Shown one piece after another: positions 1 through 64,000 of a stretch of DNA of 64,000 nt. The notes beneath the pieces are model-generated. The model did not search any database. It was not told the origin of the DNA and was given only the letters and a program-made list of their open reading frames with translations. Made by a program: the position numbers and the translations under genes. Origin of the DNA: an uncultured Muribaculaceae bacterium (lineage in GTDB: Bacteria; Bacteroidota; Bacteroidia; Bacteroidales; Muribaculaceae); assembly GCA_947627615.1 (NCBI GenBank), contig CANQWS010000003.1, positions 62,001 through 126,000 on the forward strand. Direction: 5' to 3'. How positions within the stretch are numbered: the stretch's first letter is position 1; every line of letters begins with the position of its first letter.

Positions 1-908
1 GTCTGCCGGGCAATCTGGTGAGTGGATTCATCTCCATCATGCGCGGATGCAACAATTTCTGCTCCTACTGCATAGTGCCCTACACCCGCGGCCGCGAGCG
101 CTCGCGCGAGGTTGACTCTATTCTGGCCGAACTGGCCGACCTGCGGGCCAAGGGCTACAAAGAGGTCACGCTGCTGGGCCAGAACGTGAATTCCTACAAC
201 TACCGCCCCACCGATGGCGAGCCGGTGACATTCGCGGGCCTTCTGGCGAGGGTAGCGGAGGCGGCTCCCGACATGAGGGTGCGGTTCACCACGTCGCATC
301 CCAAGGACATGACCGACGACATACTGGAGACCATAGCCCGGTATCCCAACATCTGCCATCACATCCATCTGCCGGTGCAGAGCGGCTCCGACGCCGTGCT
401 CAAGGCCATGAACCGACACTATACGAGGGAGTGGTATCTGGAGCGGGTTGCCGCCATAAAGCGCATAATCCCTGACTGCGGCATCACCACCGACATGTTC
501 ACCGGTTTCCACGGCGAGACCGAAGAGGACTTCGAGCAGACGCTGAGCCTGATGCGCGAGGTGGGCTTCGACGGGGCGTTCATGTTCAAATATTCGGAGC
601 GTCCGGGCACACTGGCCGCCCGCATGATGCCCGACAACGTGAGCGAGGAAGTGAAGGTTGATCGCCTGAACCGCATGATAGCGCTCCAGAACGAGCTGTC
701 GCTCGAATCCCACCGCCGGATGACGGGCAAGGTGGTGGAGGTGCTTGTGGAGGGCGTTGCCAAGCGTTCCAAAGAGCAGATGGTGGGCCGGACGAGCCAG
801 AATATGACGGTGGTGTTTCCGCGCGGCACATACCGCGTGGGCGATACGGTCAGGGTGCGCGTCACCGGGGCCACATCGGCCACGCTCACGGCCGAGCCGG
901 CCGAATGA
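1..908 (+). CDS. miaB: tRNA-2-methylthio-N6-dimethylallyladenosine synthase MiaB (5' truncated by window)
   Basis: Radical SAM methylthiotransferase that adds the 2-methylthio group to i6A37 of tRNAs reading UNN codons. The reading frame is open from base 3, so the listed GTG start at 18 is not the true start; the N-terminal UPF0004 domain lies outside the window. The radical SAM cluster motif CNNFCSYC follows directly after the sequence IMRG and is followed by YTRGRERSR, which is characteristic of MiaB rather than RimO or MtaB. Downstream are the SAM-barrel segments LLGQNVNSYN and HLPVQSGSD, and a C-terminal TRAM RNA-binding domain (about the last 65 residues, from GKVVEVLVEG). It ends 13 bases before the HipA-like gene on the same strand. 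High confidence. Confidence 0.95.
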   Translation, partial: LPGNLVSGFISIMRGCNNFCSYCIVPYTRGRERSREVDSILAELADLRAKGYKEVTLLGQNVNSYNYRPTDGEPVTFAGLLARVAEAAPDMRVRFTTSHPKDMTDDILETIARYPNICHHIHLPVQSGSDAVLKAMNRHYTREWYLERVAAIKRIIPDCGITTDMFTGFHGETEEDFEQTLSLMREVGFDGAFMFKYSERPGTLAARMMPDNVSEEVKVDRLNRMIALQNELSLESHRRMTGKVVEVLVEGVAKRSKEQMVGRTSQNMTVVFPRGTYRVGDTVRVRVTGATSATLTAEPAE

Positions 909-921
909 AAGGGGGAAGAGC

Positions 922-1710
922 ATGGACACGCTAAGACATCAGAAACTGACCCGCTACGTGGTGCCTCTGCGCGAAGGCGGCTCTCTGCCGGCCCTTGCGG
1001 AGGCCGATGACGGCTTCAAGTACGTGGTGAAGTTCCGCGGCGCGGGCCACGGTCCCAAGGCGCTGATAGCGGAGCTGATAGGTGGCGAGGTGGCCCGAAT
1101 GATGGGGCTCAACGTGCCGGAGCTTGTGTTTCTGGACGTTGACAGCCGTTTCGGAATCACCGAGGCCGACGAGGAAATCCAGGACCTGCTCAAAGCGAGC
1201 CAGGGCCTGAACATAGGGCTCCACTATCTGTCGGGCGCCCTCACCGTGGACCCCTATACCAGTCCGGTGGACGCCGTGACGGCCTCGCGCACAGTGTGGA
1301 CCGACGCTTTCCTGACCAACGTGGACCGCACGGTCCGTAACACGAACATGCTGCTGTGGCATGGCCGCGAGATATGGCTCATAGACCACGGCGCAGGGCT
1401 GATGTTCCATCATTCGTGGACTGACCCGATGGCATCGGCGCTGTCGCCGTTCGCCTACATAAAGGACCATGCCCTGCTGCACAAAGCTTCGCTGCTGAAG
1501 GAGGCCGACGAGCTGGCCCACAAGGTGATAACGCCGGCGGCGCTGCGCGAAATCACTGACATGATACCTGACGAATGGCTCCGCTGGCCGGGCGCGCCCG
1601 CCCCGGAGGCCGATATGCGCCGGACCTATCATGACTTTTTAGTTAGACGTCTCGAAAATTCAGAAATCTTCTTACGCCAGGCTATCGATGCAAGAAAATC
1701 ACTTATATGA
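922..1710 (+). CDS. HipA-like kinase-fold protein (HipA_2 type)
   Basis: A 262-residue protein with the layout of the short HipA-like kinase family: a glycine-rich N-terminal segment with a lysine in YVVKFRG, then EL-GG-EVARMMGLNVPELVFL, a central segment DAFLTNVDRTVRNTNML that resembles the catalytic loop (Asp and Asn of HxD/xxxxN type), and the metal-binding-like motif WLIDHGAGL. The family is widespread next to DUF3037 genes, and here the next gene overlaps its 3' end by 23 bases, so the two are probably translationally coupled. The protein is much shorter than true HipA (about 440 residues) and no HipB-like regulator is present, so a toxin role should not be assumed. The substrate is unknown. 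Family call fairly sure, function not. Confidence 0.75.
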   Translation: MDTLRHQKLTRYVVPLREGGSLPALAEADDGFKYVVKFRGAGHGPKALIAELIGGEVARMMGLNVPELVFLDVDSRFGITEADEEIQDLLKASQGLNIGLHYLSGALTVDPYTSPVDAVTASRTVWTDAFLTNVDRTVRNTNMLLWHGREIWLIDHGAGLMFHHSWTDPMASALSPFAYIKDHALLHKASLLKEADELAHKVITPAALREITDMIPDEWLRWPGAPAPEADMRRTYHDFLVRRLENSEIFLRQAIDARKSLI

Positions 1711-2071
1711 GTATGCCACGGTGCGTTATGTGCCGCGGGTTGAGCGCGAGGAATTCATCAACGTGGGCCTCGCCATGATGTGCAAGCGCCAGCGCTGGCT
1801 CAAGCTGCGCGTGAAGGCCGACCGCGGGCGCCTGTCGCTGTTTTCGGGCGAGGCCGACGTGGACGAGGTCATGGCCCATCTCCACGGCTTCGAGTCCATA
1901 GCCGACGGATGCCGTGATGCCGGCCCGATGGCGGACTGCCCGGTTGAGGAACGGTTCCGCTGGCTTACGGCCGAAAAGAGCGCCTGCCTGCAGACCTCGC
2001 GTCCGCACGCGGGGCTGACAGCCGACCTCGACGGAACGTTCGAGCGGCTGTTCAGCGAACTGGTGGACTGA
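1688..2071 (+). CDS. DUF3037 family protein
   Basis: A 127-residue cytoplasmic protein with no signal or membrane segment. The N-terminal YEYATVRYVPRVEREEFINVG is typical of DUF3037, whose function is unknown. It starts inside the 3' end of the HipA-like gene, and this gene order is a recurring pairing in bacteria, which suggests the two proteins act together. It ends 12 bases before the convergent glpF stop codon; a GC-rich inverted repeat in that gap could serve both directions but has no clear T-tract. Confidence 0.75.
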   Translation: MQENHLYEYATVRYVPRVEREEFINVGLAMMCKRQRWLKLRVKADRGRLSLFSGEADVDEVMAHLHGFESIADGCRDAGPMADCPVEERFRWLTAEKSACLQTSRPHAGLTADLDGTFERLFSELVD

Positions 2072-2083
2072 GCCGCAGGCCGG

Positions 2084-2848
2084 TCAGGGAATGGCCGGCT
2101 GCAGACGCAGATAGATGTAAAAAACGAGTACGGCGAGAGCGGTGCCGGCGAGCGGGCCGAGGATGGGAACCCATGAGTACCACCACTGGCTCGAACCTTT
2201 TCCCTTGATGTGGAGCACCTGATGGGCCAGACGCGGACCGAGGTCGCGGGCGGGGTTGATGGCATAGCCCGTGGTGCCTCCGAGCGCCATGCCGATGACC
2301 ATGACGAGGAATGCCACGGGGAGCGCTCCTATGGAACCGAGCCCTATTTCGGAGACGTTGCCGCGCTCGGCAAGGAACAGAATCACTATTATGAGCACGA
2401 ATGTGCCTATAAGCTCGGAGAAGAAGTTGCGTTTCAGGTTCCTGATTGCCGGGATGGTGGCGAATACGCCGAGCTTTGCGTCGCTGTCGGCGGTGCGGTC
2501 AAAGTGGTCCTTGTAGAAGAAATAGACCGTGAGGCCTCCGAGGAAAGCGCCGATGAGTTGCGAGACCATGTAGGGGATGACCATGGCCCAGTCGAATTTT
2601 CCGGCGAGCGCGAGGCCGAAGGTCACGGCCGGGTTGAGGTGGGCGCCGGTGTAGGGTCCGGCGATGAACACGCCGCACATCACGGCGAGACCCCAGGCTA
2701 TTGTTATGACTATCCATCCGGCGCCGGAGCCTTTGGAGTCTTTCAGAGTGGTGCATGCCACTACCCCGCATCCGAGAAGAATCATCACGAAGGTGCCGAG
2801 GAATTCAAAGAAGCATTGCAGAAAAATCGGAATTACGATTTGTTCCAT
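2084..2848 (-). CDS. glpF: Glycerol uptake facilitator (MIP/aquaglyceroporin)
   Basis: A 254-residue membrane channel of the major intrinsic protein family that lets glycerol cross the inner membrane. Both pore boxes are visible: HLNPAVT in the first half and AINPARDLGPR in the second. The Asp after NPAR in the second box is the usual mark of glycerol facilitators rather than water channels. Six hydrophobic segments plus the two half-helices are evident. It follows glpK on the same strand after 24 bases, so kinase and facilitator form one operon in which phosphorylation traps the incoming glycerol. Confidence 0.93.
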   Translation of the reverse strand: MEQIVIPIFLQCFFEFLGTFVMILLGCGVVACTTLKDSKGSGAGWIVITIAWGLAVMCGVFIAGPYTGAHLNPAVTFGLALAGKFDWAMVIPYMVSQLIGAFLGGLTVYFFYKDHFDRTADSDAKLGVFATIPAIRNLKRNFFSELIGTFVLIIVILFLAERGNVSEIGLGSIGALPVAFLVMVIGMALGGTTGYAINPARDLGPRLAHQVLHIKGKGSSQWWYSWVPILGPLAGTALAVLVFYIYLRLQPAIP

Positions 2849-2872
2849 GGTTAAAAAGATTTACGGGTTAGG

Positions 2873-4384
2873 TCAGATGAGGGGATTTGAATCGGAATCG
2901 GCTGTCAGGATGCGGCTCACGGCATTGTGCCATCCGTTGAGCTCGCGGGTCACGGCCTCCACGTTGCCCGAGGGCTTGAAGTCATGCTCCATCTGCCACT
3001 GGGAGTGGATTTCGTCGATGTCCTTCCAGTAGCCCACGGCGAGGCCGGCGAGGTAGGCGGCACCGAGAGCCGTTGTTTCGGTTATGCGGGGCCGGAGTAC
3101 GTCGGTGTTCAGTATGTCGGCCTGAAACTGCATGAGCAGATTGTTCTGCGAGGCGCCGCCGTCGACCTTCAGCTCTGAGATGCGGAGTCCGGAATCGAGT
3201 TCCATGGCTTTCACTATGTCATAGACCTGGAAGGCTATTCCCTGAAGGGCGGCCCGGGCAATGTGGGCCAGGGTGGTGCCGCGTGAGATGCCGGAGATGG
3301 TGCCGCGTGCATACTGGTCCCAGTAGGGTGCGCCGAGTCCTGTCAGGGCGGGAACGAAGTAGACGCCGTCAGTGTCAGGCACGGAGGCTGCAAGTGCTTC
3401 CACCTCCGACGACGAGGATATGCAGCGGAGGCCGTCGCGGAGCCACTGGACCACGGAACCGCCCACAAATATGGAGCCCTCGAGGGCGTAGGTCACCTCG
3501 TCGCCTATTTTCCAGGCTATGGTTGTCAACAGCCGGTTCTGCGACATGATGGGGCGTGGACCCGAGTTCATCAGGAGGAAGCAGCCGGTGCCGTATGTGT
3601 TTTTTACAGCACCCGGGCTGACGCACATCTGCCCGAACAGGGCCGACTGCTGGTCGCCGGCCACTCCGCAGATGGGTATCTCATGGGCGAAGATGGTGGT
3701 TGTGGTGTGGCCCATGATGCCGCTGCTGGGGCGCACTTCGGGCAGCATGGATTCAGGGATGTCGAAGAGTTCGAGCAGCTCCTTGTCCCACTGGAGGGCG
3801 TGGATGTTGAAGAGCATTGTGCGGGAGGCGTTGGTGACGTCAGTCACGTGGGCCCGGAAGCGGGTCAGGCAGGCGATGAGCCAGGTGTCGACGGTTCCGA
3901 AGGCGAGGCGTCCTTCGCGGGCCTTTTCGCGGGCGCCCTCCACGTTGTCAAGAATCCATTTTATCTTCGTGGCGCTGAAATAAGCGTCGATTATCAGTCC
4001 GGTTTTCTCGCGGATCATGTCGGCATAGCCTTCGTCGCGCAGATGGTCGCAGTATTCTGATGTGCGCCGGTCCTGCCAGACTATGGCATTGTAGACGGGC
4101 TCGCCTGTCTGGCGGTCCCAGACAATGGTTGTTTCGCGCTGGTTCGTAATGCCTATTCCGGCTATGTTTTTTCCGTTGATGCCCATTTTGGAGATGGCCT
4201 CGGCAATAACGGAGGCCTGTGAACCCCAGATCTGCCTCGGGTCATGCTCCACCCAGCCCGATTGCGGGAAAATCTGCGGGAATTCGTGCTGTGCCACCGA
4301 CCGGATGTTGCCGTCGTGGTCAAAAACTATGGCACGGCTTGAAGTGGTGCCCTGATCGAGCGAGAGGATAAATTTTTCTTCCAT
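2873..4384 (-). CDS. glpK: Glycerol kinase
   Basis: ATP-dependent phosphorylation of glycerol to glycerol-3-phosphate. FGGY-family features are clear: the N-terminal phosphate loop [11 protein letters not shown], the central [10 protein letters not shown], and the C-terminal adenosine-binding segment [10 protein letters not shown]. Length (503 residues) matches the family. The ORF track starts two codons earlier at a TTG; the ATG at 4384 ([11 protein letters not shown]) fits the family N-terminus better and was chosen. First gene of the glpK-glpF operon. No glycerol-3-phosphate dehydrogenase gene lies nearby. Confidence 0.95.
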
Positions 4385-4446
4385 GGTCAAATATGATTTT
4401 CAGTAGTTGTAAACGGGTTTCTGGAGGCCAAGCCAATATCATGAGC

Positions 4447-4454
4447 CAAATATA
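4447..4454 (-). promoter_or_regulatory. Putative -7 box of the glpKF promoter
   Basis: The plus strand reads CAAATATA, that is TATATTTG on the minus strand, a perfect match to the Bacteroidetes -7 consensus TAnnTTTG, about 63 bases before the glpK ATG. No convincing -33 TTG element is at the expected 19-21 base spacing, so this is a tentative call. Confidence 0.45.
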
Positions 4455-4575
4455 GGGAGAATATTTGAAAAAATATCAGCATCAGTAACCTAATTTAACT
4501 AACGCCCTGCAAAACGCTAAAGTTGTGGGAGGGATGGGAAGAATGGGAATGGTGGAAAGGATGGGAAAGGATGGG

Positions 4576-5907
4576 TTAATTGGAGGGGGTGCGGGTCCAG
4601 TGTTTGAGGCGGGCGAGGAGGTAGACGGCTGCGGCTGCGGCGAGACATGCGGCGGAGAAGGGGATGCCGTAGCCGCTGACAAAGGCGGCGGGGGCGAAGG
4701 TGACAAGGGCTATCTCCACGGGGGCTATGAAGAGGTAGGCCATGGCGTAGCCGTCGAGGCAGCGGCTCTGCATTTTCGGGTCGACGATGCGCAACAGGGC
4801 TATGCCCATGGCCATGGTGCCGGTGTACCATCCCCAGGTGAATATGGCTTTCTCAAACCAGTGGGTGGTCATCATCTTGCGGGCTACGAGTATGACATAG
4901 AGGAAGGTGACGAGCAGCCCGGCGCCGAGCAGGATGGCGAGTGGCACAACGTAGTCAACCACCACGGAGAGGTTGATGGAGGCTATGCCGAAGGCCACGA
5001 GGAAATCGGTGAAGGCGCCGCTGAGGTGGGAAATGGTGTCGCGGCAGATGTAACGTGACACTCCCGTGCGCGAGAAGGCGGCTTTCAGCACTATGCCGGC
5101 CACGAAGGCGCAGCTGAACACGGGGAGCTCGAAGCCGGGCAGGAAGTGGGCGGCGAGCCGGCTGATTCCATAACCGGCGAACGCTATGACGGAGATTATG
5201 GCCATGCTCAGTGTCAGGGAGTCCATGGAAACGGCGGAGCATGTGGCGAGTCCCATGCTCTGGCGCCGGCATTCGGGGACGAGGCCCGTGCGGAGCTCGT
5301 CGGGCAGTTCGCGGAAATCGGAGAGGAATGCGGCATGGCCCTTGCGCGTGGCCCATTTAACAATGGCGAGTCCCACGATGACCGAGGCTATGATTCCCAC
5401 GGTGGCGGCGGTCATGGCGAGCGTCATTATGTCGGGGTAGCCGAGGCGGTCAAAGGCCTGTCCGATGGCGGCCGCGGTTCCGTGTCCGCCGCAGAATCCT
5501 CCGGGCATGGAAACGCCGAAACCGGGCTGGAGGGTCCATATTTTACCGAGCACGAGCAGAGCGAGCAGCCCCCCGACACCCCACTGCAGGAGCATGCCTA
5601 TCTGCGAGTAGGCCCACAGAGCCTTGACGGACTTGCCCTCGCCTTTGGTGCCCGACGACAGCAGCGGCAGGCTTCCGAATACCAGGGCTATGAGGATTCC
5701 GGCATAGGTTCCGGTGTTGGACGACAGGGGCAGCCAGCCGGTGCCCTGCGGCCCGAAAGCGAGCGCCATGACTCCGGCGAGCAGTCCCGGCGGGATGAAG
5801 AGTTCCTGTATCAGCTTGATACGCACTCTCATCCATTTCGCTAAGAGTAACAATACGGATATGATGCCTAAATCAATGAAGAGGCTCCAGGGGGTGAACG
5901 ATTCCAT
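4576..5907 (-). CDS. gltS: Sodium/glutamate symporter GltS family protein
   Basis: A 443-residue polytopic membrane protein with about eleven or twelve hydrophobic segments. The motif GGFCGGHGTAAAIG at about residues 135-150 is the signature of the GltS family, whose characterised members import glutamate with sodium. The N-terminal part (LLLLAKWMRVRIKLIQELFIPPGLLAG) also fits. The substrate in this organism is an inference; divergent family members are common in Bacteroidetes. It stands alone, downstream of the subtilase terminator, and the 3' side is the glpKF leader. No good promoter match was found in its short leader. Confidence 0.8.
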   Translation of the reverse strand: MESFTPWSLFIDLGIISVLLLLAKWMRVRIKLIQELFIPPGLLAGVMALAFGPQGTGWLPLSSNTGTYAGILIALVFGSLPLLSSGTKGEGKSVKALWAYSQIGMLLQWGVGGLLALLVLGKIWTLQPGFGVSMPGGFCGGHGTAAAIGQAFDRLGYPDIMTLAMTAATVGIIASVIVGLAIVKWATRKGHAAFLSDFRELPDELRTGLVPECRRQSMGLATCSAVSMDSLTLSMAIISVIAFAGYGISRLAAHFLPGFELPVFSCAFVAGIVLKAAFSRTGVSRYICRDTISHLSGAFTDFLVAFGIASINLSVVVDYVVPLAILLGAGLLVTFLYVILVARKMMTTHWFEKAIFTWGWYTGTMAMGIALLRIVDPKMQSRCLDGYAMAYLFIAPVEIALVTFAPAAFVSGYGIPFSAACLAAAAAVYLLARLKHWTRTPSN

Positions 5908-5934
5908 AAATTTCAGAGTTTGTCAATAAGAGAA

Positions 5935-5966
5935 CAAAAAAAACCGCGCCGGGGTTGCCGGCGCGG
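5935..5966 (-). terminator. Rho-independent terminator of the large subtilase gene
   Basis: A perfect 9-base-pair stem, CCGCGCCGG and CCGGCGCGG around a five-base loop, lies at 5944-5966. Read on the minus strand it is followed by a run of eight T. It sits 48 bases past the stop codon of the 2583-residue protease and separates that gene from gltS. Confidence 0.88.
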
Positions 5967-6013
5967 ATATTTAGAGTAGGTTTACTCTCAGGGATGAGGA
6001 ATCCGAATCAGAT

Positions 6014-9000
6014 TCACTTCTTTATGATTACGAACGAGGCGGGAGCGGCACCGTCGGTCGAGACGGAGAGCACGTAAGTGCCGGCCACGAGCGTCGAAAC
6101 GTCGATGTCATGGGCCTGACCCGCAACATTGTCCTCGGTCATTTCCATCATGGTCATGCCGTTGATGGCGGTGAGCTTCAGTGTCACGGCGGCAACATCG
6201 TCGGCGCAGGTCACGTGGAGGGTTTCAACAACGGGGTTGGGCCATACGGTGAGCGAGGACGCCAGAGTGATGTTGTCGATGGCGGCGGGAGTCTCAACCT
6301 TGAATGTGAGGGTGTTGGCTGTGGTGGCGCCCGATTCGTCGGTAGCCTCTACAACAGCTGTGGTCTCGCCCACGGCTTTTCCTACAAATATTGCGGAAGA
6401 AGCAGAAGTGAATGCCTCGATGACTGAAGGATCGGCAATCTCGATGTTGTAGGTCATCACTTCACCGTCAGGTTCGTTGAAGATGGTGTTGAAGTCAAGC
6501 ACCTCGGTGGAGCCGCCCACCTGAAGCACGTAAGGCTCTACGGCCAGGGCCTCGGGAGCGCGGTTGGTGCGCTCAACGGTGTAGCTGACGGTGTGGCCTG
6601 ACTCGGAACCGAACTTGTCGGCTGCCGACAGAGTGGCGGTGTAGACGCCATTGTCGCCGTAATCGGGAGCGATGTCAACGGTCACATTCACGGGACCAGT
6701 GACTCCGGTCACGTTCCATACATCCTCGTCACCTTCGGCTTTGACAGCCTCGGCGCCGGTGACGGCGGAGATGACAGCGAGGTTTCCGTTGTCGTCGAGA
6801 CGTACGGAGAAGTCCTCGTTCTCAGGTTCGGTGACGGTGAACTGAACTGACTGGCGCTGGCCTTCGGCCACGAGCACGTTGGCGGCATCGGATTCGATAA
6901 CCGGAGCGCCATTGTTGTCAAGCACCACCGGAATGTTCATCACGGGCTGCTGCGGGTCGTTGAGCTTGAGCACGAGAGTGGCCTTGTTGCCGGATTCGAG
7001 GGGAGCCGAAGCGGCGTTGACCTTCAGTTTGATCACGGTCTCGCCTGACGGGTCGACGAGCACGGTGCCGTCACCGTCGATGGTGAGCCAGCTTTCGCCC
7101 TTGACTGTCTCGAGGGCGGTTGTGCACCAACCGAGTGAGCCGTACTGGTCCTGGAACATGTCAGCGACATCGAACCATGAGACGCCTTCGGTCCATGCGC
7201 GGTAGCGGTCGCTTGTCACCTTGTCCTGCTTGGCAGCCATGGTAGCGGGCCATTCCTCGCCAACGGGGTAGGTAACAACGATGTTGAATGTCTGTCCGCC
7301 GGGGATGAATACACTCTTGTCCATGGGAACCACCACTGTCATGCTGGCAGCCGGAGAATGATTCTCACCGCTGTGGAACACGCCTGAGGCGAGTACGTTG
7401 CCGTTGTCGAGGTCGGAACCGCTGATAATCTCAACCTTGTAGTCGGCGTTCTTGGCCTGACCGAGGTGGATTATGGTGTAGACATGCGACAGGTTGAATC
7501 CGTCCTCCGGAGCAACCATCTCAGTAGCGGCCTTGAACAAGGCGTAGGTTTTTCCGCTACCGTAGTTGTAGACAGCTTCGGATACTTCCGAGTGGGGGTG
7601 ATAGAGAGCGCGGAGGTAATCGAACTCGGCTTTCGAGGGAGCGTCGAAAATGTCGCTGACCTCATCGGAAACGTCGCTCGGAACAACCGAGGGCTTGCCG
7701 ATGGTCTCAAGCACTTTCTGAGCCAGAGCGGCCTTGGCTGCCTTGGCTTCGGCAGCCGAAACGAGGGGAGCCACGCCGCCGCCGTCGCCAACTTCTTCGG
7801 TCTTGCCGGAGAGGTCGATAGTGGCGGTGCCTTTGAGGACGCCTTCGCCATAGTTGGCAACCACCACATCACGCTCGCCCTTGTAATCGGGTGCGGGAGC
7901 CTTGATGTAGATGCCCTGAACGTCGTCGGTGTAGGCCACAGGCGCGGGAGTCACCTTGAAGAGGAAGTTGATTTCCCTGGTCTGTGTTTCCTCACCGAGA
8001 CCTTCGATGTCAAACGTGAGTTTCACGGGGTATTCGCCGGGGGTGTAGGCGGTTTCGTTGGGCAGCATGGGGAGCGCGAAGCGGATAGCATCGGTGCCTA
8101 CGGCAACGGGCATTCCGGATTCAAACGGATACTGACCCCATCCCTTGACGGTCTCGCCGGTCCAATCGTCGATTCTCTCGCCATAGTAGAAGAGCATGAA
8201 TGCGGGTTCGGCACCCCATCCGTAGTCTTCGCCCATGGGGCCTTCGTAATGGATGTTGGAGATGGTGTAGGGGGCTGTGCCGGAGTTGGCGGCATCGAAG
8301 TAGATGCTGTACATGGCACCCATCTGTACCATGGGGTCGGAGACGTCAGTTGACTGCTGGCCGACGGCACGCTCTATTTCAAGCTGTTCCTCGGGGAGGA
8401 CGGGTTCGGGAGTACCGTTGACGGTGAGCGACACGGGAATCTCGATCTTACCGTTCGAGGGAACGTTGGTGGTCACGGTGATTGACGATGCGTATTCGCC
8501 GCCGAGGATATTGGCGTTGACCTTGATGTCGGCCACATCGCTCTGTCCTGCGGGGAGCGACATCTGAACAACGGGGCTGAACTCAACGGCGTTGTTGAAC
8601 TGGATGTAGCGGTCGGGCAGGCGGATGCTGTTCTTTCCGTTCTCGTCGGTGATACCGGCAAGACCGAAGGGCGAGTAGATCACGGGGTCGGTCACGTTGG
8701 AAGAGCCTCTGTAGACGAAGCGGAAGGTGCCGTCAGGTCTGAGCACGAGCTGGAAATCGACACCGATGTTCATGCTGTTGCCGTACTCGGTGAACGAAAT
8801 GACGGCGCGGTCAGCGTTCTCGTGGTGGTAGATACCGGCTGTCTTGGTCTCGTCCATTGAGTGGAGACCCCAGTAGGGAGCAATTATGTTGGTGAAATAA
8901 TTGTCGTTGGGGAATCCAGCGGGAGGTTCGGGCCAGATCTTGTCGTCGTTACGTTTGGTAAACGAAACGAAGCCTGTGTTGTAGACATACATTTTGGTGT

Positions 9001-12000
9001 ACTTCTTGCCGTAGAAGGGGAATTCGAAGGGCAGTTCCACTTCAATGTAGTCATGTGCCAGGTAGTATGTCAGACCGTTGCGTGCGCCGAGGCCGTTGGT
9101 CTCGATGTCGATCCATTCGTCGGACACTGACTTGTCATCGATGCGGGCGGTGCTTGTGTAGGCCACGCCGGTTGACTTGGAGTAGTCAGGCATGTAGTTC
9201 ACGTGCTCGCCGGTCACGATGGAGTAGGTCAGGGGCTCGTTGCCGTTGTTGGTCACGGTCAGCGGCTTGTCGATGACGTTTCCTGCATCGGTCACAATCT
9301 CGAGGCTTTCGTAGCTGAGCTGGGCTTCGGGGCATCCGATCACCTTACCTGCGAGCTGAACGTCGGCAGAACCGGCATCGGCCACGATGTGGACAATGTC
9401 AGAAACCTCGCCTTCGGTCTCGGTGGGCAGAATCACGGTGATGTCCTTGGCGCGTCCGGCCTCGATGGCGAACGGTTCGGAGGATGCGAGGCGGAACTTG
9501 CCGTTCTCAACGGTCACTGAGGTGACGTTCATTACGGCATGACCGTTGTTGCGCACGGTGATGTTGCGTTTGGCCTCGGATGTGCGGAACACGCTGCCGA
9601 AATCAACCTTCTCCACGTCAACTGCAAACACGGGCTTGCGGTCGCCGGTGATGTTGGCGTTGAAGGGCATGAGCACGGTGGGGTTGACGATGTCATTGGA
9701 GTTGATGATGAGGTTGGTTACGGTGGGTCCGGCGTTCATGTCGTCGGAAGCAGCCACGCTGGCGGTCACAGTCACGGATTCACCCGGGGCGATGAGGCCA
9801 GAAGCGGGAGCTATGGAGGTGATCATGTTCGGGGCCGGAGCGACGAATTTCACGGCTGTACCCGAGCCGAACGATCTGTAGCGCTCGCCTTCCGGAGTCT
9901 GTTCATCTTCCGGAGTGTATTCCTTGTTGGAAATGTCAGTAGAGGTTACTGAAATCGGGTCGGAGTTGGCGGGGTCGTCGATACCGCAGTAGAGGTTGCG
10001 GCCTGAATTGAACACCATCGAGGGGTCATAATCGTCGTAGTACATCTCGATGTCGCCGTTGGAGCAGAGCGCGATGTGGAAGGAAATGGGAGTGTATTCC
10101 CCGCCATAGACGCTTGCGAGAACGTTGATGAACTTGACAACGAACTTGCCGTCGACCTTGGCATACTGAATCTTGCTCGAAGGACCTATCTTCACGTCGC
10201 TGCCGAAGGCCGTCATCCAGCCTCCCCCGGCGAGATAAGAGTGTCCGGGGTAGACGGGGGGATAGCCCATGTTGCCGTCGTAGGGATTGATTGCCACGGC
10301 GCCGTAGCTTGTCACGTAGACATGGTCATATTCCTTGCCGTAGTAGGGGAACTTGAAGCCGAGGTCAATGCGGTCGGACCACCAGTCCTGATCGGAGAAC
10401 TGCGACGAGATGTCGACAGCGTCAACGAGTTCCGGGTTGCCGTCGTAGGCGAAAGCGTCGGAGCCGTTGAGGTTGGAGGTCCATACGTAGCCGAATTTGT
10501 GGACATCGCCGCCGGAAGCACCCTCTATGGTCTCGTCGCTGTATTTGGGCATGACGTACTGGAGGGGGAATTTACCGTCGTTCACAATGGAGAATGACAG
10601 TTCCTTGGCTTCGGCACCCACTTCGAGGTCGCCGGCGTCGAGCGACGCGGGATTGAGGGTTATCTTGGCGGGATCAACGGCCACACCGGTAACCATCACC
10701 TTGAACTGGCGTCCGTCCATGTCGGTGAACACGATCTGTCCGCTCTGGGGACCTGACTGCTTGGGCGCGAAGGTCACGTCGAAGCGGGTGGTGCTTCTTG
10801 CGGGGAATCCGGAGCTTACGTCAGACGGGCCCTGGAAATTCTCGTTGGTCGACGAGATGTTGTCGGAATAGAGACCTGCACCCCACTGGCTGCCCTTGAA
10901 GTCGCCGTAGCCGGCGTTGAACACCTCGAGCGAGAGGGTCTTCTGCTGGCCCACGAGAAGCGAGCCGAAATCAACCACCTTGCCGAACTTCACTTCAGGA
11001 GCATGGCCCGAGACATTGAGAGTCACGGGGATTACGATTTCGTTGGCCTGGCTTTCGTTGGTCTCGAAACGGAGATTGAACTTGTAGTCGCCGTTGACCA
11101 GAGGCTGGCTTCCGGCAGCCACGGTCACTTCCTGGGTCTCACCCTGTTTCAGGGTACCGGAGGCGGGCTTGATGTCAAGAACCGTAGACCAGTCGGGAGT
11201 GAGCGAACGGGCAGTAATGGCCCATGTGGGATTTTTGACCGATTCGTAGGGCGAACCCTTGAGGGCGTCGCTCAGGCGAGTCCAGGTCTTGCCGAGGTCA
11301 TTGGACATGAGGGCGTTGGTTGCCTCGTTGGCCGATGTTGTGGCTTCGGCGAGTCCGAGAGGATAGAGATTGTCCTGCGCTGGGAAGTGGACGCACACCC
11401 AGAAGATCTGGCCGGGCGCGAAATAGAGCTGCTCGGGCAGGGCTATGTTCCAGTCGTAGACGAAGAACTGGGGTGTGAAGCTGCACACCAGGTTGGCGGG
11501 CATGGGAGCCGAGCCTCCGGCGTAGATCTCGAAGTAGGCGCCTTCACCGCCGCCACCGCTGACGCGGAGAGAGGTGAGGTTGAAGCCTTCGGGATATTTC
11601 TCGGCATCCACGGCAAACATCTGCGCCATGGAGTTGGGCAGCTTGGTGTCGACATCGCCGATGCGGGCGTAGAAGTAATCGAAGTATTTCAGGTCCTTGG
11701 GATACTCGTCGGCAACGTACTCGTCGGAGCGGACCACGCTGAAGGTCTTGATTTTCTCGCCGTCGAGCTTGCCGGAGAACGGAACGATATTGTTTGCGGT
11801 GGAGAACATGGAGGCCTTCGGGCCTGACACGGTGCGAGCCTTGTAGGCCCACTTCAGGAGGCCTTCGTCTTCGTTGCCTATGTTGAAGGTGGCGGGGCCG
11901 GATGTTATGTCGAGGCTCTGCTTGTCGACGGTCATTTTGGGACCGGCGTTGGTTGACGCGCTCTTGACTTCGGAGATTTCCGAAGCGACGCCCTGACGGC

Positions 12001-13765
12001 TGACAGCCTGAATGGCGAAATAGTAGGTGGTCATGGGCGCGAGGTTGGAGACTTCGCGACGTGCGGTCTCGCCTGACGAGAGAAATTTGGTGTCGACGGT
12101 CACCGTGCGTGCCTTGCCGATGTTTTCGGCGGTCAGCGGTTCGGTAGAGTAGTAGATCACGCAGTGGTCAACCACGTTGAACGAAGCTTCGGGAATGACC
12201 CATTCCACCACGATGTTGTCCTGTGCGGGAAGCAGAGAGAACTCGGTAACGGCGGAGGGAGCGGAGCCGGAAGCATCGAAATTCAGCGCTTTGGCCGCGT
12301 CGATGTAGCCTGTACCGTAGAGACCCTCTTTGCCGGGGTTGAAGGAATAGAGGTCGTTGACCGACGATTCGAGCTGCGAACGGAGCATGTCGGGGCTGAA
12401 CTTGGTGTCTTTGTAGTGCGACAGGAGAAGAGCCGCGATACCCGACACGTGAGGCGTGGCCATAGAGGTACCCTCGTTCCATCCGTAGGAGTTGTCAGGG
12501 AGAGTGGAGAGCACGCCCCATGCCTCGCCGAAGTCAAGGATACCGCCGGGAGCGGTGATGTCGACCCAGCTGCCGTAGTTGGAGTAGGGAGCCACGATTT
12601 TGTTGGGAATCATGGAGCCTACGCTCAGAACCTTGTCGTAGCATGCGGGATAGTAATCGCCTGTGGAGCCCATGTTACCGGCAGCGAAAATGCAGAGGCC
12701 GCCGTGTTCGTCAGTGAAGTAGTCAATGGCGTCAAGCACAGCCTGCTCGCAGTAGTCGGGAGCGTCCCAACCCCATGAGCACTGGGCTATGTGTGCGCCC
12801 ATTTCGGCCGCGTAGACAATGGCCTGGGCGAAATCGCCTTCGGAGGTGCCCTGACGCGAGTCGAACACCTGGCAAGAGAGCATTCTGATACCGGACTGGG
12901 GCGAGCCGTCACCGCCGGCCACACCGGCCACACCTATGCCGTTGTTGTTGACAGCGGCAACCGTACCGGCCACGTGAGTACCGTGGCTGTGGGGGTAGAT
13001 CTGTGACGAGTTGGTGCAGAAGTTGAAGCCGTAGATGTCATCGACATAGCCGTTGCCGTCGTCGTCGACGCCCGGCTGGCCGTTAAGCTCGGCCTCGTTG
13101 ATGTACATGTTGGCGGCGAGGTCCTCGTGGGTGTAATCGACACCGCCGTCAATGATGGCCACGAGCACTTCGGGCTTTCCGGTCTCGGTTTTCCATGCCT
13201 CGAAAAGGTTGATGTCGGCACCTGCGACGGCATTGTTGATGGAGCCGTCGTTGAAATAGTGCCACTGTGCGGGGAGACGGGGGTCGTTGAACGGCATTGC
13301 GGCCGAAGACCTCACGCCAGCCAGCTTTTCGGGGGCGAATGGAACGAATTTCTGAGAACCGACGATGACCGGAGTGCGGACCACTTCGGCTTTCTGAACG
13401 CCGATTGTCTGTTTGAGTACGCTCTGGGCCTGCTGCGGGGTAACTTCAGTGTCGAAAGTCACTTCGTACCACTGGTCAAGGCCATGGCGTGCACGCTTTT
13501 CTGCAAATTTAGGGTTTGGCGGGAAAAGCGGGCGCATTGTCAGACCACCGATTTTCTTGAGGGAGGCGTTGAGCGCCTTCACCGGTGTTGACAGAGTGCC
13601 AGCCTTCTTTACCGAGCGTGATTCAGCGCCCATAGTCGCAGCGACGGAGGGCTGGAGTTTCACGCGCACCTTTCCGGGGACGGTGCCCGCGGAGGCCGCC
13701 AATGCAGAAAGTCCGACGACAGCCATTATGGCTATCGCCAGTGTTTTACGTAAAAACTGTAGCAT
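6014..13765 (-). CDS. Very large secreted S8 (subtilisin-like) peptidase with type IX secretion sorting domain
   Basis: A 2583-residue exoprotein. Residues 1-26 are a Sec signal peptide ending near SALAASAG, and a propeptide follows. The S8 catalytic domain spans about 165-490, with Asp206 (IIDGG), His261 (HGTHVAG), oxyanion Asn364 (AAGN) and Ser434 (GTSMATPH) all intact. A loop VDDDGNGYVDD (about 233-243) looks like a calcium site. A fibronectin-III-like segment follows (about 500-610). Then comes a long chain of beta-sandwich repeats of the choice-of-anchor type, with recurring phrases such as VDFGSV and VTNNGNEPL, and aromatic-rich modules with related YYGKEYDHVYV and FYGKKYTKMYV segments. 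The last 80 residues (WPNPV ... GTYVLSVSTDG ... FVIIKK) are a type A type IX sorting domain. The protein is probably exported across the outer membrane and anchored or released there. Substrate unknown. No frameshift is seen despite the length. Confidence 0.92.
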   Translation of the reverse strand: MLQFLRKTLAIAIMAVVGLSALAASAGTVPGKVRVKLQPSVAATMGAESRSVKKAGTLSTPVKALNASLKKIGGLTMRPLFPPNPKFAEKRARHGLDQWYEVTFDTEVTPQQAQSVLKQTIGVQKAEVVRTPVIVGSQKFVPFAPEKLAGVRSSAAMPFNDPRLPAQWHYFNDGSINNAVAGADINLFEAWKTETGKPEVLVAIIDGGVDYTHEDLAANMYINEAELNGQPGVDDDGNGYVDDIYGFNFCTNSSQIYPHSHGTHVAGTVAAVNNNGIGVAGVAGGDGSPQSGIRMLSCQVFDSRQGTSEGDFAQAIVYAAEMGAHIAQCSWGWDAPDYCEQAVLDAIDYFTDEHGGLCIFAAGNMGSTGDYYPACYDKVLSVGSMIPNKIVAPYSNYGSWVDITAPGGILDFGEAWGVLSTLPDNSYGWNEGTSMATPHVSGIAALLLSHYKDTKFSPDMLRSQLESSVNDLYSFNPGKEGLYGTGYIDAAKALNFDASGSAPSAVTEFSLLPAQDNIVVEWVIPEASFNVVDHCVIYYSTEPLTAENIGKARTVTVDTKFLSSGETARREVSNLAPMTTYYFAIQAVSRQGVASEISEVKSASTNAGPKMTVDKQSLDITSGPATFNIGNEDEGLLKWAYKARTVSGPKASMFSTANNIVPFSGKLDGEKIKTFSVVRSDEYVADEYPKDLKYFDYFYARIGDVDTKLPNSMAQMFAVDAEKYPEGFNLTSLRVSGGGGEGAYFEIYAGGSAPMPANLVCSFTPQFFVYDWNIALPEQLYFAPGQIFWVCVHFPAQDNLYPLGLAEATTSANEATNALMSNDLGKTWTRLSDALKGSPYESVKNPTWAITARSLTPDWSTVLDIKPASGTLKQGETQEVTVAAGSQPLVNGDYKFNLRFETNESQANEIVIPVTLNVSGHAPEVKFGKVVDFGSLLVGQQKTLSLEVFNAGYGDFKGSQWGAGLYSDNISSTNENFQGPSDVSSGFPARSTTRFDVTFAPKQSGPQSGQIVFTDMDGRQFKVMVTGVAVDPAKITLNPASLDAGDLEVGAEAKELSFSIVNDGKFPLQYVMPKYSDETIEGASGGDVHKFGYVWTSNLNGSDAFAYDGNPELVDAVDISSQFSDQDWWSDRIDLGFKFPYYGKEYDHVYVTSYGAVAINPYDGNMGYPPVYPGHSYLAGGGWMTAFGSDVKIGPSSKIQYAKVDGKFVVKFINVLASVYGGEYTPISFHIALCSNGDIEMYYDDYDPSMVFNSGRNLYCGIDDPANSDPISVTSTDISNKEYTPEDEQTPEGERYRSFGSGTAVKFVAPAPNMITSIAPASGLIAPGESVTVTASVAASDDMNAGPTVTNLIINSNDIVNPTVLMPFNANITGDRKPVFAVDVEKVDFGSVFRTSEAKRNITVRNNGHAVMNVTSVTVENGKFRLASSEPFAIEAGRAKDITVILPTETEGEVSDIVHIVADAGSADVQLAGKVIGCPEAQLSYESLEIVTDAGNVIDKPLTVTNNGNEPLTYSIVTGEHVNYMPDYSKSTGVAYTSTARIDDKSVSDEWIDIETNGLGARNGLTYYLAHDYIEVELPFEFPFYGKKYTKMYVYNTGFVSFTKRNDDKIWPEPPAGFPNDNYFTNIIAPYWGLHSMDETKTAGIYHHENADRAVISFTEYGNSMNIGVDFQLVLRPDGTFRFVYRGSSNVTDPVIYSPFGLAGITDENGKNSIRLPDRYIQFNNAVEFSPVVQMSLPAGQSDVADIKVNANILGGEYASSITVTTNVPSNGKIEIPVSLTVNGTPEPVLPEEQLEIERAVGQQSTDVSDPMVQMGAMYSIYFDAANSGTAPYTISNIHYEGPMGEDYGWGAEPAFMLFYYGERIDDWTGETVKGWGQYPFESGMPVAVGTDAIRFALPMLPNETAYTPGEYPVKLTFDIEGLGEETQTREINFLFKVTPAPVAYTDDVQGIYIKAPAPDYKGERDVVVANYGEGVLKGTATIDLSGKTEEVGDGGGVAPLVSAAEAKAAKAALAQKVLETIGKPSVVPSDVSDEVSDIFDAPSKAEFDYLRALYHPHSEVSEAVYNYGSGKTYALFKAATEMVAPEDGFNLSHVYTIIHLGQAKNADYKVEIISGSDLDNGNVLASGVFHSGENHSPAASMTVVVPMDKSVFIPGGQTFNIVVTYPVGEEWPATMAAKQDKVTSDRYRAWTEGVSWFDVADMFQDQYGSLGWCTTALETVKGESWLTIDGDGTVLVDPSGETVIKLKVNAASAPLESGNKATLVLKLNDPQQPVMNIPVVLDNNGAPVIESDAANVLVAEGQRQSVQFTVTEPENEDFSVRLDDNGNLAVISAVTGAEAVKAEGDEDVWNVTGVTGPVNVTVDIAPDYGDNGVYTATLSAADKFGSESGHTVSYTVERTNRAPEALAVEPYVLQVGGSTEVLDFNTIFNEPDGEVMTYNIEIADPSVIEAFTSASSAIFVGKAVGETTAVVEATDESGATTANTLTFKVETPAAIDNITLASSLTVWPNPVVETLHVTCADDVAAVTLKLTAINGMTMMEMTEDNVAGQAHDIDVSTLVAGTYVLSVSTDGAAPASFVIIKK

Positions 13766-13967
13766 TGATTGGTAAGTAATTGGTGAGTAATAAAATTTGT
13801 GTCTTGATTGATGAAACTGTATGTGAATCAGTAAGATAGTTTGACGTGAAGAACGCTATGTGAAAATTTGCGTAGGAGCGGGACATGGGGCTTGCATCAG
13901 TCGGGGCGAGTCAGGCTTTCATGTCCACTTACAGAGGTTGAAGTTTGCTTTTAGAATTAATTTGGTG

Positions 13968-13997
13968 CAAAGATAGTTAAAATCGTGTTAAACCCAA
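13968..13997 (-). promoter_or_regulatory. Bacteroidetes-type promoter of the subtilase gene
   Basis: On the minus strand there is TTG (plus-strand CAA at 13995-13997), a 19-base spacer, and TATCTTTG (plus-strand CAAAGATA at 13968-13975). This is an exact match to the -33 TTG and -7 TAnnTTTG arrangement of the Bacteroidetes primary sigma factor. It implies a 5' untranslated leader of about 190-200 bases. Confidence 0.72.
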
Positions 13998-14020
13998 TAA
14001 AAATTCATCATTTTTACCGC

Positions 14021-14064
14021 ATAAAAATTCAGACGCCGATTTGTCTGTGAAAAATCGGCGTCTG
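14021..14064 (-). terminator. Rho-independent terminator of the GH2-GH78 operon
   Basis: A perfect 13-base-pair stem, CAGACGCCGATTT and AAATCGGCGTCTG around a nine-base loop, lies at 14030-14064. On the minus strand it is followed by GAATTTTTATG. It starts 36 bases beyond the GH78 stop codon. Confidence 0.85.
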
Positions 14065-14099
14065 TAGATTATAAGTGGGAGAGTGCAGGGGGAAAATGT

Positions 14100-16700
14100 T
14101 CAGAGGCGGAACTCTATGACGTGCTTTCCGGAATCGAGGGTGCGCTCGAGTCCGGGCAGGACGAGAGAGCCTGTGGAGCCGGCGGGAAGCTCGATTTTCA
14201 GCGTCACTTTGTCGCCCTTGCGCTTCCACGACGAGCGTACCGGGCCGCGGACGGAATTGTAGACGGCTTCGGCGCTTTCCAGACCCTCGGGGAAGTGCGG
14301 ACGCAGAATCACGTTGCGGAATCCGGGCTGCTCGGGGTCGTAGTTGATTCCGGCGAGGTCGTTGGTCATCCATGCGCTTATATCGCCCATGAACACGTGG
14401 TTGAGCGAGGCGTCGTGGAATTCGGGACCGAGTGTCCAAGTCTCGGGCAGAGTGGTGTAGCCGCGGTCAACGAGCCAGTAGCCCCACGATGGCGCGTCGG
14501 TGCGCGTGGCCATCAGGTAGGCGTCGTCGACATATCCGTAGCGGGTGAGCATGCGCAGCACGGTCTTGCTTCCGAGCAGACCGAAATCGAGGTGATGACC
14601 GTTGGCGGCGACCATATCGCGCAGACTGCGGGCCACATCCTGCCGCTTCTCTTCGGGGACAATTCCGGCGTAGAGGGCGAGGGCCTGGGCGGCCTGAGTG
14701 CCGTCGGCATACAGACCGGTCTCCGCATCGAAGAATGTTTCGTTGAGACTCTCGAGAAGCGAGGCCGCCTTCTTTTCGTAGGGTTCCGGGTCTTTTCCGA
14801 GAATCCGCGCGAAACCGGCCATGTAGCGGCAATCGAGATAGTAATAGAGCGAGGATGTGAAGTGGGTGGAAGTCTGGGCCTTGTAGGAGAGCCAGTCACC
14901 GATTCCGTTGGTGAGCATCCCTTTTTCGTTCTCCATACCCCGGCACCATTCGAAATAGCGCTCCATGGCGGGATAGAGCCGCTCGATGGCGCGGGAATCG
15001 CCGTAGTATCTGTAGAGGGCGTCGGGGATGATGAACATGGCGGCGTCCCATACCGGTCCGGGCCATTCGCCATAGCCCCAGCCGGACGAGGGTATGATTC
15101 CGGATATGTTGCCCGACGGGCGCTGATTGTCAATGAAATCGTTCATCCATTTCTCGTAGAAGGTGATTCCGTCGAAGTTCAGCAGCCCGAGGTCAACGGC
15201 CACGTGGGCGTCGGCCGTCCAGCCGTTTTTCTCGCGTTGCGGGCAGTCGGTGGGAATGCTGTGGAGGTTGCCGAGATAGCTCAGCATGGTGGCGGCGTGG
15301 ATTTTGTTCAGCAGCGGGTTGGACGAGCTGAAGCTGCCGACAGGAGCGAGGTCGGTGTGCATGAACAGGCCGGTCACATTGGAGTCCGACAGCTTCACGG
15401 GGCGGTCGGCGGTGATTTCCACATATCTGAACCCGTGGTAGGTGAAAGCGGGCGTGAATGACTCCACGGAACCGTTGCCGGCGAAGGTGAATTCATCGGT
15501 CTGGAACCGTTCGCCCGGTTTTTCGGGGCGATAGTAGACGTTGATGTTGTCCTGCAGAAGGCGTCCGTCGCGCAGGAGCTCGCCGTAGGAAACGGTCAGA
15601 TGCGTGTCCTTTTCGGCCCGGGCACTGACCGAGACCACACCGGCTATGTTGCGGCCCATGTCGAAGACAAACAGGGTGTCGCCCTCCGACGCCACGAGCT
15701 TCGGACGGATTTTCTCGACCGGACGGACGGCCGGCATGGCCTGGGCTTTGAGCAGGGGAGCGGGCGCTTTCACGGGGCGTGCTTTAGGCCAGCCGGAGTC
15801 ATCGAATCCGGGGAGCTGCCAGCCGGAGGGCATGAGGCGGTTGTCCACGCGGTCGCCGCTGTAGATATTATTGTAGGTGTAGGGGCCGGTGTGGGTGGTC
15901 CATGAGGCGTCAGTGGCGAGCAGCAGGCGGGGAGTGTCGTCGCCGGCCGGAATGCCGCGGAGTTCCATGATGAACGCGGGCCGGTTGCGCCAGCGGGCCT
16001 TCTCGAAATCCCACACAGCCTTGCTCTGGCAGTTGTAGAAACCGTTGCCGAGGACAGCCGTCACCACATTGGTGCCCTTGACGAGCAGCGGGGTGACGTC
16101 GTGGGTGGCGTAGAGGTTACGCTCGTCGTAGTGGGTGTAGCCGGGGTCAATGTGGCTGTCAGATACCCTGCGGCCGTTGATGAAAAGCTCGTAATAACCG
16201 GCGGCCGAGATGTAGACGCGGGCGTCCTTCACAGCCGAGGGGAGCCGGAATTCCTTGCGGAACATGGGCGCCGGTTCGAAATCGGCGCCGGCGCTGTCGG
16301 TGATCCAGACGGCGCGCCATCCGTCGAGAGTCATTTTCCCTGTCTCGAACGACGCCTCGGCCGAGCGGACGCGCTTGCCGGAGCCGTCGACCGCGGTCAC
16401 GTGCCAGAGGTATCTGTTGTGGGACTTCAGGGCGGTCTGCAGGACGATGCATCGCTCCGCGGCGCCGATATCGCCGGATTTCCATACGGGATTTCCGTAG
16501 CGGGCGTCGGTCACCTCCACAGTCTGGGACTTCAGCGGGCGGTCCGAGGCTATCTCCCATGTGAGGCGGGGCGCGGCAGCGTCGATTCCGATGGGCTCGG
16601 AGAGGTATTCACAACGCAGATTGACCACCTTGGTCCCCGCGAGGGAACCGAAGGCGGCCAATGCAGAAAGCGTGGAAATAAGTATTCTTGATTTTGTCAT
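14100..16700 (-). CDS. GH78 alpha-L-rhamnosidase
   Basis: An 866-residue secreted hydrolase with signal peptide MTKSRILISTLSALAAFGSLAG. It follows the GH78 domain order: an N-terminal beta domain (VVNLRCEYLSEPIGIDAAAPRLTWE), the carbohydrate-binding-like domain with AAGYYELFINGRRV and DPGYTHYDERN, a concanavalin-like domain, the (alpha/alpha)6 catalytic barrel, and a C-terminal beta domain. The acidic stretch DCPQREKNGWTADAHV at about residues 485-500 is the highly conserved catalytic region and contains the Asp and Glu expected for an inverting enzyme. It releases terminal alpha-L-rhamnose from plant or microbial glycans. Its ATG overlaps the GH2 stop codon by 4 bases (ATGA), so the pair is coupled. 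Confidence 0.92.
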   Translation of the reverse strand: MTKSRILISTLSALAAFGSLAGTKVVNLRCEYLSEPIGIDAAAPRLTWEIASDRPLKSQTVEVTDARYGNPVWKSGDIGAAERCIVLQTALKSHNRYLWHVTAVDGSGKRVRSAEASFETGKMTLDGWRAVWITDSAGADFEPAPMFRKEFRLPSAVKDARVYISAAGYYELFINGRRVSDSHIDPGYTHYDERNLYATHDVTPLLVKGTNVVTAVLGNGFYNCQSKAVWDFEKARWRNRPAFIMELRGIPAGDDTPRLLLATDASWTTHTGPYTYNNIYSGDRVDNRLMPSGWQLPGFDDSGWPKARPVKAPAPLLKAQAMPAVRPVEKIRPKLVASEGDTLFVFDMGRNIAGVVSVSARAEKDTHLTVSYGELLRDGRLLQDNINVYYRPEKPGERFQTDEFTFAGNGSVESFTPAFTYHGFRYVEITADRPVKLSDSNVTGLFMHTDLAPVGSFSSSNPLLNKIHAATMLSYLGNLHSIPTDCPQREKNGWTADAHVAVDLGLLNFDGITFYEKWMNDFIDNQRPSGNISGIIPSSGWGYGEWPGPVWDAAMFIIPDALYRYYGDSRAIERLYPAMERYFEWCRGMENEKGMLTNGIGDWLSYKAQTSTHFTSSLYYYLDCRYMAGFARILGKDPEPYEKKAASLLESLNETFFDAETGLYADGTQAAQALALYAGIVPEEKRQDVARSLRDMVAANGHHLDFGLLGSKTVLRMLTRYGYVDDAYLMATRTDAPSWGYWLVDRGYTTLPETWTLGPEFHDASLNHVFMGDISAWMTNDLAGINYDPEQPGFRNVILRPHFPEGLESAEAVYNSVRGPVRSSWKRKGDKVTLKIELPAGSTGSLVLPGLERTLDSGKHVIEFRL

Positions 16701-18517
16701 TTGTCAAGCGATTTGGTCAGGCGGCGGTTGATGTCGCGCACGCGGTCTTCCTCCATCTTGACGAGCTTGCGGTCGTAGGTGAGGAATCCGTTGACCTCTT
16801 CCTCCACGTCGGTGGTCTGGGTGTAGACGGCACCGGTGAAACCGCGCTCCACGAGGCGGAGCAGCTGTTCGGCATATTTCACATATTCGTCGGTCACGGC
16901 TTTGGGCGATTCGAAGCGGATGTAGCCCCAGTTGCGGTCGGGGTCCCAGAGATGTCCCTTGACGGGGTAGCCGATTCCGCCGAACTCGCCGAGCACGTTG
17001 GCGCGCTGTGCGTCATAGAGATACATGTCGGGGCCGGGATAGTTGTGGAGGTCGAGGATGTCGCCCACGGTGTAGAAATTACCGCCCGATGCGGGGTTGA
17101 CGAGACGCGAGGGGTCGTAACTCATGGTCCATTCGGTTATTTCCTGGGTCTTGAACTGTCCCCATGCCTCGTTGAAGGGAACCCACACGGCCACACAGGG
17201 ATAGGAATATAGGTAGTCCATGATTTCCTTCCATTCCTTGCGGTAGATGGCCTCGCTTTCGGCGCTGCGGGTCTTTTCGGTGCCGTTGAAATAGTTGCGG
17301 TTCTGCCACTGCGGACCCTGGTCGCCGTTGGGCATGTCCTGCCATACGAGGATGCCGTTGCGGTCACACCATGTGTACCATGTGGCGGGCTCTACCTTCA
17401 CGTGCTTGCGTATCATGTTGAAACCGAGGTCTTTTGTCTTTTCGAGGTCATAGACCATGGCGTTGTAGGTGGGGGCGGTGTAGAGACCGTCGGGCCACCA
17501 GCCCTGGTCGAGGGGTCCGAACTGGAAGATGTCCTTGTTGTTGAGCTGCATTCTGACCACACCGTTCTTGTCGCGGGCCTTTGAAATCTTGCGCATGGCG
17601 GCGTAGCTCTTCACGCGGTCCACGACCTTGCCTTTGTCAGAGAGGGTGATTTCAAGGTCGTAGAGGAAGGGGTCGTCGGGACTCCAGAGGCGGAAACCCT
17701 CGGGCATGTCGATTTCCACGGGCATTCCGTTTACGCTCTTTCCTGTGGCGACAGTTTTGGTGCCGTCCATTACCTTTACAGTAGCGGAAAGGCCGGCCGA
17801 GGACTGTGCGGAGGGATTGACGGTGACGGTCAGTTTGCCCTTGTCTATGTCAGACAGCGTGCGGAGGGAGGCGATGTGCTTCTCAGCTACCGGCTCGAGC
17901 CATACGGTCTGCCAGATTCCGGTCACGGGGGTGTACCAGATGCCGCCGGGGCGGTTCACCTGCTTTCCGCGCGGCTGCGGTCCGCGGTCGGTGGGGTCCC
18001 ATACGCGCACCGTCAGTGTGTTATCGCCTTTAGGGGCGAGCGCTTCGGTGATGTCGAGCGAGAAGGGGGTGTAGCCGCCGGTGTGGGAGCCTACGAGGGC
18101 ACCGTTGACCCACACGTCGCATTTCCAGTCCACGGCGCCGAAATTGAGCATCACGTTCTTGCCTTTCCAGTCCTTGGGTACGGTGAACGAGCGGCGATAC
18201 CATATCTCATTGTCGTCGCCCACGCGCTTGCCTACGCCCGAGAGCGACGATTCGGGGCAGAAGGGCACGAGAATCTCTCCCTGCCACGTGGCGGGAGCCG
18301 GTTTGCCCACGGGGGTGATGGCATAGTCCCAGAGGCCGTTGAGGTTTTTCCAGGCCGTGCGTTCCATGATGGGGCGGGGATATTCGCCGCGGACATTGCC
18401 GAGGTCAATCGAGTCGGCCCATGCGGAGCGGATTTTGTCGCCGGCCGGGGAGTAGCTGTCGGCCGACGCGCAGAGGGCCGAGACTGCCAGAGCGGATAGA
18501 AGCAGAAATTTCTTCAT
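16697..18517 (-). CDS. GH2 family glycoside hydrolase (beta-galactosidase/beta-glucuronidase type)
   Basis: A 606-residue exported enzyme (signal peptide MKKFLLLSALAVSALCASA). Sugar-binding jelly-roll domain at about 40-210 (RTAWKNLNGLWDYAI, WYRRSF, DVWVNGALVGSHTGGYTPF), an immunoglobulin-like domain to about 310, then the TIM barrel. The acid/base Glu is in VPFNEAWGQ and the likely nucleophile Glu in VLGEFGG. The lack of C-terminal domains makes it shorter than LacZ. Specificity cannot be settled from sequence; beta-galactosidase, beta-glucuronidase and beta-arabinosidase activities all occur in such short GH2 proteins. First gene of the operon with GH78 and divergent from the SusC gene. Confidence 0.85.
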   Translation of the reverse strand: MKKFLLLSALAVSALCASADSYSPAGDKIRSAWADSIDLGNVRGEYPRPIMERTAWKNLNGLWDYAITPVGKPAPATWQGEILVPFCPESSLSGVGKRVGDDNEIWYRRSFTVPKDWKGKNVMLNFGAVDWKCDVWVNGALVGSHTGGYTPFSLDITEALAPKGDNTLTVRVWDPTDRGPQPRGKQVNRPGGIWYTPVTGIWQTVWLEPVAEKHIASLRTLSDIDKGKLTVTVNPSAQSSAGLSATVKVMDGTKTVATGKSVNGMPVEIDMPEGFRLWSPDDPFLYDLEITLSDKGKVVDRVKSYAAMRKISKARDKNGVVRMQLNNKDIFQFGPLDQGWWPDGLYTAPTYNAMVYDLEKTKDLGFNMIRKHVKVEPATWYTWCDRNGILVWQDMPNGDQGPQWQNRNYFNGTEKTRSAESEAIYRKEWKEIMDYLYSYPCVAVWVPFNEAWGQFKTQEITEWTMSYDPSRLVNPASGGNFYTVGDILDLHNYPGPDMYLYDAQRANVLGEFGGIGYPVKGHLWDPDRNWGYIRFESPKAVTDEYVKYAEQLLRLVERGFTGAVYTQTTDVEEEVNGFLTYDRKLVKMEEDRVRDINRRLTKSLDK

Positions 18518-18610
18518 GGGGTGATATGTTTTATTGATTGGTTGATGTGATTCGCGGGGCGGAGGGTGACGTCGCGGCCATTTTCAGCAGCGCCGGGTGG
18601 CGAGTCATTG

Positions 18611-18618
18611 CAAAGATA
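18611..18618 (-). promoter_or_regulatory. Putative -7 box of the GH2-GH78 operon
   Basis: The plus strand reads CAAAGATA, giving TATCTTTG on the minus strand, a consensus -7 box about 94 bases upstream of the GH2 ATG. The -33 region is poor, as is common for activator-dependent promoters of this phylum. Confidence 0.5.
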
Positions 18619-18754
18619 GACAAAGCGTCTGAAAAAGAATAAAAAAAGCCTGTCAAAAGAGTTTCAGGAGCGGATGTATACACATTTGTCACAAACGGAT
18701 ACATCGGGGCGATTCGGCGAAAGATGTTACAATCAAGTGAATTGTGTTAAATAA

Positions 18755-18785
18755 TTTCTAGGGTAAAGGAATATGATTATCTTTG
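18755..18785 (+). promoter_or_regulatory. Promoter of the SusC-led PUL operon
   Basis: TATCTTTG at 18778-18785 matches the -7 consensus exactly. A degenerate -33 element TTTC lies 19 bases upstream at 18755-18758. A weak -33 with a strong -7 is expected for a PUL promoter that needs an activator. Confidence 0.6.
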
Positions 18786-18939
18786 CGTGACCGTGAAAAT
18801 GTATAGGTTTCTGCCAAAATAATATGCAGAAGGCAGGAAGTCTATTGAAAATATATATATGGCAAATTTCATCACGCGGCCAAGAACATGGAAACACTAC
18901 TTTTGCCGCATCACTTTAATAAACCAATTAAATCTACCA

Positions 18940-21900
18940 ATGGCATTTAACAATTTAAAGAAAGCGAACATGCTAATGGCGGGATTAATGGCCACCACAC
19001 TGGCAGCCACACTCCCGATACCGACACATGCCGCACCGAATCCCACTCCGGTAGTATCGCAGCAGAATCAGATAACGGTCAGCGGAACCGTTACCGACGA
19101 AGCCGGCGAACCACTGGTAGGAGTCTCAGTAATCGCCAACGGGACGACCAACGGAGTATCGACAGACCTTGACGGAAAGTTCTCCCTCCGCTGCGCCTCC
19201 AACGCGAAAATCACAGTTACTTATGTGGGCTACATCAAGGCCGAGTACACCGCCTCGAAGATGCCCAAGACCATTGTCCTGAAAGAGGACAGCAAGCTGC
19301 TCGACGAAGTAGTGGTAATCGGTTACGGTACCACCACCCGCAAGGCAGCCGTAGGCGCCGTTGACCAGGTCAAGGGCGAGAAACTCGCCTCACGCCCGGT
19401 CCAGACCATGACCCAGGCCCTTCAGGGTGCCGCGCCTAACGTTATCATCCAGTCCAACTCGTTCGACCCCAACAACCAGGACACCCGCTTCAACATCCGC
19501 GGTGTGACCTCGACGACGAGCAGTGACCCTCTGTTTGTGATTGACGGTATAGTAGCCGACGCCGGCGCATTCAACCGTCTGAACCCCAATGATGTGGACA
19601 ATATCTCAGTGCTCAAGGACGCAGGCGCCGCAGCAATCTACGGTTCGCGTTCGGCAGCCGGTGTGATCCTCGTCACCACCAAGGCCGGTAAGAAAGACCA
19701 GCCTGCAAGCGTTACATTCAGCGCCACCGTGGGCTGGAACGACCCCTACTACCAGTACACGGCCGTTGACGGTTATCAGAACGCCCTTCTCTACAACCAG
19801 GCCCTGACCAACTCCGGCCGTGCCCCGAAATTCTCGCCCGCCGATATCCAGGACCTCTACAACCACCGCAGCGAAGAGCGCTGGGCCCTCGACGATATCA
19901 CCAAGACCGCACTGATGCAGAAATACAACGTGCAGGTTTCGGGCGGTACGTCGAAGACCACCTATATGTTCTCCTTAGGTTACTTCGACCAGGCAAGCAA
20001 CCTCGTGGGCAAGAACAACAAGGGCGTGCAGCGCTACAACATGCGCATGAACATAGGTACCGACATTGGCCGCCTGCATCTGGGCGCCATCATGTCGTTC
20101 ACCCGCAACGACTCCAAGATCTCCACCGCGAATCTCGGAAACTGCTACGCCAACTCCAAGCGTACACCTAAATATTATTACAACAACCTGACCGACGCCG
20201 AGGGCCGATACGTGGCCAACAGCACCGTGGCCGACCAGCACGCCCTTGCCGAGCTGAACTCCGACGGTTACAACAAATACCGCAACAATGACTGGCAGGG
20301 TAACCTCAATGCCGATTTCAAGATCATCGAGGGCCTGAAACTGCGCGGTGTAATCGGCGTGAACGTCCACAACGAACTCCGCTCCACCCGCGCCATTCCC
20401 TACGGCTTCTACAGCCCCGCGGGCGACTGGCAGGAAGTTTCGGCCAAGGACTACGGCGCAAGCAACTGGAACGCCGACGCCTACAGCATCAACACCCAGC
20501 TGCTCCTTGACTTCAACCGCACCTTCGGCCAGCACACCGTGAACGCCATGACCGGTTTCACCAACGAGTCCAACTCCTCGCAGTACAATGACATCTGGAA
20601 AGACTACGTGGACCCCGACCTCGGAACCGCAACCGACATGACACAGAGCGAGGTTGGCTACATCGGCGGCGGTACATTCCTCGACAACAACGGCCGCACA
20701 TCGCTTTCGTCATGGATAGGACGTGTGGGCTACAACTACGCCGAGAAGTACTTCGCCGAATTCACCTTCCGCTATGACGGCTCGTCGAAATTCCACAAGG
20801 ACTACCGCTGGGGTTTCTTCCCCTCGGTTTCACTGGCATGGCGCCCGACACAGGAGCAGTTCATGGACACCTACCGCGAGAACATAGGCGACCTGAAGCT
20901 GCGTCTCTCCTACGGTAAGCTGGGTAACCAGGCCGTGGGCAACTATGACCGCTTCACCACCTACTCGCTCAACTCACTGGGCTACGTGATCAACAACGGC
21001 GCCGTTTCATCGGCCGGATTCCAGCTCGGCAAGCCCGACCTGACATGGGAAAAGACCAAGACCTACAACGTTGGTGTCGACGCCACCTTCCTGAAAGGCG
21101 CCCTGTCGGTATCGTTCGACGCATTCTACAAGAAAACCACCGACATTCTCCAGACCCCGCTCTATCCGGGCCTGTTCGGAACAGCCGTGTCACGCGACAA
21201 TATCGGCGAGATGAGCAACCGCGGATGGGAACTCTCCGTACAGTACTTCCTGCGCACAGGTGAGTTCAACCACAATTTCAACTTCAACCTGGGCGACACA
21301 CAGAACAAGCTGCTCAAATTCGTGGGCCACGAATCGATAACCGGAGCCGACGAAGTATGGCGTCTGCGCCGCGAGGGTCTGCCCTACAACAGCTACTACG
21401 GCTACAACTGCATCGGCATCTTCCAGACCTACGAAGAGATAGAAAGCTCGGCCACACCTCCGGGCCTGAACATCCAGCCGGGTAACCTGAAATATCAGGA
21501 CGTCAACAACGACGGCATCATAGACCAGAACGACCGCGTGGTTCTCGGCAACCCGTTCCCGCGCTTCACGTTCGGTTTCACCTACGGCCTGCAGTGGCGC
21601 GGCTTTGACTTCTCGATGTTCTGGCAGGGAGTCGGCAAGCGCGCACAGCACATCCGCGGCGAGAATATCGAACCGTTCCACGCCGATTACTCGCAGACCA
21701 TGTACAAGCACCAGCTCGACTTCTGGACCCCGACCAACACCGACGCCGAATATCCGCGTCTGGCCGTCAACGGTTCCGATTCACAGAAAAACGACTGGGG
21801 CATGGGTAACTCGCGCCAGATTGTAAGCGGTGCCTACGCCCGTCTGAAAAACCTGTCGGTGGGCTACAGCCTCCCCGCATCGCTTCTCCACAAGATAGGC

Positions 21901-22077
21901 ATGACCAAGTGCCGCATCTATCTCAACGGCGAGAACCTCTGGACCATATCCGAAAACTCATGGCTGGATCCCGAGCTGACCGACGTGAACTCTACACTCG
22001 GTGCCGGCGGTGACAGCTCCTACCGTAAATATCCCTCGCTCCGCTACTACGGATTCGGACTTGACATAACCTTCTAA
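18940..22077 (+). CDS. SusC/RagA-like TonB-dependent outer membrane glycan transporter
   Basis: Outer-membrane importer that works with the SusD protein encoded next to it. The ORF track starts at 18859, but the ATG at 18940 gives a normal signal peptide (MAFNNLKKANMLMAGLMATTLAATLPIPTHAA) and was preferred. After the signal comes a carboxypeptidase-like beta domain (ITVSGTVTDEAGEPLVGVSV) and then the TonB box and plug (DEVVVIGYGT; NDVDNISVLKDAGAAAIYG; GVILVTTK). The rest is the 22-strand barrel ending in the aromatic YGFGLDITF. No STN domain is present, so direct control of an anti-sigma factor is unlikely. It heads the PUL; SusD follows after 16 bases. Confidence 0.96.
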   Translation: MAFNNLKKANMLMAGLMATTLAATLPIPTHAAPNPTPVVSQQNQITVSGTVTDEAGEPLVGVSVIANGTTNGVSTDLDGKFSLRCASNAKITVTYVGYIKAEYTASKMPKTIVLKEDSKLLDEVVVIGYGTTTRKAAVGAVDQVKGEKLASRPVQTMTQALQGAAPNVIIQSNSFDPNNQDTRFNIRGVTSTTSSDPLFVIDGIVADAGAFNRLNPNDVDNISVLKDAGAAAIYGSRSAAGVILVTTKAGKKDQPASVTFSATVGWNDPYYQYTAVDGYQNALLYNQALTNSGRAPKFSPADIQDLYNHRSEERWALDDITKTALMQKYNVQVSGGTSKTTYMFSLGYFDQASNLVGKNNKGVQRYNMRMNIGTDIGRLHLGAIMSFTRNDSKISTANLGNCYANSKRTPKYYYNNLTDAEGRYVANSTVADQHALAELNSDGYNKYRNNDWQGNLNADFKIIEGLKLRGVIGVNVHNELRSTRAIPYGFYSPAGDWQEVSAKDYGASNWNADAYSINTQLLLDFNRTFGQHTVNAMTGFTNESNSSQYNDIWKDYVDPDLGTATDMTQSEVGYIGGGTFLDNNGRTSLSSWIGRVGYNYAEKYFAEFTFRYDGSSKFHKDYRWGFFPSVSLAWRPTQEQFMDTYRENIGDLKLRLSYGKLGNQAVGNYDRFTTYSLNSLGYVINNGAVSSAGFQLGKPDLTWEKTKTYNVGVDATFLKGALSVSFDAFYKKTTDILQTPLYPGLFGTAVSRDNIGEMSNRGWELSVQYFLRTGEFNHNFNFNLGDTQNKLLKFVGHESITGADEVWRLRREGLPYNSYYGYNCIGIFQTYEEIESSATPPGLNIQPGNLKYQDVNNDGIIDQNDRVVLGNPFPRFTFGFTYGLQWRGFDFSMFWQGVGKRAQHIRGENIEPFHADYSQTMYKHQLDFWTPTNTDAEYPRLAVNGSDSQKNDWGMGNSRQIVSGAYARLKNLSVGYSLPASLLHKIGMTKCRIYLNGENLWTISENSWLDPELTDVNSTLGAGGDSSYRKYPSLRYYGFGLDITF

Positions 22078-22093
22078 AACTCGAAACAACGCA

Positions 22094-23695
22094 ATGAAAA
22101 TAGCAAAAATACTGGCGGTTTCCTCTCTGCTCGTCACCGGCGCAGTGATGACAGGATGCAATGACCTCGAACAGCCGCCATCCAACAAATATACCGACTC
22201 GAACTTCTGGACGGCCAAGAACGCCGAGACCATGGTTATGACCGCCTACTCGCAGATGTACAGCGCCGGCACCATGTGGCGCGACGAGGAACTGACCGAC
22301 AACATGTACAACGGTTACCGCGCCGAGGACATCCACAGCATTCGCCGCGGCATAGCCAAGGCCAATCTGGGCCATTTCAGCTGGAACGGCCTCTATCAGG
22401 GCATCAAGAGCTGCCATACATTCCTGGCCCACGCCGATGAAGTAACCGGCATGGATCCCGAACGTGTGGCCCGTCTCAAGGCCGAGTGCCGTTTTATCCG
22501 CGACATGCTCTTTTTCCGTCTGGCCAACCTCTACGGCGACGTGCCTCTGTTCATGGAGGACATTGACCTTGCCACGGCAAGCCACATCAAGCGCACCCCC
22601 CACGCACAGGTCATAGCCACCATCACCGAGGACCTCGAGGACCTTATCAAGGACCTGCCCCTGAACACCGAGATGGCATCGGAGGAAAACGGCCGCATAA
22701 CCCAGGGCGCCGCCGCGATGCTCCGCGCACGCATAGCGCTTATGGACAGCGACTGGCCCACCGTTGCCAAATGGTGCCAGGACATCATGGACGGCAAATA
22801 CGGCCACTATGAGCTCTTCGGTTCCTACGAAGGCCTGTTCAAGGAAGCCAACGAATACAACTGCGAGGTGATACTTGACCGCGGCTATGCCGTTGGCGTC
22901 AACACCTGGGGCGAGATGACCAACATGAAACCCTCGTCACTGCGCTCGAACTACGTGACCTGGTGCCCGACCCAGAGCCTCGTGGACTCCTATCTGACAC
23001 TCGGCGGATACACCATCGACGAGCCCGGCACAGATTATGACGCCTCCAAGCCCTACGCCAACCGCGACCCGCGTCTGGACGCGACGGTGGTCTATGACAA
23101 GTCACGCCTGTATGACCCCGTGACCGGCGACACCCACACCATCTATATCAACCCGTCACACTCGTCGGTTGACAACGTGGGCATAGGCGGCGGTCTCTCC
23201 AAGACAGTTACCGGCTACTACACCCGCAAATGGTTCCAGCCCATCGCCGGCAACTTCAGCTATGCCTCGGCGCTGAATATCATCATGATGCGCTATGCCG
23301 ACGTGCTGCTGATGTATGCCGAAGCAAAGAACGAGCAGAACCAGATGACCGAGAGCGTGTGGAACCAGACCATTAAACCTATCCGCCAACGCGCCGGCTT
23401 CACCGCCTCCAAGGCCCTTGACTATCCTCAGGGCGGCGACATGCGCAAGATACTCCGCAACGAACGCCGCGTGGAACTCGCACTTGAAGGTCTGCGCTGG
23501 TGGGACATCAAGCGCTGGAAAGCCGGCAAGGAATATCTTGACGGAGCTGTCAGAGGCTGCACCCACGTGGGCGGCGCCGCCGTGCTTGACACATACTCGT
23601 TTGACGAGAACCGCGATTATCTCTGGGCAGTGCCTCTGAGCGAAATCGACTTCAACCCCAACCTCAAGCCCCAGAATCCCGGTTACGGATCATGA
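22094..23695 (+). CDS. SusD/RagB-like outer membrane glycan-binding lipoprotein
   Basis: A 533-residue surface lipoprotein forming the lid on the SusC transporter. The signal peptide ends with a lipobox and Cys (AVMTGCNDLEQ, Cys22). The N-terminal SusD-like domain (NFWTAKNAETMVMTAYSQMY) contains tetratricopeptide-like helices, and the C-terminal RagB/SusD domain has the usual LRNERRVELALEGLRWWDIKRW and ends with LWAVPLSEIDFNPNLKPQNPGY, a family hallmark. Ligand specificity cannot be read directly; the neighbouring GH76 and GH125 genes point to alpha-mannan. Confidence 0.96.
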   Translation: MKIAKILAVSSLLVTGAVMTGCNDLEQPPSNKYTDSNFWTAKNAETMVMTAYSQMYSAGTMWRDEELTDNMYNGYRAEDIHSIRRGIAKANLGHFSWNGLYQGIKSCHTFLAHADEVTGMDPERVARLKAECRFIRDMLFFRLANLYGDVPLFMEDIDLATASHIKRTPHAQVIATITEDLEDLIKDLPLNTEMASEENGRITQGAAAMLRARIALMDSDWPTVAKWCQDIMDGKYGHYELFGSYEGLFKEANEYNCEVILDRGYAVGVNTWGEMTNMKPSSLRSNYVTWCPTQSLVDSYLTLGGYTIDEPGTDYDASKPYANRDPRLDATVVYDKSRLYDPVTGDTHTIYINPSHSSVDNVGIGGGLSKTVTGYYTRKWFQPIAGNFSYASALNIIMMRYADVLLMYAEAKNEQNQMTESVWNQTIKPIRQRAGFTASKALDYPQGGDMRKILRNERRVELALEGLRWWDIKRWKAGKEYLDGAVRGCTHVGGAAVLDTYSFDENRDYLWAVPLSEIDFNPNLKPQNPGYGS

Positions 23696-23752
23696 TGCAA
23701 AGGGCAATAAACAACTCAAACAGTTAACAACAGATTCACCCCCAACAACAAT

Positions 23753-24904
23753 ATGAAATCAATAATTTTCAAGGGCCTCGCCCTCGTATCGATCCTTGTA
23801 GCCGGCGCATCATGCTCGGACGACATGGAATATACCGACACCAACGCCACTCCGGTAAAACAGTTCTACGAACCGGTCAACGGCAAAGCTGTCAAGCTGG
23901 TATCGTCAGCCTCAGCCTCACTGCTTTTCGAATGGGAAGCCGCACATGCCGGCGACGGCGCAGTGCCTCAGTATGAAGTGGTGTTCACCACCGCCGACGG
24001 CAACCTGGACAAACCCATCTACCGCGTGACATCGGACAACGGCGGCTCGAAACCCATGGCCACCATCTCCCACAAGATTCTCTCGAAAGTGATGGCAGCA
24101 GCCGGAGTGGGTTCCGGCGAGACCGGCAAAATCAAATGGGGCGTAATGTCCTACGCCGGTGTCAACGGCACCAAATCGACCGAGCTCTATGACCTCACAG
24201 TGACCCGCTTCGAAGGCTTCGCCGAAATCCCCACCTCGCTCTACATGGCCGGTGCCGGTTCTGAAACAGGCGACGACATTGCAAACGCTCAGGCTTTCAA
24301 CGCACTCGATGCTGAAACCTACGAAATATTCACCAAGCTGAACGCCGGCCAGAAAATCTACTTCAGCGCGGACCGCGACGGCCTCGAGCTCTTCAGCCTC
24401 AAGGGCACCAAGGTGGTTGAAGGCGAAGACGGCGGCACAGGCGTCGACGAGACAGGCGTTTACCGCGTGACCCTCGATTTCTCCACCGCAAGCGCATCAG
24501 TGAAGAAGATTGACCATCTCTATTTCGTGATCTGCGACAAATATCCCGCAAACGCCTTCGAATACAAGTATGTTGGCAACGGCGTTTACCAGAGCGATGC
24601 CTTCACCTTCGAGACCAAGGATACAGGCTGGTCATGGGACCCCTTCGAATCACGCTACAAGATACTGATGGAGTACGGCGACGGCACCCAGAAGATGTGG
24701 GGCCCGACTAACGCCAGCCTCGACGGCAAACCCTCGGCACTGGACATCACCAGCAGCTACTTCTACATGGCCGAATATGGGGTGAGCCAGTGGGACCAGA
24801 AGTGGAAACTCGCCGACGCATGGTACAAGAAACCGTGTATCTACAGCGTGTACTTCAACACCCAGTACGGAGCCTACACCCACTTCATCGAGGAAGTAAA
24901 ATAA
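23753..24904 (+). CDS. SusE-like surface glycan-binding lipoprotein
   Basis: A 383-residue lipoprotein (Cys21 in VAGASCSDD). The N-terminal part has the SusE pattern PVNGKAVKLVSSASASLLFEWEAA, an immunoglobulin-like domain used as a spacer in surface glycan-binding proteins. The remaining part, rich in Trp and Tyr near the end (DTGWSWDPFESRY, YFNTQYGAYTHF), probably carries the carbohydrate site. Position just after SusD fits a SusE/F role in holding polysaccharide at the surface. Family assignment is from pattern and position and is good, though the binding domain itself was not recognised. Confidence 0.82.
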   Translation: MKSIIFKGLALVSILVAGASCSDDMEYTDTNATPVKQFYEPVNGKAVKLVSSASASLLFEWEAAHAGDGAVPQYEVVFTTADGNLDKPIYRVTSDNGGSKPMATISHKILSKVMAAAGVGSGETGKIKWGVMSYAGVNGTKSTELYDLTVTRFEGFAEIPTSLYMAGAGSETGDDIANAQAFNALDAETYEIFTKLNAGQKIYFSADRDGLELFSLKGTKVVEGEDGGTGVDETGVYRVTLDFSTASASVKKIDHLYFVICDKYPANAFEYKYVGNGVYQSDAFTFETKDTGWSWDPFESRYKILMEYGDGTQKMWGPTNASLDGKPSALDITSSYFYMAEYGVSQWDQKWKLADAWYKKPCIYSVYFNTQYGAYTHFIEEVK

Positions 24905-24932
24905 CCATTTACCACTTTAAGAAAACATCAAG

Positions 24933-26114
24933 ATGAATAAAAATATTCTGTTCACCGTACTGTCCGTGGCGATGCTTCCGGCATTCGTGGCCTGCGACGA
25001 TGTCGATGAGTACGAGGCACCGAAGCCCTACGTCATAGACTGGTCGGCCGCAGCTGACAGCTCGACAATGGCGCTTGTGAACTATTTCTGGGATGACAGC
25101 AAGGGGTATTTCCACACCACAAGCGAAAAGACCGATGACCTCGGCTGGAACTACTGGCCCCAGGCCCATTCCATGGACGTGATAATCGACGCATATCTGC
25201 GCACGAAAGACACCAAATACTCGGCCATGTTCGACAAATGGTTCGAAGGTATCAAACTTCAGAACGACGGCGGCTGGACCGGCGGCTACACCAATGACTT
25301 CTACGATGACGAAGCGTGGATAGCCCTGACCATGACCCGTCTCTACAAGGTGACTGACGACGCCAAATATCTGGGCGTGGCCAAGACCCTCTACGAGGAC
25401 ATCATGGGCGGCTGGAACGAACAGTACGGCGGAGGCGGCATTGCATGGCGCAAGTCACAGCCGTGGAGCAAGAACGCATGTATCAACGGCCCGGCTTCGC
25501 TTCTGTCGTTCAAGCTCTACGAGGCCACCGGCGACAAGACCTACGCCGAGAACGGTGTGAAAATCCACGAATGGGTGCGCGAGAACCTGCTCAATCCGGC
25601 CACCGGAGAGGTCGTTGACGGTCTCAACGGCCAGACCGGCGAGCTTACCGGCTGGAACTTCACCTACAATCAGGGTACGGTGATGGCGGCCGCTCTCGAA
25701 GCCTATCACTACACCGGCAACGAGCTCTATCTCAAGGACGCCCGCCGCGCCGCCAACTTCACCATCTCGTCGAGCAAGTTCCTCGACTCGTCAATCAACA
25801 CCATCATGCGCGAGAACGGCGGCAAGCCCGGCAACGACGACGGCGGTCTGTTCCGTGCGGTTTTCTTCCGCTACTTCTGCGACGTTGTGGAATCAGGTGA
25901 CTTCGACGAGTCATGGCACAAGAAATTCCTGGCCTGCATGAACTCAAGCTCCGAATATCTGTGGCGCCACGGCGTGGCCGACAAGCGCTGGGTGCTCTTC
26001 AGCGGAGACTGGCAGAACGGCGTGGAGCCCAACGGCACCGGCCATCTGAATCCTCAGGTGAGCGCATGCACCGTGATGGAGATGCGCGCACGTCTGGAAA
26101 CCGCCTCTAAATAA
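24933..26114 (+). CDS. GH76 endo-alpha-1,6-mannanase, lipoprotein (first copy)
   Basis: A 393-residue lipoprotein (lipid Cys21 in PAFVACDD). The (alpha/alpha)6 barrel of GH76 is evident, with the catalytic Asp pair D125-D126 in FYDDEAWIALTM and the family segments GGGIAWRK, NACINGPASLLSFKLYE and GWNFTYNQGTVMAAALEAY. Known GH76 enzymes of gut Bacteroides cut the alpha-1,6-mannan backbone of yeast mannan with retention. Being a lipoprotein, it may act on the cell surface before import. It lies 28 bases after the SusE-like gene. Confidence 0.93.
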   Translation: MNKNILFTVLSVAMLPAFVACDDVDEYEAPKPYVIDWSAAADSSTMALVNYFWDDSKGYFHTTSEKTDDLGWNYWPQAHSMDVIIDAYLRTKDTKYSAMFDKWFEGIKLQNDGGWTGGYTNDFYDDEAWIALTMTRLYKVTDDAKYLGVAKTLYEDIMGGWNEQYGGGGIAWRKSQPWSKNACINGPASLLSFKLYEATGDKTYAENGVKIHEWVRENLLNPATGEVVDGLNGQTGELTGWNFTYNQGTVMAAALEAYHYTGNELYLKDARRAANFTISSSKFLDSSINTIMRENGGKPGNDDGGLFRAVFFRYFCDVVESGDFDESWHKKFLACMNSSSEYLWRHGVADKRWVLFSGDWQNGVEPNGTGHLNPQVSACTVMEMRARLETASK

Positions 26115-26137
26115 ACATAGAAAACGCAATCAAATGA

Positions 26138-26172
26138 ATTCTGCCTGTCCCCTGTGAAGGGACAGGCGGAAT
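26138..26172 (+). other. Intercistronic hairpin between the two GH76 genes
   Basis: A 14-base-pair inverted repeat (ATTCTGCCTGTCCC and GGGACAGGCGGAAT, one G-T wobble) with a 7-base loop. It lacks a following T-tract, so it is more likely an mRNA processing or stability element that sets different transcript levels along the operon than a terminator. Confidence 0.6.
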
Positions 26173-26193
26173 CAGTTCAAACAAACTCTAATT

Positions 26194-27420
26194 ATGATCA
26201 GAAAAACCGGTCTGTCCGTTCTGCTTGCCGCGCTGATGGCCACTGCGGCATGCGGCCGCCGCGAGGAAACCGCCAAGGAAGCCGCAGCCGACCCGTATGC
26301 CCTCAGGGCAGCCGAGACGCTTGACTCGCTCTACGCTCACTACGGCTGTGACTCCACGCAGCTGCTCCGCGAGAACTATCCTTTTGTCAAGGACTACGAG
26401 GCTACCTATCTGGCATCGCAGGACGACGCCCGCCCCAATCCCTATTCCTATCTGTGGCCCTTCTCCGGGACCCTCTCGGCGATATCGGCTCTCTACGAGG
26501 CCACGGGCGACAGCGTGTATCTGACAATGTGGGAGGAACGCGCCATGCCGGGCCTGCAGGAGTACTATGACAGCTCCCGCACTCCGGCCGCCTATTCGTC
26601 ATACATCAGCAGCGCTCCGCAGAGCGACAGGTTCTATGACGACAACGTCTGGATAGGCATAGACTTCACGGACATGTACATGGCCACCAGAAATCCGGTC
26701 TGGCTGGAGAAAGCCCGCGAGGTGTGGAAATTCATTGAGAGCGGCACCGACAGCATACTCGGCGGCGGCATCTACTGGTGCGAGCAGAAGAAGCACTCAA
26801 AGAATACCTGTTCGAACGCGCCGGGGTCGGTCTACGCGCTGAAACTGTTCCGCGCCACCGCCGACAGCAGCTATCTCCGCCAGGGCAAGGCACTCTATGA
26901 GTGGACCCGCGCCACGCTTCAGGACCCGGATGACCATCTTTACTTCGACAACAAGGGCCTCGACGGCAAGATAGGCGAAGCCAAGTTTGCCTACAACAGC
27001 GGCCAGATGATACAGTCAGGCGCCCTTCTGTTCAAGATCACGGGCGACAGCACTTATCTGCGTCAGGCGCAGGAGACCGCCGAGGCGGCCTACCGCCGTT
27101 TCTTCAGCGGCAAGGCCAAGGACGCCGCCGGAGAGTTCGACCTTCTGGAACCGGGCAACATCTGGTTCACCGCCGTGATGCACCGCGGTTTCGCGGAACT
27201 TTACGACGCGGATTCCAACCCGAAGTACATGGATGCGTTCGCCCGCAATCTGGACTACGGCTGGACCCATGCCCGCGATGCGGCCACCGGACTGTTCAAC
27301 ACCGACTGGAGCGGCGACAAGACCGATGAAACCAAATGGCTATTAACTCAGGCGGCTATGTGCGAGATGTCAGCGCGCACAGCCATCTACAACAAAAATA
27401 AAAAGGATAATAATAAATGA
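26194..27420 (+). CDS. GH76 family alpha-1,6-mannanase, lipoprotein (second copy)
   Basis: A 408-residue lipoprotein (Cys20 in TAACGRRE). The catalytic Asp pair is D149-D150 in FYDDNVWIGIDF, with GGGIYWCEQKK and CSNAPGSVYALKLFR following as in other GH76 proteins, and KFAYNSGQMIQSGALLF in the place of the family TYNQG segment. It is clearly diverged from the first copy, so the two probably differ in location or in tolerance of side chains; multiple GH76 enzymes in one mannan locus are normal in Bacteroides. Its stop overlaps the GH125 start by 4 bases. Confidence 0.9.
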   Translation: MIRKTGLSVLLAALMATAACGRREETAKEAAADPYALRAAETLDSLYAHYGCDSTQLLRENYPFVKDYEATYLASQDDARPNPYSYLWPFSGTLSAISALYEATGDSVYLTMWEERAMPGLQEYYDSSRTPAAYSSYISSAPQSDRFYDDNVWIGIDFTDMYMATRNPVWLEKAREVWKFIESGTDSILGGGIYWCEQKKHSKNTCSNAPGSVYALKLFRATADSSYLRQGKALYEWTRATLQDPDDHLYFDNKGLDGKIGEAKFAYNSGQMIQSGALLFKITGDSTYLRQAQETAEAAYRRFFSGKAKDAAGEFDLLEPGNIWFTAVMHRGFAELYDADSNPKYMDAFARNLDYGWTHARDAATGLFNTDWSGDKTDETKWLLTQAAMCEMSARTAIYNKNKKDNNK

Positions 27421-28883
27421 ACAAGACTTCCATCTTTCTGACCGCGGCCCTTCTCTGCGGCGGTCTGAGCGTATCGGCGGCCAATCACAACATCTGCATC
27501 AGCGATGCCACCTCAGTGGGGGTTCCACGGGCCGACTACACGGTGACCAAGCGTCCGAATGCAAGCGAACGCCTGTTTACATCGCAGGCCGTCGAGAAGC
27601 AGATCAAAAGAATAAAGAAACTTCTGAAGAACCAGAAACTGGTGTGGATGTTCGAGAACTGCTTCCCGAACACTCTGGACACCACCGTGCACTACCGCAA
27701 AGGCAAGGACGGCAAGCATGACACCTTCGTGTACACCGGTGACATCCATGCCATGTGGCTCCGCGATTCGGGCGCCCAGGTGTGGCCCTACGTGCAGTTC
27801 GCCAAGGACGACAAGGCCCTGCGCGACCTTATTGCCGGAGTGATCAACCGCCAGTTCAAGTGCATAAACCTCGATCCGTATGCCAACGCGTTCAATGACG
27901 GCCCCACAGGCGGCGAATGGATGACGGACAACACCGACATGATTCCCGACGTGCACGAGCGCAAGTACGAGATTGACTCTCTGTGCTATCCCATCCGTCT
28001 GGCCTACGAGTACTGGAAGCGTACGGGCGACGCCAGCGTGTTCGACGAGGAATGGCTCGCCGCTATAGGCAACATTCTGGAGACCTTCACCGCGCAGCAG
28101 CGCAAGGACGGCAAGGCAGGCCCCTACAAGTTCCAGCGCAAGACCGAGCGCGCGCTCGACACCATGAACAACAACGGTCTCGGCGCTCCGGTGAGCGGCT
28201 GCGGACTGATAGTGTCGTGCTTCCGTCCGTCGGACGACGCCACCACGCTGCAGTATCTCGTGCCGTCGAACTTCTTCGCCGTTTCCAGCCTGCGCAAGGC
28301 CGCCGAGATTCTGAATGCAGTGAACCACAAGGCCGACATTGCCTCGCAGTGCACCGCTCTGGCCGACGAGGTTGACGGCGCGCTGAAGAAATATGCCGTC
28401 TACAACCATCCGGAGTTCGGCCAGATCTACGCTTTCGAGGTTGACGGTTTCGGCAACCATCTGCTGATGGACGATGCCAACGTGCCGAGCCTGCTCGCGC
28501 TGCCTTATCTGGGCGACGTTGACGTAAACGACGAAATCTACCAGAACACCCGCCGCTTCGTGTGGAGCAAGAACAATCCCTACTTCTTCTCCGGACCTGC
28601 CGGCGAGGGCATAGGCGGCCCGCATGTGGGCTATGACATGGCATGGCCCATGAGCATCATGATGAAGGCTTTTACCTCGCAGGACGACAACGAGATAAAG
28701 GAGTGCATAGCGATGCTTCTGAGAACCGACGCCGAGACGGGCTTCATGCACGAGACGTTCAACGTGAACGATTCGTCGGATTTCACCCGCCCCTGGTTCG
28801 CATGGTCCAACACCCTTTTCGGAGAGCTGATTCTGAAGCTCGTTGACGAAGGCAAGGTGGATCTGCTCAACAGCATATCATAA
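27417..28883 (+). CDS. GH125 exo-alpha-1,6-mannosidase
   Basis: A 488-residue periplasmic enzyme with Sec signal peptide (ends near LSVSAAN) and no lipobox. The GH125 (formerly DUF1237) landmarks are clear: WMFENCFPNTLDTTV, TGDIHAMWLRDSGAQVWPY, ANAFNDGPTGGEWMTDNTDM, ERKYEIDSLCYPIRLAYEYW, and PFFSGPAGEGIGGPH near the C-terminus. Characterised members release mannose from the non-reducing end of alpha-1,6-mannobiose and -oligosaccharides with inversion. ATGA overlap with the preceding GH76 gene implies coupled synthesis of endo- and exo-acting enzymes on the same linkage. Confidence 0.94.
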   Translation: MNKTSIFLTAALLCGGLSVSAANHNICISDATSVGVPRADYTVTKRPNASERLFTSQAVEKQIKRIKKLLKNQKLVWMFENCFPNTLDTTVHYRKGKDGKHDTFVYTGDIHAMWLRDSGAQVWPYVQFAKDDKALRDLIAGVINRQFKCINLDPYANAFNDGPTGGEWMTDNTDMIPDVHERKYEIDSLCYPIRLAYEYWKRTGDASVFDEEWLAAIGNILETFTAQQRKDGKAGPYKFQRKTERALDTMNNNGLGAPVSGCGLIVSCFRPSDDATTLQYLVPSNFFAVSSLRKAAEILNAVNHKADIASQCTALADEVDGALKKYAVYNHPEFGQIYAFEVDGFGNHLLMDDANVPSLLALPYLGDVDVNDEIYQNTRRFVWSKNNPYFFSGPAGEGIGGPHVGYDMAWPMSIMMKAFTSQDDNEIKECIAMLLRTDAETGFMHETFNVNDSSDFTRPWFAWSNTLFGELILKLVDEGKVDLLNSIS

Positions 28884-28904
28884 GATAAATCACCCAACAC
28901 CCAG

Positions 28905-28960
28905 AGCAAAGTGCCGGAAAGCCGCCTTAAGGGGCCCATGGCATTTTGCTCGTTTTGTTT
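28905..28960 (+). terminator. Rho-independent terminator between GH125 and GH97
   Basis: Arms GAGCAAAGTGCC (28905-28916) and GGCATTTTGCTC (28940-28951) pair over 12 positions with one wobble and are followed by GTTTTGTTT. It lies 22 bases after the GH125 stop codon, on the coding strand, and should end or attenuate the PUL transcript before GH97. No independent promoter for GH97 was found, so partial read-through is plausible. Confidence 0.75.
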
Positions 28961-28984
28961 CATGACACATAAAGGAAAAAGAGA

Positions 28985-30946
28985 ATGAAAAGAATATCGG
29001 CAATCATGCTTGCCGCGCTGCTGGCGGTTCCGTCGGCAACGTGGGGCAAGGCAAAGACTTACAGGGTGACGTCGCCCGGAAACAATGTGGAACTTACGGT
29101 CACCGCCGGAGACTCGCTGACCTACAGCGTGAAGCGTGACGGCCGGACGGCGGTGGAGAACGTTACCATTGCGCTCGACGCCGGCGGAAAGGTCCTCGGG
29201 CGGAAGCCGGCCGTCAGAAAAACTCGGCGCCGGTCGGTCAACGAGACCATCAGGCCGGTAGTGCCGGTGAAGCGCTCCGAGATTCCGAACCGCTACAACG
29301 AGCTGGCCATGGATTTCAAGGACGGTTACGGGGTTGAGTTCCGGGTGTTCGATAACGGAGTGGCCCACCGTTTCGTGACATCGATGCCTGACAGCGTGGA
29401 GATTATGGACGAGGTCTACAACGTGACTCTGCCCGTGGGCACCTCGGCCCACCTGCAGCAGCCGGGCGGCTTCAAGACTTCGTGTGAGGAACCTTACAGC
29501 CACAAGCCATTGGCACAGTGGAATGAGGCCGACCGCATGTCGGAGCTTCCGGTGCTGATGGAAAACGGTGACTTCATCCTTTTCTCGGAGAGCGATCTGG
29601 AGGACTACCCGGGCATGTTTCTCAAAGGCACGGGGAGCAACGGTTTCCGGGCCGTCTATCCGCACGCACCGCTGCGTTTCGGCCCTGACGGCGACCGCAG
29701 CGTGAAGATTCTGGAAGAGGCACCCTACATAGCCCGCACGGCAGGCTCGCGCACCTATCCCTGGCGCCTGATGGCCATGGGCACGGCCGCTGAGATAGCC
29801 GAGCAGACCCTTGTGGCGCAGCTCGCGCAGCCCTGCGCCCTGACTGAAACCGAATGGATCAAGCCCGGCACTGCAAGCTGGGAATGGTGGAACGGAGCCG
29901 TTCCCTACGGCGACGACGTGGATTTCGAATCGGGATTCAACATGAACACCTACAAGTACTTCATTGATTTCGCCTCGCGCTACGGCATTCCCTACATTGT
30001 GATGGACGAGGGCTGGGCCAAGACCACGCTCGACCCCTATACGCCGAACCCCGAAGTGAACCTCGACGAAATCATGCGCTACGGCAACGAGAAGGGCGTG
30101 GGCGTGTTCGTGTGGCTCACATGGCTCACGGTTGAGAACAACTTCGAGGACGTATTCCGCCATCTCGCCGACAAAGGCGTCAAGGGCCTGAAGATTGACT
30201 TCATGGACCGCAGCGACCAGTGGATGGTCAACTACTACGAGCGTGTGGCCCGCGAGGCAGCCAAAAACCACATTCTTGTGGACCTCCACGGCGCATACAA
30301 GCCCACCGGACTGGAGATGAAATATCCCAACGTGCTTTCGTTCGAGGGCGTCAGGGGAATGGAGCAGATGGGGGGCTGCGTGCCCGACAACAGTCTCTGG
30401 TTCCCGCTGATGCGCAATGCCGTGGGACCGATGGACTACACCCCCGGGGCCATGATAAGCATGCAGCCGGAAGTCTACGGCTCGCGCCGGCCCAACTCGG
30501 CGTCGATAGGCACGCGTGCCTACCAGATGGCTCTCTTTGTGATATTCGAGACCGGCCTGCAGATGCTTGCCGACAATCCCACTCTCTATTACCGCAACCA
30601 TGACTGCACGGAGTTCATCACCGGAGTGCCGGTGACAACCGACGAGACCCGCGCGCTGCTGGTGGATCCGGGCAAGAGCGTGATAATAGCCAAACGCAAG
30701 GGCGACAAATGGTACGTGGCCGGCATGAACGGCAACTGCGACAAGAGCCGAGACTTCAAGGTGGCGCTTGATTTTCTGCCTTCCGGCCGGAAGTACCGGA
30801 TGACCTCGTTCGAGGACGGTCCGAACGCCTTCCAGCAGGCCATGGACTACAGACGCCATGAATCAACCGTTGACAGCAACACGGTTCTCGACCTGCGCAT
30901 GGCCCGTAACGGCGGCTGGGCCGCGGTCATAGAGGCGGCTGAATAA
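28985..30946 (+). CDS. GH97 glycoside hydrolase, retaining alpha-galactosidase type
   Basis: A 653-residue secreted enzyme (signal peptide ending near SATWGKA). N-terminal super-beta-sandwich (about 25-290), a TIM barrel beginning at GTASWEWWNGA, and a C-terminal beta domain. GH97 has two mechanistic groups. Here the barrel carries Asp405 in LKIDFMDRSDQ, the position of the nucleophile in the retaining alpha-galactosidase group, and Glu454 in SFEGVRG as likely acid/base; the inverting SusB group uses glutamates instead. Activity on alpha-galactoside is therefore the best inference, which would suit galactose-capped mannans. It is separated from the PUL by a terminator-like hairpin. Confidence 0.88.
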   Translation: MKRISAIMLAALLAVPSATWGKAKTYRVTSPGNNVELTVTAGDSLTYSVKRDGRTAVENVTIALDAGGKVLGRKPAVRKTRRRSVNETIRPVVPVKRSEIPNRYNELAMDFKDGYGVEFRVFDNGVAHRFVTSMPDSVEIMDEVYNVTLPVGTSAHLQQPGGFKTSCEEPYSHKPLAQWNEADRMSELPVLMENGDFILFSESDLEDYPGMFLKGTGSNGFRAVYPHAPLRFGPDGDRSVKILEEAPYIARTAGSRTYPWRLMAMGTAAEIAEQTLVAQLAQPCALTETEWIKPGTASWEWWNGAVPYGDDVDFESGFNMNTYKYFIDFASRYGIPYIVMDEGWAKTTLDPYTPNPEVNLDEIMRYGNEKGVGVFVWLTWLTVENNFEDVFRHLADKGVKGLKIDFMDRSDQWMVNYYERVAREAAKNHILVDLHGAYKPTGLEMKYPNVLSFEGVRGMEQMGGCVPDNSLWFPLMRNAVGPMDYTPGAMISMQPEVYGSRRPNSASIGTRAYQMALFVIFETGLQMLADNPTLYYRNHDCTEFITGVPVTTDETRALLVDPGKSVIIAKRKGDKWYVAGMNGNCDKSRDFKVALDFLPSGRKYRMTSFEDGPNAFQQAMDYRRHESTVDSNTVLDLRMARNGGWAAVIEAAE

Positions 30947-30970
30947 ACTTAGAGCTGAATCTTAAACGAG

Positions 30971-31010
30971 AAATGCCCCGGCGCTATCTGACAGCGACGG
31001 GGCATTTCTG
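30971..31010 (+). terminator. Terminator after GH97
   Basis: AAATGCCCCG (30971-30980) and CGGGGCATTT (30998-31007) form a 10-base-pair stem with an inner CGCT/AGCG extension. The T-tract is short (TTTCTGATT). It starts 24 bases after the GH97 stop codon. Confidence 0.75.
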
Positions 31011-31469
31011 ATTACCAATCATAATTCAAGCCGGGGAGATGTTCCCGGGGAATTCCAGACATGTGTCTTCATTTTTTCCTTTCTCTTCGGGTGGATGGTC
31101 CGGCGGCTGATGTGTCCGCCGGACCTTTCCCGATGGAGTAGTTGTTTCAGTGATTATTGTCGAGGATGAGGAATTGCAACCTTACACAATAAAAATCTAA
31201 ATGTGTATTCGGGCAACACTTCTCTTTTTTTACGAGAAGAAATTAACCTATTGTTTGTAATTACCAAAAACCTAAGTATGATTTATAAAACAGAACCATT
31301 AAAACCAATTTCAGTGGGAATCTCTATTTCCACGATGCAAAGTAACAACATAAAAATCTAAGCGTAGAATGAAATTGAGTCATAAAAGTATAATATTTCG
31401 TCAAACAGGCAATTGTACAACTTTGTCATGGATGAATACATGCCGGTCAAGGAAAGAAACAGTTCACGA

Positions 31470-31775
31470 GGGGCTGACAGCCCCGGGTTCCGGGGGATAG
31501 GGACTAAAAAGCCTTGTCTGGTGAAGGCGGGGAAAAGGAGTGGCTGCTTTAGCTGCCATAGCTACAGATAATTAGAGGTATTATAACCCCGAAGGGGTGG
31601 GTTACGGACCCCAATAATATAAGCCCGCGCCAGCGGCCGTGCTCATGGTAGAGACACACAACCACCCTTCCACAAACCCGGCCGCTGCGCGGGCTCTCAT
31701 CTTTTTTGCTCGGCTAACCGAGGGCCAAGGCCCCCGGTTAAGAACAACCCCGTGCCTCCGGCACTCCGCGAGGGG
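31470..31775 (+). repeat. Cluster of inverted repeats
   Basis: Hairpins in order: GGGGCT-gac-AGCCCC (31470-31484); CCCCGG-gtt-CCGGGG (31481-31495), which shares its CCCC with the first so the two exclude each other; CCCC-gaa-GGGG (31587-31597); a 17-base-pair stem with one bulged C and about 40 bases of loop (31622-31695), followed by CTTTTTT; TAACCGAGGGCC/GGCCCCCGGTTA (31715-31740, one mismatch); and GTGCC-tcc-GGCAC inside CCCC/GGGG (31748-31775). The third stem plus T-run could terminate transcription entering from the left. Confidence 0.7.
31518..31542 (+). repeat. 25-base direct repeat, left copy
   Basis: Matches 36754-36778 at 23 of 25 bases, in the same orientation; the shared core is GGAAAAGGAGTG. 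Each copy is followed by a segment ending in AGCTGCCATA. The copies lie on either side of the three-gene RHS module. Confidence 0.65.
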
Positions 31776-31815
31776 ATTAATCGACCCAATTTTCCCTATT
31801 TCTTAAAAATTGCAC

Positions 31816-31845
31816 TTGGATTCCGCAAATTAATGCCTATATTTG
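31816..31845 (+). promoter_or_regulatory. Promoter of the RHS module
   Basis: TTG at 31816-31818, a 19-base spacer, and TATATTTG at 31838-31845: an exact Bacteroidetes primary promoter match, 28 bases before the ATG of the secreted protein gene. Its near-consensus form suggests constitutive expression of the module. Confidence 0.75.
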
Positions 31846-31872
31846 CGGATGTAAAGAAAAAGACCAATCGCC

Positions 31873-32961
31873 ATGAGATATTTACGACCAGTCATCTGCT
31901 TTCTTGCATTGCTTTTTCTGTGTCCGGTTGCGGCAGGGAAGATAATGCGGAACACGAACTGTCTGCGTTCAGGCGATTCATTCATCATGGTCCCTGTGAC
32001 TTTTGCGGATACCATGTCTGCCGGTGACAACAGACTGTGGGACCTGTCCGGCACAAAAATCTGCGGTAAATCCAGAAAACTCACACTGAACCGTTCGGGA
32101 GAGACGGATGATTCCTTGTATTGCATAGTGGGGAATACGGCCTATCACTTCCTGTGTCACGGTGATTCCGTGTCATTGAATGCCTTTGAGAACAATCTCT
32201 CGGACATGGCATATTCCCGGAAGGAATTGCTCCTTGCGTTCCCTTTTGATTTTAACTCACAGGTCTCCGGGGCATTCTGCGGGACAGGACGTTACGCCGA
32301 CAAATGGCACCATGTAATGAACGGAAATTATCGTAGCGTTGCCGATGCGCGCGGCTCCCTGATAACTATTGATGGCGATACCATAAACAATGTGACGAGA
32401 ATCAGCACTGTCCGCAATATGAACAGCCTATATCTGGCTGCCGACAGCTCTGTTGCCGACAGCATGTATCTATGGCAACACGACAGCCGGCTGTATGCTC
32501 CCGGCTACCGATACCCTCTCATGATGTCATCGGCTGTTTATGCTGCCGACGGTATAACCCGGATTTCCCACAAAGCCTGGTATATACCCGCTGACGCCAT
32601 AGAAGCTCTCGATGACCCCGACAACAGCGACATACGTAGGGAGGAAAAAGACCGCAGAAATGTGTCCACCTCTCCGGAGTCAGATTCCGGCATGGATAAA
32701 GACCGCAACATAGCCTACAGTTTCAGACAGGACAGAGGGACCGAGAGCGTCACCATAGAATTTTCCGTAGCCCGGCCGGCAGACATCGAGCTTGTCCTGA
32801 GCGACATGGGCGGAATCGTTTACCGCAGGGAGTCCACGCATGCCTATCCCGGCGAAACCTATAGTGTCACTTTCGATTATGGCGGATTACCCTTCTCCGC
32901 GGCTTACGGTGTGGGGATAACCGCCGGTCAGGAACATTATTCCGAGAAATTCTACCGTTAG
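31873..32961 (+). CDS. Secreted protein of unknown function with a sorting-like C-terminus, upstream of RHS
   Basis: A 362-residue protein not recognised as a named family. It has a Sec signal peptide (MRYLRPVICFLALLFLCPVAAG) and no further membrane segment. The body is beta-rich. The last 70 residues (FSVARPADIELVLSDMGGIVYRR ... GVGITAGQEHYSEKFYR) have the spacing of a type A type IX secretion sorting domain, including the final xxKFxR in the place of the usual xxKxxK; this is a resemblance and not a firm call. It ends 12 bases before the RHS gene and shares its promoter, so it probably serves export, display or chaperoning of the RHS protein, or is an accessory effector. Confidence 0.7.
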   Translation: MRYLRPVICFLALLFLCPVAAGKIMRNTNCLRSGDSFIMVPVTFADTMSAGDNRLWDLSGTKICGKSRKLTLNRSGETDDSLYCIVGNTAYHFLCHGDSVSLNAFENNLSDMAYSRKELLLAFPFDFNSQVSGAFCGTGRYADKWHHVMNGNYRSVADARGSLITIDGDTINNVTRISTVRNMNSLYLAADSSVADSMYLWQHDSRLYAPGYRYPLMMSSAVYAADGITRISHKAWYIPADAIEALDDPDNSDIRREEKDRRNVSTSPESDSGMDKDRNIAYSFRQDRGTESVTIEFSVARPADIELVLSDMGGIVYRRESTHAYPGETYSVTFDYGGLPFSAAYGVGITAGQEHYSEKFYR

Positions 32962-32973
32962 AGAAAGCCTGCC

Positions 32974-35900
32974 ATGAAAGTCACTGACCTGTTATATATG
33001 CTTGTTCTGCTTCCCTTTGCCATCTCAGCGGAAGTCAACTATCTTGAAGGCCCTACGGCCGGCCTTTCGCCCACGGCAAAGTCTTTCCAGCGCTACGGTG
33101 AAATCCCGGTCTCGCTCTACACGGGTACCCCGAATATATCCGTTCCTCTTACAACGATGAAATCCGGCAGCCTGACAGTGCCGGTGGAGCTTCCTCCCAT
33201 CTTCCCCTCTGACCCTGACAACTCGCAGCCGGAAATGTCCGCGGCCTGTTATTCACTGACGGAATACGAGCCGTCGCCGCTTCAACGGCCTATCCGCCAG
33301 TATTCTCCAAGCGAATACGGACTCAGCGCCGACACTGCCGTCACATACGAATACGCGCTCAATCACGGCGACGGACTGTTGAACTGCATCTGCTTCTCTG
33401 TGACCGACACGCCGCTGCAGCCGGGTGTCCCGGTCTCGGTGAGATGCTCGGCATCGGCCGGAGGTTCTGTCTATTATTCTCCGGGTGAGCTGACGGTGGT
33501 CCGCACCACTGACGAGGACGGCCATACGTCCTACGAGTTCCACGATGTCTATGACCGCACGGTACTCTCGCGGCGCATGCTCGACGACGGCTCTCCTGCC
33601 GACACCTATTACTGCTATGACTCCTTCGGCAACCTTACGGCCGTGCTGCCGCCGGAGGCCTCGTCGCGCATAGCCGGGCCCACGGTCATGGTGTCGGGGC
33701 AGTCGGAGATACTTGACGGTTACTGCTATGTCTACACCTATAACTCCCGCGGCCTCATGGCCTCGAAGAAGTTGCCCGGCTGTCCGAAAGTCATCAATCA
33801 GTATGACGTGACGGACCGTCTGATAGCGTGGCAGGACGGCAACCTCCGCCAATTTGGGCTGTGGCGCTTCGAGCTGGCCGACGAATTCGGACGCCCCTGC
33901 CTGAGCGGGACATGCTCGTCATTGGGTCAGAATGCCACCGCTTCCATGGTGCGCGCCCGCCGTGACCAGACCGGAACACTGGCCGGCTACAAAGTGACCG
34001 GAGCCGATCTGGCAGACGCCTACGTGCTTTCGGCAAGCTATTACGATGATTACACATTCATAGGCCTTGACGGATTCCCCGAGGCGTCCGTGATGGATTT
34101 CCGCGCCGCCGGTGACTACGGCGACCGCAATCCCGATGCACGGGGCAAACTCACCGGCACCATGACGGCCCTTGACCCCGGAGCCGGCGCAAGCGCCTAC
34201 AAAGGAAAATATCTCTACACGGCCATGTACTACGATGTCCATGACCGGGTGGTGCAGAGCGTTGCCACCAACCATCTCGGGGGAACCGACCGCACGTTCA
34301 CGGCCTACGATTTCACCGGCCATCCCGTCAGCACGGAAACCGTCCACACGGTGGCGGGTGCCGGACAGGAGACAGTGCAGCAGACGCAGCGCACCTACGA
34401 CCGTCAGGGACGTCCGCTGACCGTTGACCACCGCATGGGTCGCGAAGGGGTGTGGACAAGCCTCTCGTCCATGGCCTACGACCGCCTCGGGCGTCTCGGC
34501 TCGGAGCAGCGGGGCACTGTCGGAACGGCCGCAATGACCTACAGCTACGACCTGCGTTCGCGTCTCACCTCAATGAGTTCCACACTCTACGGCCAGAACC
34601 TCCGTTACACCCCGGGGGACAACATCGCCTCGATGACATGGAGCGCGGGCCCCTGCAGACCGCAGCGGAGCTACGAATTCGGATACGACGGCCTTTCCCG
34701 TCTGACCTGTGCCCGTTATGACGACAGCAGCGGGGGCAAAGGCAAGTTCGACACCTCATATACCTACGACCTCAACGGCAACATCACCGCCCTGACCCGC
34801 AAGGGCGACATGAGTCCCTTCTCGGCCGGCAGATATCCCAGGCCCGTCACCATAGACAGCCTGACGCTCGAATACTCCGGCAACAGACTCATCCGCGTCA
34901 CTGATGCGGCCGCCGGACCGTTCCATCAGGGAGTGTTCCACTTCATCGACGGTGCCGACGAGCCGGTGGAATACCTCTATGACGACAACGGCAACACCGT
35001 CAGGGACATCAACCGCGGAATCGTGGCGGGCCATTTCGATTTCAACAACCGCCCGCGGATGCTGGAGTTCGCCGACGGGTCCTCCACCGCCTATCTCTAC
35101 GACGATACCGGCACAAAGCTGCGCACCATCCATCGTGTGGCCACGGTGCCTGTGGCCATTCCGGGAAGCGAAGGAGCGGCCGGCTTAAGCCGCCACGCTG
35201 CAAATGGGCTATCCGGCAGTTCAGGCGATGTGTCAGCTGAAGCAGACACTCCTGCCGCTGCGTCGGCGATTGCCGAGACCGTGACTGACTATTGCCGCGG
35301 CATTATCTATGAGGACGGCGAAATCTCACGCATAAACCTTGACGGCGGCTATCTGAGCTACACGGACCCTGCGGGCAACCGGCTGACGGAGCCGCAATAT
35401 CACTTCTATCTGCATGACCACTTGGGCAACAACCGCGCGGACGTCAGCGCCTCGGGGCTTGTGTGTCAGCAAACGGACTACTACCCCTACGGACTCCCCA
35501 TGAGTTCGAGCGCCAACACATCCTATCAGCGCTGGCTCTTCGGCGGCAAGGAGCTGGACCGCATCTCCGGCCTCGACCTCTACGACCAGGAAGCCCGCGC
35601 CTACGACCCCGCCCTCGGCCGCTTCCGCTCCGTGGACGCATTCGCCGAGATCGATTATGACATATCTTCTTTTGTTTATTGCGGCAGTAATCCCATAATT
35701 CGGTTCGACTCTGATGGAAATATTTTTGATACTATATGGGATGTCGGGAATGTCATCTATGATGTTGGGGCAGCAGTTTACAATCATGTAAAAGGAGACC
35801 ATGAAACGGCAAAAGGACATTGGGCGGATGCTGGATTTGACGTAGCTGCAGCTTTAATTCCATGTGTTCCTGCCGGCGCAACAAAGGCTTTTAAAGTAGC

Positions 35901-36300
35901 TTCTAAAACAGCAAAAAGCGTTGATAAGGTTTCAGACGTTAAAAAAACTACTGAAGCAGCATCTGAAGTTGCTAAAGCTACAGATAAATCTGCTGAGGTT
36001 AATAATTCAAAAGCACTTCTAAAAAAGGGGCGCTCTGGTAGGCAGGCAAAGCTAAAAGAATTGGGAAATGACCCTAAGCTGGGTAAAGCAGACCGTGGGT
36101 GGATTAAACAAGAGCAAAATCGGAAGCAAAGAGGTAAACGTACTCCCATACGTAATCCCAAAGGAAATGTTCTTGCTCATCCCCGCGGCAAAGAAGCTTC
36201 TAAAGGTCATTCTTACCGAGAGAGTAACCTCCAACTTGAAAGTAATCATAAGTTACAACATAAGTACGACAATAATGGAAGACGAAACAAGCCCAAATGA
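32974..36300 (+). CDS. RHS repeat protein with C-terminal Ntox8-like polymorphic toxin domain
   Basis: A 1108-residue exported protein (signal peptide MKVTDLLYMLVLLPFAISA). The N-terminus has the Bacteroidetes RHS opening LSPTAKSFQRYGEIPVSLYTGTPNISVPL but then lacks the long domain that normally follows, so it is short for the class. YD/RHS repeats run from about 200 to 830 (YDSFGNLT, YDRLGRLG, YDLNGNI, YDDTGTKL). The RHS-associated core is at about 810-905 (HDHLGNNRADV, GGKELDR, YDQEARAYDPALGRF). After the core the DNA turns abruptly AT-rich. The last 75 residues (DRGWIKQEQN ... IRNPKGN.LAHPRGKEASKGHSY ... HKLQHKYDNNGR) match the polymorphic toxin type 8 pattern as I remember it, a predicted RNase. 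The 3' end overlaps the DUF2750 gene by 26 bases. Probable contact-dependent antibacterial effector. Confidence 0.88.
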   Translation: MKVTDLLYMLVLLPFAISAEVNYLEGPTAGLSPTAKSFQRYGEIPVSLYTGTPNISVPLTTMKSGSLTVPVELPPIFPSDPDNSQPEMSAACYSLTEYEPSPLQRPIRQYSPSEYGLSADTAVTYEYALNHGDGLLNCICFSVTDTPLQPGVPVSVRCSASAGGSVYYSPGELTVVRTTDEDGHTSYEFHDVYDRTVLSRRMLDDGSPADTYYCYDSFGNLTAVLPPEASSRIAGPTVMVSGQSEILDGYCYVYTYNSRGLMASKKLPGCPKVINQYDVTDRLIAWQDGNLRQFGLWRFELADEFGRPCLSGTCSSLGQNATASMVRARRDQTGTLAGYKVTGADLADAYVLSASYYDDYTFIGLDGFPEASVMDFRAAGDYGDRNPDARGKLTGTMTALDPGAGASAYKGKYLYTAMYYDVHDRVVQSVATNHLGGTDRTFTAYDFTGHPVSTETVHTVAGAGQETVQQTQRTYDRQGRPLTVDHRMGREGVWTSLSSMAYDRLGRLGSEQRGTVGTAAMTYSYDLRSRLTSMSSTLYGQNLRYTPGDNIASMTWSAGPCRPQRSYEFGYDGLSRLTCARYDDSSGGKGKFDTSYTYDLNGNITALTRKGDMSPFSAGRYPRPVTIDSLTLEYSGNRLIRVTDAAAGPFHQGVFHFIDGADEPVEYLYDDNGNTVRDINRGIVAGHFDFNNRPRMLEFADGSSTAYLYDDTGTKLRTIHRVATVPVAIPGSEGAAGLSRHAANGLSGSSGDVSAEADTPAAASAIAETVTDYCRGIIYEDGEISRINLDGGYLSYTDPAGNRLTEPQYHFYLHDHLGNNRADVSASGLVCQQTDYYPYGLPMSSSANTSYQRWLFGGKELDRISGLDLYDQEARAYDPALGRFRSVDAFAEIDYDISSFVYCGSNPIIRFDSDGNIFDTIWDVGNVIYDVGAAVYNHVKGDHETAKGHWADAGFDVAAALIPCVPAGATKAFKVASKTAKSVDKVSDVKKTTEAASEVAKATDKSAEVNNSKALLKKGRSGRQAKLKELGNDPKLGKADRGWIKQEQNRKQRGKRTPIRNPKGNVLAHPRGKEASKGHSYRESNLQLESNHKLQHKYDNNGRRNKPK

Positions 36301-36700
36301 ACTTTGGATCTCCAAAGAAGAATTTAACGCACTTAACAAGTGCTCTTCAGATGTCAGATATAAGTATGCCTTGAAAAGGATTGCTGCAATGGAAACTCTA
36401 TGGTTAATTTCAGAATCCGAAGATGATGAATATATCGCCTATCAAATTTGTGACAATGAACGTTTTCTTCCAATATGGTCTTCAAAGGAATATGCCCAGG
36501 CTTTTTGTGTTGAGGATTTTAGTTCATGCAAATGCACACCGATAACTCTTGAGTATTTTTGTGAAACCATAATCGATTTTATCTGCGAAAAAAAGCTGCT
36601 TATCAATGTATTCCCTACCCAAAAAGAATCATTTGGCAAAATAGTAGATTTAAACACTTTTGTCAATGATTTAAGTGTAGAATTGGACGATTATAAATAA
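36275..36700 (+). CDS. DUF2750 family protein, likely immunity protein to the RHS toxin
   Basis: A 141-residue cytoplasmic protein. The ORF track begins at 36068, but the upstream part reads through the RHS toxin in another frame; the ATG at 36275 (MEDETSPNELWISKEEF) is the sensible start. DUF2750 features are the central LWLISESEDDEYIAYQICDNERFLPIWSSKEYAQAF and the C-terminal LLINVFPTQKESFGKIVD. DUF2750 genes are often found directly after polymorphic toxins. The gene overlaps the toxin end by 26 bases and shares its AT-rich composition, unlike the rest of the window, so toxin tip and immunity gene probably arrived together. Immunity role is an inference from position. Confidence 0.82.
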   Translation: MEDETSPNELWISKEEFNALNKCSSDVRYKYALKRIAAMETLWLISESEDDEYIAYQICDNERFLPIWSSKEYAQAFCVEDFSSCKCTPITLEYFCETIIDFICEKKLLINVFPTQKESFGKIVDLNTFVNDLSVELDDYK

Positions 36701-36753
36701 CCCGATTCCAAATACCCTAATTAATCCTCTCATGAATATGTTAAATGTTTTGG

Positions 36754-36778
36754 CTGGTGAATGCGAGGAAAAGGAGTG
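36754..36778 (+). repeat. 25-base direct repeat, right copy, with adjoining hairpin
   Basis: Second copy of the repeat at 31518-31542 (23 of 25 identical). It is followed by a perfect hairpin ATGGCAGCT-ga-AGCTGCCAT (36797-36816), whose 3' arm is also shared with the left copy. It marks the right side of the RHS module. Confidence 0.65.
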
Positions 36779-36882
36779 CCCGCGGCGAGGGTTTTGATGG
36801 CAGCTGAAGCTGCCATACCTTGTGGTGGGGAAAAAGAGGTGGAAAATGGGGAGAAAATGATGGAGAATGAAGCAAAAAGGTG

Positions 36883-36890
36883 TATATTTG
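36883..36890 (+). promoter_or_regulatory. Putative -7 box of the hybrid two-component regulator
   Basis: TATATTTG matches the -7 consensus exactly and lies 51 bases before the GTG start. No TTG is seen at the -33 spacing, so the promoter is probably weak, as expected for a regulator gene. Confidence 0.5.
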
Positions 36891-36940
36891 CAATAGATAA
36901 TAAACCTCTGAAGATAATCATCATCCCCTGACCTGACACC

Positions 36941-39900
36941 GTGAGATTACGAATTTTACTTGCTATTGAATTTATTGTGCTGTCACTGCTCACATGTGGT
37001 GCCTACAACATACGCCAGACAACAGATGTGGACGGTTTGCCCAACAGCGCCATCCTGTCACTGAAGGCCGATGACCAGGGCTTTCTATGGATAGGTACCT
37101 GCGACGGAGTGAGCGTGGCCAACGGCATGGACATTGTGCCGTTCACCACCATGTTTCCGGGCCTGCATCTCTCGGGCAATTTCATAGAGAAGATCATACA
37201 CTGCGACAACGGCGTGACATGGATACAGACCAACCACGGTCTGGACCGGATTCTGCGCCATCGCGGCACCATGACGTCGTTTCCTGAATTCCGGGGCAAC
37301 GAGCATCTGAGCATGCTTGACAACGGTGACGTGATTGTGCTGACGCCGGCGGGTCTGATGTGTTACGTGGAGGGCCGCAGCGAGGGATTCACGGCCATGG
37401 GCCCGATAAAGCAGAATTTCAATCGGGTGAAGGCCATAACGGTCATTGACGGGAAGCTGTTCGTCATAGGCAACGAGGGAATCTGCGAATACACGCTGAC
37501 ATTTGACCGCGACAAGAACGTGTACCGGATTTCCAGTCCGAGGATGACATCGGGGCAGAATGTCACGTTCGCGAGGGTCAACGACGATGTGTGGGCGGTG
37601 GTCGACAATCATCTTCTGGGGAAGATGTCGCCCCATGGCGATTTCTCCGTTCTGATGGATATAGGCGGCTACACTTCGAGCTTAGGCGAGATCTCCGACA
37701 TAATATCGGACAGCAAGGGCAACATAGTGGTGTCGTTCCTTACGGGGGGCGCCATCCGGTTCTCGAAGGATGCTTCGGGCAACGCCATATCGGACAAGCT
37801 CGGGCTCAAGGCGGGCGTGTTCTGCCTGGAGCGGTCAAAGACGCAGGACGTTGTGTGGATAGGGTCGGACTGTCAGGGCATCTACACTCTGAGCGAGAGC
37901 GGCAACATGCTCCGCTCGGTGACTTTCATGGCTCTGGACCAGATGATAAGCCATCCGGTGAGGTCGATATATCTCGACGATGAGCGCACTCTGTGGCTCG
38001 GAACCAAGGGCAGCGGACTGCTCCAGATTTTTGATTTCGACGAGGAAAGTCCGTTGCAGTCGCTGGGACGCCGACAGCTCCTGACCACGGCCAACTCGCC
38101 GCTGCGGAGCAATTCGGTCTACGGTATGGCCCGCAGTTCCCGACCGGTGCTCTGGATAGGCACGGAGGACGGCCTGAATTACTACAGCTACGCCGACCGT
38201 TCGATCCATCAGGTGCCGGAGCATCCGCTGCTGCGTTTCGTCCATGAAATCTATGAGCCGAATGACTCCACGCTGATCATGGCCACTCTGGGACTCGGCA
38301 TAATCAAGGCACGTATAACCGGTCCGGCCACGGCTCCGGTGCTGACGGACCTGCGGCAGTATGTGACCAACGGCGGAGGCGTGTCATCGAACTACTTCTT
38401 CGCCATAGCCGACGTGCCCGGCACGGGAATCGTGGTGGGCAACCGCGGCCAGGGAGTGTTCAAGCTCGGCGCCGATTCGCTGATAAAGATGCCGTTTGCC
38501 AATGACTGGGGCACGAACTCGGTCTACGACGTGTTCTCCGTGGTGGCGGCCGACGATGCCCTCTGGCTCGGCACCGGCACGGGGCTGATCCGTCTGGGCG
38601 GCGGGGCCGAACAGCTGTATTCGGGACCCGAGAACGGGTTCATCAACAACACGGTCCATGAGATACTGAGGGACCATAACGGCAATCTGTGGGTGGCCGC
38701 CAACGGATGTCTGATACGATTCCAGCCGTCGAGCGGCAAATCGCGGTCATATACGCGCCAGTCAGGCCTCGCGGTGTCGGAGTTCAGTGACGGAGCGGCC
38801 TTCGCCACATCGAAATCATTGCTTTTCGGCGGTATTGACGGTTTCGTGGTGGTCAGTCAGGACGGCCAGGAGGACTCCGAGGCGTCGTTCATGCCGCCCA
38901 TCATGCTGCAGACCATGAACATAGGCGGCGTCAACGTGAACCTCTACGATTACATCAGCACCGACAAGGGCGAGACGCGTCTGAACCTCGGGGCCGACCA
39001 GAACCATTTCGCCCTGACGTTTGCCGCGCCGGACTTCATAGACGCCTCGAACTACAGCTTCTCCTACACGATTGACAACGGCGCGTGGATAGAGGCGGGC
39101 GAAAACCGGACCATATCGTTCAGCGAGCTGAACTACGGCAACTACATACTGAAAGTCAGATACTTGAACCGCACCACGGGAGCCATGAGCGAGCCCTACG
39201 AGCTGCACATAACCATCCACGCCCCATGGTATCTGTCCATGCCGGCGAAACTTGTGTATCTGCTGCTTGTCATAGCGGCTATATGCTTCGTGATCTACTA
39301 TTTCCTGCACAGGCAGCGCCAGCACCAGCGTCATGAGATGGCACTGCTCGAACACACGCACAAGGAAGAGGTCTACGAGGAAAAACTCAGGTTCTTCACC
39401 AATATAACCCACGAATTCTGCACACCGCTGACGCTTATCTACGGACCTTGCGAGCGCATACTCTCCTACGGCGGCAGCGACAACTACATAAAGAAATACG
39501 TGGGGCTGATACGGTCGAACACCGAACGCCTCAACACCCTGATTCAGGAGCTGATAGATTTCCGGCGCATGGAAACAGGCCACAAGACGCTCAAGATACG
39601 GCCCACGGACATATCGCGGCTCTGTACCGACACTCTGGAGGCCTTTGCCGAGCTTGCCGAGACAAACCACATCAATCTGCAGACGGAGATAGAGCCTGAT
39701 GTGACATGGAATTCCGATTTCAGCGGCCTGCGCAAGATACTCTACAACCTGATATCCAACGCCTTCAAATATACTCCCGTAGGGGGCATTATCCGTGTGA
39801 GGCTGAAATCGGGCGAGAAACTGGAAATCAGCGTGTACAACACGGGCAAGGGAATACGCGAGGAAGACAAGGAGCGAATCTTCAACCGCTACTCCGTGCT

Positions 39901-40930
39901 TGCCAACGTGGAGGAAAACGCCGTGAAGGGACTGTCGAGCCGCAACGGGCTGGGCATGGCTATATGCCACAGCATTGTGGAGATGCTCAAGGGCGAGATC
40001 AGGATTGAGAGCGTGGTGGGCGAGTATGCCGAGTTCATAGTGGAACTGCCGCAGCTCGAGGTGACGGTACAGTCCGAACCGGCAGCCGATAAGCCTGACG
40101 CGCCGGTTGCGGTGAAAGAGGACCGGAGCGTGGAACCGGACATGTCGCATCCCGCATCCAAGGACAAGCCCACGGTGCTGGTGATTGACGATAACGCGGA
40201 GATTCTGACGCTGCTGTCGGACAGTCTCACGGACTACAACATACTGACGGCAGCCTCGGCCGAAGAGGGCATGAAGCTGCTGACCACCAGGCAGCCTGAC
40301 CTGATAATCACCGACGTGATGATGCCCGGCACCGACGGTTTCGAGCTCACCCGCCAGATAAAGAACAATATCCACACCCGTTACATTCCCCTGATAATCC
40401 TCTCGGCCAAGAACAGCATGGAGGAACGCGTGGGCGGACTGGAATCGGGCGCCGACGTCTATGTGGGCAAGCCATTCAACCTGAGCTATCTCAATGCCGT
40501 CATACACCGTCTGCTCGAAAGCCGCGAGAGTCTGAAGGAATACTACAACTCGTCGGCGAGCGCCTTCGAATACAACGACGGGCGACTGCTCGAACGCAAG
40601 GACAAGGATTTTCTGGAGAAGACGGTGAGATATATCGACGAGCATATCGACGACGAGAACCTCTCGCCTGAAGCGCTTGCCGAGTATCTTCAGGTCAGCG
40701 TCAGGAACCTCTACCGCAAGTTCAAGGAGCTTGACCTGGCCGCGCCCAACGATTTCATAAAGGGCCAGCGGATGAACATGGCTTCGAAACTTCTGCTGAC
40801 CACCTCCGACACGGTCCAGGAAATCATGTACCGGACCGGATTCTCCAACCGCTCGCATTTCTACAAGGAGTTCGGCCGCCGTTTCGGCATGACTCCGGGC
40901 GAATACCGCAGCAACAACCGACAGCACTGA
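36941..40930 (+). CDS. Hybrid two-component system regulator (HTCS) of glycan utilisation
   Basis: A 1329-residue one-protein signalling system. A signal peptide or first membrane helix is followed by a periplasmic sensor of two beta-propeller-like halves with Reg_prop repeats (GFLWIGTCDG, RTLWLGTKGSG, PVLWIGTEDG, NLWVAANG) and a Y_Y_Y domain near residues 690-760. One membrane helix lies at about 768-790. The kinase has His824 in NITHEFCTPLTL (Cys where Arg is usual) and an ATPase domain with GLGMAICHSIVEML. The receiver domain has Asp1125 in IITDVMMPG and Lys in VGKPF. An AraC-type helix-turn-helix occupies about 1230-1329. The start is GTG. HTCS proteins sense oligosaccharides directly and switch on a nearby PUL; the mannan locus is the obvious target but lies beyond the RHS module. 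Confidence 0.95.
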   Translation: MRLRILLAIEFIVLSLLTCGAYNIRQTTDVDGLPNSAILSLKADDQGFLWIGTCDGVSVANGMDIVPFTTMFPGLHLSGNFIEKIIHCDNGVTWIQTNHGLDRILRHRGTMTSFPEFRGNEHLSMLDNGDVIVLTPAGLMCYVEGRSEGFTAMGPIKQNFNRVKAITVIDGKLFVIGNEGICEYTLTFDRDKNVYRISSPRMTSGQNVTFARVNDDVWAVVDNHLLGKMSPHGDFSVLMDIGGYTSSLGEISDIISDSKGNIVVSFLTGGAIRFSKDASGNAISDKLGLKAGVFCLERSKTQDVVWIGSDCQGIYTLSESGNMLRSVTFMALDQMISHPVRSIYLDDERTLWLGTKGSGLLQIFDFDEESPLQSLGRRQLLTTANSPLRSNSVYGMARSSRPVLWIGTEDGLNYYSYADRSIHQVPEHPLLRFVHEIYEPNDSTLIMATLGLGIIKARITGPATAPVLTDLRQYVTNGGGVSSNYFFAIADVPGTGIVVGNRGQGVFKLGADSLIKMPFANDWGTNSVYDVFSVVAADDALWLGTGTGLIRLGGGAEQLYSGPENGFINNTVHEILRDHNGNLWVAANGCLIRFQPSSGKSRSYTRQSGLAVSEFSDGAAFATSKSLLFGGIDGFVVVSQDGQEDSEASFMPPIMLQTMNIGGVNVNLYDYISTDKGETRLNLGADQNHFALTFAAPDFIDASNYSFSYTIDNGAWIEAGENRTISFSELNYGNYILKVRYLNRTTGAMSEPYELHITIHAPWYLSMPAKLVYLLLVIAAICFVIYYFLHRQRQHQRHEMALLEHTHKEEVYEEKLRFFTNITHEFCTPLTLIYGPCERILSYGGSDNYIKKYVGLIRSNTERLNTLIQELIDFRRMETGHKTLKIRPTDISRLCTDTLEAFAELAETNHINLQTEIEPDVTWNSDFSGLRKILYNLISNAFKYTPVGGIIRVRLKSGEKLEISVYNTGKGIREEDKERIFNRYSVLANVEENAVKGLSSRNGLGMAICHSIVEMLKGEIRIESVVGEYAEFIVELPQLEVTVQSEPAADKPDAPVAVKEDRSVEPDMSHPASKDKPTVLVIDDNAEILTLLSDSLTDYNILTAASAEEGMKLLTTRQPDLIITDVMMPGTDGFELTRQIKNNIHTRYIPLIILSAKNSMEERVGGLESGADVYVGKPFNLSYLNAVIHRLLESRESLKEYYNSSASAFEYNDGRLLERKDKDFLEKTVRYIDEHIDDENLSPEALAEYLQVSVRNLYRKFKELDLAAPNDFIKGQRMNMASKLLLTTSDTVQEIMYRTGFSNRSHFYKEFGRRFGMTPGEYRSNNRQH

Positions 40931-40959
40931 AACACTGACCGACAGAATAGACAGACCTC

Positions 40960-41463
40960 ATGAGCAACCGCCAGACAGATCCCGCGACAACAGACCCGGT
41001 AGAAGAACTCCGATACGAGCCGGTGGCGCCGAAATACAGATCGGTGCAGATGGTTACAGCCACTCTGGCCTACGCCGCACTGGCGGCTCTGGCCCTGCTG
41101 CTGCTTTTGGCCGACAGCCCGTGGTGGTGCGTGGCGGCCGAGGCGTTCATCGTAATCTCGTTAATCGTAAACCTGACAATCCTGAGGAAGGCATATCTCT
41201 ACAAGGGCTACGCACTGCGCGAGCATGACATAACCTACAGGAGCGGAGTGATTTTTCCGAAAATCACCACTGTGCCCTTCTCGCGGATACAGCAGGTGAG
41301 TATTTCGCGAAATCCCGTCACAAGTTATTTCGGGCTGTGTGCTCTGGATGTGGTCAACGGCGCCCAGGACCTTTCGTCGCTCTCCCTCAAGGGCCTCACC
41401 ATTGAAAGGGCGGAGGAAATCAAGAATCTCGTAACGCAAAGACTCCACAACGATTATGACTGA
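40960..41463 (+). CDS. PH-domain membrane protein, YdbS-like
   Basis: A 167-residue protein with two membrane helices (about 35-55 and 60-75) followed by a bacterial PH domain (bPH2, formerly DUF304) containing YALREHDITYRSGVIFPKITTVPFSRIQQVSI, the typical family core. The arrangement equals YdbS of Bacillus, always paired with the larger YdbT-like protein. The next gene overlaps by 8 bases. Function is poorly defined; in Bacillus the pair is linked to membrane stress and resistance to some antimicrobials. It lies 29 bases after the HTCS gene, so it may be read from the same message. Confidence 0.85.
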   Translation: MSNRQTDPATTDPVEELRYEPVAPKYRSVQMVTATLAYAALAALALLLLLADSPWWCVAAEAFIVISLIVNLTILRKAYLYKGYALREHDITYRSGVIFPKITTVPFSRIQQVSISRNPVTSYFGLCALDVVNGAQDLSSLSLKGLTIERAEEIKNLVTQRLHNDYD

Positions 41464-42934
41464 TTTCTCCGTTCCGCAGAGAATGAGCTTCGGAGCCTTC
41501 GTAATTTATTTCCTGAAGTACTTCCGGATCATCTTCAATGCCACAGTCATCTATCTGATTTTCGTCATAATCAAATCGGACGAAGGCCTCGCGCACATAC
41601 TCCTTAACACCGCAATGCTGATTGGCTTCATTGTGGCTCTTGCGCTGATTCTGGCGTCGATGGCCTTTTTTCAGATAAAGTTCCATGTTGAGGACGGCAA
41701 CATAATCTACCGCCACCGCCTGATAAGCCGGGCCACAACCACCATACCGCTCGACCGCGTCCACACGCTGCGCACCCGTCAGGGACTTTTCTACAGCCTG
41801 CTCAACCTGCGGGGCGTCCTTTTCGACACCCTTGCCGCCAAGGGCGAGGAAATAGAGCTGATTCTCAGCGAATCGGAGTGGCGTAGCCTTCTGAGCCGGA
41901 TTGAACTGCAGGAGAAGCCTCAGCCGGATGCGGCATCGGCCGCCCCGGGCATGCCGCCCCCTTACGTACCTTCATTGTCAAAAAAATTCAGTACCGGGGA
42001 GCTTGTGATGGACGCGCTGTGTCAGAACCATCTGAAAGGGATGGCTGTGATGGGCGGTTTCGCCGCTGTTGTCCTCAACCGTCTGTCGGACCTTCCGGAC
42101 AATGCCGTGGAGATTATGGCGGACTATCTCGAGACTCATTACGGCAGCTTCGCGGTTTCGGTGGGCGGACTGGCCGTCATTCTGGCAGCCACCTACATAT
42201 TTTCGCTCCTTTTCTGGCTCGGGAAGGTGATTCTTCGCTATTTTGACCTTACGCTCACCTACGACAACAAGACCCTCACGTTCAGTCACGGACTGTTCTC
42301 GCGCATGACCAGCCGCTTCAACCGCCACAAGATCTGTTCCGTGTGGGTCAAGCGCAACTATCTTGAGAAGCGCTACGGCCTGAGCACCATCGCTCTCAGG
42401 CAGGCGCGGAATTCAAGCGCGGAGAAGGAGGATGACAATCTGAAAATCTACGGCCGTGACTGCTCCCGGTTTTTCCTTGAATGGTGGCTTGGCCAGGAGT
42501 ATGGCCAGGAGTCCGACATTGCCTGTGCCGAATCGGGCAAAGGGGTCATAGCGCGCTCATTGCTCCCCGATGTGATTGTTTCCTGCGCGGCCGCAGTGGT
42601 GATGTGGCATTTCGGACTGTATCTGTGGCTGATTCTTCCGGCCCTCTATCTGCTGGCCGTCATACCGAAAGGCATTCTGACCATGCGTCACAGCCGCATC
42701 ATACTCAGGGAATCGTATATCGTGATCAACATGGGGCGCTTCGCCGAGATAAGCAACTACCTGAAGTATGACAACGTTGAGGTGGTGAGAATAACCCGCA
42801 CGCCCTTCACGCGGTTTACGGGCCGCGTCACCCTCTCCCTCTCCACCACCGGCACCACATTCGCCGTGAGAAGCCTACGCGAGGACCGGGCCATGCGCAT
42901 CTACGAGCTGCTGCTCGCCCCGCTCGAACACTAA
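41456..42934 (+). CDS. PH-domain membrane protein, YdbT-like
   Basis: A 492-residue protein with several bPH2 repeats interleaved with membrane helix pairs. The cores are visible three times: DGNIIYRHRLISRATTTIPLDRVHTLR, NKTLTFSHGLFSRMTSRFNRHKICSVWV, and ESYIVINMGRFAEISNYLKYDNVEVVRI. This matches the YdbT layout. It overlaps the YdbS-like gene and is surely its partner in one membrane complex. The role in Bacteroidetes is unknown. Confidence 0.87.
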   Translation: MTDFSVPQRMSFGAFVIYFLKYFRIIFNATVIYLIFVIIKSDEGLAHILLNTAMLIGFIVALALILASMAFFQIKFHVEDGNIIYRHRLISRATTTIPLDRVHTLRTRQGLFYSLLNLRGVLFDTLAAKGEEIELILSESEWRSLLSRIELQEKPQPDAASAAPGMPPPYVPSLSKKFSTGELVMDALCQNHLKGMAVMGGFAAVVLNRLSDLPDNAVEIMADYLETHYGSFAVSVGGLAVILAATYIFSLLFWLGKVILRYFDLTLTYDNKTLTFSHGLFSRMTSRFNRHKICSVWVKRNYLEKRYGLSTIALRQARNSSAEKEDDNLKIYGRDCSRFFLEWWLGQEYGQESDIACAESGKGVIARSLLPDVIVSCAAAVVMWHFGLYLWLILPALYLLAVIPKGILTMRHSRIILRESYIVINMGRFAEISNYLKYDNVEVVRITRTPFTRFTGRVTLSLSTTGTTFAVRSLREDRAMRIYELLLAPLEH

Positions 42935-43052
42935 TTAATGACACAAGGTCATTGTCTTGTTGCCATTATCCTTAGAATCAGCTGTATAAGCTCGGACCTA
43001 TTATGCTGTACTACACTTTTTCAAGGGAGTTGGCCATCTCTATCCGTGAATT

Positions 43053-43322
43053 TCAAAGCTCATCGATAAAAGAGATTGCCGATTTTGCAGGCAGCTTGCC
43101 CGATTCCATATCCTTAACCTGTCGCCAGCTGCGCCTGATGCTTTCGGTTAACTCGTCCACTTCCCGTTGTTGCTGCTGAGATAGGGTCAGATCCTCTTCT
43201 CCTATGCTGACAAGTGCATAGAGTACGTTCTTGCGCCGGATAATGACCCGTTCTCCCTCATCCGCCCTATCAAACGATGCGGCCAGATTTTTCCGATAAT
43301 CTCTTACTGACAGAACTTTCAT
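43053..43322 (-). CDS. Phd/YefM family antitoxin, no toxin gene beside it
   Basis: The ORF track starts nine codons earlier; the ATG at 43322 (MKVLSVRDYRKNLA) gives the canonical Phd/YefM beginning and an 89-residue product. FDRADEGERVIIRRKNVLYALVSI is the DNA-binding and dimerisation part; the C-terminal acidic helix region (RRSWRQVKDMESGKLPAKS) is where a toxin would bind. Only 118 bases separate it from the convergent YdbT-like gene, too little for a RelE or Doc toxin. A pair of short palindromes just upstream looks like its operator. It may be a solitary regulator or the remnant of a toxin-antitoxin pair. Confidence 0.82.
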   Translation of the reverse strand: MKVLSVRDYRKNLAASFDRADEGERVIIRRKNVLYALVSIGEEDLTLSQQQQREVDELTESIRRSWRQVKDMESGKLPAKSAISFIDEL

Positions 43323-43378
43323 GCTTAAAAAATGCTTTATTCGATGCAAAGATGGTAATTTCTCAGCAATATAACGAA

Positions 43379-43401
43379 TTTGTGCACAAAAATGTGTACA
43401 C
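43379..43401 (-). promoter_or_regulatory. Putative autoregulatory operator of the Phd/YefM antitoxin
   Basis: Two adjacent perfect palindromes: TTTGTGCACAAA (43379-43390) and GTGTACAC (43394-43401), with three bases between them. GTGTACAC contains TGTACA, which is the known core of Phd and YefM operators, and repeated sites allow cooperative binding. They begin 57 bases upstream of the antitoxin ATG. Confidence 0.6.
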
Positions 43402-43422
43402 GCTGCATAAAAAATAATGTCA

Positions 43423-43460
43423 TAAAAAGAGTTGTCGCCGCGGTGGGGTGCCGCGGCGAC
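43423..43460 (-). terminator. Rho-independent terminator of the seven-gene mannose operon
   Basis: A perfect 10-base-pair stem, GTCGCCGCGG and CCGCGGCGAC around a seven-base loop (43434-43460). On the minus strand it is followed by AACTCTTTTTATG. It starts 34 bases after the GH127 stop codon, closing the operon that begins at 56477. Confidence 0.87.
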
Positions 43461-43493
43461 GTTTAAGATTGAGTTATGTGTTTAAGACGGGGG

Positions 43494-45527
43494 TTATCGG
43501 TCGGAGGTGGGGAAGGATGAGATGCGGAGGCGGGCGGCTCCCATCGGCACGAGGGTTATTTCCTCGATTTCAGCGGCTCTGGGGGTCATTGCGTCAGGCA
43601 GCACTCCGGTGAGGCCGGTTCCGTCATATCCCCACGAGGGTATGCGCCGTGCAGTGGCCTTGAACTGCAGGGGAACGCCGTCGAGGCGGAAGGGCTGGTT
43701 GTCGGCGGGCCATTCGAGGCGCTCCATTGTGAAGGAATCCAGCGAATTGTCGGCCGGGAGAATCAGCGAATAGTTCCACGGGGTTTCGGGATAGATCTCG
43801 TAGGTGGGCCATTTCGAGGCATCTACGCCGGCCTGCCAGTGAGAATCGCCAATGGCCGATTTGCGGGAATCGACCTCGACGTAGCGTTCGCCGATGCGAA
43901 GTGACAGGGTGAGCGGACCGTAGTTGACGGAAGCGCTGTTCTGGTTCGTAGGCCAGCGGCGCACGGTTAGTTCCATCGGGAAGCGAAGTTCTATTCTATC
44001 GCCGTTGCTCCATTTGCGTTCTAATCTGAGATACTCTCCGGGAACAATCGCGGAGGTCTCGACGGCTTTGCCGTTGACAGAGGCGGTTGCTCCTTTGGCC
44101 CACGACGGGATTCGGAAATAGACGGGGAATTCGGCTTTGGATTTCATTGACATGCTGAAGACGAGTCGGTCACTGAACGGATACTGCGTGTCCTCCGCAA
44201 TGGTCACTTTCTTGCCGGAGGCCACATCGAGCGTGGCGGTGCTGGGGGCGTAGACGGCATAGGCCACGCCGCCGTCGGATGTGGCGAACGCGAGGCTCTG
44301 GGTGAACGCCGGCCAGCCGAGGCCGTGGTTGTGCTGGCAGCATCGGCTGCTGAAAGGATTCATGTTGAGGAACGGGCCGCGGTTGTCAATGCCGGGGTTG
44401 TGGTTGCGGGAGTCGCTGACCGTGTGGTTGGGCGAGGTGATGTAACGCAGGGCCCGCAGGTCGGGCATCATCGCGGCGGGGAAGGAATTGAAGGCAATAT
44501 CCTCCATGTTCTCGGCCCAGAGGGGGTCGGCGGTGATGGAGAGCATGACGCCGTCCGACAGCATCTGTTCGGCGAAGCCGCATGTCTCCGTACCCTGACG
44601 GGGATCGATGTAGCCTATGCGGGCGTTCTCGTCGGCTCCGAACATGCCGCCGGGGGCCTGTCCGAAGGTGCGGCGGATAAGATTGTGGACGTTGTAGGAG
44701 GCATGCATGAGCGTGGAATCGCCGGTCAGGAGGTACACTTCCGACGGTTCGCGGAAATACTGGGCTATATTGACATTGTGCCAGTTGGGCAGACGGGCCG
44801 GATTGGTGCAGTCGGCATTGTTGCGGTGGATTTTGTCAATGAGAGGGAGCACGGAGCTGTCGCCGGTGCGGTTGTAGTACCATATCACGCTCCATATATT
44901 GTCGCCGCCGCGGCAGTTTTCCCAGTAGTCTTCGAGGAAATCGGCATCGTCCTGAGCCATTTCCCATTCAAAGAAGCGTTTCATGAAGGGGAGCACGCGC
45001 TCGTCGGCGGTGTACTCATAATAATTCTGGAGGCACCAGAGCATAATCATCTGCGCCCAGATTTCGGGTTTGCCGTCATGTTTGTTCTGCGGACCGAAGA
45101 AACCGTCGGGGCGCTGCGAGTTCAGGGCGGCGTCGATCCAGAAGCGTGTCTCGCGCAGCATGTCGTCATTGTCAAGGATGTAGGCTAGCGCCGAGTAGCC
45201 GCGGAGCCAGTAGGGCACTTCCTCCCATCCGCGGTTGCCGCCCTCGCCGAGCCAAGCGTTGTCGGATTTGTCGAGCCAGTCGCTGATTTCCCCGAGATGG
45301 CCGTTGAGTCCGTCACGCTGCAGTTCAAGCTGGCGCAGGAGCCATCCCTGCGGTTTTATGCTTCCGGCGGGGAGCAGAGTGAGGTTCAGCGGATGCAGCC
45401 CGGCTCCGGGAGCCGCTTCCTCTATGGCGGGGCGCTTCATGGAGCGTGCTTCGGAAGGCGCCGCCATGGCCGGCATGACTGCCGAGAGCAGCAGCGAGCC
45501 GGTAATCAATTTGGTCAGGAGTCTCAT
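43494..45527 (-). CDS. GH127-type beta-L-arabinofuranosidase domain protein
   Basis: A 677-residue exported protein (signal peptide MRLLTKLITGSLLLSAVMPAMA). The DUF1680/GH127 pattern is clear: PLNLTLLPAGSIKPQGWLLRQLELQ at the start of the mature protein, an (alpha/alpha)6 barrel with GWEEVPYWLRGY, then GTETCGFAEQML and SSRCCQHNHG, which supply the Glu and the Cys residues used as zinc-bound nucleophile in this family, and C-terminal beta domains (VYFRIPSWAKGATASVNGK). Characterised enzymes cut beta-L-arabinofuranosides, but the family is broad (GH127, GH146 and others), and its place in a mannose operon leaves the true substrate open. Last gene of the operon, 23 bases after the MFS gene. Confidence 0.85.
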   Translation of the reverse strand: MRLLTKLITGSLLLSAVMPAMAAPSEARSMKRPAIEEAAPGAGLHPLNLTLLPAGSIKPQGWLLRQLELQRDGLNGHLGEISDWLDKSDNAWLGEGGNRGWEEVPYWLRGYSALAYILDNDDMLRETRFWIDAALNSQRPDGFFGPQNKHDGKPEIWAQMIMLWCLQNYYEYTADERVLPFMKRFFEWEMAQDDADFLEDYWENCRGGDNIWSVIWYYNRTGDSSVLPLIDKIHRNNADCTNPARLPNWHNVNIAQYFREPSEVYLLTGDSTLMHASYNVHNLIRRTFGQAPGGMFGADENARIGYIDPRQGTETCGFAEQMLSDGVMLSITADPLWAENMEDIAFNSFPAAMMPDLRALRYITSPNHTVSDSRNHNPGIDNRGPFLNMNPFSSRCCQHNHGLGWPAFTQSLAFATSDGGVAYAVYAPSTATLDVASGKKVTIAEDTQYPFSDRLVFSMSMKSKAEFPVYFRIPSWAKGATASVNGKAVETSAIVPGEYLRLERKWSNGDRIELRFPMELTVRRWPTNQNSASVNYGPLTLSLRIGERYVEVDSRKSAIGDSHWQAGVDASKWPTYEIYPETPWNYSLILPADNSLDSFTMERLEWPADNQPFRLDGVPLQFKATARRIPSWGYDGTGLTGVLPDAMTPRAAEIEEITLVPMGAARLRISSFPTSDR

Positions 45528-45550
45528 TTATGTTTATGTGTTTGAATGAG

Positions 45551-46729
45551 TTATTGTTCCGGTGAAACATGATGGGTCTGTTCGCGCTTTTTTCCTGCAA
45601 ACGAGGCATAGCCGATCGGCAGCATGCACAGGGGCAATATCAGCATTCCGGCCGTAAGCCCGAAGGCATCGGTGAGCAGTCCCATCAACGGCGGGACGAG
45701 AGCGCCTCCGGCCACGCCGATAATCATCAGAGCCGAAACCTGGTTCGAGGCATCGGGCCGGTGTTCGAGGGCCAGAGCGAAGACTATGGAGAAGATGTTG
45801 GCGCAGGCGAGTCCCGCCAGAATGATTCCGGCGCCGATAACCGAGAGCGAATCCCCTGCGGGGAGTATGGCGAACGCCACCAGGGCCAGAACGGCGCTCC
45901 AGCGGAGGAAGGGCCGGGGTGCCACACGCGCGAGCAGCATGGCGCCGACGAATGTCCCGGCCATTCGGGCGGCGAAGTAGAGGCTCGTGCCGAGGCCGGC
46001 TTCATGGACGGGCAGACCAACGTTGCGCATGAGCAGCGCGGGAATGGTTGTGTTGAGGCCTACGTCGATGCCCACCACGCATACAATGGCAAGGAAATAG
46101 AGCGCCAGCAGCGGGTCCTTGCACAGAGCCATGACCGAGCGGATGCTGCCCGGATTCTTCTCTCCGGAATCCGTGGCCGGCACTCCGAACCGGAGCCACA
46201 GGGCCGACAGTAGGGTCACTCCGGCATAGACCGGGAAGACCGACAGCCAGTTACCTGTTATTTTTACGGCAGCTCCGGCCGCCAGCGGCCCGAGAAGCGA
46301 GGAAACGGCCTTGATGAACTGTCCCCACGTCAGCACGCTGCTGATGCGCGAGGGATTCACCACGGCGGCCGCCATGGGATTCAGCGCAACCTGAAGTATG
46401 GTGTTGCCGATGCCGAGCAGCGCGAAAGCCACAAGCATGGCGGGAAAAGAGTAGCAGAATACGGGGATGACCATGGCGGCCGCGGTCAGCGCCATGCCGG
46501 CGATGACCGTGTCGCGGCGCCCGTAACGTCCCATCAGCAGCCCGGTGGGGATGGAGAACAGGGCGAACCACACGAACACCATCATGGGCAGCAGATTGGC
46601 CATTGAATCGGAGAGAGCGAAATCGGACCTGACGAAGTTGGCCGAAATGCCCACGAGGTCCACGAATCCCATGACGAAGAAACCGCACAGGATCGGGAAA
46701 ATCACTTTTGAATTGCCTTTGCCGCTCAT
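45551..46729 (-). CDS. MFS sugar transporter (FucP/GluP-like)
   Basis: A 392-residue inner-membrane protein with twelve predicted helices in two halves of six. FPILCGFFVMGFVDLVGISANFV at the start and GIGNTILQVALNPMAAAVV in helix 4 resemble the sugar:proton symporters of the fucose permease group; the loop after helix 2 has GLLMGRYGRRDTV. Placed between a GH92 mannosidase and GH127, with a mannose kinase and isomerase in the same operon, it most likely brings mannose or a related monosaccharide into the cytoplasm. The ATG overlaps the GH92 stop by 4 bases. Confidence 0.85.
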   Translation of the reverse strand: MSGKGNSKVIFPILCGFFVMGFVDLVGISANFVRSDFALSDSMANLLPMMVFVWFALFSIPTGLLMGRYGRRDTVIAGMALTAAAMVIPVFCYSFPAMLVAFALLGIGNTILQVALNPMAAAVVNPSRISSVLTWGQFIKAVSSLLGPLAAGAAVKITGNWLSVFPVYAGVTLLSALWLRFGVPATDSGEKNPGSIRSVMALCKDPLLALYFLAIVCVVGIDVGLNTTIPALLMRNVGLPVHEAGLGTSLYFAARMAGTFVGAMLLARVAPRPFLRWSAVLALVAFAILPAGDSLSVIGAGIILAGLACANIFSIVFALALEHRPDASNQVSALMIIGVAGGALVPPLMGLLTDAFGLTAGMLILPLCMLPIGYASFAGKKREQTHHVSPEQ

Positions 46730-49089
46730 AGCCTGTCGTTGGGGGTGTCAGTCATGTCGAGGCGCAGTGTGCCGCCGTCGGTGACGCTTTGGAAGGGGAT
46801 GCGGCCTGATTCGAGGGCGGAGCCGTTGAGCGTGGCCGAGGAAACATGAACGTTCTGCGGCGAATTGCCCGCGGTCTGAATCACGAAGCTGGATCCCCTG
46901 TAATAATCGGGGTTGAGTTTCACGGTCACCTTGTCGAATTTCGGGCTGCCGATGGCGAACGACGGGGAATCGGCCGTAAGTCCGGAGACATCGAACAGAC
47001 CTATCGACGACATCACATACCAGGCGCCGAGCTGGCCCTGATCCTCGTCCTGACCGTAGCCGTAGCCGTGGATTCCGTCAGTTCCGTAGAACTCGTCGAG
47101 AATCAGGCGCACCCATTTGCGTGTGAGCGAGGGACGGCCGGCGTGGGAGAAGAGCCAGGAGATGTGGAGGCAAGGCTGGTTGCCGTGGTTGTAGAGCGTC
47201 TGCAGTCCGGCAAAGGCTCCGATCTCGGTGCCGCCGCTGAAGATTTTGTCACGCGACACGGTGAAGATGCTGTCGAGCCTGTTGACAAACACCTCTTTGC
47301 CCACCTTCTCTATCAAGGCTTCGGGCTCGTGGGGCACATAGAAGGTGTACTGCCATGCGTTTCCTTCCTGGAAACCGCGCCACACTTCCATGGGCTTGAA
47401 ATCAGAGATGAAGGAGCCGTCGGCATTGCGGGGCCGCATGAATCCTGATTCGGTGTCGAAAATGCGCTCCCATCCCTTGGAGAGCCATCTCAGGGTGTCG
47501 GCGTCGCGGTCATGGCCCAGCTTTCTGGCGAGTTTGGCCAGAGCGCCGGCGCTGTAGGAGTATTCAAGAGTGTGGGAAGCCGAGAATTTCGAGGAACCGT
47601 CACGCTCTTCGGCGGGAGAGGGATGGGGGACGTAACCGTATTTTACAAACAGGTCGGTGTCGCTCTTACCGGCGCCCATAGGTCTGTCATTGCCGTCAAG
47701 CTCGTTCTTCAGGCAGGCCTCGTAGGCGGTCTTTAGGTCGAAATCGCGTATGCCGCACTGATAGGCAGCCACAATCACCGTGCTCAGCAGATTCGTGCCC
47801 ACTCCCGACACATAGCGGCAGTTGGCGGTTCCGTCGGCGAGCCATCCGGCGTCCTTGTACATCTGCAGGTGGCTGCTGATATAGTCTGAGAGGTATTCGG
47901 GATAGGCCAGCGCCCACAGCTGGACGAGGTTCCACTGTCCGCCCCAGATGGCGTCGGTGTTGTACATGTTGTGGACCGGTTTTCCGTCGGGACCGAGCGG
48001 CAGACGCCCCACGGAACCGTCGTTGCGGGGATAGTCGCCGTTGACGTCGCTGGAGAGTCCGCGTCCGAGCAGAGCGTGATAGAGTCCGGTGTAGAATTTG
48101 ACCTTGTCGTCTATGGAATCGGTTTCCACCTCTATCCGTGAGAGCATTTCCTCCCATTTGCCGGTAGCCGCAGCGCAGGCCTCATCGAAAGAGAGCTCTT
48201 TGGCCTCGGTCTCGAGGTTGAGGCGGGCGTTGGCTATGGAGGTGTAGGAAAGGCCAACCTTGACGGTGACTTTCTGATTGTCGGCCGTGGGGAAATCAAT
48301 GTAGGCTCCGGCGCCCTTGCCGCTAACGCTGTCGGTTCCGGCCATGACTCGGTCGCTCAGGAATGTGCCGAATGAAGCGGGCACGGTATCGACAACAGCA
48401 TGGAAGTAGAGGGGTACGGTAGCTTCCGGCTGATAGATTTTCACGTACTCGGGTTTTGTGACCACCATGCCTTCAATGCAGCGGCCGTTGTCGAGAATCC
48501 GTACCTGTGCGTCCTCCACGGGGCCGCTCTCGCCGGCGCGGTTGCCTATGTCGAATATTATGCGGCTGCTGTCGGATTTCGGGAAAGTGTAGCGCTGGAA
48601 CGCCACGCGGGGAGTGGCCGTGACTTCGGCCGTTATTCCGGTGTCCTTGAGACGGACGCTGTAGTAACCGGGTTTCACAATCTCGTCGTCGTGCGAGAAA
48701 TGGGACCTGTAGCCCGGAACGACGGTGTCGCCGGGCACGGTGATGAGCTGTCCGGAGGTGGGCATCAGCGTTATACCCCCGACCTGAAATTCATGGAGGC
48801 ATGGAAAACCGTCGATAACCACGTCGCGGTAGTCATAGCCGGTTGCCTCCCAACCGGAAGCGTTGCCGAGGTGGCCGTTGGTCGACGGTCCCGGTTTGGC
48901 CATGCCGAAAGGCATTGCGCCGGGAGTGAAATGGAACCAGCGGCAGTGGGCTGTGCCTATGCGCGGCTCAACGTAGGAACTCAGTGTTGCGGAACCGTTG
49001 TCGGAGACATTGTTGCTGTTGCCTGAACAACCGGCGGCGAAAGCGACGGAAGCGGCGAATAGAAATGGGATTATGTGACTGGATTTCAT
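46726..49089 (-). CDS. GH92 exo-alpha-mannosidase, lipoprotein
   Basis: A 787-residue calcium-dependent inverting alpha-mannosidase, probably lipid-anchored (Cys21 in VAFAAGCSGN). The N-terminal beta-sandwich has the GH92 opening YVEPRIGTAHCRWFHFTPGAMPFGM and GWEATGYDYRD. The barrel has YHALLGRGLSSDVNGDY, WGGQWNLVQLWALAYPEY, EGNAWQYTFYVPHE, GNQPCLHISWLF and GYGQDEDQGQLGAWYVMSSIGLF, where the acidic EDQGQ/SAWY segment carries the catalytic residues. GH92 enzymes remove terminal alpha-1,2-, 1,3-, 1,4- or 1,6-mannose; the linkage cannot be told from sequence. The histidine-rich CRWFHF where many members have a different loop suggests a distinct subgroup. Confidence 0.93.
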   Translation of the reverse strand: MKSSHIIPFLFAASVAFAAGCSGNSNNVSDNGSATLSSYVEPRIGTAHCRWFHFTPGAMPFGMAKPGPSTNGHLGNASGWEATGYDYRDVVIDGFPCLHEFQVGGITLMPTSGQLITVPGDTVVPGYRSHFSHDDEIVKPGYYSVRLKDTGITAEVTATPRVAFQRYTFPKSDSSRIIFDIGNRAGESGPVEDAQVRILDNGRCIEGMVVTKPEYVKIYQPEATVPLYFHAVVDTVPASFGTFLSDRVMAGTDSVSGKGAGAYIDFPTADNQKVTVKVGLSYTSIANARLNLETEAKELSFDEACAAATGKWEEMLSRIEVETDSIDDKVKFYTGLYHALLGRGLSSDVNGDYPRNDGSVGRLPLGPDGKPVHNMYNTDAIWGGQWNLVQLWALAYPEYLSDYISSHLQMYKDAGWLADGTANCRYVSGVGTNLLSTVIVAAYQCGIRDFDLKTAYEACLKNELDGNDRPMGAGKSDTDLFVKYGYVPHPSPAEERDGSSKFSASHTLEYSYSAGALAKLARKLGHDRDADTLRWLSKGWERIFDTESGFMRPRNADGSFISDFKPMEVWRGFQEGNAWQYTFYVPHEPEALIEKVGKEVFVNRLDSIFTVSRDKIFSGGTEIGAFAGLQTLYNHGNQPCLHISWLFSHAGRPSLTRKWVRLILDEFYGTDGIHGYGYGQDEDQGQLGAWYVMSSIGLFDVSGLTADSPSFAIGSPKFDKVTVKLNPDYYRGSSFVIQTAGNSPQNVHVSSATLNGSALESGRIPFQSVTDGGTLRLDMTDTPNDRL

Positions 49090-49102
49090 GCTATTGGATG
49101 AG

Positions 49103-50200
49103 TTATGGCAAGTGGTTTATGGCGTAGATGTAAGCTCCGGCGGCAATGGAGCGGCTTGTGGGGCCTTTGGCGGTGATTATTCCGGTGCGTTTGAAACTGT
49201 CATACCGTACCGAGCGCCCGGACCCGGGCACGGATATCATCCGGCTGTCATCGCGGGCGAAAGCGGCGAAACCTTCGGCGGTGTCGAGATCAAAGACTTT
49301 CATCTGCATCCCGGGGAAGCTCGCGCCGGAGCGGGTGGAGAGCTCGCGCGACATTTCCTCTATGAGAGCCGGCATGTAGTAGCGTGCGGCACCCGAGAGT
49401 CCGCCGCCTATCACAACCAGTCCGTCAATGAGGGTCACGGCATGGGCAAGCGCGTCGCCGGCCGCCGTTCCGAGTCTCCGGAACGCTTCCAGAGCCGCCT
49501 CGCGGTTGCCGGGCATGGCGTTTTCGGCGATGAGGAATATCTCCTTAGGCGAGAGCTTCGCGGCGGTTCCGGCCAGAGAGGCATAGACGCTCTCCACGGC
49601 CCTGATGCTGACGTTTTCCTCCACAATCAGATTCCGGTCAAAGGGGTTGCGGAAACACCACACGTCGCCCCCGCAGTCGTTGTCGCCGGTCAGGAGCCGG
49701 CCGTCAATGACCACTCCGGCCCCGAATCCGGTGCCGAGAGTCACGCCTATCAGGTTGCGGAAGCGTCTGGAGCTTCCGGCCTCGCGCAGACGGCGGTTTA
49801 TGTCGGGCAGGGCACCGGCAAGCGCCTCGCCACAGGCAAAGAGGTTGCCGTCATTGTTGATGAATACGGGTATCCCCAGGCGGTCCTGAAGGTAAGGGCC
49901 GAGGGCCACGCCGCCGCGGAAACCGGGGAAATTGGGGAGATCGCCGATGATTCCCGAACGGTAATCGGCCGGTCCGGGAAAGGCGAAGCTCGCGGCCGCG
50001 GGCCGCTCCGGAATCCGCTCCATTACCCGGAGGAATCCGGCTGCGATGTTCTCGAGGCACTTTACGGCATCGGTTGTGCACGAATCGATTCTGATCGGTT
50101 CGGTTATCTCGCGGCACCCCCGCATGGCCGAAAACACCATGTTGGTGCCTCCGGCATCGAGGGTGAGCACTATTCTGTCATCTTTCAGGTATCGGTCCAT
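49103..50200 (-). CDS. ROK family sugar kinase, probable mannokinase or glucokinase
   Basis: A 365-residue cytoplasmic kinase of the ROK fold. The ATP phosphate loop is VLTLDAGGTNMVFSA; PAAASFAFPGPADY and VFINNDGNLFACGEAL supply the sugar-binding part with the catalytic Asp (NNDGN); GVTLGTGFGAGVVIDGRLL follows, and VIGGGLSGA is the adenosine motif. The usual Cys-rich zinc motif of ROK proteins (CxCGxxGCxE) is not present; only NDCGGDVWCF occupies the region. It lies 3 bases after the phosphomannose isomerase gene and 13 before GH92, so phosphorylation of mannose to mannose-6-phosphate is the natural role; substrate is inferred from context. Confidence 0.85.
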   Translation of the reverse strand: MDRYLKDDRIVLTLDAGGTNMVFSAMRGCREITEPIRIDSCTTDAVKCLENIAAGFLRVMERIPERPAAASFAFPGPADYRSGIIGDLPNFPGFRGGVALGPYLQDRLGIPVFINNDGNLFACGEALAGALPDINRRLREAGSSRRFRNLIGVTLGTGFGAGVVIDGRLLTGDNDCGGDVWCFRNPFDRNLIVEENVSIRAVESVYASLAGTAAKLSPKEIFLIAENAMPGNREAALEAFRRLGTAAGDALAHAVTLIDGLVVIGGGLSGAARYYMPALIEEMSRELSTRSGASFPGMQMKVFDLDTAEGFAAFARDDSRMISVPGSGRSVRYDSFKRTGIITAKGPTSRSIAAGAYIYAINHLP

Positions 50201-50203
50201 AGT

Positions 50204-51952
50204 CTATTGACGGAATCGGATATATGCCTTTATGGTTCCACATCTTTTTCCCTCGGACGGGCCGTGAGGGCGTATGGTGTAGCGTCCCACGCATGCCGGC
50301 ACAATAAAGGTCTCGGCATAGTGGACCACGAACGGACTGAAAGCATTGTCGGGGCTTTCCACGACCAGCTCGTCGCCCTCGATCACATTGAACACCTGGA
50401 CGCCCCCGTCGGTATCGTGTTCCACCGGACCGGTAAACCAGTGGCGCCGGGTCTCGATGAATTCGTTTTCGTGGAGACCGGTACGTTCCTCCACCCATCC
50501 GGGGCCTTCCCCCACCTTTTCAATGCGGTTCACTATGTTGCGTCGCACCCACTCGGTCTGACGGTCCCACTGGATCACGTTCTTGCCGTGGCCGATGTTG
50601 ATGGGGCGTGGCAGGCCGTCGAGCCCGAGGCGTCCCCAGTCCCAGAGCTTGAAGGTGAAGATGCTGGGCGTGGCGCTGATTTCGAGCACCATGGCACCGG
50701 CGCCGGAGCAGTGTATGGTGCCGGCGGGAATGAGGAAATGGTCATGCTTTTTCGCGGGCCAGCGGTTTACGTAGCGCTCCGCGTCAAACGGCTCCCCGGT
50801 TTCCTGCGAATGCTCGAGCGCCGCAATCATCCCGTCGGGGTCCACTCCGGTCTTCAGGCCGAGGAAAACGGAGGCTTTGCCTTCGTCGGCATCGAGCAGG
50901 TAGTAGCTTTCGTCCTGGGTGTAATAGATTCCGAAGGTGTCACGGATGTACTGGGTCACGGGGTGGACCTGCAGACTGAGGTTGCCGCCACCCATGGTGT
51001 CGAGAAAATCGAACCGGATGGGGAAGTCCTGGCCGAACCGCGCCTCCACGGGGCCGCCGAGCAGTTCGCGGGTGTGGAAGAACACGAGGTCGTTGGAGGG
51101 AATCTCGAACAGATGTCCGTCAATGCGGAAATAGAGGCTGTTTTCCTCCGGGACGCAATCGAAACACCAGCCGAAATTTTCCCTGTCAGGGTCAAGTCCG
51201 CACACCTTTTTCATCCATTGGCCGCCCCACGGAGCAGGGTCAAAGAACGGAACCACACGGAACGGAGTCCTGACGGTCCTGCCGAGAGCCATGCGGAATG
51301 TCTCGCCCGAAATCATCTTGGGGACGTCATGGGTGTTCGTGTCAAGCCAGTAGTCCACTTTGCCCATGATTTTTTTCTTGAGGCCGTCACAGACGTTCCA
51401 GTCCAGGAAGTAACCGCGCTTGTAGTGGAGCGAGGCGGCTTCGTCGCGGTTGCTCACTCCTATGCCGTCGATTTCATGGCGGCGGAATCTCTGCTGTATC
51501 TCCCACCGGGCCATATCGGCATAGACCAGCAGACTGCCTTCGGGGACAATAGTAGAGGCGGCATAGCCCATGACTATCACCGGGACGTCGGAGTCAGCGA
51601 CGGCCTGACGCGCCGCCGCCACTTTCGCGGGATCAAGGAAGTGACTGAAAGTCAAGTTGACTCTGAACCCGAAAAGACGGTCGTGCGTCACGTAAGGACG
51701 TGTCAGGGCCTCTATTTCGGCTTCGTCGCGGAACAGAGTCCGGGTGTCGACGAACAGAGAGTGGGGAATTCTGCGGAGCTCCTTTGCGAGGCGGTCAAGA
51801 TAGACACCGTGGTAGCATTCCACTGCCATGATGCCGTTGCGGCTCGGGAGCGCTCCGGCAAGTGTCGCAAGGATGTCATCCCAGCCGACACTGAGGGGAG
51901 CGTCGATTTCCGTGGCCGGGAATCTGTCATAGTTCGGTTTCATCGGTAGCAT
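50204..51952 (-). CDS. manA: Type I mannose-6-phosphate isomerase with an extra N-terminal domain
   Basis: A 582-residue cytoplasmic protein, long for ManA (about 320-390). Residues from about 240 on form the isomerase: FDPAPWGGQWM, then the zinc-binding residues in SLQVHPVTQYI (Gln and His), DESYYLLDAD (Glu) and FLIPAGTIHCSGAGA (His), followed by LEISATPSIFTFKLWDWGR. The first 220 residues (GWDDILATLAGAL, GIMAVECYHGVYLDRLAKELRRIPHSLFVDTRTLFRD) look like a nucleoside-kinase-type domain without a Walker A motif. The function of this domain is unknown. The isomerase converts mannose-6-phosphate to fructose-6-phosphate, the last step of mannose entry. A second ATG three codons in is an alternative start. 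Confidence 0.9.
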   Translation of the reverse strand: MLPMKPNYDRFPATEIDAPLSVGWDDILATLAGALPSRNGIMAVECYHGVYLDRLAKELRRIPHSLFVDTRTLFRDEAEIEALTRPYVTHDRLFGFRVNLTFSHFLDPAKVAAARQAVADSDVPVIVMGYAASTIVPEGSLLVYADMARWEIQQRFRRHEIDGIGVSNRDEAASLHYKRGYFLDWNVCDGLKKKIMGKVDYWLDTNTHDVPKMISGETFRMALGRTVRTPFRVVPFFDPAPWGGQWMKKVCGLDPDRENFGWCFDCVPEENSLYFRIDGHLFEIPSNDLVFFHTRELLGGPVEARFGQDFPIRFDFLDTMGGGNLSLQVHPVTQYIRDTFGIYYTQDESYYLLDADEGKASVFLGLKTGVDPDGMIAALEHSQETGEPFDAERYVNRWPAKKHDHFLIPAGTIHCSGAGAMVLEISATPSIFTFKLWDWGRLGLDGLPRPINIGHGKNVIQWDRQTEWVRRNIVNRIEKVGEGPGWVEERTGLHENEFIETRRHWFTGPVEHDTDGGVQVFNVIEGDELVVESPDNAFSPFVVHYAETFIVPACVGRYTIRPHGPSEGKRCGTIKAYIRFRQ

Positions 51953-51980
51953 ATTCTATAAAGCTCAGACGGGGAAATAA

Positions 51981-54278
51981 TTATTTGTAGGTCACGGCAA
52001 TCTTACGGGTCTTGGAGCAGGGAGCCTCGGGAACGGTGACGGTGGTGCAGCGGGCTGCGGCGTCATAGGTGGCCGTGGCCTTCTTGCCGTCGATGCGCAC
52101 CTTGGCGGGTTCCGGGGTGTTGTAGATCTTCATCTCATAGCCGCGATTCTCTGCAAGACGGTCGGCATGGCCCTTGCGCGCGCCTATCACGTACTCGGCT
52201 TTCTTGCCGCGCAGTTTCTGGGAGATGGCCGTTGTGGCGAAGGCGGTTTCATAGTCGTTGGAGTCACCGGAATCCTCATAGAGTTCCGTCGAACCGTCCT
52301 TGCCGGAGACAATGTGAAGGATGAGACGCGAGGGACGCTCGGTGGTGCTCTTCACCTCGGGCGGATTGTTGACAATTATGGAGCCTTCACGGAAGAAATA
52401 GGGAATCTGACTCAGCGTGAAATCAAGGTTCTGAACGGTGTTGCCCTCGATCAGGCGGTTGTGGGCCACTGACCACCAGTTGCCTTCGGGCAGCCATATC
52501 TCCTTGGTGCTCTTTCCGTTGACCGACGGCTCCACAACCGGGGCCACGAGGATGTCATCGCCGAAGAAGTACTGGCCTTCACGGTCGTAGGCTTCCTGGA
52601 GCTCGGGATACTCGTAATAGAGCGGACGGCAGATGCCCACGCCGGTGTCGTAGCTCTTGCGGGCCATGGTGTAGAGGTAGGGGAACATGGCATAGCGCAG
52701 CTTCACGGTCTCGTTCAGCATGGGGAAGTTGGGGTAGGTCCAGATGAGGCGGTTGATGTAAGTGCCTTTGGTGGCATGGGTGCGGAATATGGGGGTGAAC
52801 ACACCGAACTGCATCCAGCGGAGCAGCAGCTCGGGGTCGTTGACGTCATGTTTGTGGTCGGACTGGTGTCCGCCGAGGTCATGTCCCCAGTAACCGTAGC
52901 CGATGTTGGAGGCGGTTGCGGTGAAGTAGGGCTCGAACGCGAGGGTGGGGTAGTTGATGAAGGTGTCGCCGGAGAAACCAATCTGATAGCGGTGGCTTCC
53001 GAGACCACCCCAGCGGTGGAAGATGAGCGGACGGCGGTCGGGACGGCTGTTTTTCATCTCGTTGAAGAATACATGGTTGCACCAGATGGTTTCGCCGAGG
53101 CCCTCGATGAACGGACTTGTGAGATACTGCTGCCAGTCAAGCCACCAGAAGTCAACGCCCTGTTTTTCGAGCGGACGGATGATGTTTTTGAAGAAAGCCT
53201 TGGCAAACCGCTTGTCCTCGAGATTCCAGGGAATGTCCTTTTTGGAAGCGGGGTCTATGCCGAGGTCGCGGGCCATGGCGGCATAGCAGTCCTCATGGGC
53301 CTTGACGCCGTCGGCGGGATGGAGGTTCAGGGCAATGTGGAGGTTGTTGTCGTGGATGTGGCGCAGCAGTCCGTCGGGGTCGGGAATCAGGTTGGTGTTC
53401 CAGCTCCATCCGGTCCATCCGCCGCGACCGCCTGACACTTCTTTCTCTCCGTTCCAGTGCCAGTCCATGTCAAGAATCATCACGTCGGCGTTGATGTCGT
53501 TGTCCTTCAAGGCCTTCACTATGTTGCGGAAGTCATCGGCGGAGTAGTTCTCGTATTTGCTGTACCAGTAGCCGAACACGTAGTCCGGCGGCAGGGGAAT
53601 CCGGCCGGCGATGCGGGTGAAATCCTTCAGGGCGCGTTTGTAATCGTGGCCGTAGCCCATGAAGTAGAGGTCAAGGACGCCCTTGACGGCGCGCTCCGTC
53701 ACCCAGTCAATCCCGTCAGGCTCGGATGTGAAGGCGAGCGAGTGGCTGCCGTCGGGGCGGGTGAACGAGGGCGAGTCATTGATCACGGCCCAGCCGGAGC
53801 GTGAAATCACGCCTTCCTCCATGCGGTCACGGTGTGAATCGCCGTTGTTGCCGTCAAGAGTGCGGTAGGTGCCTCTGAGATTCTGTGGGTCCTTGAGACC
53901 GGGATACCATGTCACGGGCTGGCCGTTGAGCTCCATGGTGATTGAAAGATTCTCCGGTGATGCCGGGTCGGTCATCGGGTCGGTGCCTTTGCGGTATCTG
54001 AGTTTGAGACGGTCGGTGGTAATTGTGATGAACTGTCCGTCGTCGTTGCGGGTGAAGCGGGGTACCGGCAGATTGCGGTTGACCACCGAAAAAGTGGCGC
54101 GGTCCTCGAATTTCCCCGCGGGGCTGTACTCGATGCGGATCATTTCCGGGGTGAGAACCGTGAAACGGGCTTTGCCGTCGGTCACCACGGCACCGCGGTC
54201 GGCTACGGGATTGTGTGATGCGGCGCCGGTCAGTGCGGCGGCCGCCGTCAGCATTATGGCTGTAAGTTTCTTGAACAT
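51981..54278 (-). CDS. GH31 family alpha-glycosidase
   Basis: A 765-residue exported enzyme (signal peptide MFKKLTAIMLTAAAALTGAAS). The domain order is that of GH31: N-terminal beta-sandwich (ARFTVLTPEMIRIEYSP), TIM barrel from about 215 (PLPPDYVFGYWYSKYENYSADDF), and C-terminal beta domains. The catalytic nucleophile Asp is in FWWLDWQQ and the acid/base Asp in IGFSGDTFINY. GH31 enzymes act on alpha-glucosides, alpha-xylosides or alpha-galactosides; the WLDWQQ form is common in Bacteroidetes paralogues of unsettled specificity. In this operon it probably removes a non-mannose alpha-sugar, such as the glucose caps of high-mannose N-glycans; that substrate is speculative. Confidence 0.9.
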   Translation of the reverse strand: MFKKLTAIMLTAAAALTGAASHNPVADRGAVVTDGKARFTVLTPEMIRIEYSPAGKFEDRATFSVVNRNLPVPRFTRNDDGQFITITTDRLKLRYRKGTDPMTDPASPENLSITMELNGQPVTWYPGLKDPQNLRGTYRTLDGNNGDSHRDRMEEGVISRSGWAVINDSPSFTRPDGSHSLAFTSEPDGIDWVTERAVKGVLDLYFMGYGHDYKRALKDFTRIAGRIPLPPDYVFGYWYSKYENYSADDFRNIVKALKDNDINADVMILDMDWHWNGEKEVSGGRGGWTGWSWNTNLIPDPDGLLRHIHDNNLHIALNLHPADGVKAHEDCYAAMARDLGIDPASKKDIPWNLEDKRFAKAFFKNIIRPLEKQGVDFWWLDWQQYLTSPFIEGLGETIWCNHVFFNEMKNSRPDRRPLIFHRWGGLGSHRYQIGFSGDTFINYPTLAFEPYFTATASNIGYGYWGHDLGGHQSDHKHDVNDPELLLRWMQFGVFTPIFRTHATKGTYINRLIWTYPNFPMLNETVKLRYAMFPYLYTMARKSYDTGVGICRPLYYEYPELQEAYDREGQYFFGDDILVAPVVEPSVNGKSTKEIWLPEGNWWSVAHNRLIEGNTVQNLDFTLSQIPYFFREGSIIVNNPPEVKSTTERPSRLILHIVSGKDGSTELYEDSGDSNDYETAFATTAISQKLRGKKAEYVIGARKGHADRLAENRGYEMKIYNTPEPAKVRIDGKKATATYDAAARCTTVTVPEAPCSKTRKIAVTYK

Positions 54279-54311
54279 TGCGGGTGATGTTTAGATTGTA
54301 AGGTCAGTGAT

Positions 54312-56477
54312 TTATTTCGTGTAAATAGTAAGGTCGTTGCCCTTGGCGAGGCGGTCATGGTCAATGAAATAGCCGTTGACGGTCTCGTTGCCGCAGGTGA
54401 TTCGGTCGATTTTGCGGCCGGTGCCTTTGCGGCGGATGTTGAACGGCGTTCCGTTGAGGTCGAAGCGGACCCTGTCGAACAGCGGCACGCTGACAATGTA
54501 TTCTGCATCGGCCGGCGAGAAAGTGTAGAGACCTATGGCGTTCAGCACATACCATGCCGACATCTCTCCGGCATCGTCCATTCCGGCGTAGGCGAGCTTT
54601 TCACGGCCCATGTCATAGAACCGGTCCATGATGCTGTCAAGCACCGCCTGGGATTTCTCCTGCCGGCCAATGAAATAATAGGTGTAGGGGATATTGTGGC
54701 CCGGCTGGTTGCCGTGGCAGTAATTGCCTATGAAACCGGTCATGTTCGAGACCTCGAGACCGCACCAGGGTTCGGTGAACAGCGAGTCGAGCTTGCTTTC
54801 AACGGCACCGGCCGAGGGGTAGAGGGCCAGCATCCCTTCGGGGTCATGGGGAGCGTAGAAAAGGGTGTTCCATCCGTTGGCCTCGCGGTACATGTGCTGG
54901 AAATAAGGGGCGTAGGGGTCGTAGGGCGTCATCCAGCCACCGCCTTCGACGCGTCCGCGCAGGAATCCAGTGGACGGGTCGAAAACGTTGCGGTAATTGC
55001 GGGAGCGGTCCATCAGCATGCGGTAGTTTTTCTCGTCGCCGAGTATGCGGGCCATTCCGGCCACGGCATAGTCATCGTAGGCATACTCCACGGTTTTGGT
55101 TACTCCGCCCTTGTGCTCTTCCCAGAAGGGGCAGTCAGGCTTGTTGACGTCGGCTATGTAGCCGTTGTCCATATATTCCTGAAGGTAGGGGCGTCCGCCT
55201 TTGCCCGGCACCGTGGCGCTCTTCAGGGCAAGGGCGTAGGCGCGAGAGAGGTCAAAGTCCTTTATGCCGCGGAGATAGGAGCCTAATATAAATGTGGGGG
55301 CATGGTCGCCGTGGAAATACGAGGGGATGTAGCCTGAGCCTTTCTCGCCGCGGTCAATCGTTGACTTGATGACATCGAGGGCCACATCAGGCTGAAGCAT
55401 TCCGAGCAGGATGAGCTGATTGCGGTGCACGTCCCAGAATGCAGGATTGGAGTAATAGCGGAATCCGGCATCGCTGACAATCTGACGGCGGTTGTCGCGG
55501 TACTGGCCGTTGACGTCGCTTTCGAGGCGGGGCATAAGCGAGGCGCGGTAGAGAGTGGAGTAGAAAAGGCCGCGGTTGCGGGCATCGGAACCTTCAACCT
55601 TTATCTTGCCGAGCTGTTTCTGCCAGATGTCGTCGGCCTCTTTCTTCACCTGAGCGAAATTCTTGTGGAGCATTTCCTTCTCGAGGTTGAGGCGGGCGTT
55701 CTCGACGCTTACGTAAGAAATGCCCAATTTCACTTCGAGCGGCTTGGAGCCGGTGTTGTCAAGGAAGTCTATGACTGCCACGGGAACGGCCTTTTTGCCG
55801 GTTCCGGGTATGATGGCTATGGAATCTATGGGAAGGCTGGTGACGGCATAGTAGTTCACACCCCCCTGATGGCCCGCAAAGGCGTTAGGCGCCACTTTGT
55901 CAATTTTCCAGTCGCGCACGGGATTCTGATTGTGGGCCACGTTGACCAGCAGACGTTTCGCGGCATCCTTTCCAAAGGTGTAGCGGTGATAGCCGGCGCG
56001 GAGTGTAGCGGTCAGTTCGGCATTCACGCCGTAGCGGTCAAGGAACACCTGATAGTAGCCGGGCCGGGCTGATTCGCGCTGATGGCTGTAGGCCGACGCG
56101 TAGTCATCGGCCGAGAACTCGCCGGTCACGGGGAGCATGGGCAGGTCAATCAGGTTCCAGTGTCCCATTGCCGTGTGGGCGAATCCGAGAATTGTGGGGT
56201 CCTCATACTGGTATCCGGCACCGGCGCGCCACATTGTGACCGGTGTGAGCTGGACCATGGCGTTGGGCAGGGTTGCTCCGGGGAATGCCTCGGCACCCCA
56301 TGTGCGTGACTTCTGGTGACGGACATAACCGAGGTCCTCGGGTTCCCACAGGGTGGCGGTTCCGAGAAGCGGGTTGACATGGTCGGTGAGCTGTTCGGCC
56401 CTGAGGGCAGGTTGCGGTGCGGAAAAGGCGATTCCGGCCACAAGAAATGCTTGGATCAGATTTCTGATATTTTTCAT
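54312..56477 (-). CDS. GH92 exo-alpha-mannosidase (second, Sec-exported copy)
   Basis: A 721-residue GH92 enzyme with a cleavable signal peptide (ends near PALRAEQ) and no lipobox, so likely periplasmic and complementary to the lipoprotein copy at 46726. Beta-sandwich opening DHVNPLLGT with RTWGAEAFPGATLPNAMVQLTP; barrel landmarks LYRASLMPRLESDVNGQYRD, FWDVHRNQLILLGMLQPD, GWNTLFYAPHDPEGM, CHGNQPGHNIPYTYYF and GMDDAGEMSAWYVLNAIGLY, the last being the typical catalytic acidic segment. It is the first gene of the seven-gene operon; GH31 follows after 33 bases. Confidence 0.93.
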   Translation of the reverse strand: MKNIRNLIQAFLVAGIAFSAPQPALRAEQLTDHVNPLLGTATLWEPEDLGYVRHQKSRTWGAEAFPGATLPNAMVQLTPVTMWRAGAGYQYEDPTILGFAHTAMGHWNLIDLPMLPVTGEFSADDYASAYSHQRESARPGYYQVFLDRYGVNAELTATLRAGYHRYTFGKDAAKRLLVNVAHNQNPVRDWKIDKVAPNAFAGHQGGVNYYAVTSLPIDSIAIIPGTGKKAVPVAVIDFLDNTGSKPLEVKLGISYVSVENARLNLEKEMLHKNFAQVKKEADDIWQKQLGKIKVEGSDARNRGLFYSTLYRASLMPRLESDVNGQYRDNRRQIVSDAGFRYYSNPAFWDVHRNQLILLGMLQPDVALDVIKSTIDRGEKGSGYIPSYFHGDHAPTFILGSYLRGIKDFDLSRAYALALKSATVPGKGGRPYLQEYMDNGYIADVNKPDCPFWEEHKGGVTKTVEYAYDDYAVAGMARILGDEKNYRMLMDRSRNYRNVFDPSTGFLRGRVEGGGWMTPYDPYAPYFQHMYREANGWNTLFYAPHDPEGMLALYPSAGAVESKLDSLFTEPWCGLEVSNMTGFIGNYCHGNQPGHNIPYTYYFIGRQEKSQAVLDSIMDRFYDMGREKLAYAGMDDAGEMSAWYVLNAIGLYTFSPADAEYIVSVPLFDRVRFDLNGTPFNIRRKGTGRKIDRITCGNETVNGYFIDHDRLAKGNDLTIYTK

Positions 56478-56550
56478 TGACTGGTATATTATCGGTTGAT
56501 TTTTTTCAACGCAGGAAGATTCGGAATGTGACGGAGAGCAAAGGACTTTC

Positions 56551-56558
56551 CAAAGTTA
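56551..56558 (-). promoter_or_regulatory. Putative -7 box of the seven-gene mannose operon
   Basis: CAAAGTTA on the plus strand gives TAACTTTG on the minus strand, an exact TAnnTTTG match 73 bases before the GH92 ATG. No -33 TTG at the usual spacing, which would fit activator dependence. Confidence 0.5.
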
Positions 56559-56647
56559 GCAGTTTTCAATTACGCCGACGGTATGTAATGCCGACAAATG
56601 TGTGCGGTTTTCAGCCAAACCGGATTGCGGGGTGATTTCATAGCAGA

Positions 56648-56684
56648 AACCCAGCCTCCGGGAGTTGATTCCGGAGGCTGGGTT
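56648..56684 (-). terminator. Terminator of the PiT transporter gene
   Basis: A perfect 14-base-pair stem, AACCCAGCCTCCGG and CCGGAGGCTGGGTT around a nine-base loop. On the minus strand it is followed by only a short TTTC, so the T-tract is weak. It starts 117 bases after the PiT stop codon and before the operon promoter. Confidence 0.7.
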
Positions 56685-56801
56685 TTGCCGGTGAAAACCG
56701 GCCATATCTATGAAAAAATCTGGTCAAATCAGGATAAAATCCGTTCAGGACAGGGGTGAAATTTGTTCTGAATAATTGACAACCAATTGTGGTTCAGCAG
56801 T

Positions 56802-59096
56802 TTATTTGTTTAAGGCGGGCGCGGGCGTCTCGGCGAGGGGCAGAGAGCTGAAATCGGAGTCAAGAAGCTTGGCGTAGGCCCTCAGGAACTTGCGCAGTGA
56901 CGACACCATTTCCTGTGTTTCCTGAAGCATGTTGAGGTAGACATAGAGCACCGCCATTGTAGCCGGGTCGCCTTCGCGGAGCTGCACGAGCAGACGGTGG
57001 TAGACGGCCGAAATGTAGTCCTTGGTCTGGTCGCAGTGACGGCGGATCATGGGGATTGTGTCGGACTGACGCAGCTCCATCATTTCAAGTGTGTCGTTGA
57101 AAAGAGTCTCCACGCGGGTGCGTATGAGTTCCAGTTCCTCGGCGTGGCGTTTGGGCAGAGGATGGAAATTATTGTCGACATGCTCCTTGCTCACCTCGTT
57201 TATGCGGCGGAGATTATAGAGGATGCTCATGCAGCAGTTGTTGGCGAGATGGAACCATGCGCTCTTCTCGATGGCCGTGGCTCTGGGGACCTGACGGAAG
57301 CAGAGGGTTTCCTTGCGCCGGATGCTCTTGAGGATGTCTTTCTGACGCATGAGCGCCGATTCGGTCTTGCCGAGAATGCGGGTGTTGTCAGTGGCGAACC
57401 CTCCGGTAATGTCGTGGTAGCTGTCGCGCGCGAAGGCAATGAAGGTCTGCTGGCGTCCGGTGATGTAAAGCATCAGCATGGACCATATCTGGGATTTGTC
57501 GTCGGTCGACAGGATGGCCTGGAAAAGCGCGTCGCCCTCCTGACCGTCCGATTTGCCTTTGCGGAACCGGCGGTTGCTCCTTATGATCAGAAGCACTGTC
57601 AGTACGGCCAGAGCAATCATGACCCAGTGACCGCCGAAATGCATGGCCGCCACAATGAGACCAGCTCCGATGAAGGCCGCTCCGGCGGTAAGGAGCCATC
57701 CGCCTATGACGGAAATCACGCCCGTGATGCGGAACACGGCGCTTTCGCGGCTCCATGCGCGGTCGGCCAGCGAGGTACCCATGGCCACCATGAAGGTGAC
57801 GAAGGTGGTGGAGAGCGGGAGTTTGAGCGAGGTGCCGAAGGCTATGAGCGCTCCGGCGAGCACCAGATTGACCGAGCCGCGGATGAGGTCGAAAGCGGCG
57901 CCCTGGTCCATGATGGTCTCGTCAGTGTTGAAGCGGCTGTTGAGCCAGTGGCGCACGCGCAGGGGCGTGTGGCGGGCGGTCCAGGAGATTATGGAGAGGG
58001 TCCAGCGGACAAGCCTGCGGGCAATGCCTGAGGAACCGAACATCTCGTCGCCGCTCTGCTGGGAGCCGAGACCAATCTGGGTCTTGGTGACATTGCGGGC
58101 TTTTCTGGAGGTGGAGAGGGCCACGACCATTATCACGCCGGCGCCGATGAGGAAGTAGACCGGAGTGTCGGCGGGGCTGTTGAGCGAATCCATCATGAAC
58201 GATTCGGCGTTGCCGCCTCCGCCGGCCATGTAGCTGCCGTAGGATGCGAGTCCGGTGAGCGGAACGCCTATGAAGTTCACGAGGTCATTGCCGGCGAAGG
58301 CCATGGCGAGCGCGAAGGTACCCATCATAACCACTATCTTCAGCACATTGACTTTCAGCGCGTGCAATCCCTGCATCACCAGCGTTGACGCCGCGAAGCA
58401 TCCGAGAAGAATCATGGCCGTGTTGCCATCGATCCATGCCTTCACCTCGGGAGTCATGAAATTCATGCCTTTGGCGCCCTTGAGCAGGAGAAAATAGATG
58501 ATGGCGGTGGTGCAGAGGCCTCCGAATAAGCCGATTTTCCATTTGAGCCGGCTGCGGTAGTTGAACGAGAAAATCATTCGGGAGAGGAACTGGACCACCG
58601 TTCCGAACACAAAGGCTATGGCCACGGAGAGGAATATGCCTATTATCACGGAGAGTGCTTTCTCGGTGTTCATCAGCTCGTTGAATCCGAGGTCAATTCC
58701 GTCGGCCATCTTTATCAGCGCCACCACGAATGTGGCTCCCAGAAGCTCGAACACCATTGAAACGGTGGTTGACGTGGGCATTCCCAAGGTGTTGAAGATG
58801 TCAAGCAGGATTATGTCGGTGACCATCACCGCCATGAATATGCATATAAGGTCATAGAACGAGAAGTGTTCCGGCCGGAAGATGCCGTGGCGGGCTATGT
58901 CCATCATGCCGTTGCTCATGGCGGCGCCTATGAACACGCCTATGGAGGCCACTATCATCACCCTTTTGAAGGAGCCGGCCTTAGAGCCTATGGCCGAGCT
59001 GAGAAAATTGACGGCATCGTTGCTCACACCCACCGTCAGGTCGAAAACGGCCAGCAGGAACAGGAAGATAATTATGCAAAGGAACAGTATATCCAT
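56802..59096 (-). CDS. PiT-family inorganic phosphate transporter with C-terminal PhoU-like domain
   Basis: A 764-residue inner-membrane protein. The two PiT signature halves are present: FDLTVGVSNDAVNFLSSAIGSKAG near the N-terminus with NTLGMPTSTTVSMVFELLGA, and the repeat FAGNDLVNFIGVPLTGL with TSLKLPLSTTFVTFMVAMGTSLADRAW in the second half. About eleven helices precede a 230-residue helical cytoplasmic tail from about 530 (RETLC, LANNCCMSILYNLRRI, ELIRTRVETLFNDTLEMM) that resembles PhoU. Imports phosphate with a cation. It follows the histidine kinase gene after 83 bases on the same strand, so its expression may be tied to that two-component system. Confidence 0.92.
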   Translation of the reverse strand: MDILFLCIIIFLFLLAVFDLTVGVSNDAVNFLSSAIGSKAGSFKRVMIVASIGVFIGAAMSNGMMDIARHGIFRPEHFSFYDLICIFMAVMVTDIILLDIFNTLGMPTSTTVSMVFELLGATFVVALIKMADGIDLGFNELMNTEKALSVIIGIFLSVAIAFVFGTVVQFLSRMIFSFNYRSRLKWKIGLFGGLCTTAIIYFLLLKGAKGMNFMTPEVKAWIDGNTAMILLGCFAASTLVMQGLHALKVNVLKIVVMMGTFALAMAFAGNDLVNFIGVPLTGLASYGSYMAGGGGNAESFMMDSLNSPADTPVYFLIGAGVIMVVALSTSRKARNVTKTQIGLGSQQSGDEMFGSSGIARRLVRWTLSIISWTARHTPLRVRHWLNSRFNTDETIMDQGAAFDLIRGSVNLVLAGALIAFGTSLKLPLSTTFVTFMVAMGTSLADRAWSRESAVFRITGVISVIGGWLLTAGAAFIGAGLIVAAMHFGGHWVMIALAVLTVLLIIRSNRRFRKGKSDGQEGDALFQAILSTDDKSQIWSMLMLYITGRQQTFIAFARDSYHDITGGFATDNTRILGKTESALMRQKDILKSIRRKETLCFRQVPRATAIEKSAWFHLANNCCMSILYNLRRINEVSKEHVDNNFHPLPKRHAEELELIRTRVETLFNDTLEMMELRQSDTIPMIRRHCDQTKDYISAVYHRLLVQLREGDPATMAVLYVYLNMLQETQEMVSSLRKFLRAYAKLLDSDFSSLPLAETPAPALNK

Positions 59097-59179
59097 ATTT
59101 GTAAGTTGCTTGATGTACTTTTTACCGATACAAAATAACTTACAAATGATTTCAAAAATGTTACATAAAATTGAATCTT

Positions 59180-60625
59180 TTATGAAATCAAGGGCAGCGT
59201 AATGGTGAACAGCAGACCGCCTCCCTCTCTGTTGGCCACAGAGATGGTGCCTCCGTGGAGCGCCACGGCGTTGCGGACAATCGCGAGCCCGAGCCCCGTG
59301 CCTCCCGCGGCGCGCGAGCGGCCCTTGTCAATGCGGTAGAATCGCTCGAAAAGGTGTGGAAGATGCTCCGGAGGCACTCCGCAGCCGTTGTCGCAGAGCG
59401 TTACGGTGACTTTGCCTCCCGGAGCGGGGGCGGCCGCGATGTCTATGGCGGTGCCGCCGCTATAGGCCACGGCATTGTCTATGAGGTTGCGGAACACTGA
59501 TTCCATCAGGTTCCGGTTGGCCATGAGCCGGTAATCGCCCTCGGACCCGTAGTTTATGTCAATGCCGGCGGCAAGAGCCAGCGGGGCGCATTCGGCCACC
59601 ACATCCCCGATAATGGCCGAGAGGCTTGCCGGCTGTCGGGTTATGGCGCTTCCGCCATCGTCCATGCGGGTGATGAGCGACACATCGGCCAGCAGGTTGC
59701 CCAGACGTCCGGCGTTGGCCAGACAGCGGCGCAGGAAGTCCCGGCGCTTTTCCTCGGGCAGGTTCTCGTGGGCGAGCAACGTTTCCACGCACACCCTGAT
59801 GGCGGCCACCGGGGTTTTCAGCTCGTGGTTTATGTTGTTGGTGAGCTGTTTCTTGATGCGCTCCTTTTCCTGCTGCTGGTGCAGTGCGGCCCGGTGTTCC
59901 GTGTCGCGGTCGGCCAGAGCCTGCTGCAGGCGGGTGTAGAGGCGTATGATATGGCTCGAGATGTCGCCGAGTTCGTCGTGGGGGAAGCGGCCGGTGTCGC
60001 AGATACGTCGGCCGCTCTCGGCATCGGCGGCGAATCTGCGCAGCCTCATGATGTTGAGGCCGAGTTTGCGAGTGGCCACATAGCCTATTATGCACATCAG
60101 CAGTGTGATCAGGCCCATCACCCAGAGGAAGCCGCGGTCGGCCCGGAGAAGCTCGCTGAGCGACACGGAGTAGGGCACGGCAGTGCGGACAACGGTGTCG
60201 TCGTTGCCCAGGCGGGCGGAATAGAAATAATTCTGTCCCGTGCTCTCGCTGTGGCGGCGGAGGGTGTAGCCGGAGCCTTTTGTGATGGCTTCGCGTATCT
60301 CCTTTCGGTTCTGGTGGTTCGTTCCCGGAAGTGTGTCGAGCGAGTTGTCGTAGACCACAGTCCCGTCCCGGCGGATGATGCTGACGCGGAGTCCCTCCAC
60401 GGGCATGAGCTCGTCGAGATTCATCTGGCTTACATTACGGCCGCTGTCAATCTCGTTGATGATGTAGGCGTTGACAATCTGGAGGCGGGCGTCGAGCTCG
60501 GCCGCCTTGAAATCCTTTTCCCGGTGATACTGGAACAGGACGAAGCATGTGACCATCAGCAGCGAATAGCCGAGCAGCCACAGGAAAAGACGGCGCGGAT
60601 ATGTCAGTTTATTCCATGAAGCCAT
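59180..60625 (-). CDS. Membrane sensor histidine kinase
   Basis: A 481-residue kinase with two membrane helices (about 12-32 and 170-190) enclosing a 135-residue periplasmic sensor, a HAMP-like linker with DTGRFPHDELGDISSHI, the dimerisation helix with the phospho-acceptor His in NNINHELKTPVAAI, and an ATPase domain with N box RNLIDNAVAYS, G1 LCDNGCGVP and G2 GGTGLGLAIVRNAVALHGG. It overlaps the response regulator gene by 17 bases and so is its partner. The signal is unknown; the architecture resembles PhoR-type kinases and the downstream PiT gene makes phosphate a reasonable guess, while the upstream GH16 gene points to a glycan or envelope cue. Confidence 0.92.
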   Translation of the reverse strand: MASWNKLTYPRRLFLWLLGYSLLMVTCFVLFQYHREKDFKAAELDARLQIVNAYIINEIDSGRNVSQMNLDELMPVEGLRVSIIRRDGTVVYDNSLDTLPGTNHQNRKEIREAITKGSGYTLRRHSESTGQNYFYSARLGNDDTVVRTAVPYSVSLSELLRADRGFLWVMGLITLLMCIIGYVATRKLGLNIMRLRRFAADAESGRRICDTGRFPHDELGDISSHIIRLYTRLQQALADRDTEHRAALHQQQEKERIKKQLTNNINHELKTPVAAIRVCVETLLAHENLPEEKRRDFLRRCLANAGRLGNLLADVSLITRMDDGGSAITRQPASLSAIIGDVVAECAPLALAAGIDINYGSEGDYRLMANRNLMESVFRNLIDNAVAYSGGTAIDIAAAPAPGGKVTVTLCDNGCGVPPEHLPHLFERFYRIDKGRSRAAGGTGLGLAIVRNAVALHGGTISVANREGGGLLFTITLPLIS

Positions 60626-61295
60626 ATCCGTAGCCCGAGCGTGTTATGATATGCTTTCCGTAGTCTCCGATTTTGCTGCGTATGCGGTTGATGTTGACAT
60701 CAATGACTCTGTCAAGCACCACGGCCTCGTCAGGCCATATCTCGTTCAGCAGTTCCTCCCGCGAGAAAACGCGCCCTATGTCCGACAGCAACCGGGCCAG
60801 AATCTCGAATTCCTTGCGGGGCAGCTTGACTTTCTCGCCGTTGACCGTGCATTCCTTGCTTGACGGCCGCAGCACGAGGCCTCCGAAAGATATGGTGCCG
60901 TCAGGTGCCGTAACGGCAGCGGCCGGTTGTGCGGCGGTGCGCCGGAGAACGGTGCGCACGCGGGCCAGCACGTTGCGAATGGAGTAGGGCTTGACAATGT
61001 AATCGTCGGCGCCGGTGTCGAGACCGTTGACCATGTCGTCTTCCGAGTCTTTGGCCGTGCAGAAAATCACGGGGATGGATGCTGTCAGCGGGTTGGATTT
61101 GATGATGCGCGCCAGCTGGGTCCCGGAAATCTCGCCCATCATGATGTCAAGCAGAATCAGGTCATAGCACGAGATGTCCATGGCAAGGACTTCTTCGGAG
61201 CTGTGGGCCACGTCGGCCTCATAGCCCTCGGCCTCGAGATTGAACCTCAGTGCCTCGCACAGGGTCTCTTCGTCGTCGACAACCAGGATCCTCAT
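60609..61295 (-). CDS. OmpR/PhoB-family response regulator
   Basis: A 228-residue DNA-binding regulator. Receiver domain at 1-120 with acidic pocket ILVVDDEETL, phospho-acceptor Asp in LILLDIMMG and Lys in IVKPYS. Winged-helix domain at 135-228 with KLPRKEFEILARLLSDIGRVFSREELLNEIW and the recognition part VLDRVIDVNINRIRSKIGDYG, ending GYGYGF. Middle gene of a tightly overlapping set: its ATG overlaps the GH16 stop by 4 bases and its 3' end overlaps the kinase gene by 17 bases. Confidence 0.94.
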   Translation of the reverse strand: MRILVVDDEETLCEALRFNLEAEGYEADVAHSSEEVLAMDISCYDLILLDIMMGEISGTQLARIIKSNPLTASIPVIFCTAKDSEDDMVNGLDTGADDYIVKPYSIRNVLARVRTVLRRTAAQPAAAVTAPDGTISFGGLVLRPSSKECTVNGEKVKLPRKEFEILARLLSDIGRVFSREELLNEIWPDEAVVLDRVIDVNINRIRSKIGDYGKHIITRSGYGYGFME

Positions 61296-62068
61296 TCGGG
61301 AAGATAGTGACGCACCCAGTCAATTTCCATCTCCACGGGCAGGTCTCCGGCATCCACGTCGCCGACCCAGTCACCGCCCAACTGCATGTCCATAAGCAGA
61401 TACTGGTCAATGTAGAAGGGGAACTGTCCGTCAACTCCCGTGGCGGGATAGGTCATGGTCTCCTTGCCGTTGACCAGAAACACAATGCGGTCAGGGTGGA
61501 TTTCCACGCCGTAGACGTTGAAGCCGTCGCGGTCAATGGCTCCCGTGGTGCTGTGAGGGGGATTTTTGTCGCCGCCCCGGTTCTGGGTGTAGTCGGAGTG
61601 AACGGTCTGATAGACGAAGTGGTTGTTGTTGAGCCGCTCCATGATGTCGATTTCGCCACCGAGCGGCCAGCGGTATTTGCGGTAATCGTAAGGCAGAAGC
61701 CACAAAGCCGGCCATGCCCCCTTGGCTCCGTGCAGGCGGGCGCGTATCTCTATTTTGCCGGGAGCGAACGATTTACGGTTTTTGGTCCAGACGCCGCCGG
61801 TCAGATAGGGGGAATGGTCCACGGAAGTGTCGGGATTGACAATTCCGCGCAGAATGAGCTTGCCGTCACGCACAATCACGAGGTCCTCGCGGTCCGACAT
61901 GGTGTTGTCCCAGTTCGATGTGCCGCGGGTGCAGCGCCCCCAGACCGAAGTGTCAAGCCTGTTGGAGTTGAAATTGTCTTCCCATGCCAGACGCCACTTT
62001 GTAGGGCCGGCCAGAGCCGCTGAAACCGACATGACGGCTGCGGCAAATAAAATCGCAATCTTCTTCAT
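61292..62068 (-). CDS. GH16 family glycoside hydrolase
   Basis: A 258-residue secreted beta-jelly-roll enzyme (signal peptide MKKIAILFAAAVMSVSAALAG). Mature start WRLAWEDNFNSNRLDTSVWGR is typical of GH16, and the catalytic ExDxxE motif is GGEIDIMERLN, preceded by GAWPALWLLP. Extra segments such as HFVYQTVHSDY and NVYGVEIHPDRIVFLVNG also fit. GH16 members cut beta-1,3- or mixed beta-glucans, beta-galactans or related polymers; specificity is not settled here. The unusual point is its place as first gene of an overlapping set with a response regulator and kinase. Confidence 0.9.
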   Translation of the reverse strand: MKKIAILFAAAVMSVSAALAGPTKWRLAWEDNFNSNRLDTSVWGRCTRGTSNWDNTMSDREDLVIVRDGKLILRGIVNPDTSVDHSPYLTGGVWTKNRKSFAPGKIEIRARLHGAKGAWPALWLLPYDYRKYRWPLGGEIDIMERLNNNHFVYQTVHSDYTQNRGGDKNPPHSTTGAIDRDGFNVYGVEIHPDRIVFLVNGKETMTYPATGVDGQFPFYIDQYLLMDMQLGGDWVGDVDAGDLPVEMEIDWVRHYLPE

Positions 62069-62215
62069 GCGGCTAAATTAGCCAAAATATTCGAGACCAA
62101 AACCATAATCACCTAAAAAAATAACAGTATCGTACCATTGGTGTGCGCCAAAGCGAAAGAATGGTGGCGGGATGAATTCGGAAGGGGAAGGGGAGCATTT
62201 TAAGGAATTATTGTG

Positions 62216-62223
62216 TATCTTTG
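62216..62223 (+). promoter_or_regulatory. Putative -7 box of the dCTP-deaminase-like cassette
   Basis: TATCTTTG, an exact -7 match, lies 27 bases before the ATG at 62251. No clear -33 element is at the usual spacing. It is downstream of the divergent GH16 gene start and can only serve the plus-strand cassette. Confidence 0.5.
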
Positions 62224-62250
62224 TCAGGCAATCAATCACATCTGACCGTT

Positions 62251-62886
62251 ATGTCGATAATCAATCTAAACCGCCGCGTGACTTCCGACTGGGATGCGAG
62301 ATGCGAGAATCTGAAATCGCCTGACAGCCTTGTGCTCGTAAAGCCCAAGGTGTCGGACCCCATTCAAAATCCGGCCTCTATGGAAGTGGAGGTGGGTGAC
62401 AATTATATTTTACCAGATGACAACAAGACCTACAAGATAGATGACAATGGACTGAAGGTCAAGCCCGGCTGTTCGGTAGTGGTCTATAGCCGGCAGAAAT
62501 TCGCGTTGCCTTACAATGTGTTCGGAGTGGTCACAGGAAAGGGCAATTACATATTTCAGGGTTGTTTCGTGTCGACCGGAAAAATCGACCCCGGATTCAA
62601 CGGATTTCTCAAAATCGGTTTTTACAACGGTGGCCGCAGAAATATAGTACTGAAGCCGGGCACCGCTTTCGCATCCGTGTTTTTTATTTCAACGGAATTC
62701 ACCATGGCTCATAAGCTTGAGGATTACCAGTCTGAGCCGCCGGCCGACAGCAAACCTATAGGCTTCTGGAGGCGTTTCGGTCTCTTTGTGTCAGCGCATT
62801 GGAAAGGAGCTTTGGGATGGCTCATAGCTGTGCCGGCATCCATCTATTATGTGATTCAGTTAGTAAAAATTATCACAGGTTCATGA
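62251..62886 (+). CDS. Membrane-anchored dCTP-deaminase/dUTPase-fold protein, probably catalytically inactive
   Basis: The ORF track starts at 62221 with an alternative codon; the ATG at 62251 (MSIINLNRRVTSDWD) follows the -7 box and was chosen, giving 211 residues. Residues about 75-150 show the trimeric dUTPase/dCTP deaminase pattern: LKVKPGCSVVVYSRQKFALP, then GKIDPGFNGFLKIGFYNGG and LKPGTAFASVFF. Compared with dCTP deaminase (IDPGF-G-ITLE-N), the catalytic Glu position is Gly in KIGFYN and the SSLAR substrate loop is replaced by GKGNYIFQG, so activity seems lost. A Trp-rich linker and a single hydrophobic helix (GWLIAVPASIYYVIQLVKII) at the C-terminus suggest tethering to the inner membrane. 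The stop overlaps the next start by 4 bases. Confidence 0.8.
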   Translation: MSIINLNRRVTSDWDARCENLKSPDSLVLVKPKVSDPIQNPASMEVEVGDNYILPDDNKTYKIDDNGLKVKPGCSVVVYSRQKFALPYNVFGVVTGKGNYIFQGCFVSTGKIDPGFNGFLKIGFYNGGRRNIVLKPGTAFASVFFISTEFTMAHKLEDYQSEPPADSKPIGFWRRFGLFVSAHWKGALGWLIAVPASIYYVIQLVKIITGS

Positions 62887-63422
62887 GTATGATTATAACC
62901 GGAGATAATCTTCTGGCCCTTGTCAGACAGCATAAAATAATTGACGAGACAGCCTACGACAGGTTCTCGCTTTCGCTGAGTCTTGACGGCTCAGTGACCA
63001 GATTCAGGGGCGAATTGCCGCTCATAACCTATGGACAGGAGGTTACGGAGAGCATGATGGAGCGTGTGGATATACCGGAAGGATATGTGCTCAATCCGGG
63101 AGAGGCCGTTCTGGCATGCAGTGCCGAAAAGGTGAAAATACCGCCGGGATATATGGGTCTGCTGCAGACCAAGGGTTCGCTGGCCCGCCTTTTCGTGACG
63201 GTTCATTGTTGTGACAGCCAGATTGAAAGCGGGTTCAGGGGCAAGGTCACCTTCGAACTGTGCAATATGGGCAGGGCCAGGGTGAGGCTGACTCCCGGAC
63301 AGAAGGTCGCTCAGATGTATCTGTTCCGGACATCGTCAGACATGGTGATGTATGACGGAATTTACCGCGATGCCGATGAACCTACGATGAGTAAACGAAA
63401 TTACAATCATAAAGATAAATGA
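62883..63422 (+). CDS. dCTP-deaminase-like protein with conserved catalytic Glu
   Basis: A 179-residue soluble protein starting at the ATG of an ATGA overlap. The dCTP deaminase/dUTPase fold is visible: FSLSLSLDGSVTRF at the N-terminus, VLNPGEAVLACSAEKVKIP, then TKGSLARLF, QIESGFRGKVTFELCNMG and LTPGQKVAQMYLF. The SLAR loop and the Glu in FELCN equal the active-site Arg/Ser and Glu of dCTP deaminase (SSLAR and ITLEFSN). The Asp of the IDPGF motif is Glu here. It may therefore deaminate or bind a pyrimidine nucleotide. Middle gene of a three-gene overlapping operon; overlap with the NUDIX gene is also ATGA. Confidence 0.8.
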   Translation: MSMIITGDNLLALVRQHKIIDETAYDRFSLSLSLDGSVTRFRGELPLITYGQEVTESMMERVDIPEGYVLNPGEAVLACSAEKVKIPPGYMGLLQTKGSLARLFVTVHCCDSQIESGFRGKVTFELCNMGRARVRLTPGQKVAQMYLFRTSSDMVMYDGIYRDADEPTMSKRNYNHKDK

Positions 63423-64000
63423 AAACCGAACTGACTCTCGCCGTGCCTACCGAAAAGGTGTGGCGAATACTGGACTACAAGGAGAACGCCGTGATCCGCG
63501 ACACTGACTCCGACACCATCTCGCGCCTGCTGGCCGACGGAATTTTCGAGCACCGTAATCTGCTCGAGGACGACCCCGGCCACAAGCAGATTATTCCCTA
63601 CGCGGTGATATGCCACGGAGATATGGTCTATCTGTTCCACCGCACCAAAAAGCAGACCGAGACCCGGCTCCACAATCTGTACTCGCTGGGCGTGGGGGGC
63701 CACATGAATCCGTGGGGCGACCACGCCATTGACACCGGCTATCTCCACCATGAACTGGAGCGCGAGATGCATGAGGAAGTGCTGCTCCACGAGGGCTGCC
63801 GGGTGGAGTGCCTGCGTCCGGTGGGGTATATCAACGATGATACCAACGAGGTGGGCCGCGTGCATCTGGGCGTGCTCTATGAGATTGTGCTCAACAACAC
63901 CGACATTGAAATCAACGAGAAGGAGAAGATGACGGGCCGCTGGGTCAGGAAAGCTGACCTGGGCGAGTATTATCCGCAGATGGAGTCCTGGTCAAAAATC
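63419..64000 (+). CDS. NUDIX-domain hydrolase (3' truncated by window)
   Basis: The frame is open from the ATG at 63419 to the window end (194 codons); the track lists only a shadow here. The product begins MKTELTLAVPTEKVWRILDYK, continues with a beta-rich part (IIPYAVICHGDMVYLFHRTK), and has the NUDIX region LGVGGHMNPWG followed by ELEREMHEEVLLHEG. REMHEE fits the core RExxEE metal-binding helix, although the Gly after it is Leu and the spacing before it is longer than in the canonical box. NUDIX enzymes cleave nucleoside diphosphate derivatives. The ATGA overlap with the dCTP-deaminase-like gene ties it to nucleotide metabolism or defence. Confidence 0.82.
   Translation, partial: MKTELTLAVPTEKVWRILDYKENAVIRDTDSDTISRLLADGIFEHRNLLEDDPGHKQIIPYAVICHGDMVYLFHRTKKQTETRLHNLYSLGVGGHMNPWGDHAIDTGYLHHELEREMHEEVLLHEGCRVECLRPVGYINDDTNEVGRVHLGVLYEIVLNNTDIEINEKEKMTGRWVRKADLGEYYPQMESWSKI

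Follow-up and report, generated by a model that had tools for sequence, protein, structure and literature searches.

The question raised by this locus is whether the C-terminal tip of an RHS gene, together with the gene following it, belongs to the DNA in which it lies or was brought in as a unit, and whether the carrier in its present form can deliver such a tip. In the window, by which we mean the whole stretch of 64,000 nucleotides analysed here, the RHS gene (32974-36300, 1108 aa, with a signal-peptide-like start and a collapsed shell) is located on the + strand, as are gene A, the immunity gene, the domains of the RHS protein and the flanking repeat copies described below. We regard it as part of a polymorphic RHS toxin-immunity locus, in which the AT-rich cassette at 35653-36700 is a horizontally acquired replacement with its left crossover inside the core coding sequence, and give this reading a probability of about 0.9. 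The process, tip exchange at the RHS core, is known already and is seen here in a new member.

Composition seam and cassette edges

Third-position GC (GC3) along the 1108-codon RHS gene showed a single best change-point at nucleotide 35653, GC3 falling from 0.746 before this position to 0.270 after it, with a log-likelihood gain of 83.4 against a maximum of 9.9 over 2000 permutations. When the analysis was restricted to the tip and the 350 codons that precede the end of the core, the break stayed where it was, with a 2-unit support interval of 35650-35662. The RHS core domain TIGR03696 was detected at residues 836-915 (35479-35718; 54.5 bits, cut-off 32.5). Since this domain ends at residue 915, the seam is located inside the core, about 21 codons before its end, and the last 21 or so core residues (YDISSFVYCGSNPIIRFDSDGN) fall in the AT-rich part. 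The sequence-only reading had placed the composition switch at about 35650, just after the core; the position stands, but the break lies within TIGR03696 and not behind it. The codon use of the RHS and immunity genes was compared with that of the window genes. The GC content was 0.41 for the tip and 0.34 for the immunity gene against 0.57 for the window, and the tip/immunity stretch was the lowest in GC among equal-length stretches of the window taken in 50-nt steps, in agreement with the earlier claim that AT-richness persists through the toxin domain and the DUF2750 gene. Low GC extends past the immunity gene, across intergenic DNA (44% GC), until about 36940; as for a displaced old tip, no further core or tip was found at 36700-36940.

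The cassette consists of the core end, a pre-toxin linker (35719-36021), the Ntox8 toxin domain and the immunity gene. The closest relative of this cassette occurs, in detached form, in Prevotella sp. BV3P1 (L059), and shows 87% identity in the toxin domain and 57% in the immunity protein. By BLAST, nucleotide homology between L059 and the window is limited to 35675-36700 (69%). In a global alignment the identity was 0.30-0.50 up to 35680, mostly 0.6-0.8 for 35680-36700 and 0.33-0.43 past the immunity stop, indicating that the homology is bounded on the left by the composition seam and on the right by the immunity stop. The GC content of the cassette is equal in the two organisms (tip, 0.41; immunity gene, 0.34). 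In L059 the core fragment preceding the Ntox8 tip is out of frame with the tip, the break being at a run of T, and the tip is thus detached and probably silent. The same Prevotella locus includes, at about 0-9000, an AT-rich region in which small ORFs and detached RHS tips follow one another, with another core at 7024-7323.

Among the RHS genes of the family tested (n=18, including that of the window), a sharp GC3 drop was detected in 16, the best break of these 16 being located between 43 codons before and 40 codons after the D-x-x-G of the core. The shell relatives within the family (35-50% identity) carry other tips. Both a composition break at the core and non-homologous tips on related shells are therefore present at the window locus; since no strain of the same species with another tip was in the sample, the evidence for the exchange comes solely from comparisons across species. 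The earlier proposal that the tip had been swapped by recombination at the conserved core is supported by the seam, by the edges of the Prevotella cassette and by the fact that in all 47 relatives Ntox8 is immediately followed by a DUF2750 gene.

This arrangement is similar to the C-terminal displacement of Rhs proteins described by Jackson et al. 2009 (PMC2935791), with a GC-rich core, a GC-poor tip and recombination in core sequence, and with detached tips such as that of Prevotella. That model was described for Enterobacteria, where the old tip is often found downstream but is missing in some published loci; the window locus, in contrast, carries no displaced downstream tip, and its crossover lies inside the core. 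The locus is a clear-cut example of tip exchange at a Bacteroidales RHS locus, in which an independent homologue fixes both cassette edges. It also shows that the left crossover can fall within the coding sequence of the core, the final core residues then being carried along with the toxin. The TANFOR polymorphic toxins of Bacteroidetes (PMC7073777) are comparable in their large carriers, their T9SS-encoding hosts and their swappable tips with immunity genes, but the carrier here is RHS and no TANFOR model matched.

The pre-toxin linker is shared in part with another genome (G204), where a window-like linker leads to a different C-terminal domain, not Ntox8, while relatives in Enterobacter and Anoxybacillus share the toxin domain only, without the linker. 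As judged from these sequences, there is a second, inner cassette boundary between the linker and the toxin domain. G204 carries two short RHS ORFs in tandem (L046, 9578-14137), whose cores are nearly identical but whose tips differ; one of the two has the linker of the window.

Collapsed shell and delivery

In five relatives (G216, G008, G231, G192 and G221), a three-gene operon A-B-C was found, in which A measures 365-395 aa, B 953-983 aa and C 1172-1426 aa; gene C contains the core and also DUF6443 (the latter shown for G216). The window retains the conserved first gene A (31873-32961, 362 aa; 30-43% identity to A of the five relatives), which has no match to any Pfam or NCBIfam family and of which the C-terminus resembles a T9SS sorting tail by eye, with no profile match. 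Residues 1-73 of the RHS protein (32974-33192) come from the N-terminus of gene B (41-73% identity to B up to about residue 70-96), and the shell part at 33250-35652 matches gene C of the five relatives from about residue 410-440 (35-50% identity), the match to the shorter C of G221 beginning at its residue 131. The RHS gene of the window is thus a fusion in frame of B residues 1-73 with C from about residue 410-440, and the loss, by arithmetic from the lengths of the relatives, is about 4 kb, covering the greater part of B and the initial third of C. As B after residue 73 and the first 410-440 or so residues of C are absent, the locus is classed as a shortened, not a complete, RHS locus. The RHS_repeat profile stayed below its cut-off on the RHS protein.

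A second RHS gene is present on another contig of the same genome (C76; L127 645-3047, 800 aa; unit 645-3637), in which a B-like N-terminus runs, across a gap of 232 residues, in frame into a core, most of the shell being absent. It carries an AT-rich tip, the GC3 break again lies within the core, and the overlapping 197-aa gene after this tip may be its immunity gene. Among the loci compared, only these two frames combine a B-like start with a core, the comparison being limited by single-gene forms of about 2000 aa that are cut at locus ends. The occurrence of two collapsed shells in one genome is the less expected part of the finding, and the in-frame joins might be selected or might be due to chance. 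A complete B acting in trans was considered and rejected, since the search of the genome detected B sequence only as the fused 5' end and as an incomplete B-like stretch on contig C76.

The A-RHS-immunity unit is bracketed by a 29-bp direct repeat (31514-31542 and 36750-36778, 26/29 identical), for which a search of the 3.36-Mb genome allowing up to 3 mismatches gave these two copies only, suggesting that the whole unit was itself inserted, apart from the tip exchange. The unit sits inside a polysaccharide-utilisation locus of the alpha-mannan type (18859-40930), between GH97 and a hybrid two-component regulator, with SusC, SusD, SusE, two GH76, GH125 and GH97 upstream and the regulator downstream. 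In a related locus of G054 (L121; SusC 80%, SusD 77%, GH97 63% and regulator 52% identity), no match to A, RHS or immunity gene was found between GH97 and the regulator, which is oriented differently there.

With its apparent signal peptide, the RHS protein would be exported through Sec, possibly via T9SS. By analogy with characterised Rhs proteins, self-cleavage at the core would free the tip, which would then enter a competitor cell and cut nucleic acid (RNA, as predicted), while DUF2750 would bind and silence the tip in the producer cell. The T9SS marker SprA was found in the genome, and sorting-domain profiles gave no match on the gene A product or the RHS protein. Together with SusC/D and the closest relative of the tip, SprA suggests a Bacteroidales host, very tentatively one of the Muribaculaceae. 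As to T6SS, VipB and VasE were not found in the genome under conditions where the positive control was detected, and TssC (PF17541) gave no match there in a search that carried no control signal. Since the shell lacks about 4 kb, its competence for delivery is doubtful.

One possibility, to which we assign slightly less than an even chance, is that the locus no longer delivers, the shell being a relic and the toxin-immunity pair either baggage or a toxin-antitoxin-like module. The stretch of about 4 kb missing in comparison with the five relatives and the lack of a complete B gene anywhere else in the genome agree with such a state, as does the description, in PMC7043789, of a Salmonella rhs tip as a type II toxin-antitoxin module. 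Against this, the frame, the signal-peptide-like start, the core and the motifs are intact over 1108 codons, all of which a long-dead gene would lose. It is also conceivable, but unlikely, that both short RHS toxins of this genome (1108 and 800 aa), which would be exported through Sec and which collapsed separately in frame and yet kept a signal-peptide-like start, core, tip and overlapping downstream gene, are still working, either as a reduced carrier without a closed cocoon or as a secreted toxin-antitoxin-like form. The collapsed shells raise the question of what portion of an RHS shell is required to export a toxin tip in T9SS bacteria. An error of assembly might be suspected for a draft genome of 118 contigs, but is quite improbable in view of the in-frame junction, the genome completeness of 99.8% and the presence, on another contig, of a second RHS gene whose in-frame collapse lies at another position.

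Ntox8 tip and immunity protein

The C-terminal 92 residues of the RHS protein (36022-36297) match Ntox8 (PF15545) with 57-58 bits (cut-off 25), and both motifs of this domain, HxR (HPR, 36178-36186) and HxxxH (HKLQH, 36247-36261), are intact; the histidines H53, H76 and H80 are invariant across 40 aligned relatives. The immunity gene (36275-36700, 141 aa) matches DUF2750, also named Imm16, with 66.8 bits (PF11042, cut-off 27), and its ATG start gives an overlap of 26 bp with the toxin stop. An Ntox8-like tip and a DUF2750 protein of 141 residues had both been proposed in the sequence-only reading, and both identifications hold in these HMM searches. The pairing itself is already known, as Zhang et al. 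2012 (PMC3482391) described Ntox8 with the HxR and HxxxH motifs as a predicted RNase whose metal dependence is uncertain and named Imm16 (DUF2750) as its immunity protein. The toxin domain and motifs, the downstream immunity family and the RHS type of carrier are the same as in that description, in which Bacteroidetes are listed; the pair is no different, but the carrier shell is shortened here. The action of the tip as an RNase is thus a prediction from the literature (PMC3482391).

An AlphaFold2 model of the Ntox8 domain (pLDDT 89) showed two helices followed by two strands and a final helix; H53 comes directly behind strand 1, and H76/H80 belong to the final helix. The strand-strand-helix end of the model puts the conserved histidines in positions like those of His-Me-finger nucleases, an arrangement that colicin-type HNH nucleases are known to have. 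The tip might accordingly be supposed to cut DNA through an HNH-like (His-Me finger) active site, and not RNA, an idea that we hold only tentatively and consider less probable than its contrary. Colicin E7 and teneurins were among the fold matches of the model, but these matches were all weak, with no significant hit (best E 3.2); furthermore, no Pfam HNH family matches the Ntox8 domain, and the activity predicted for Ntox8 in the literature is that of an RNase. Sequence searches of solved structures gave no relative of the toxin or of the immunity protein. The model of the immunity protein resembles TTHA0547 (2z0r; probability 1.00, TM 0.54/0.75, E about 1e-3), a protein without assigned function.

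Spread of the Ntox8-DUF2750 pair

A scan of one genome per species yielded 47 loci encoding Ntox8-domain relatives in Bacteroidota, Proteobacteria, Bacillota and Verrucomicrobiota and in single members of other phyla. The DUF2750 profile used for the linkage count given above was made from six members, with one round of re-estimation using its own matches; a clear second copy of DUF2750 was detected at three loci (L061, L066 and L091). A plasmid of Enterobacter hormaechei encodes an RHS protein with an Ntox8 tip 65% identical to that of the window, followed by DUF2750, and the same pair is present on an Anoxybacillus plasmid as a cassette relative at 50% identity; in both, the cassette relative is on an unrelated carrier. 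The Enterobacter locus (L056, 1173-5697) is on a conjugative IncC plasmid (NZ_CP133339.1). In Pectobacterium sp. PL152, two Ntox8-DUF2750 cassettes (L072 and L073) are located about 6.5 kb apart on one chromosome, one on a long frame (1558 aa) and the other on a short one (156 aa).

A search of a phage collection for Ntox8 gave no match, and of the 396 genomes searched from the phylum with the Pfam model of Ntox8, that of the window alone gave one. As this genome has no second match to Ntox8 or DUF2750, a donor cassette still residing in it was ruled out. Within the family, none of the 296 other genomes sampled (297 including that of the window) carries the domain, the match in G204 being to the linker. 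AT-rich tips are general among the RHS genes of the family, so that composition alone neither dates nor proves an event at the window locus. The view that the tip is native to its locus and AT-rich through the codon bias of tips as such, with no exchange here, is nevertheless highly improbable, because the break can be placed to within a few codons and lies within a domain, the nearest homologue, in Prevotella, ends at the same edge, and the domain is absent from those 296 genomes.

DUF2750 homologues without a toxin were found in three further genomes (L048 in G092, L049 in G182 and L050 in G130), each within a run of small unrelated ORFs. These small ORFs share their first codons (ATGAAACTGACCGATAAA, often continuing CGATTTTGG), and the runs look like an immunity-gene array built through a common start segment.
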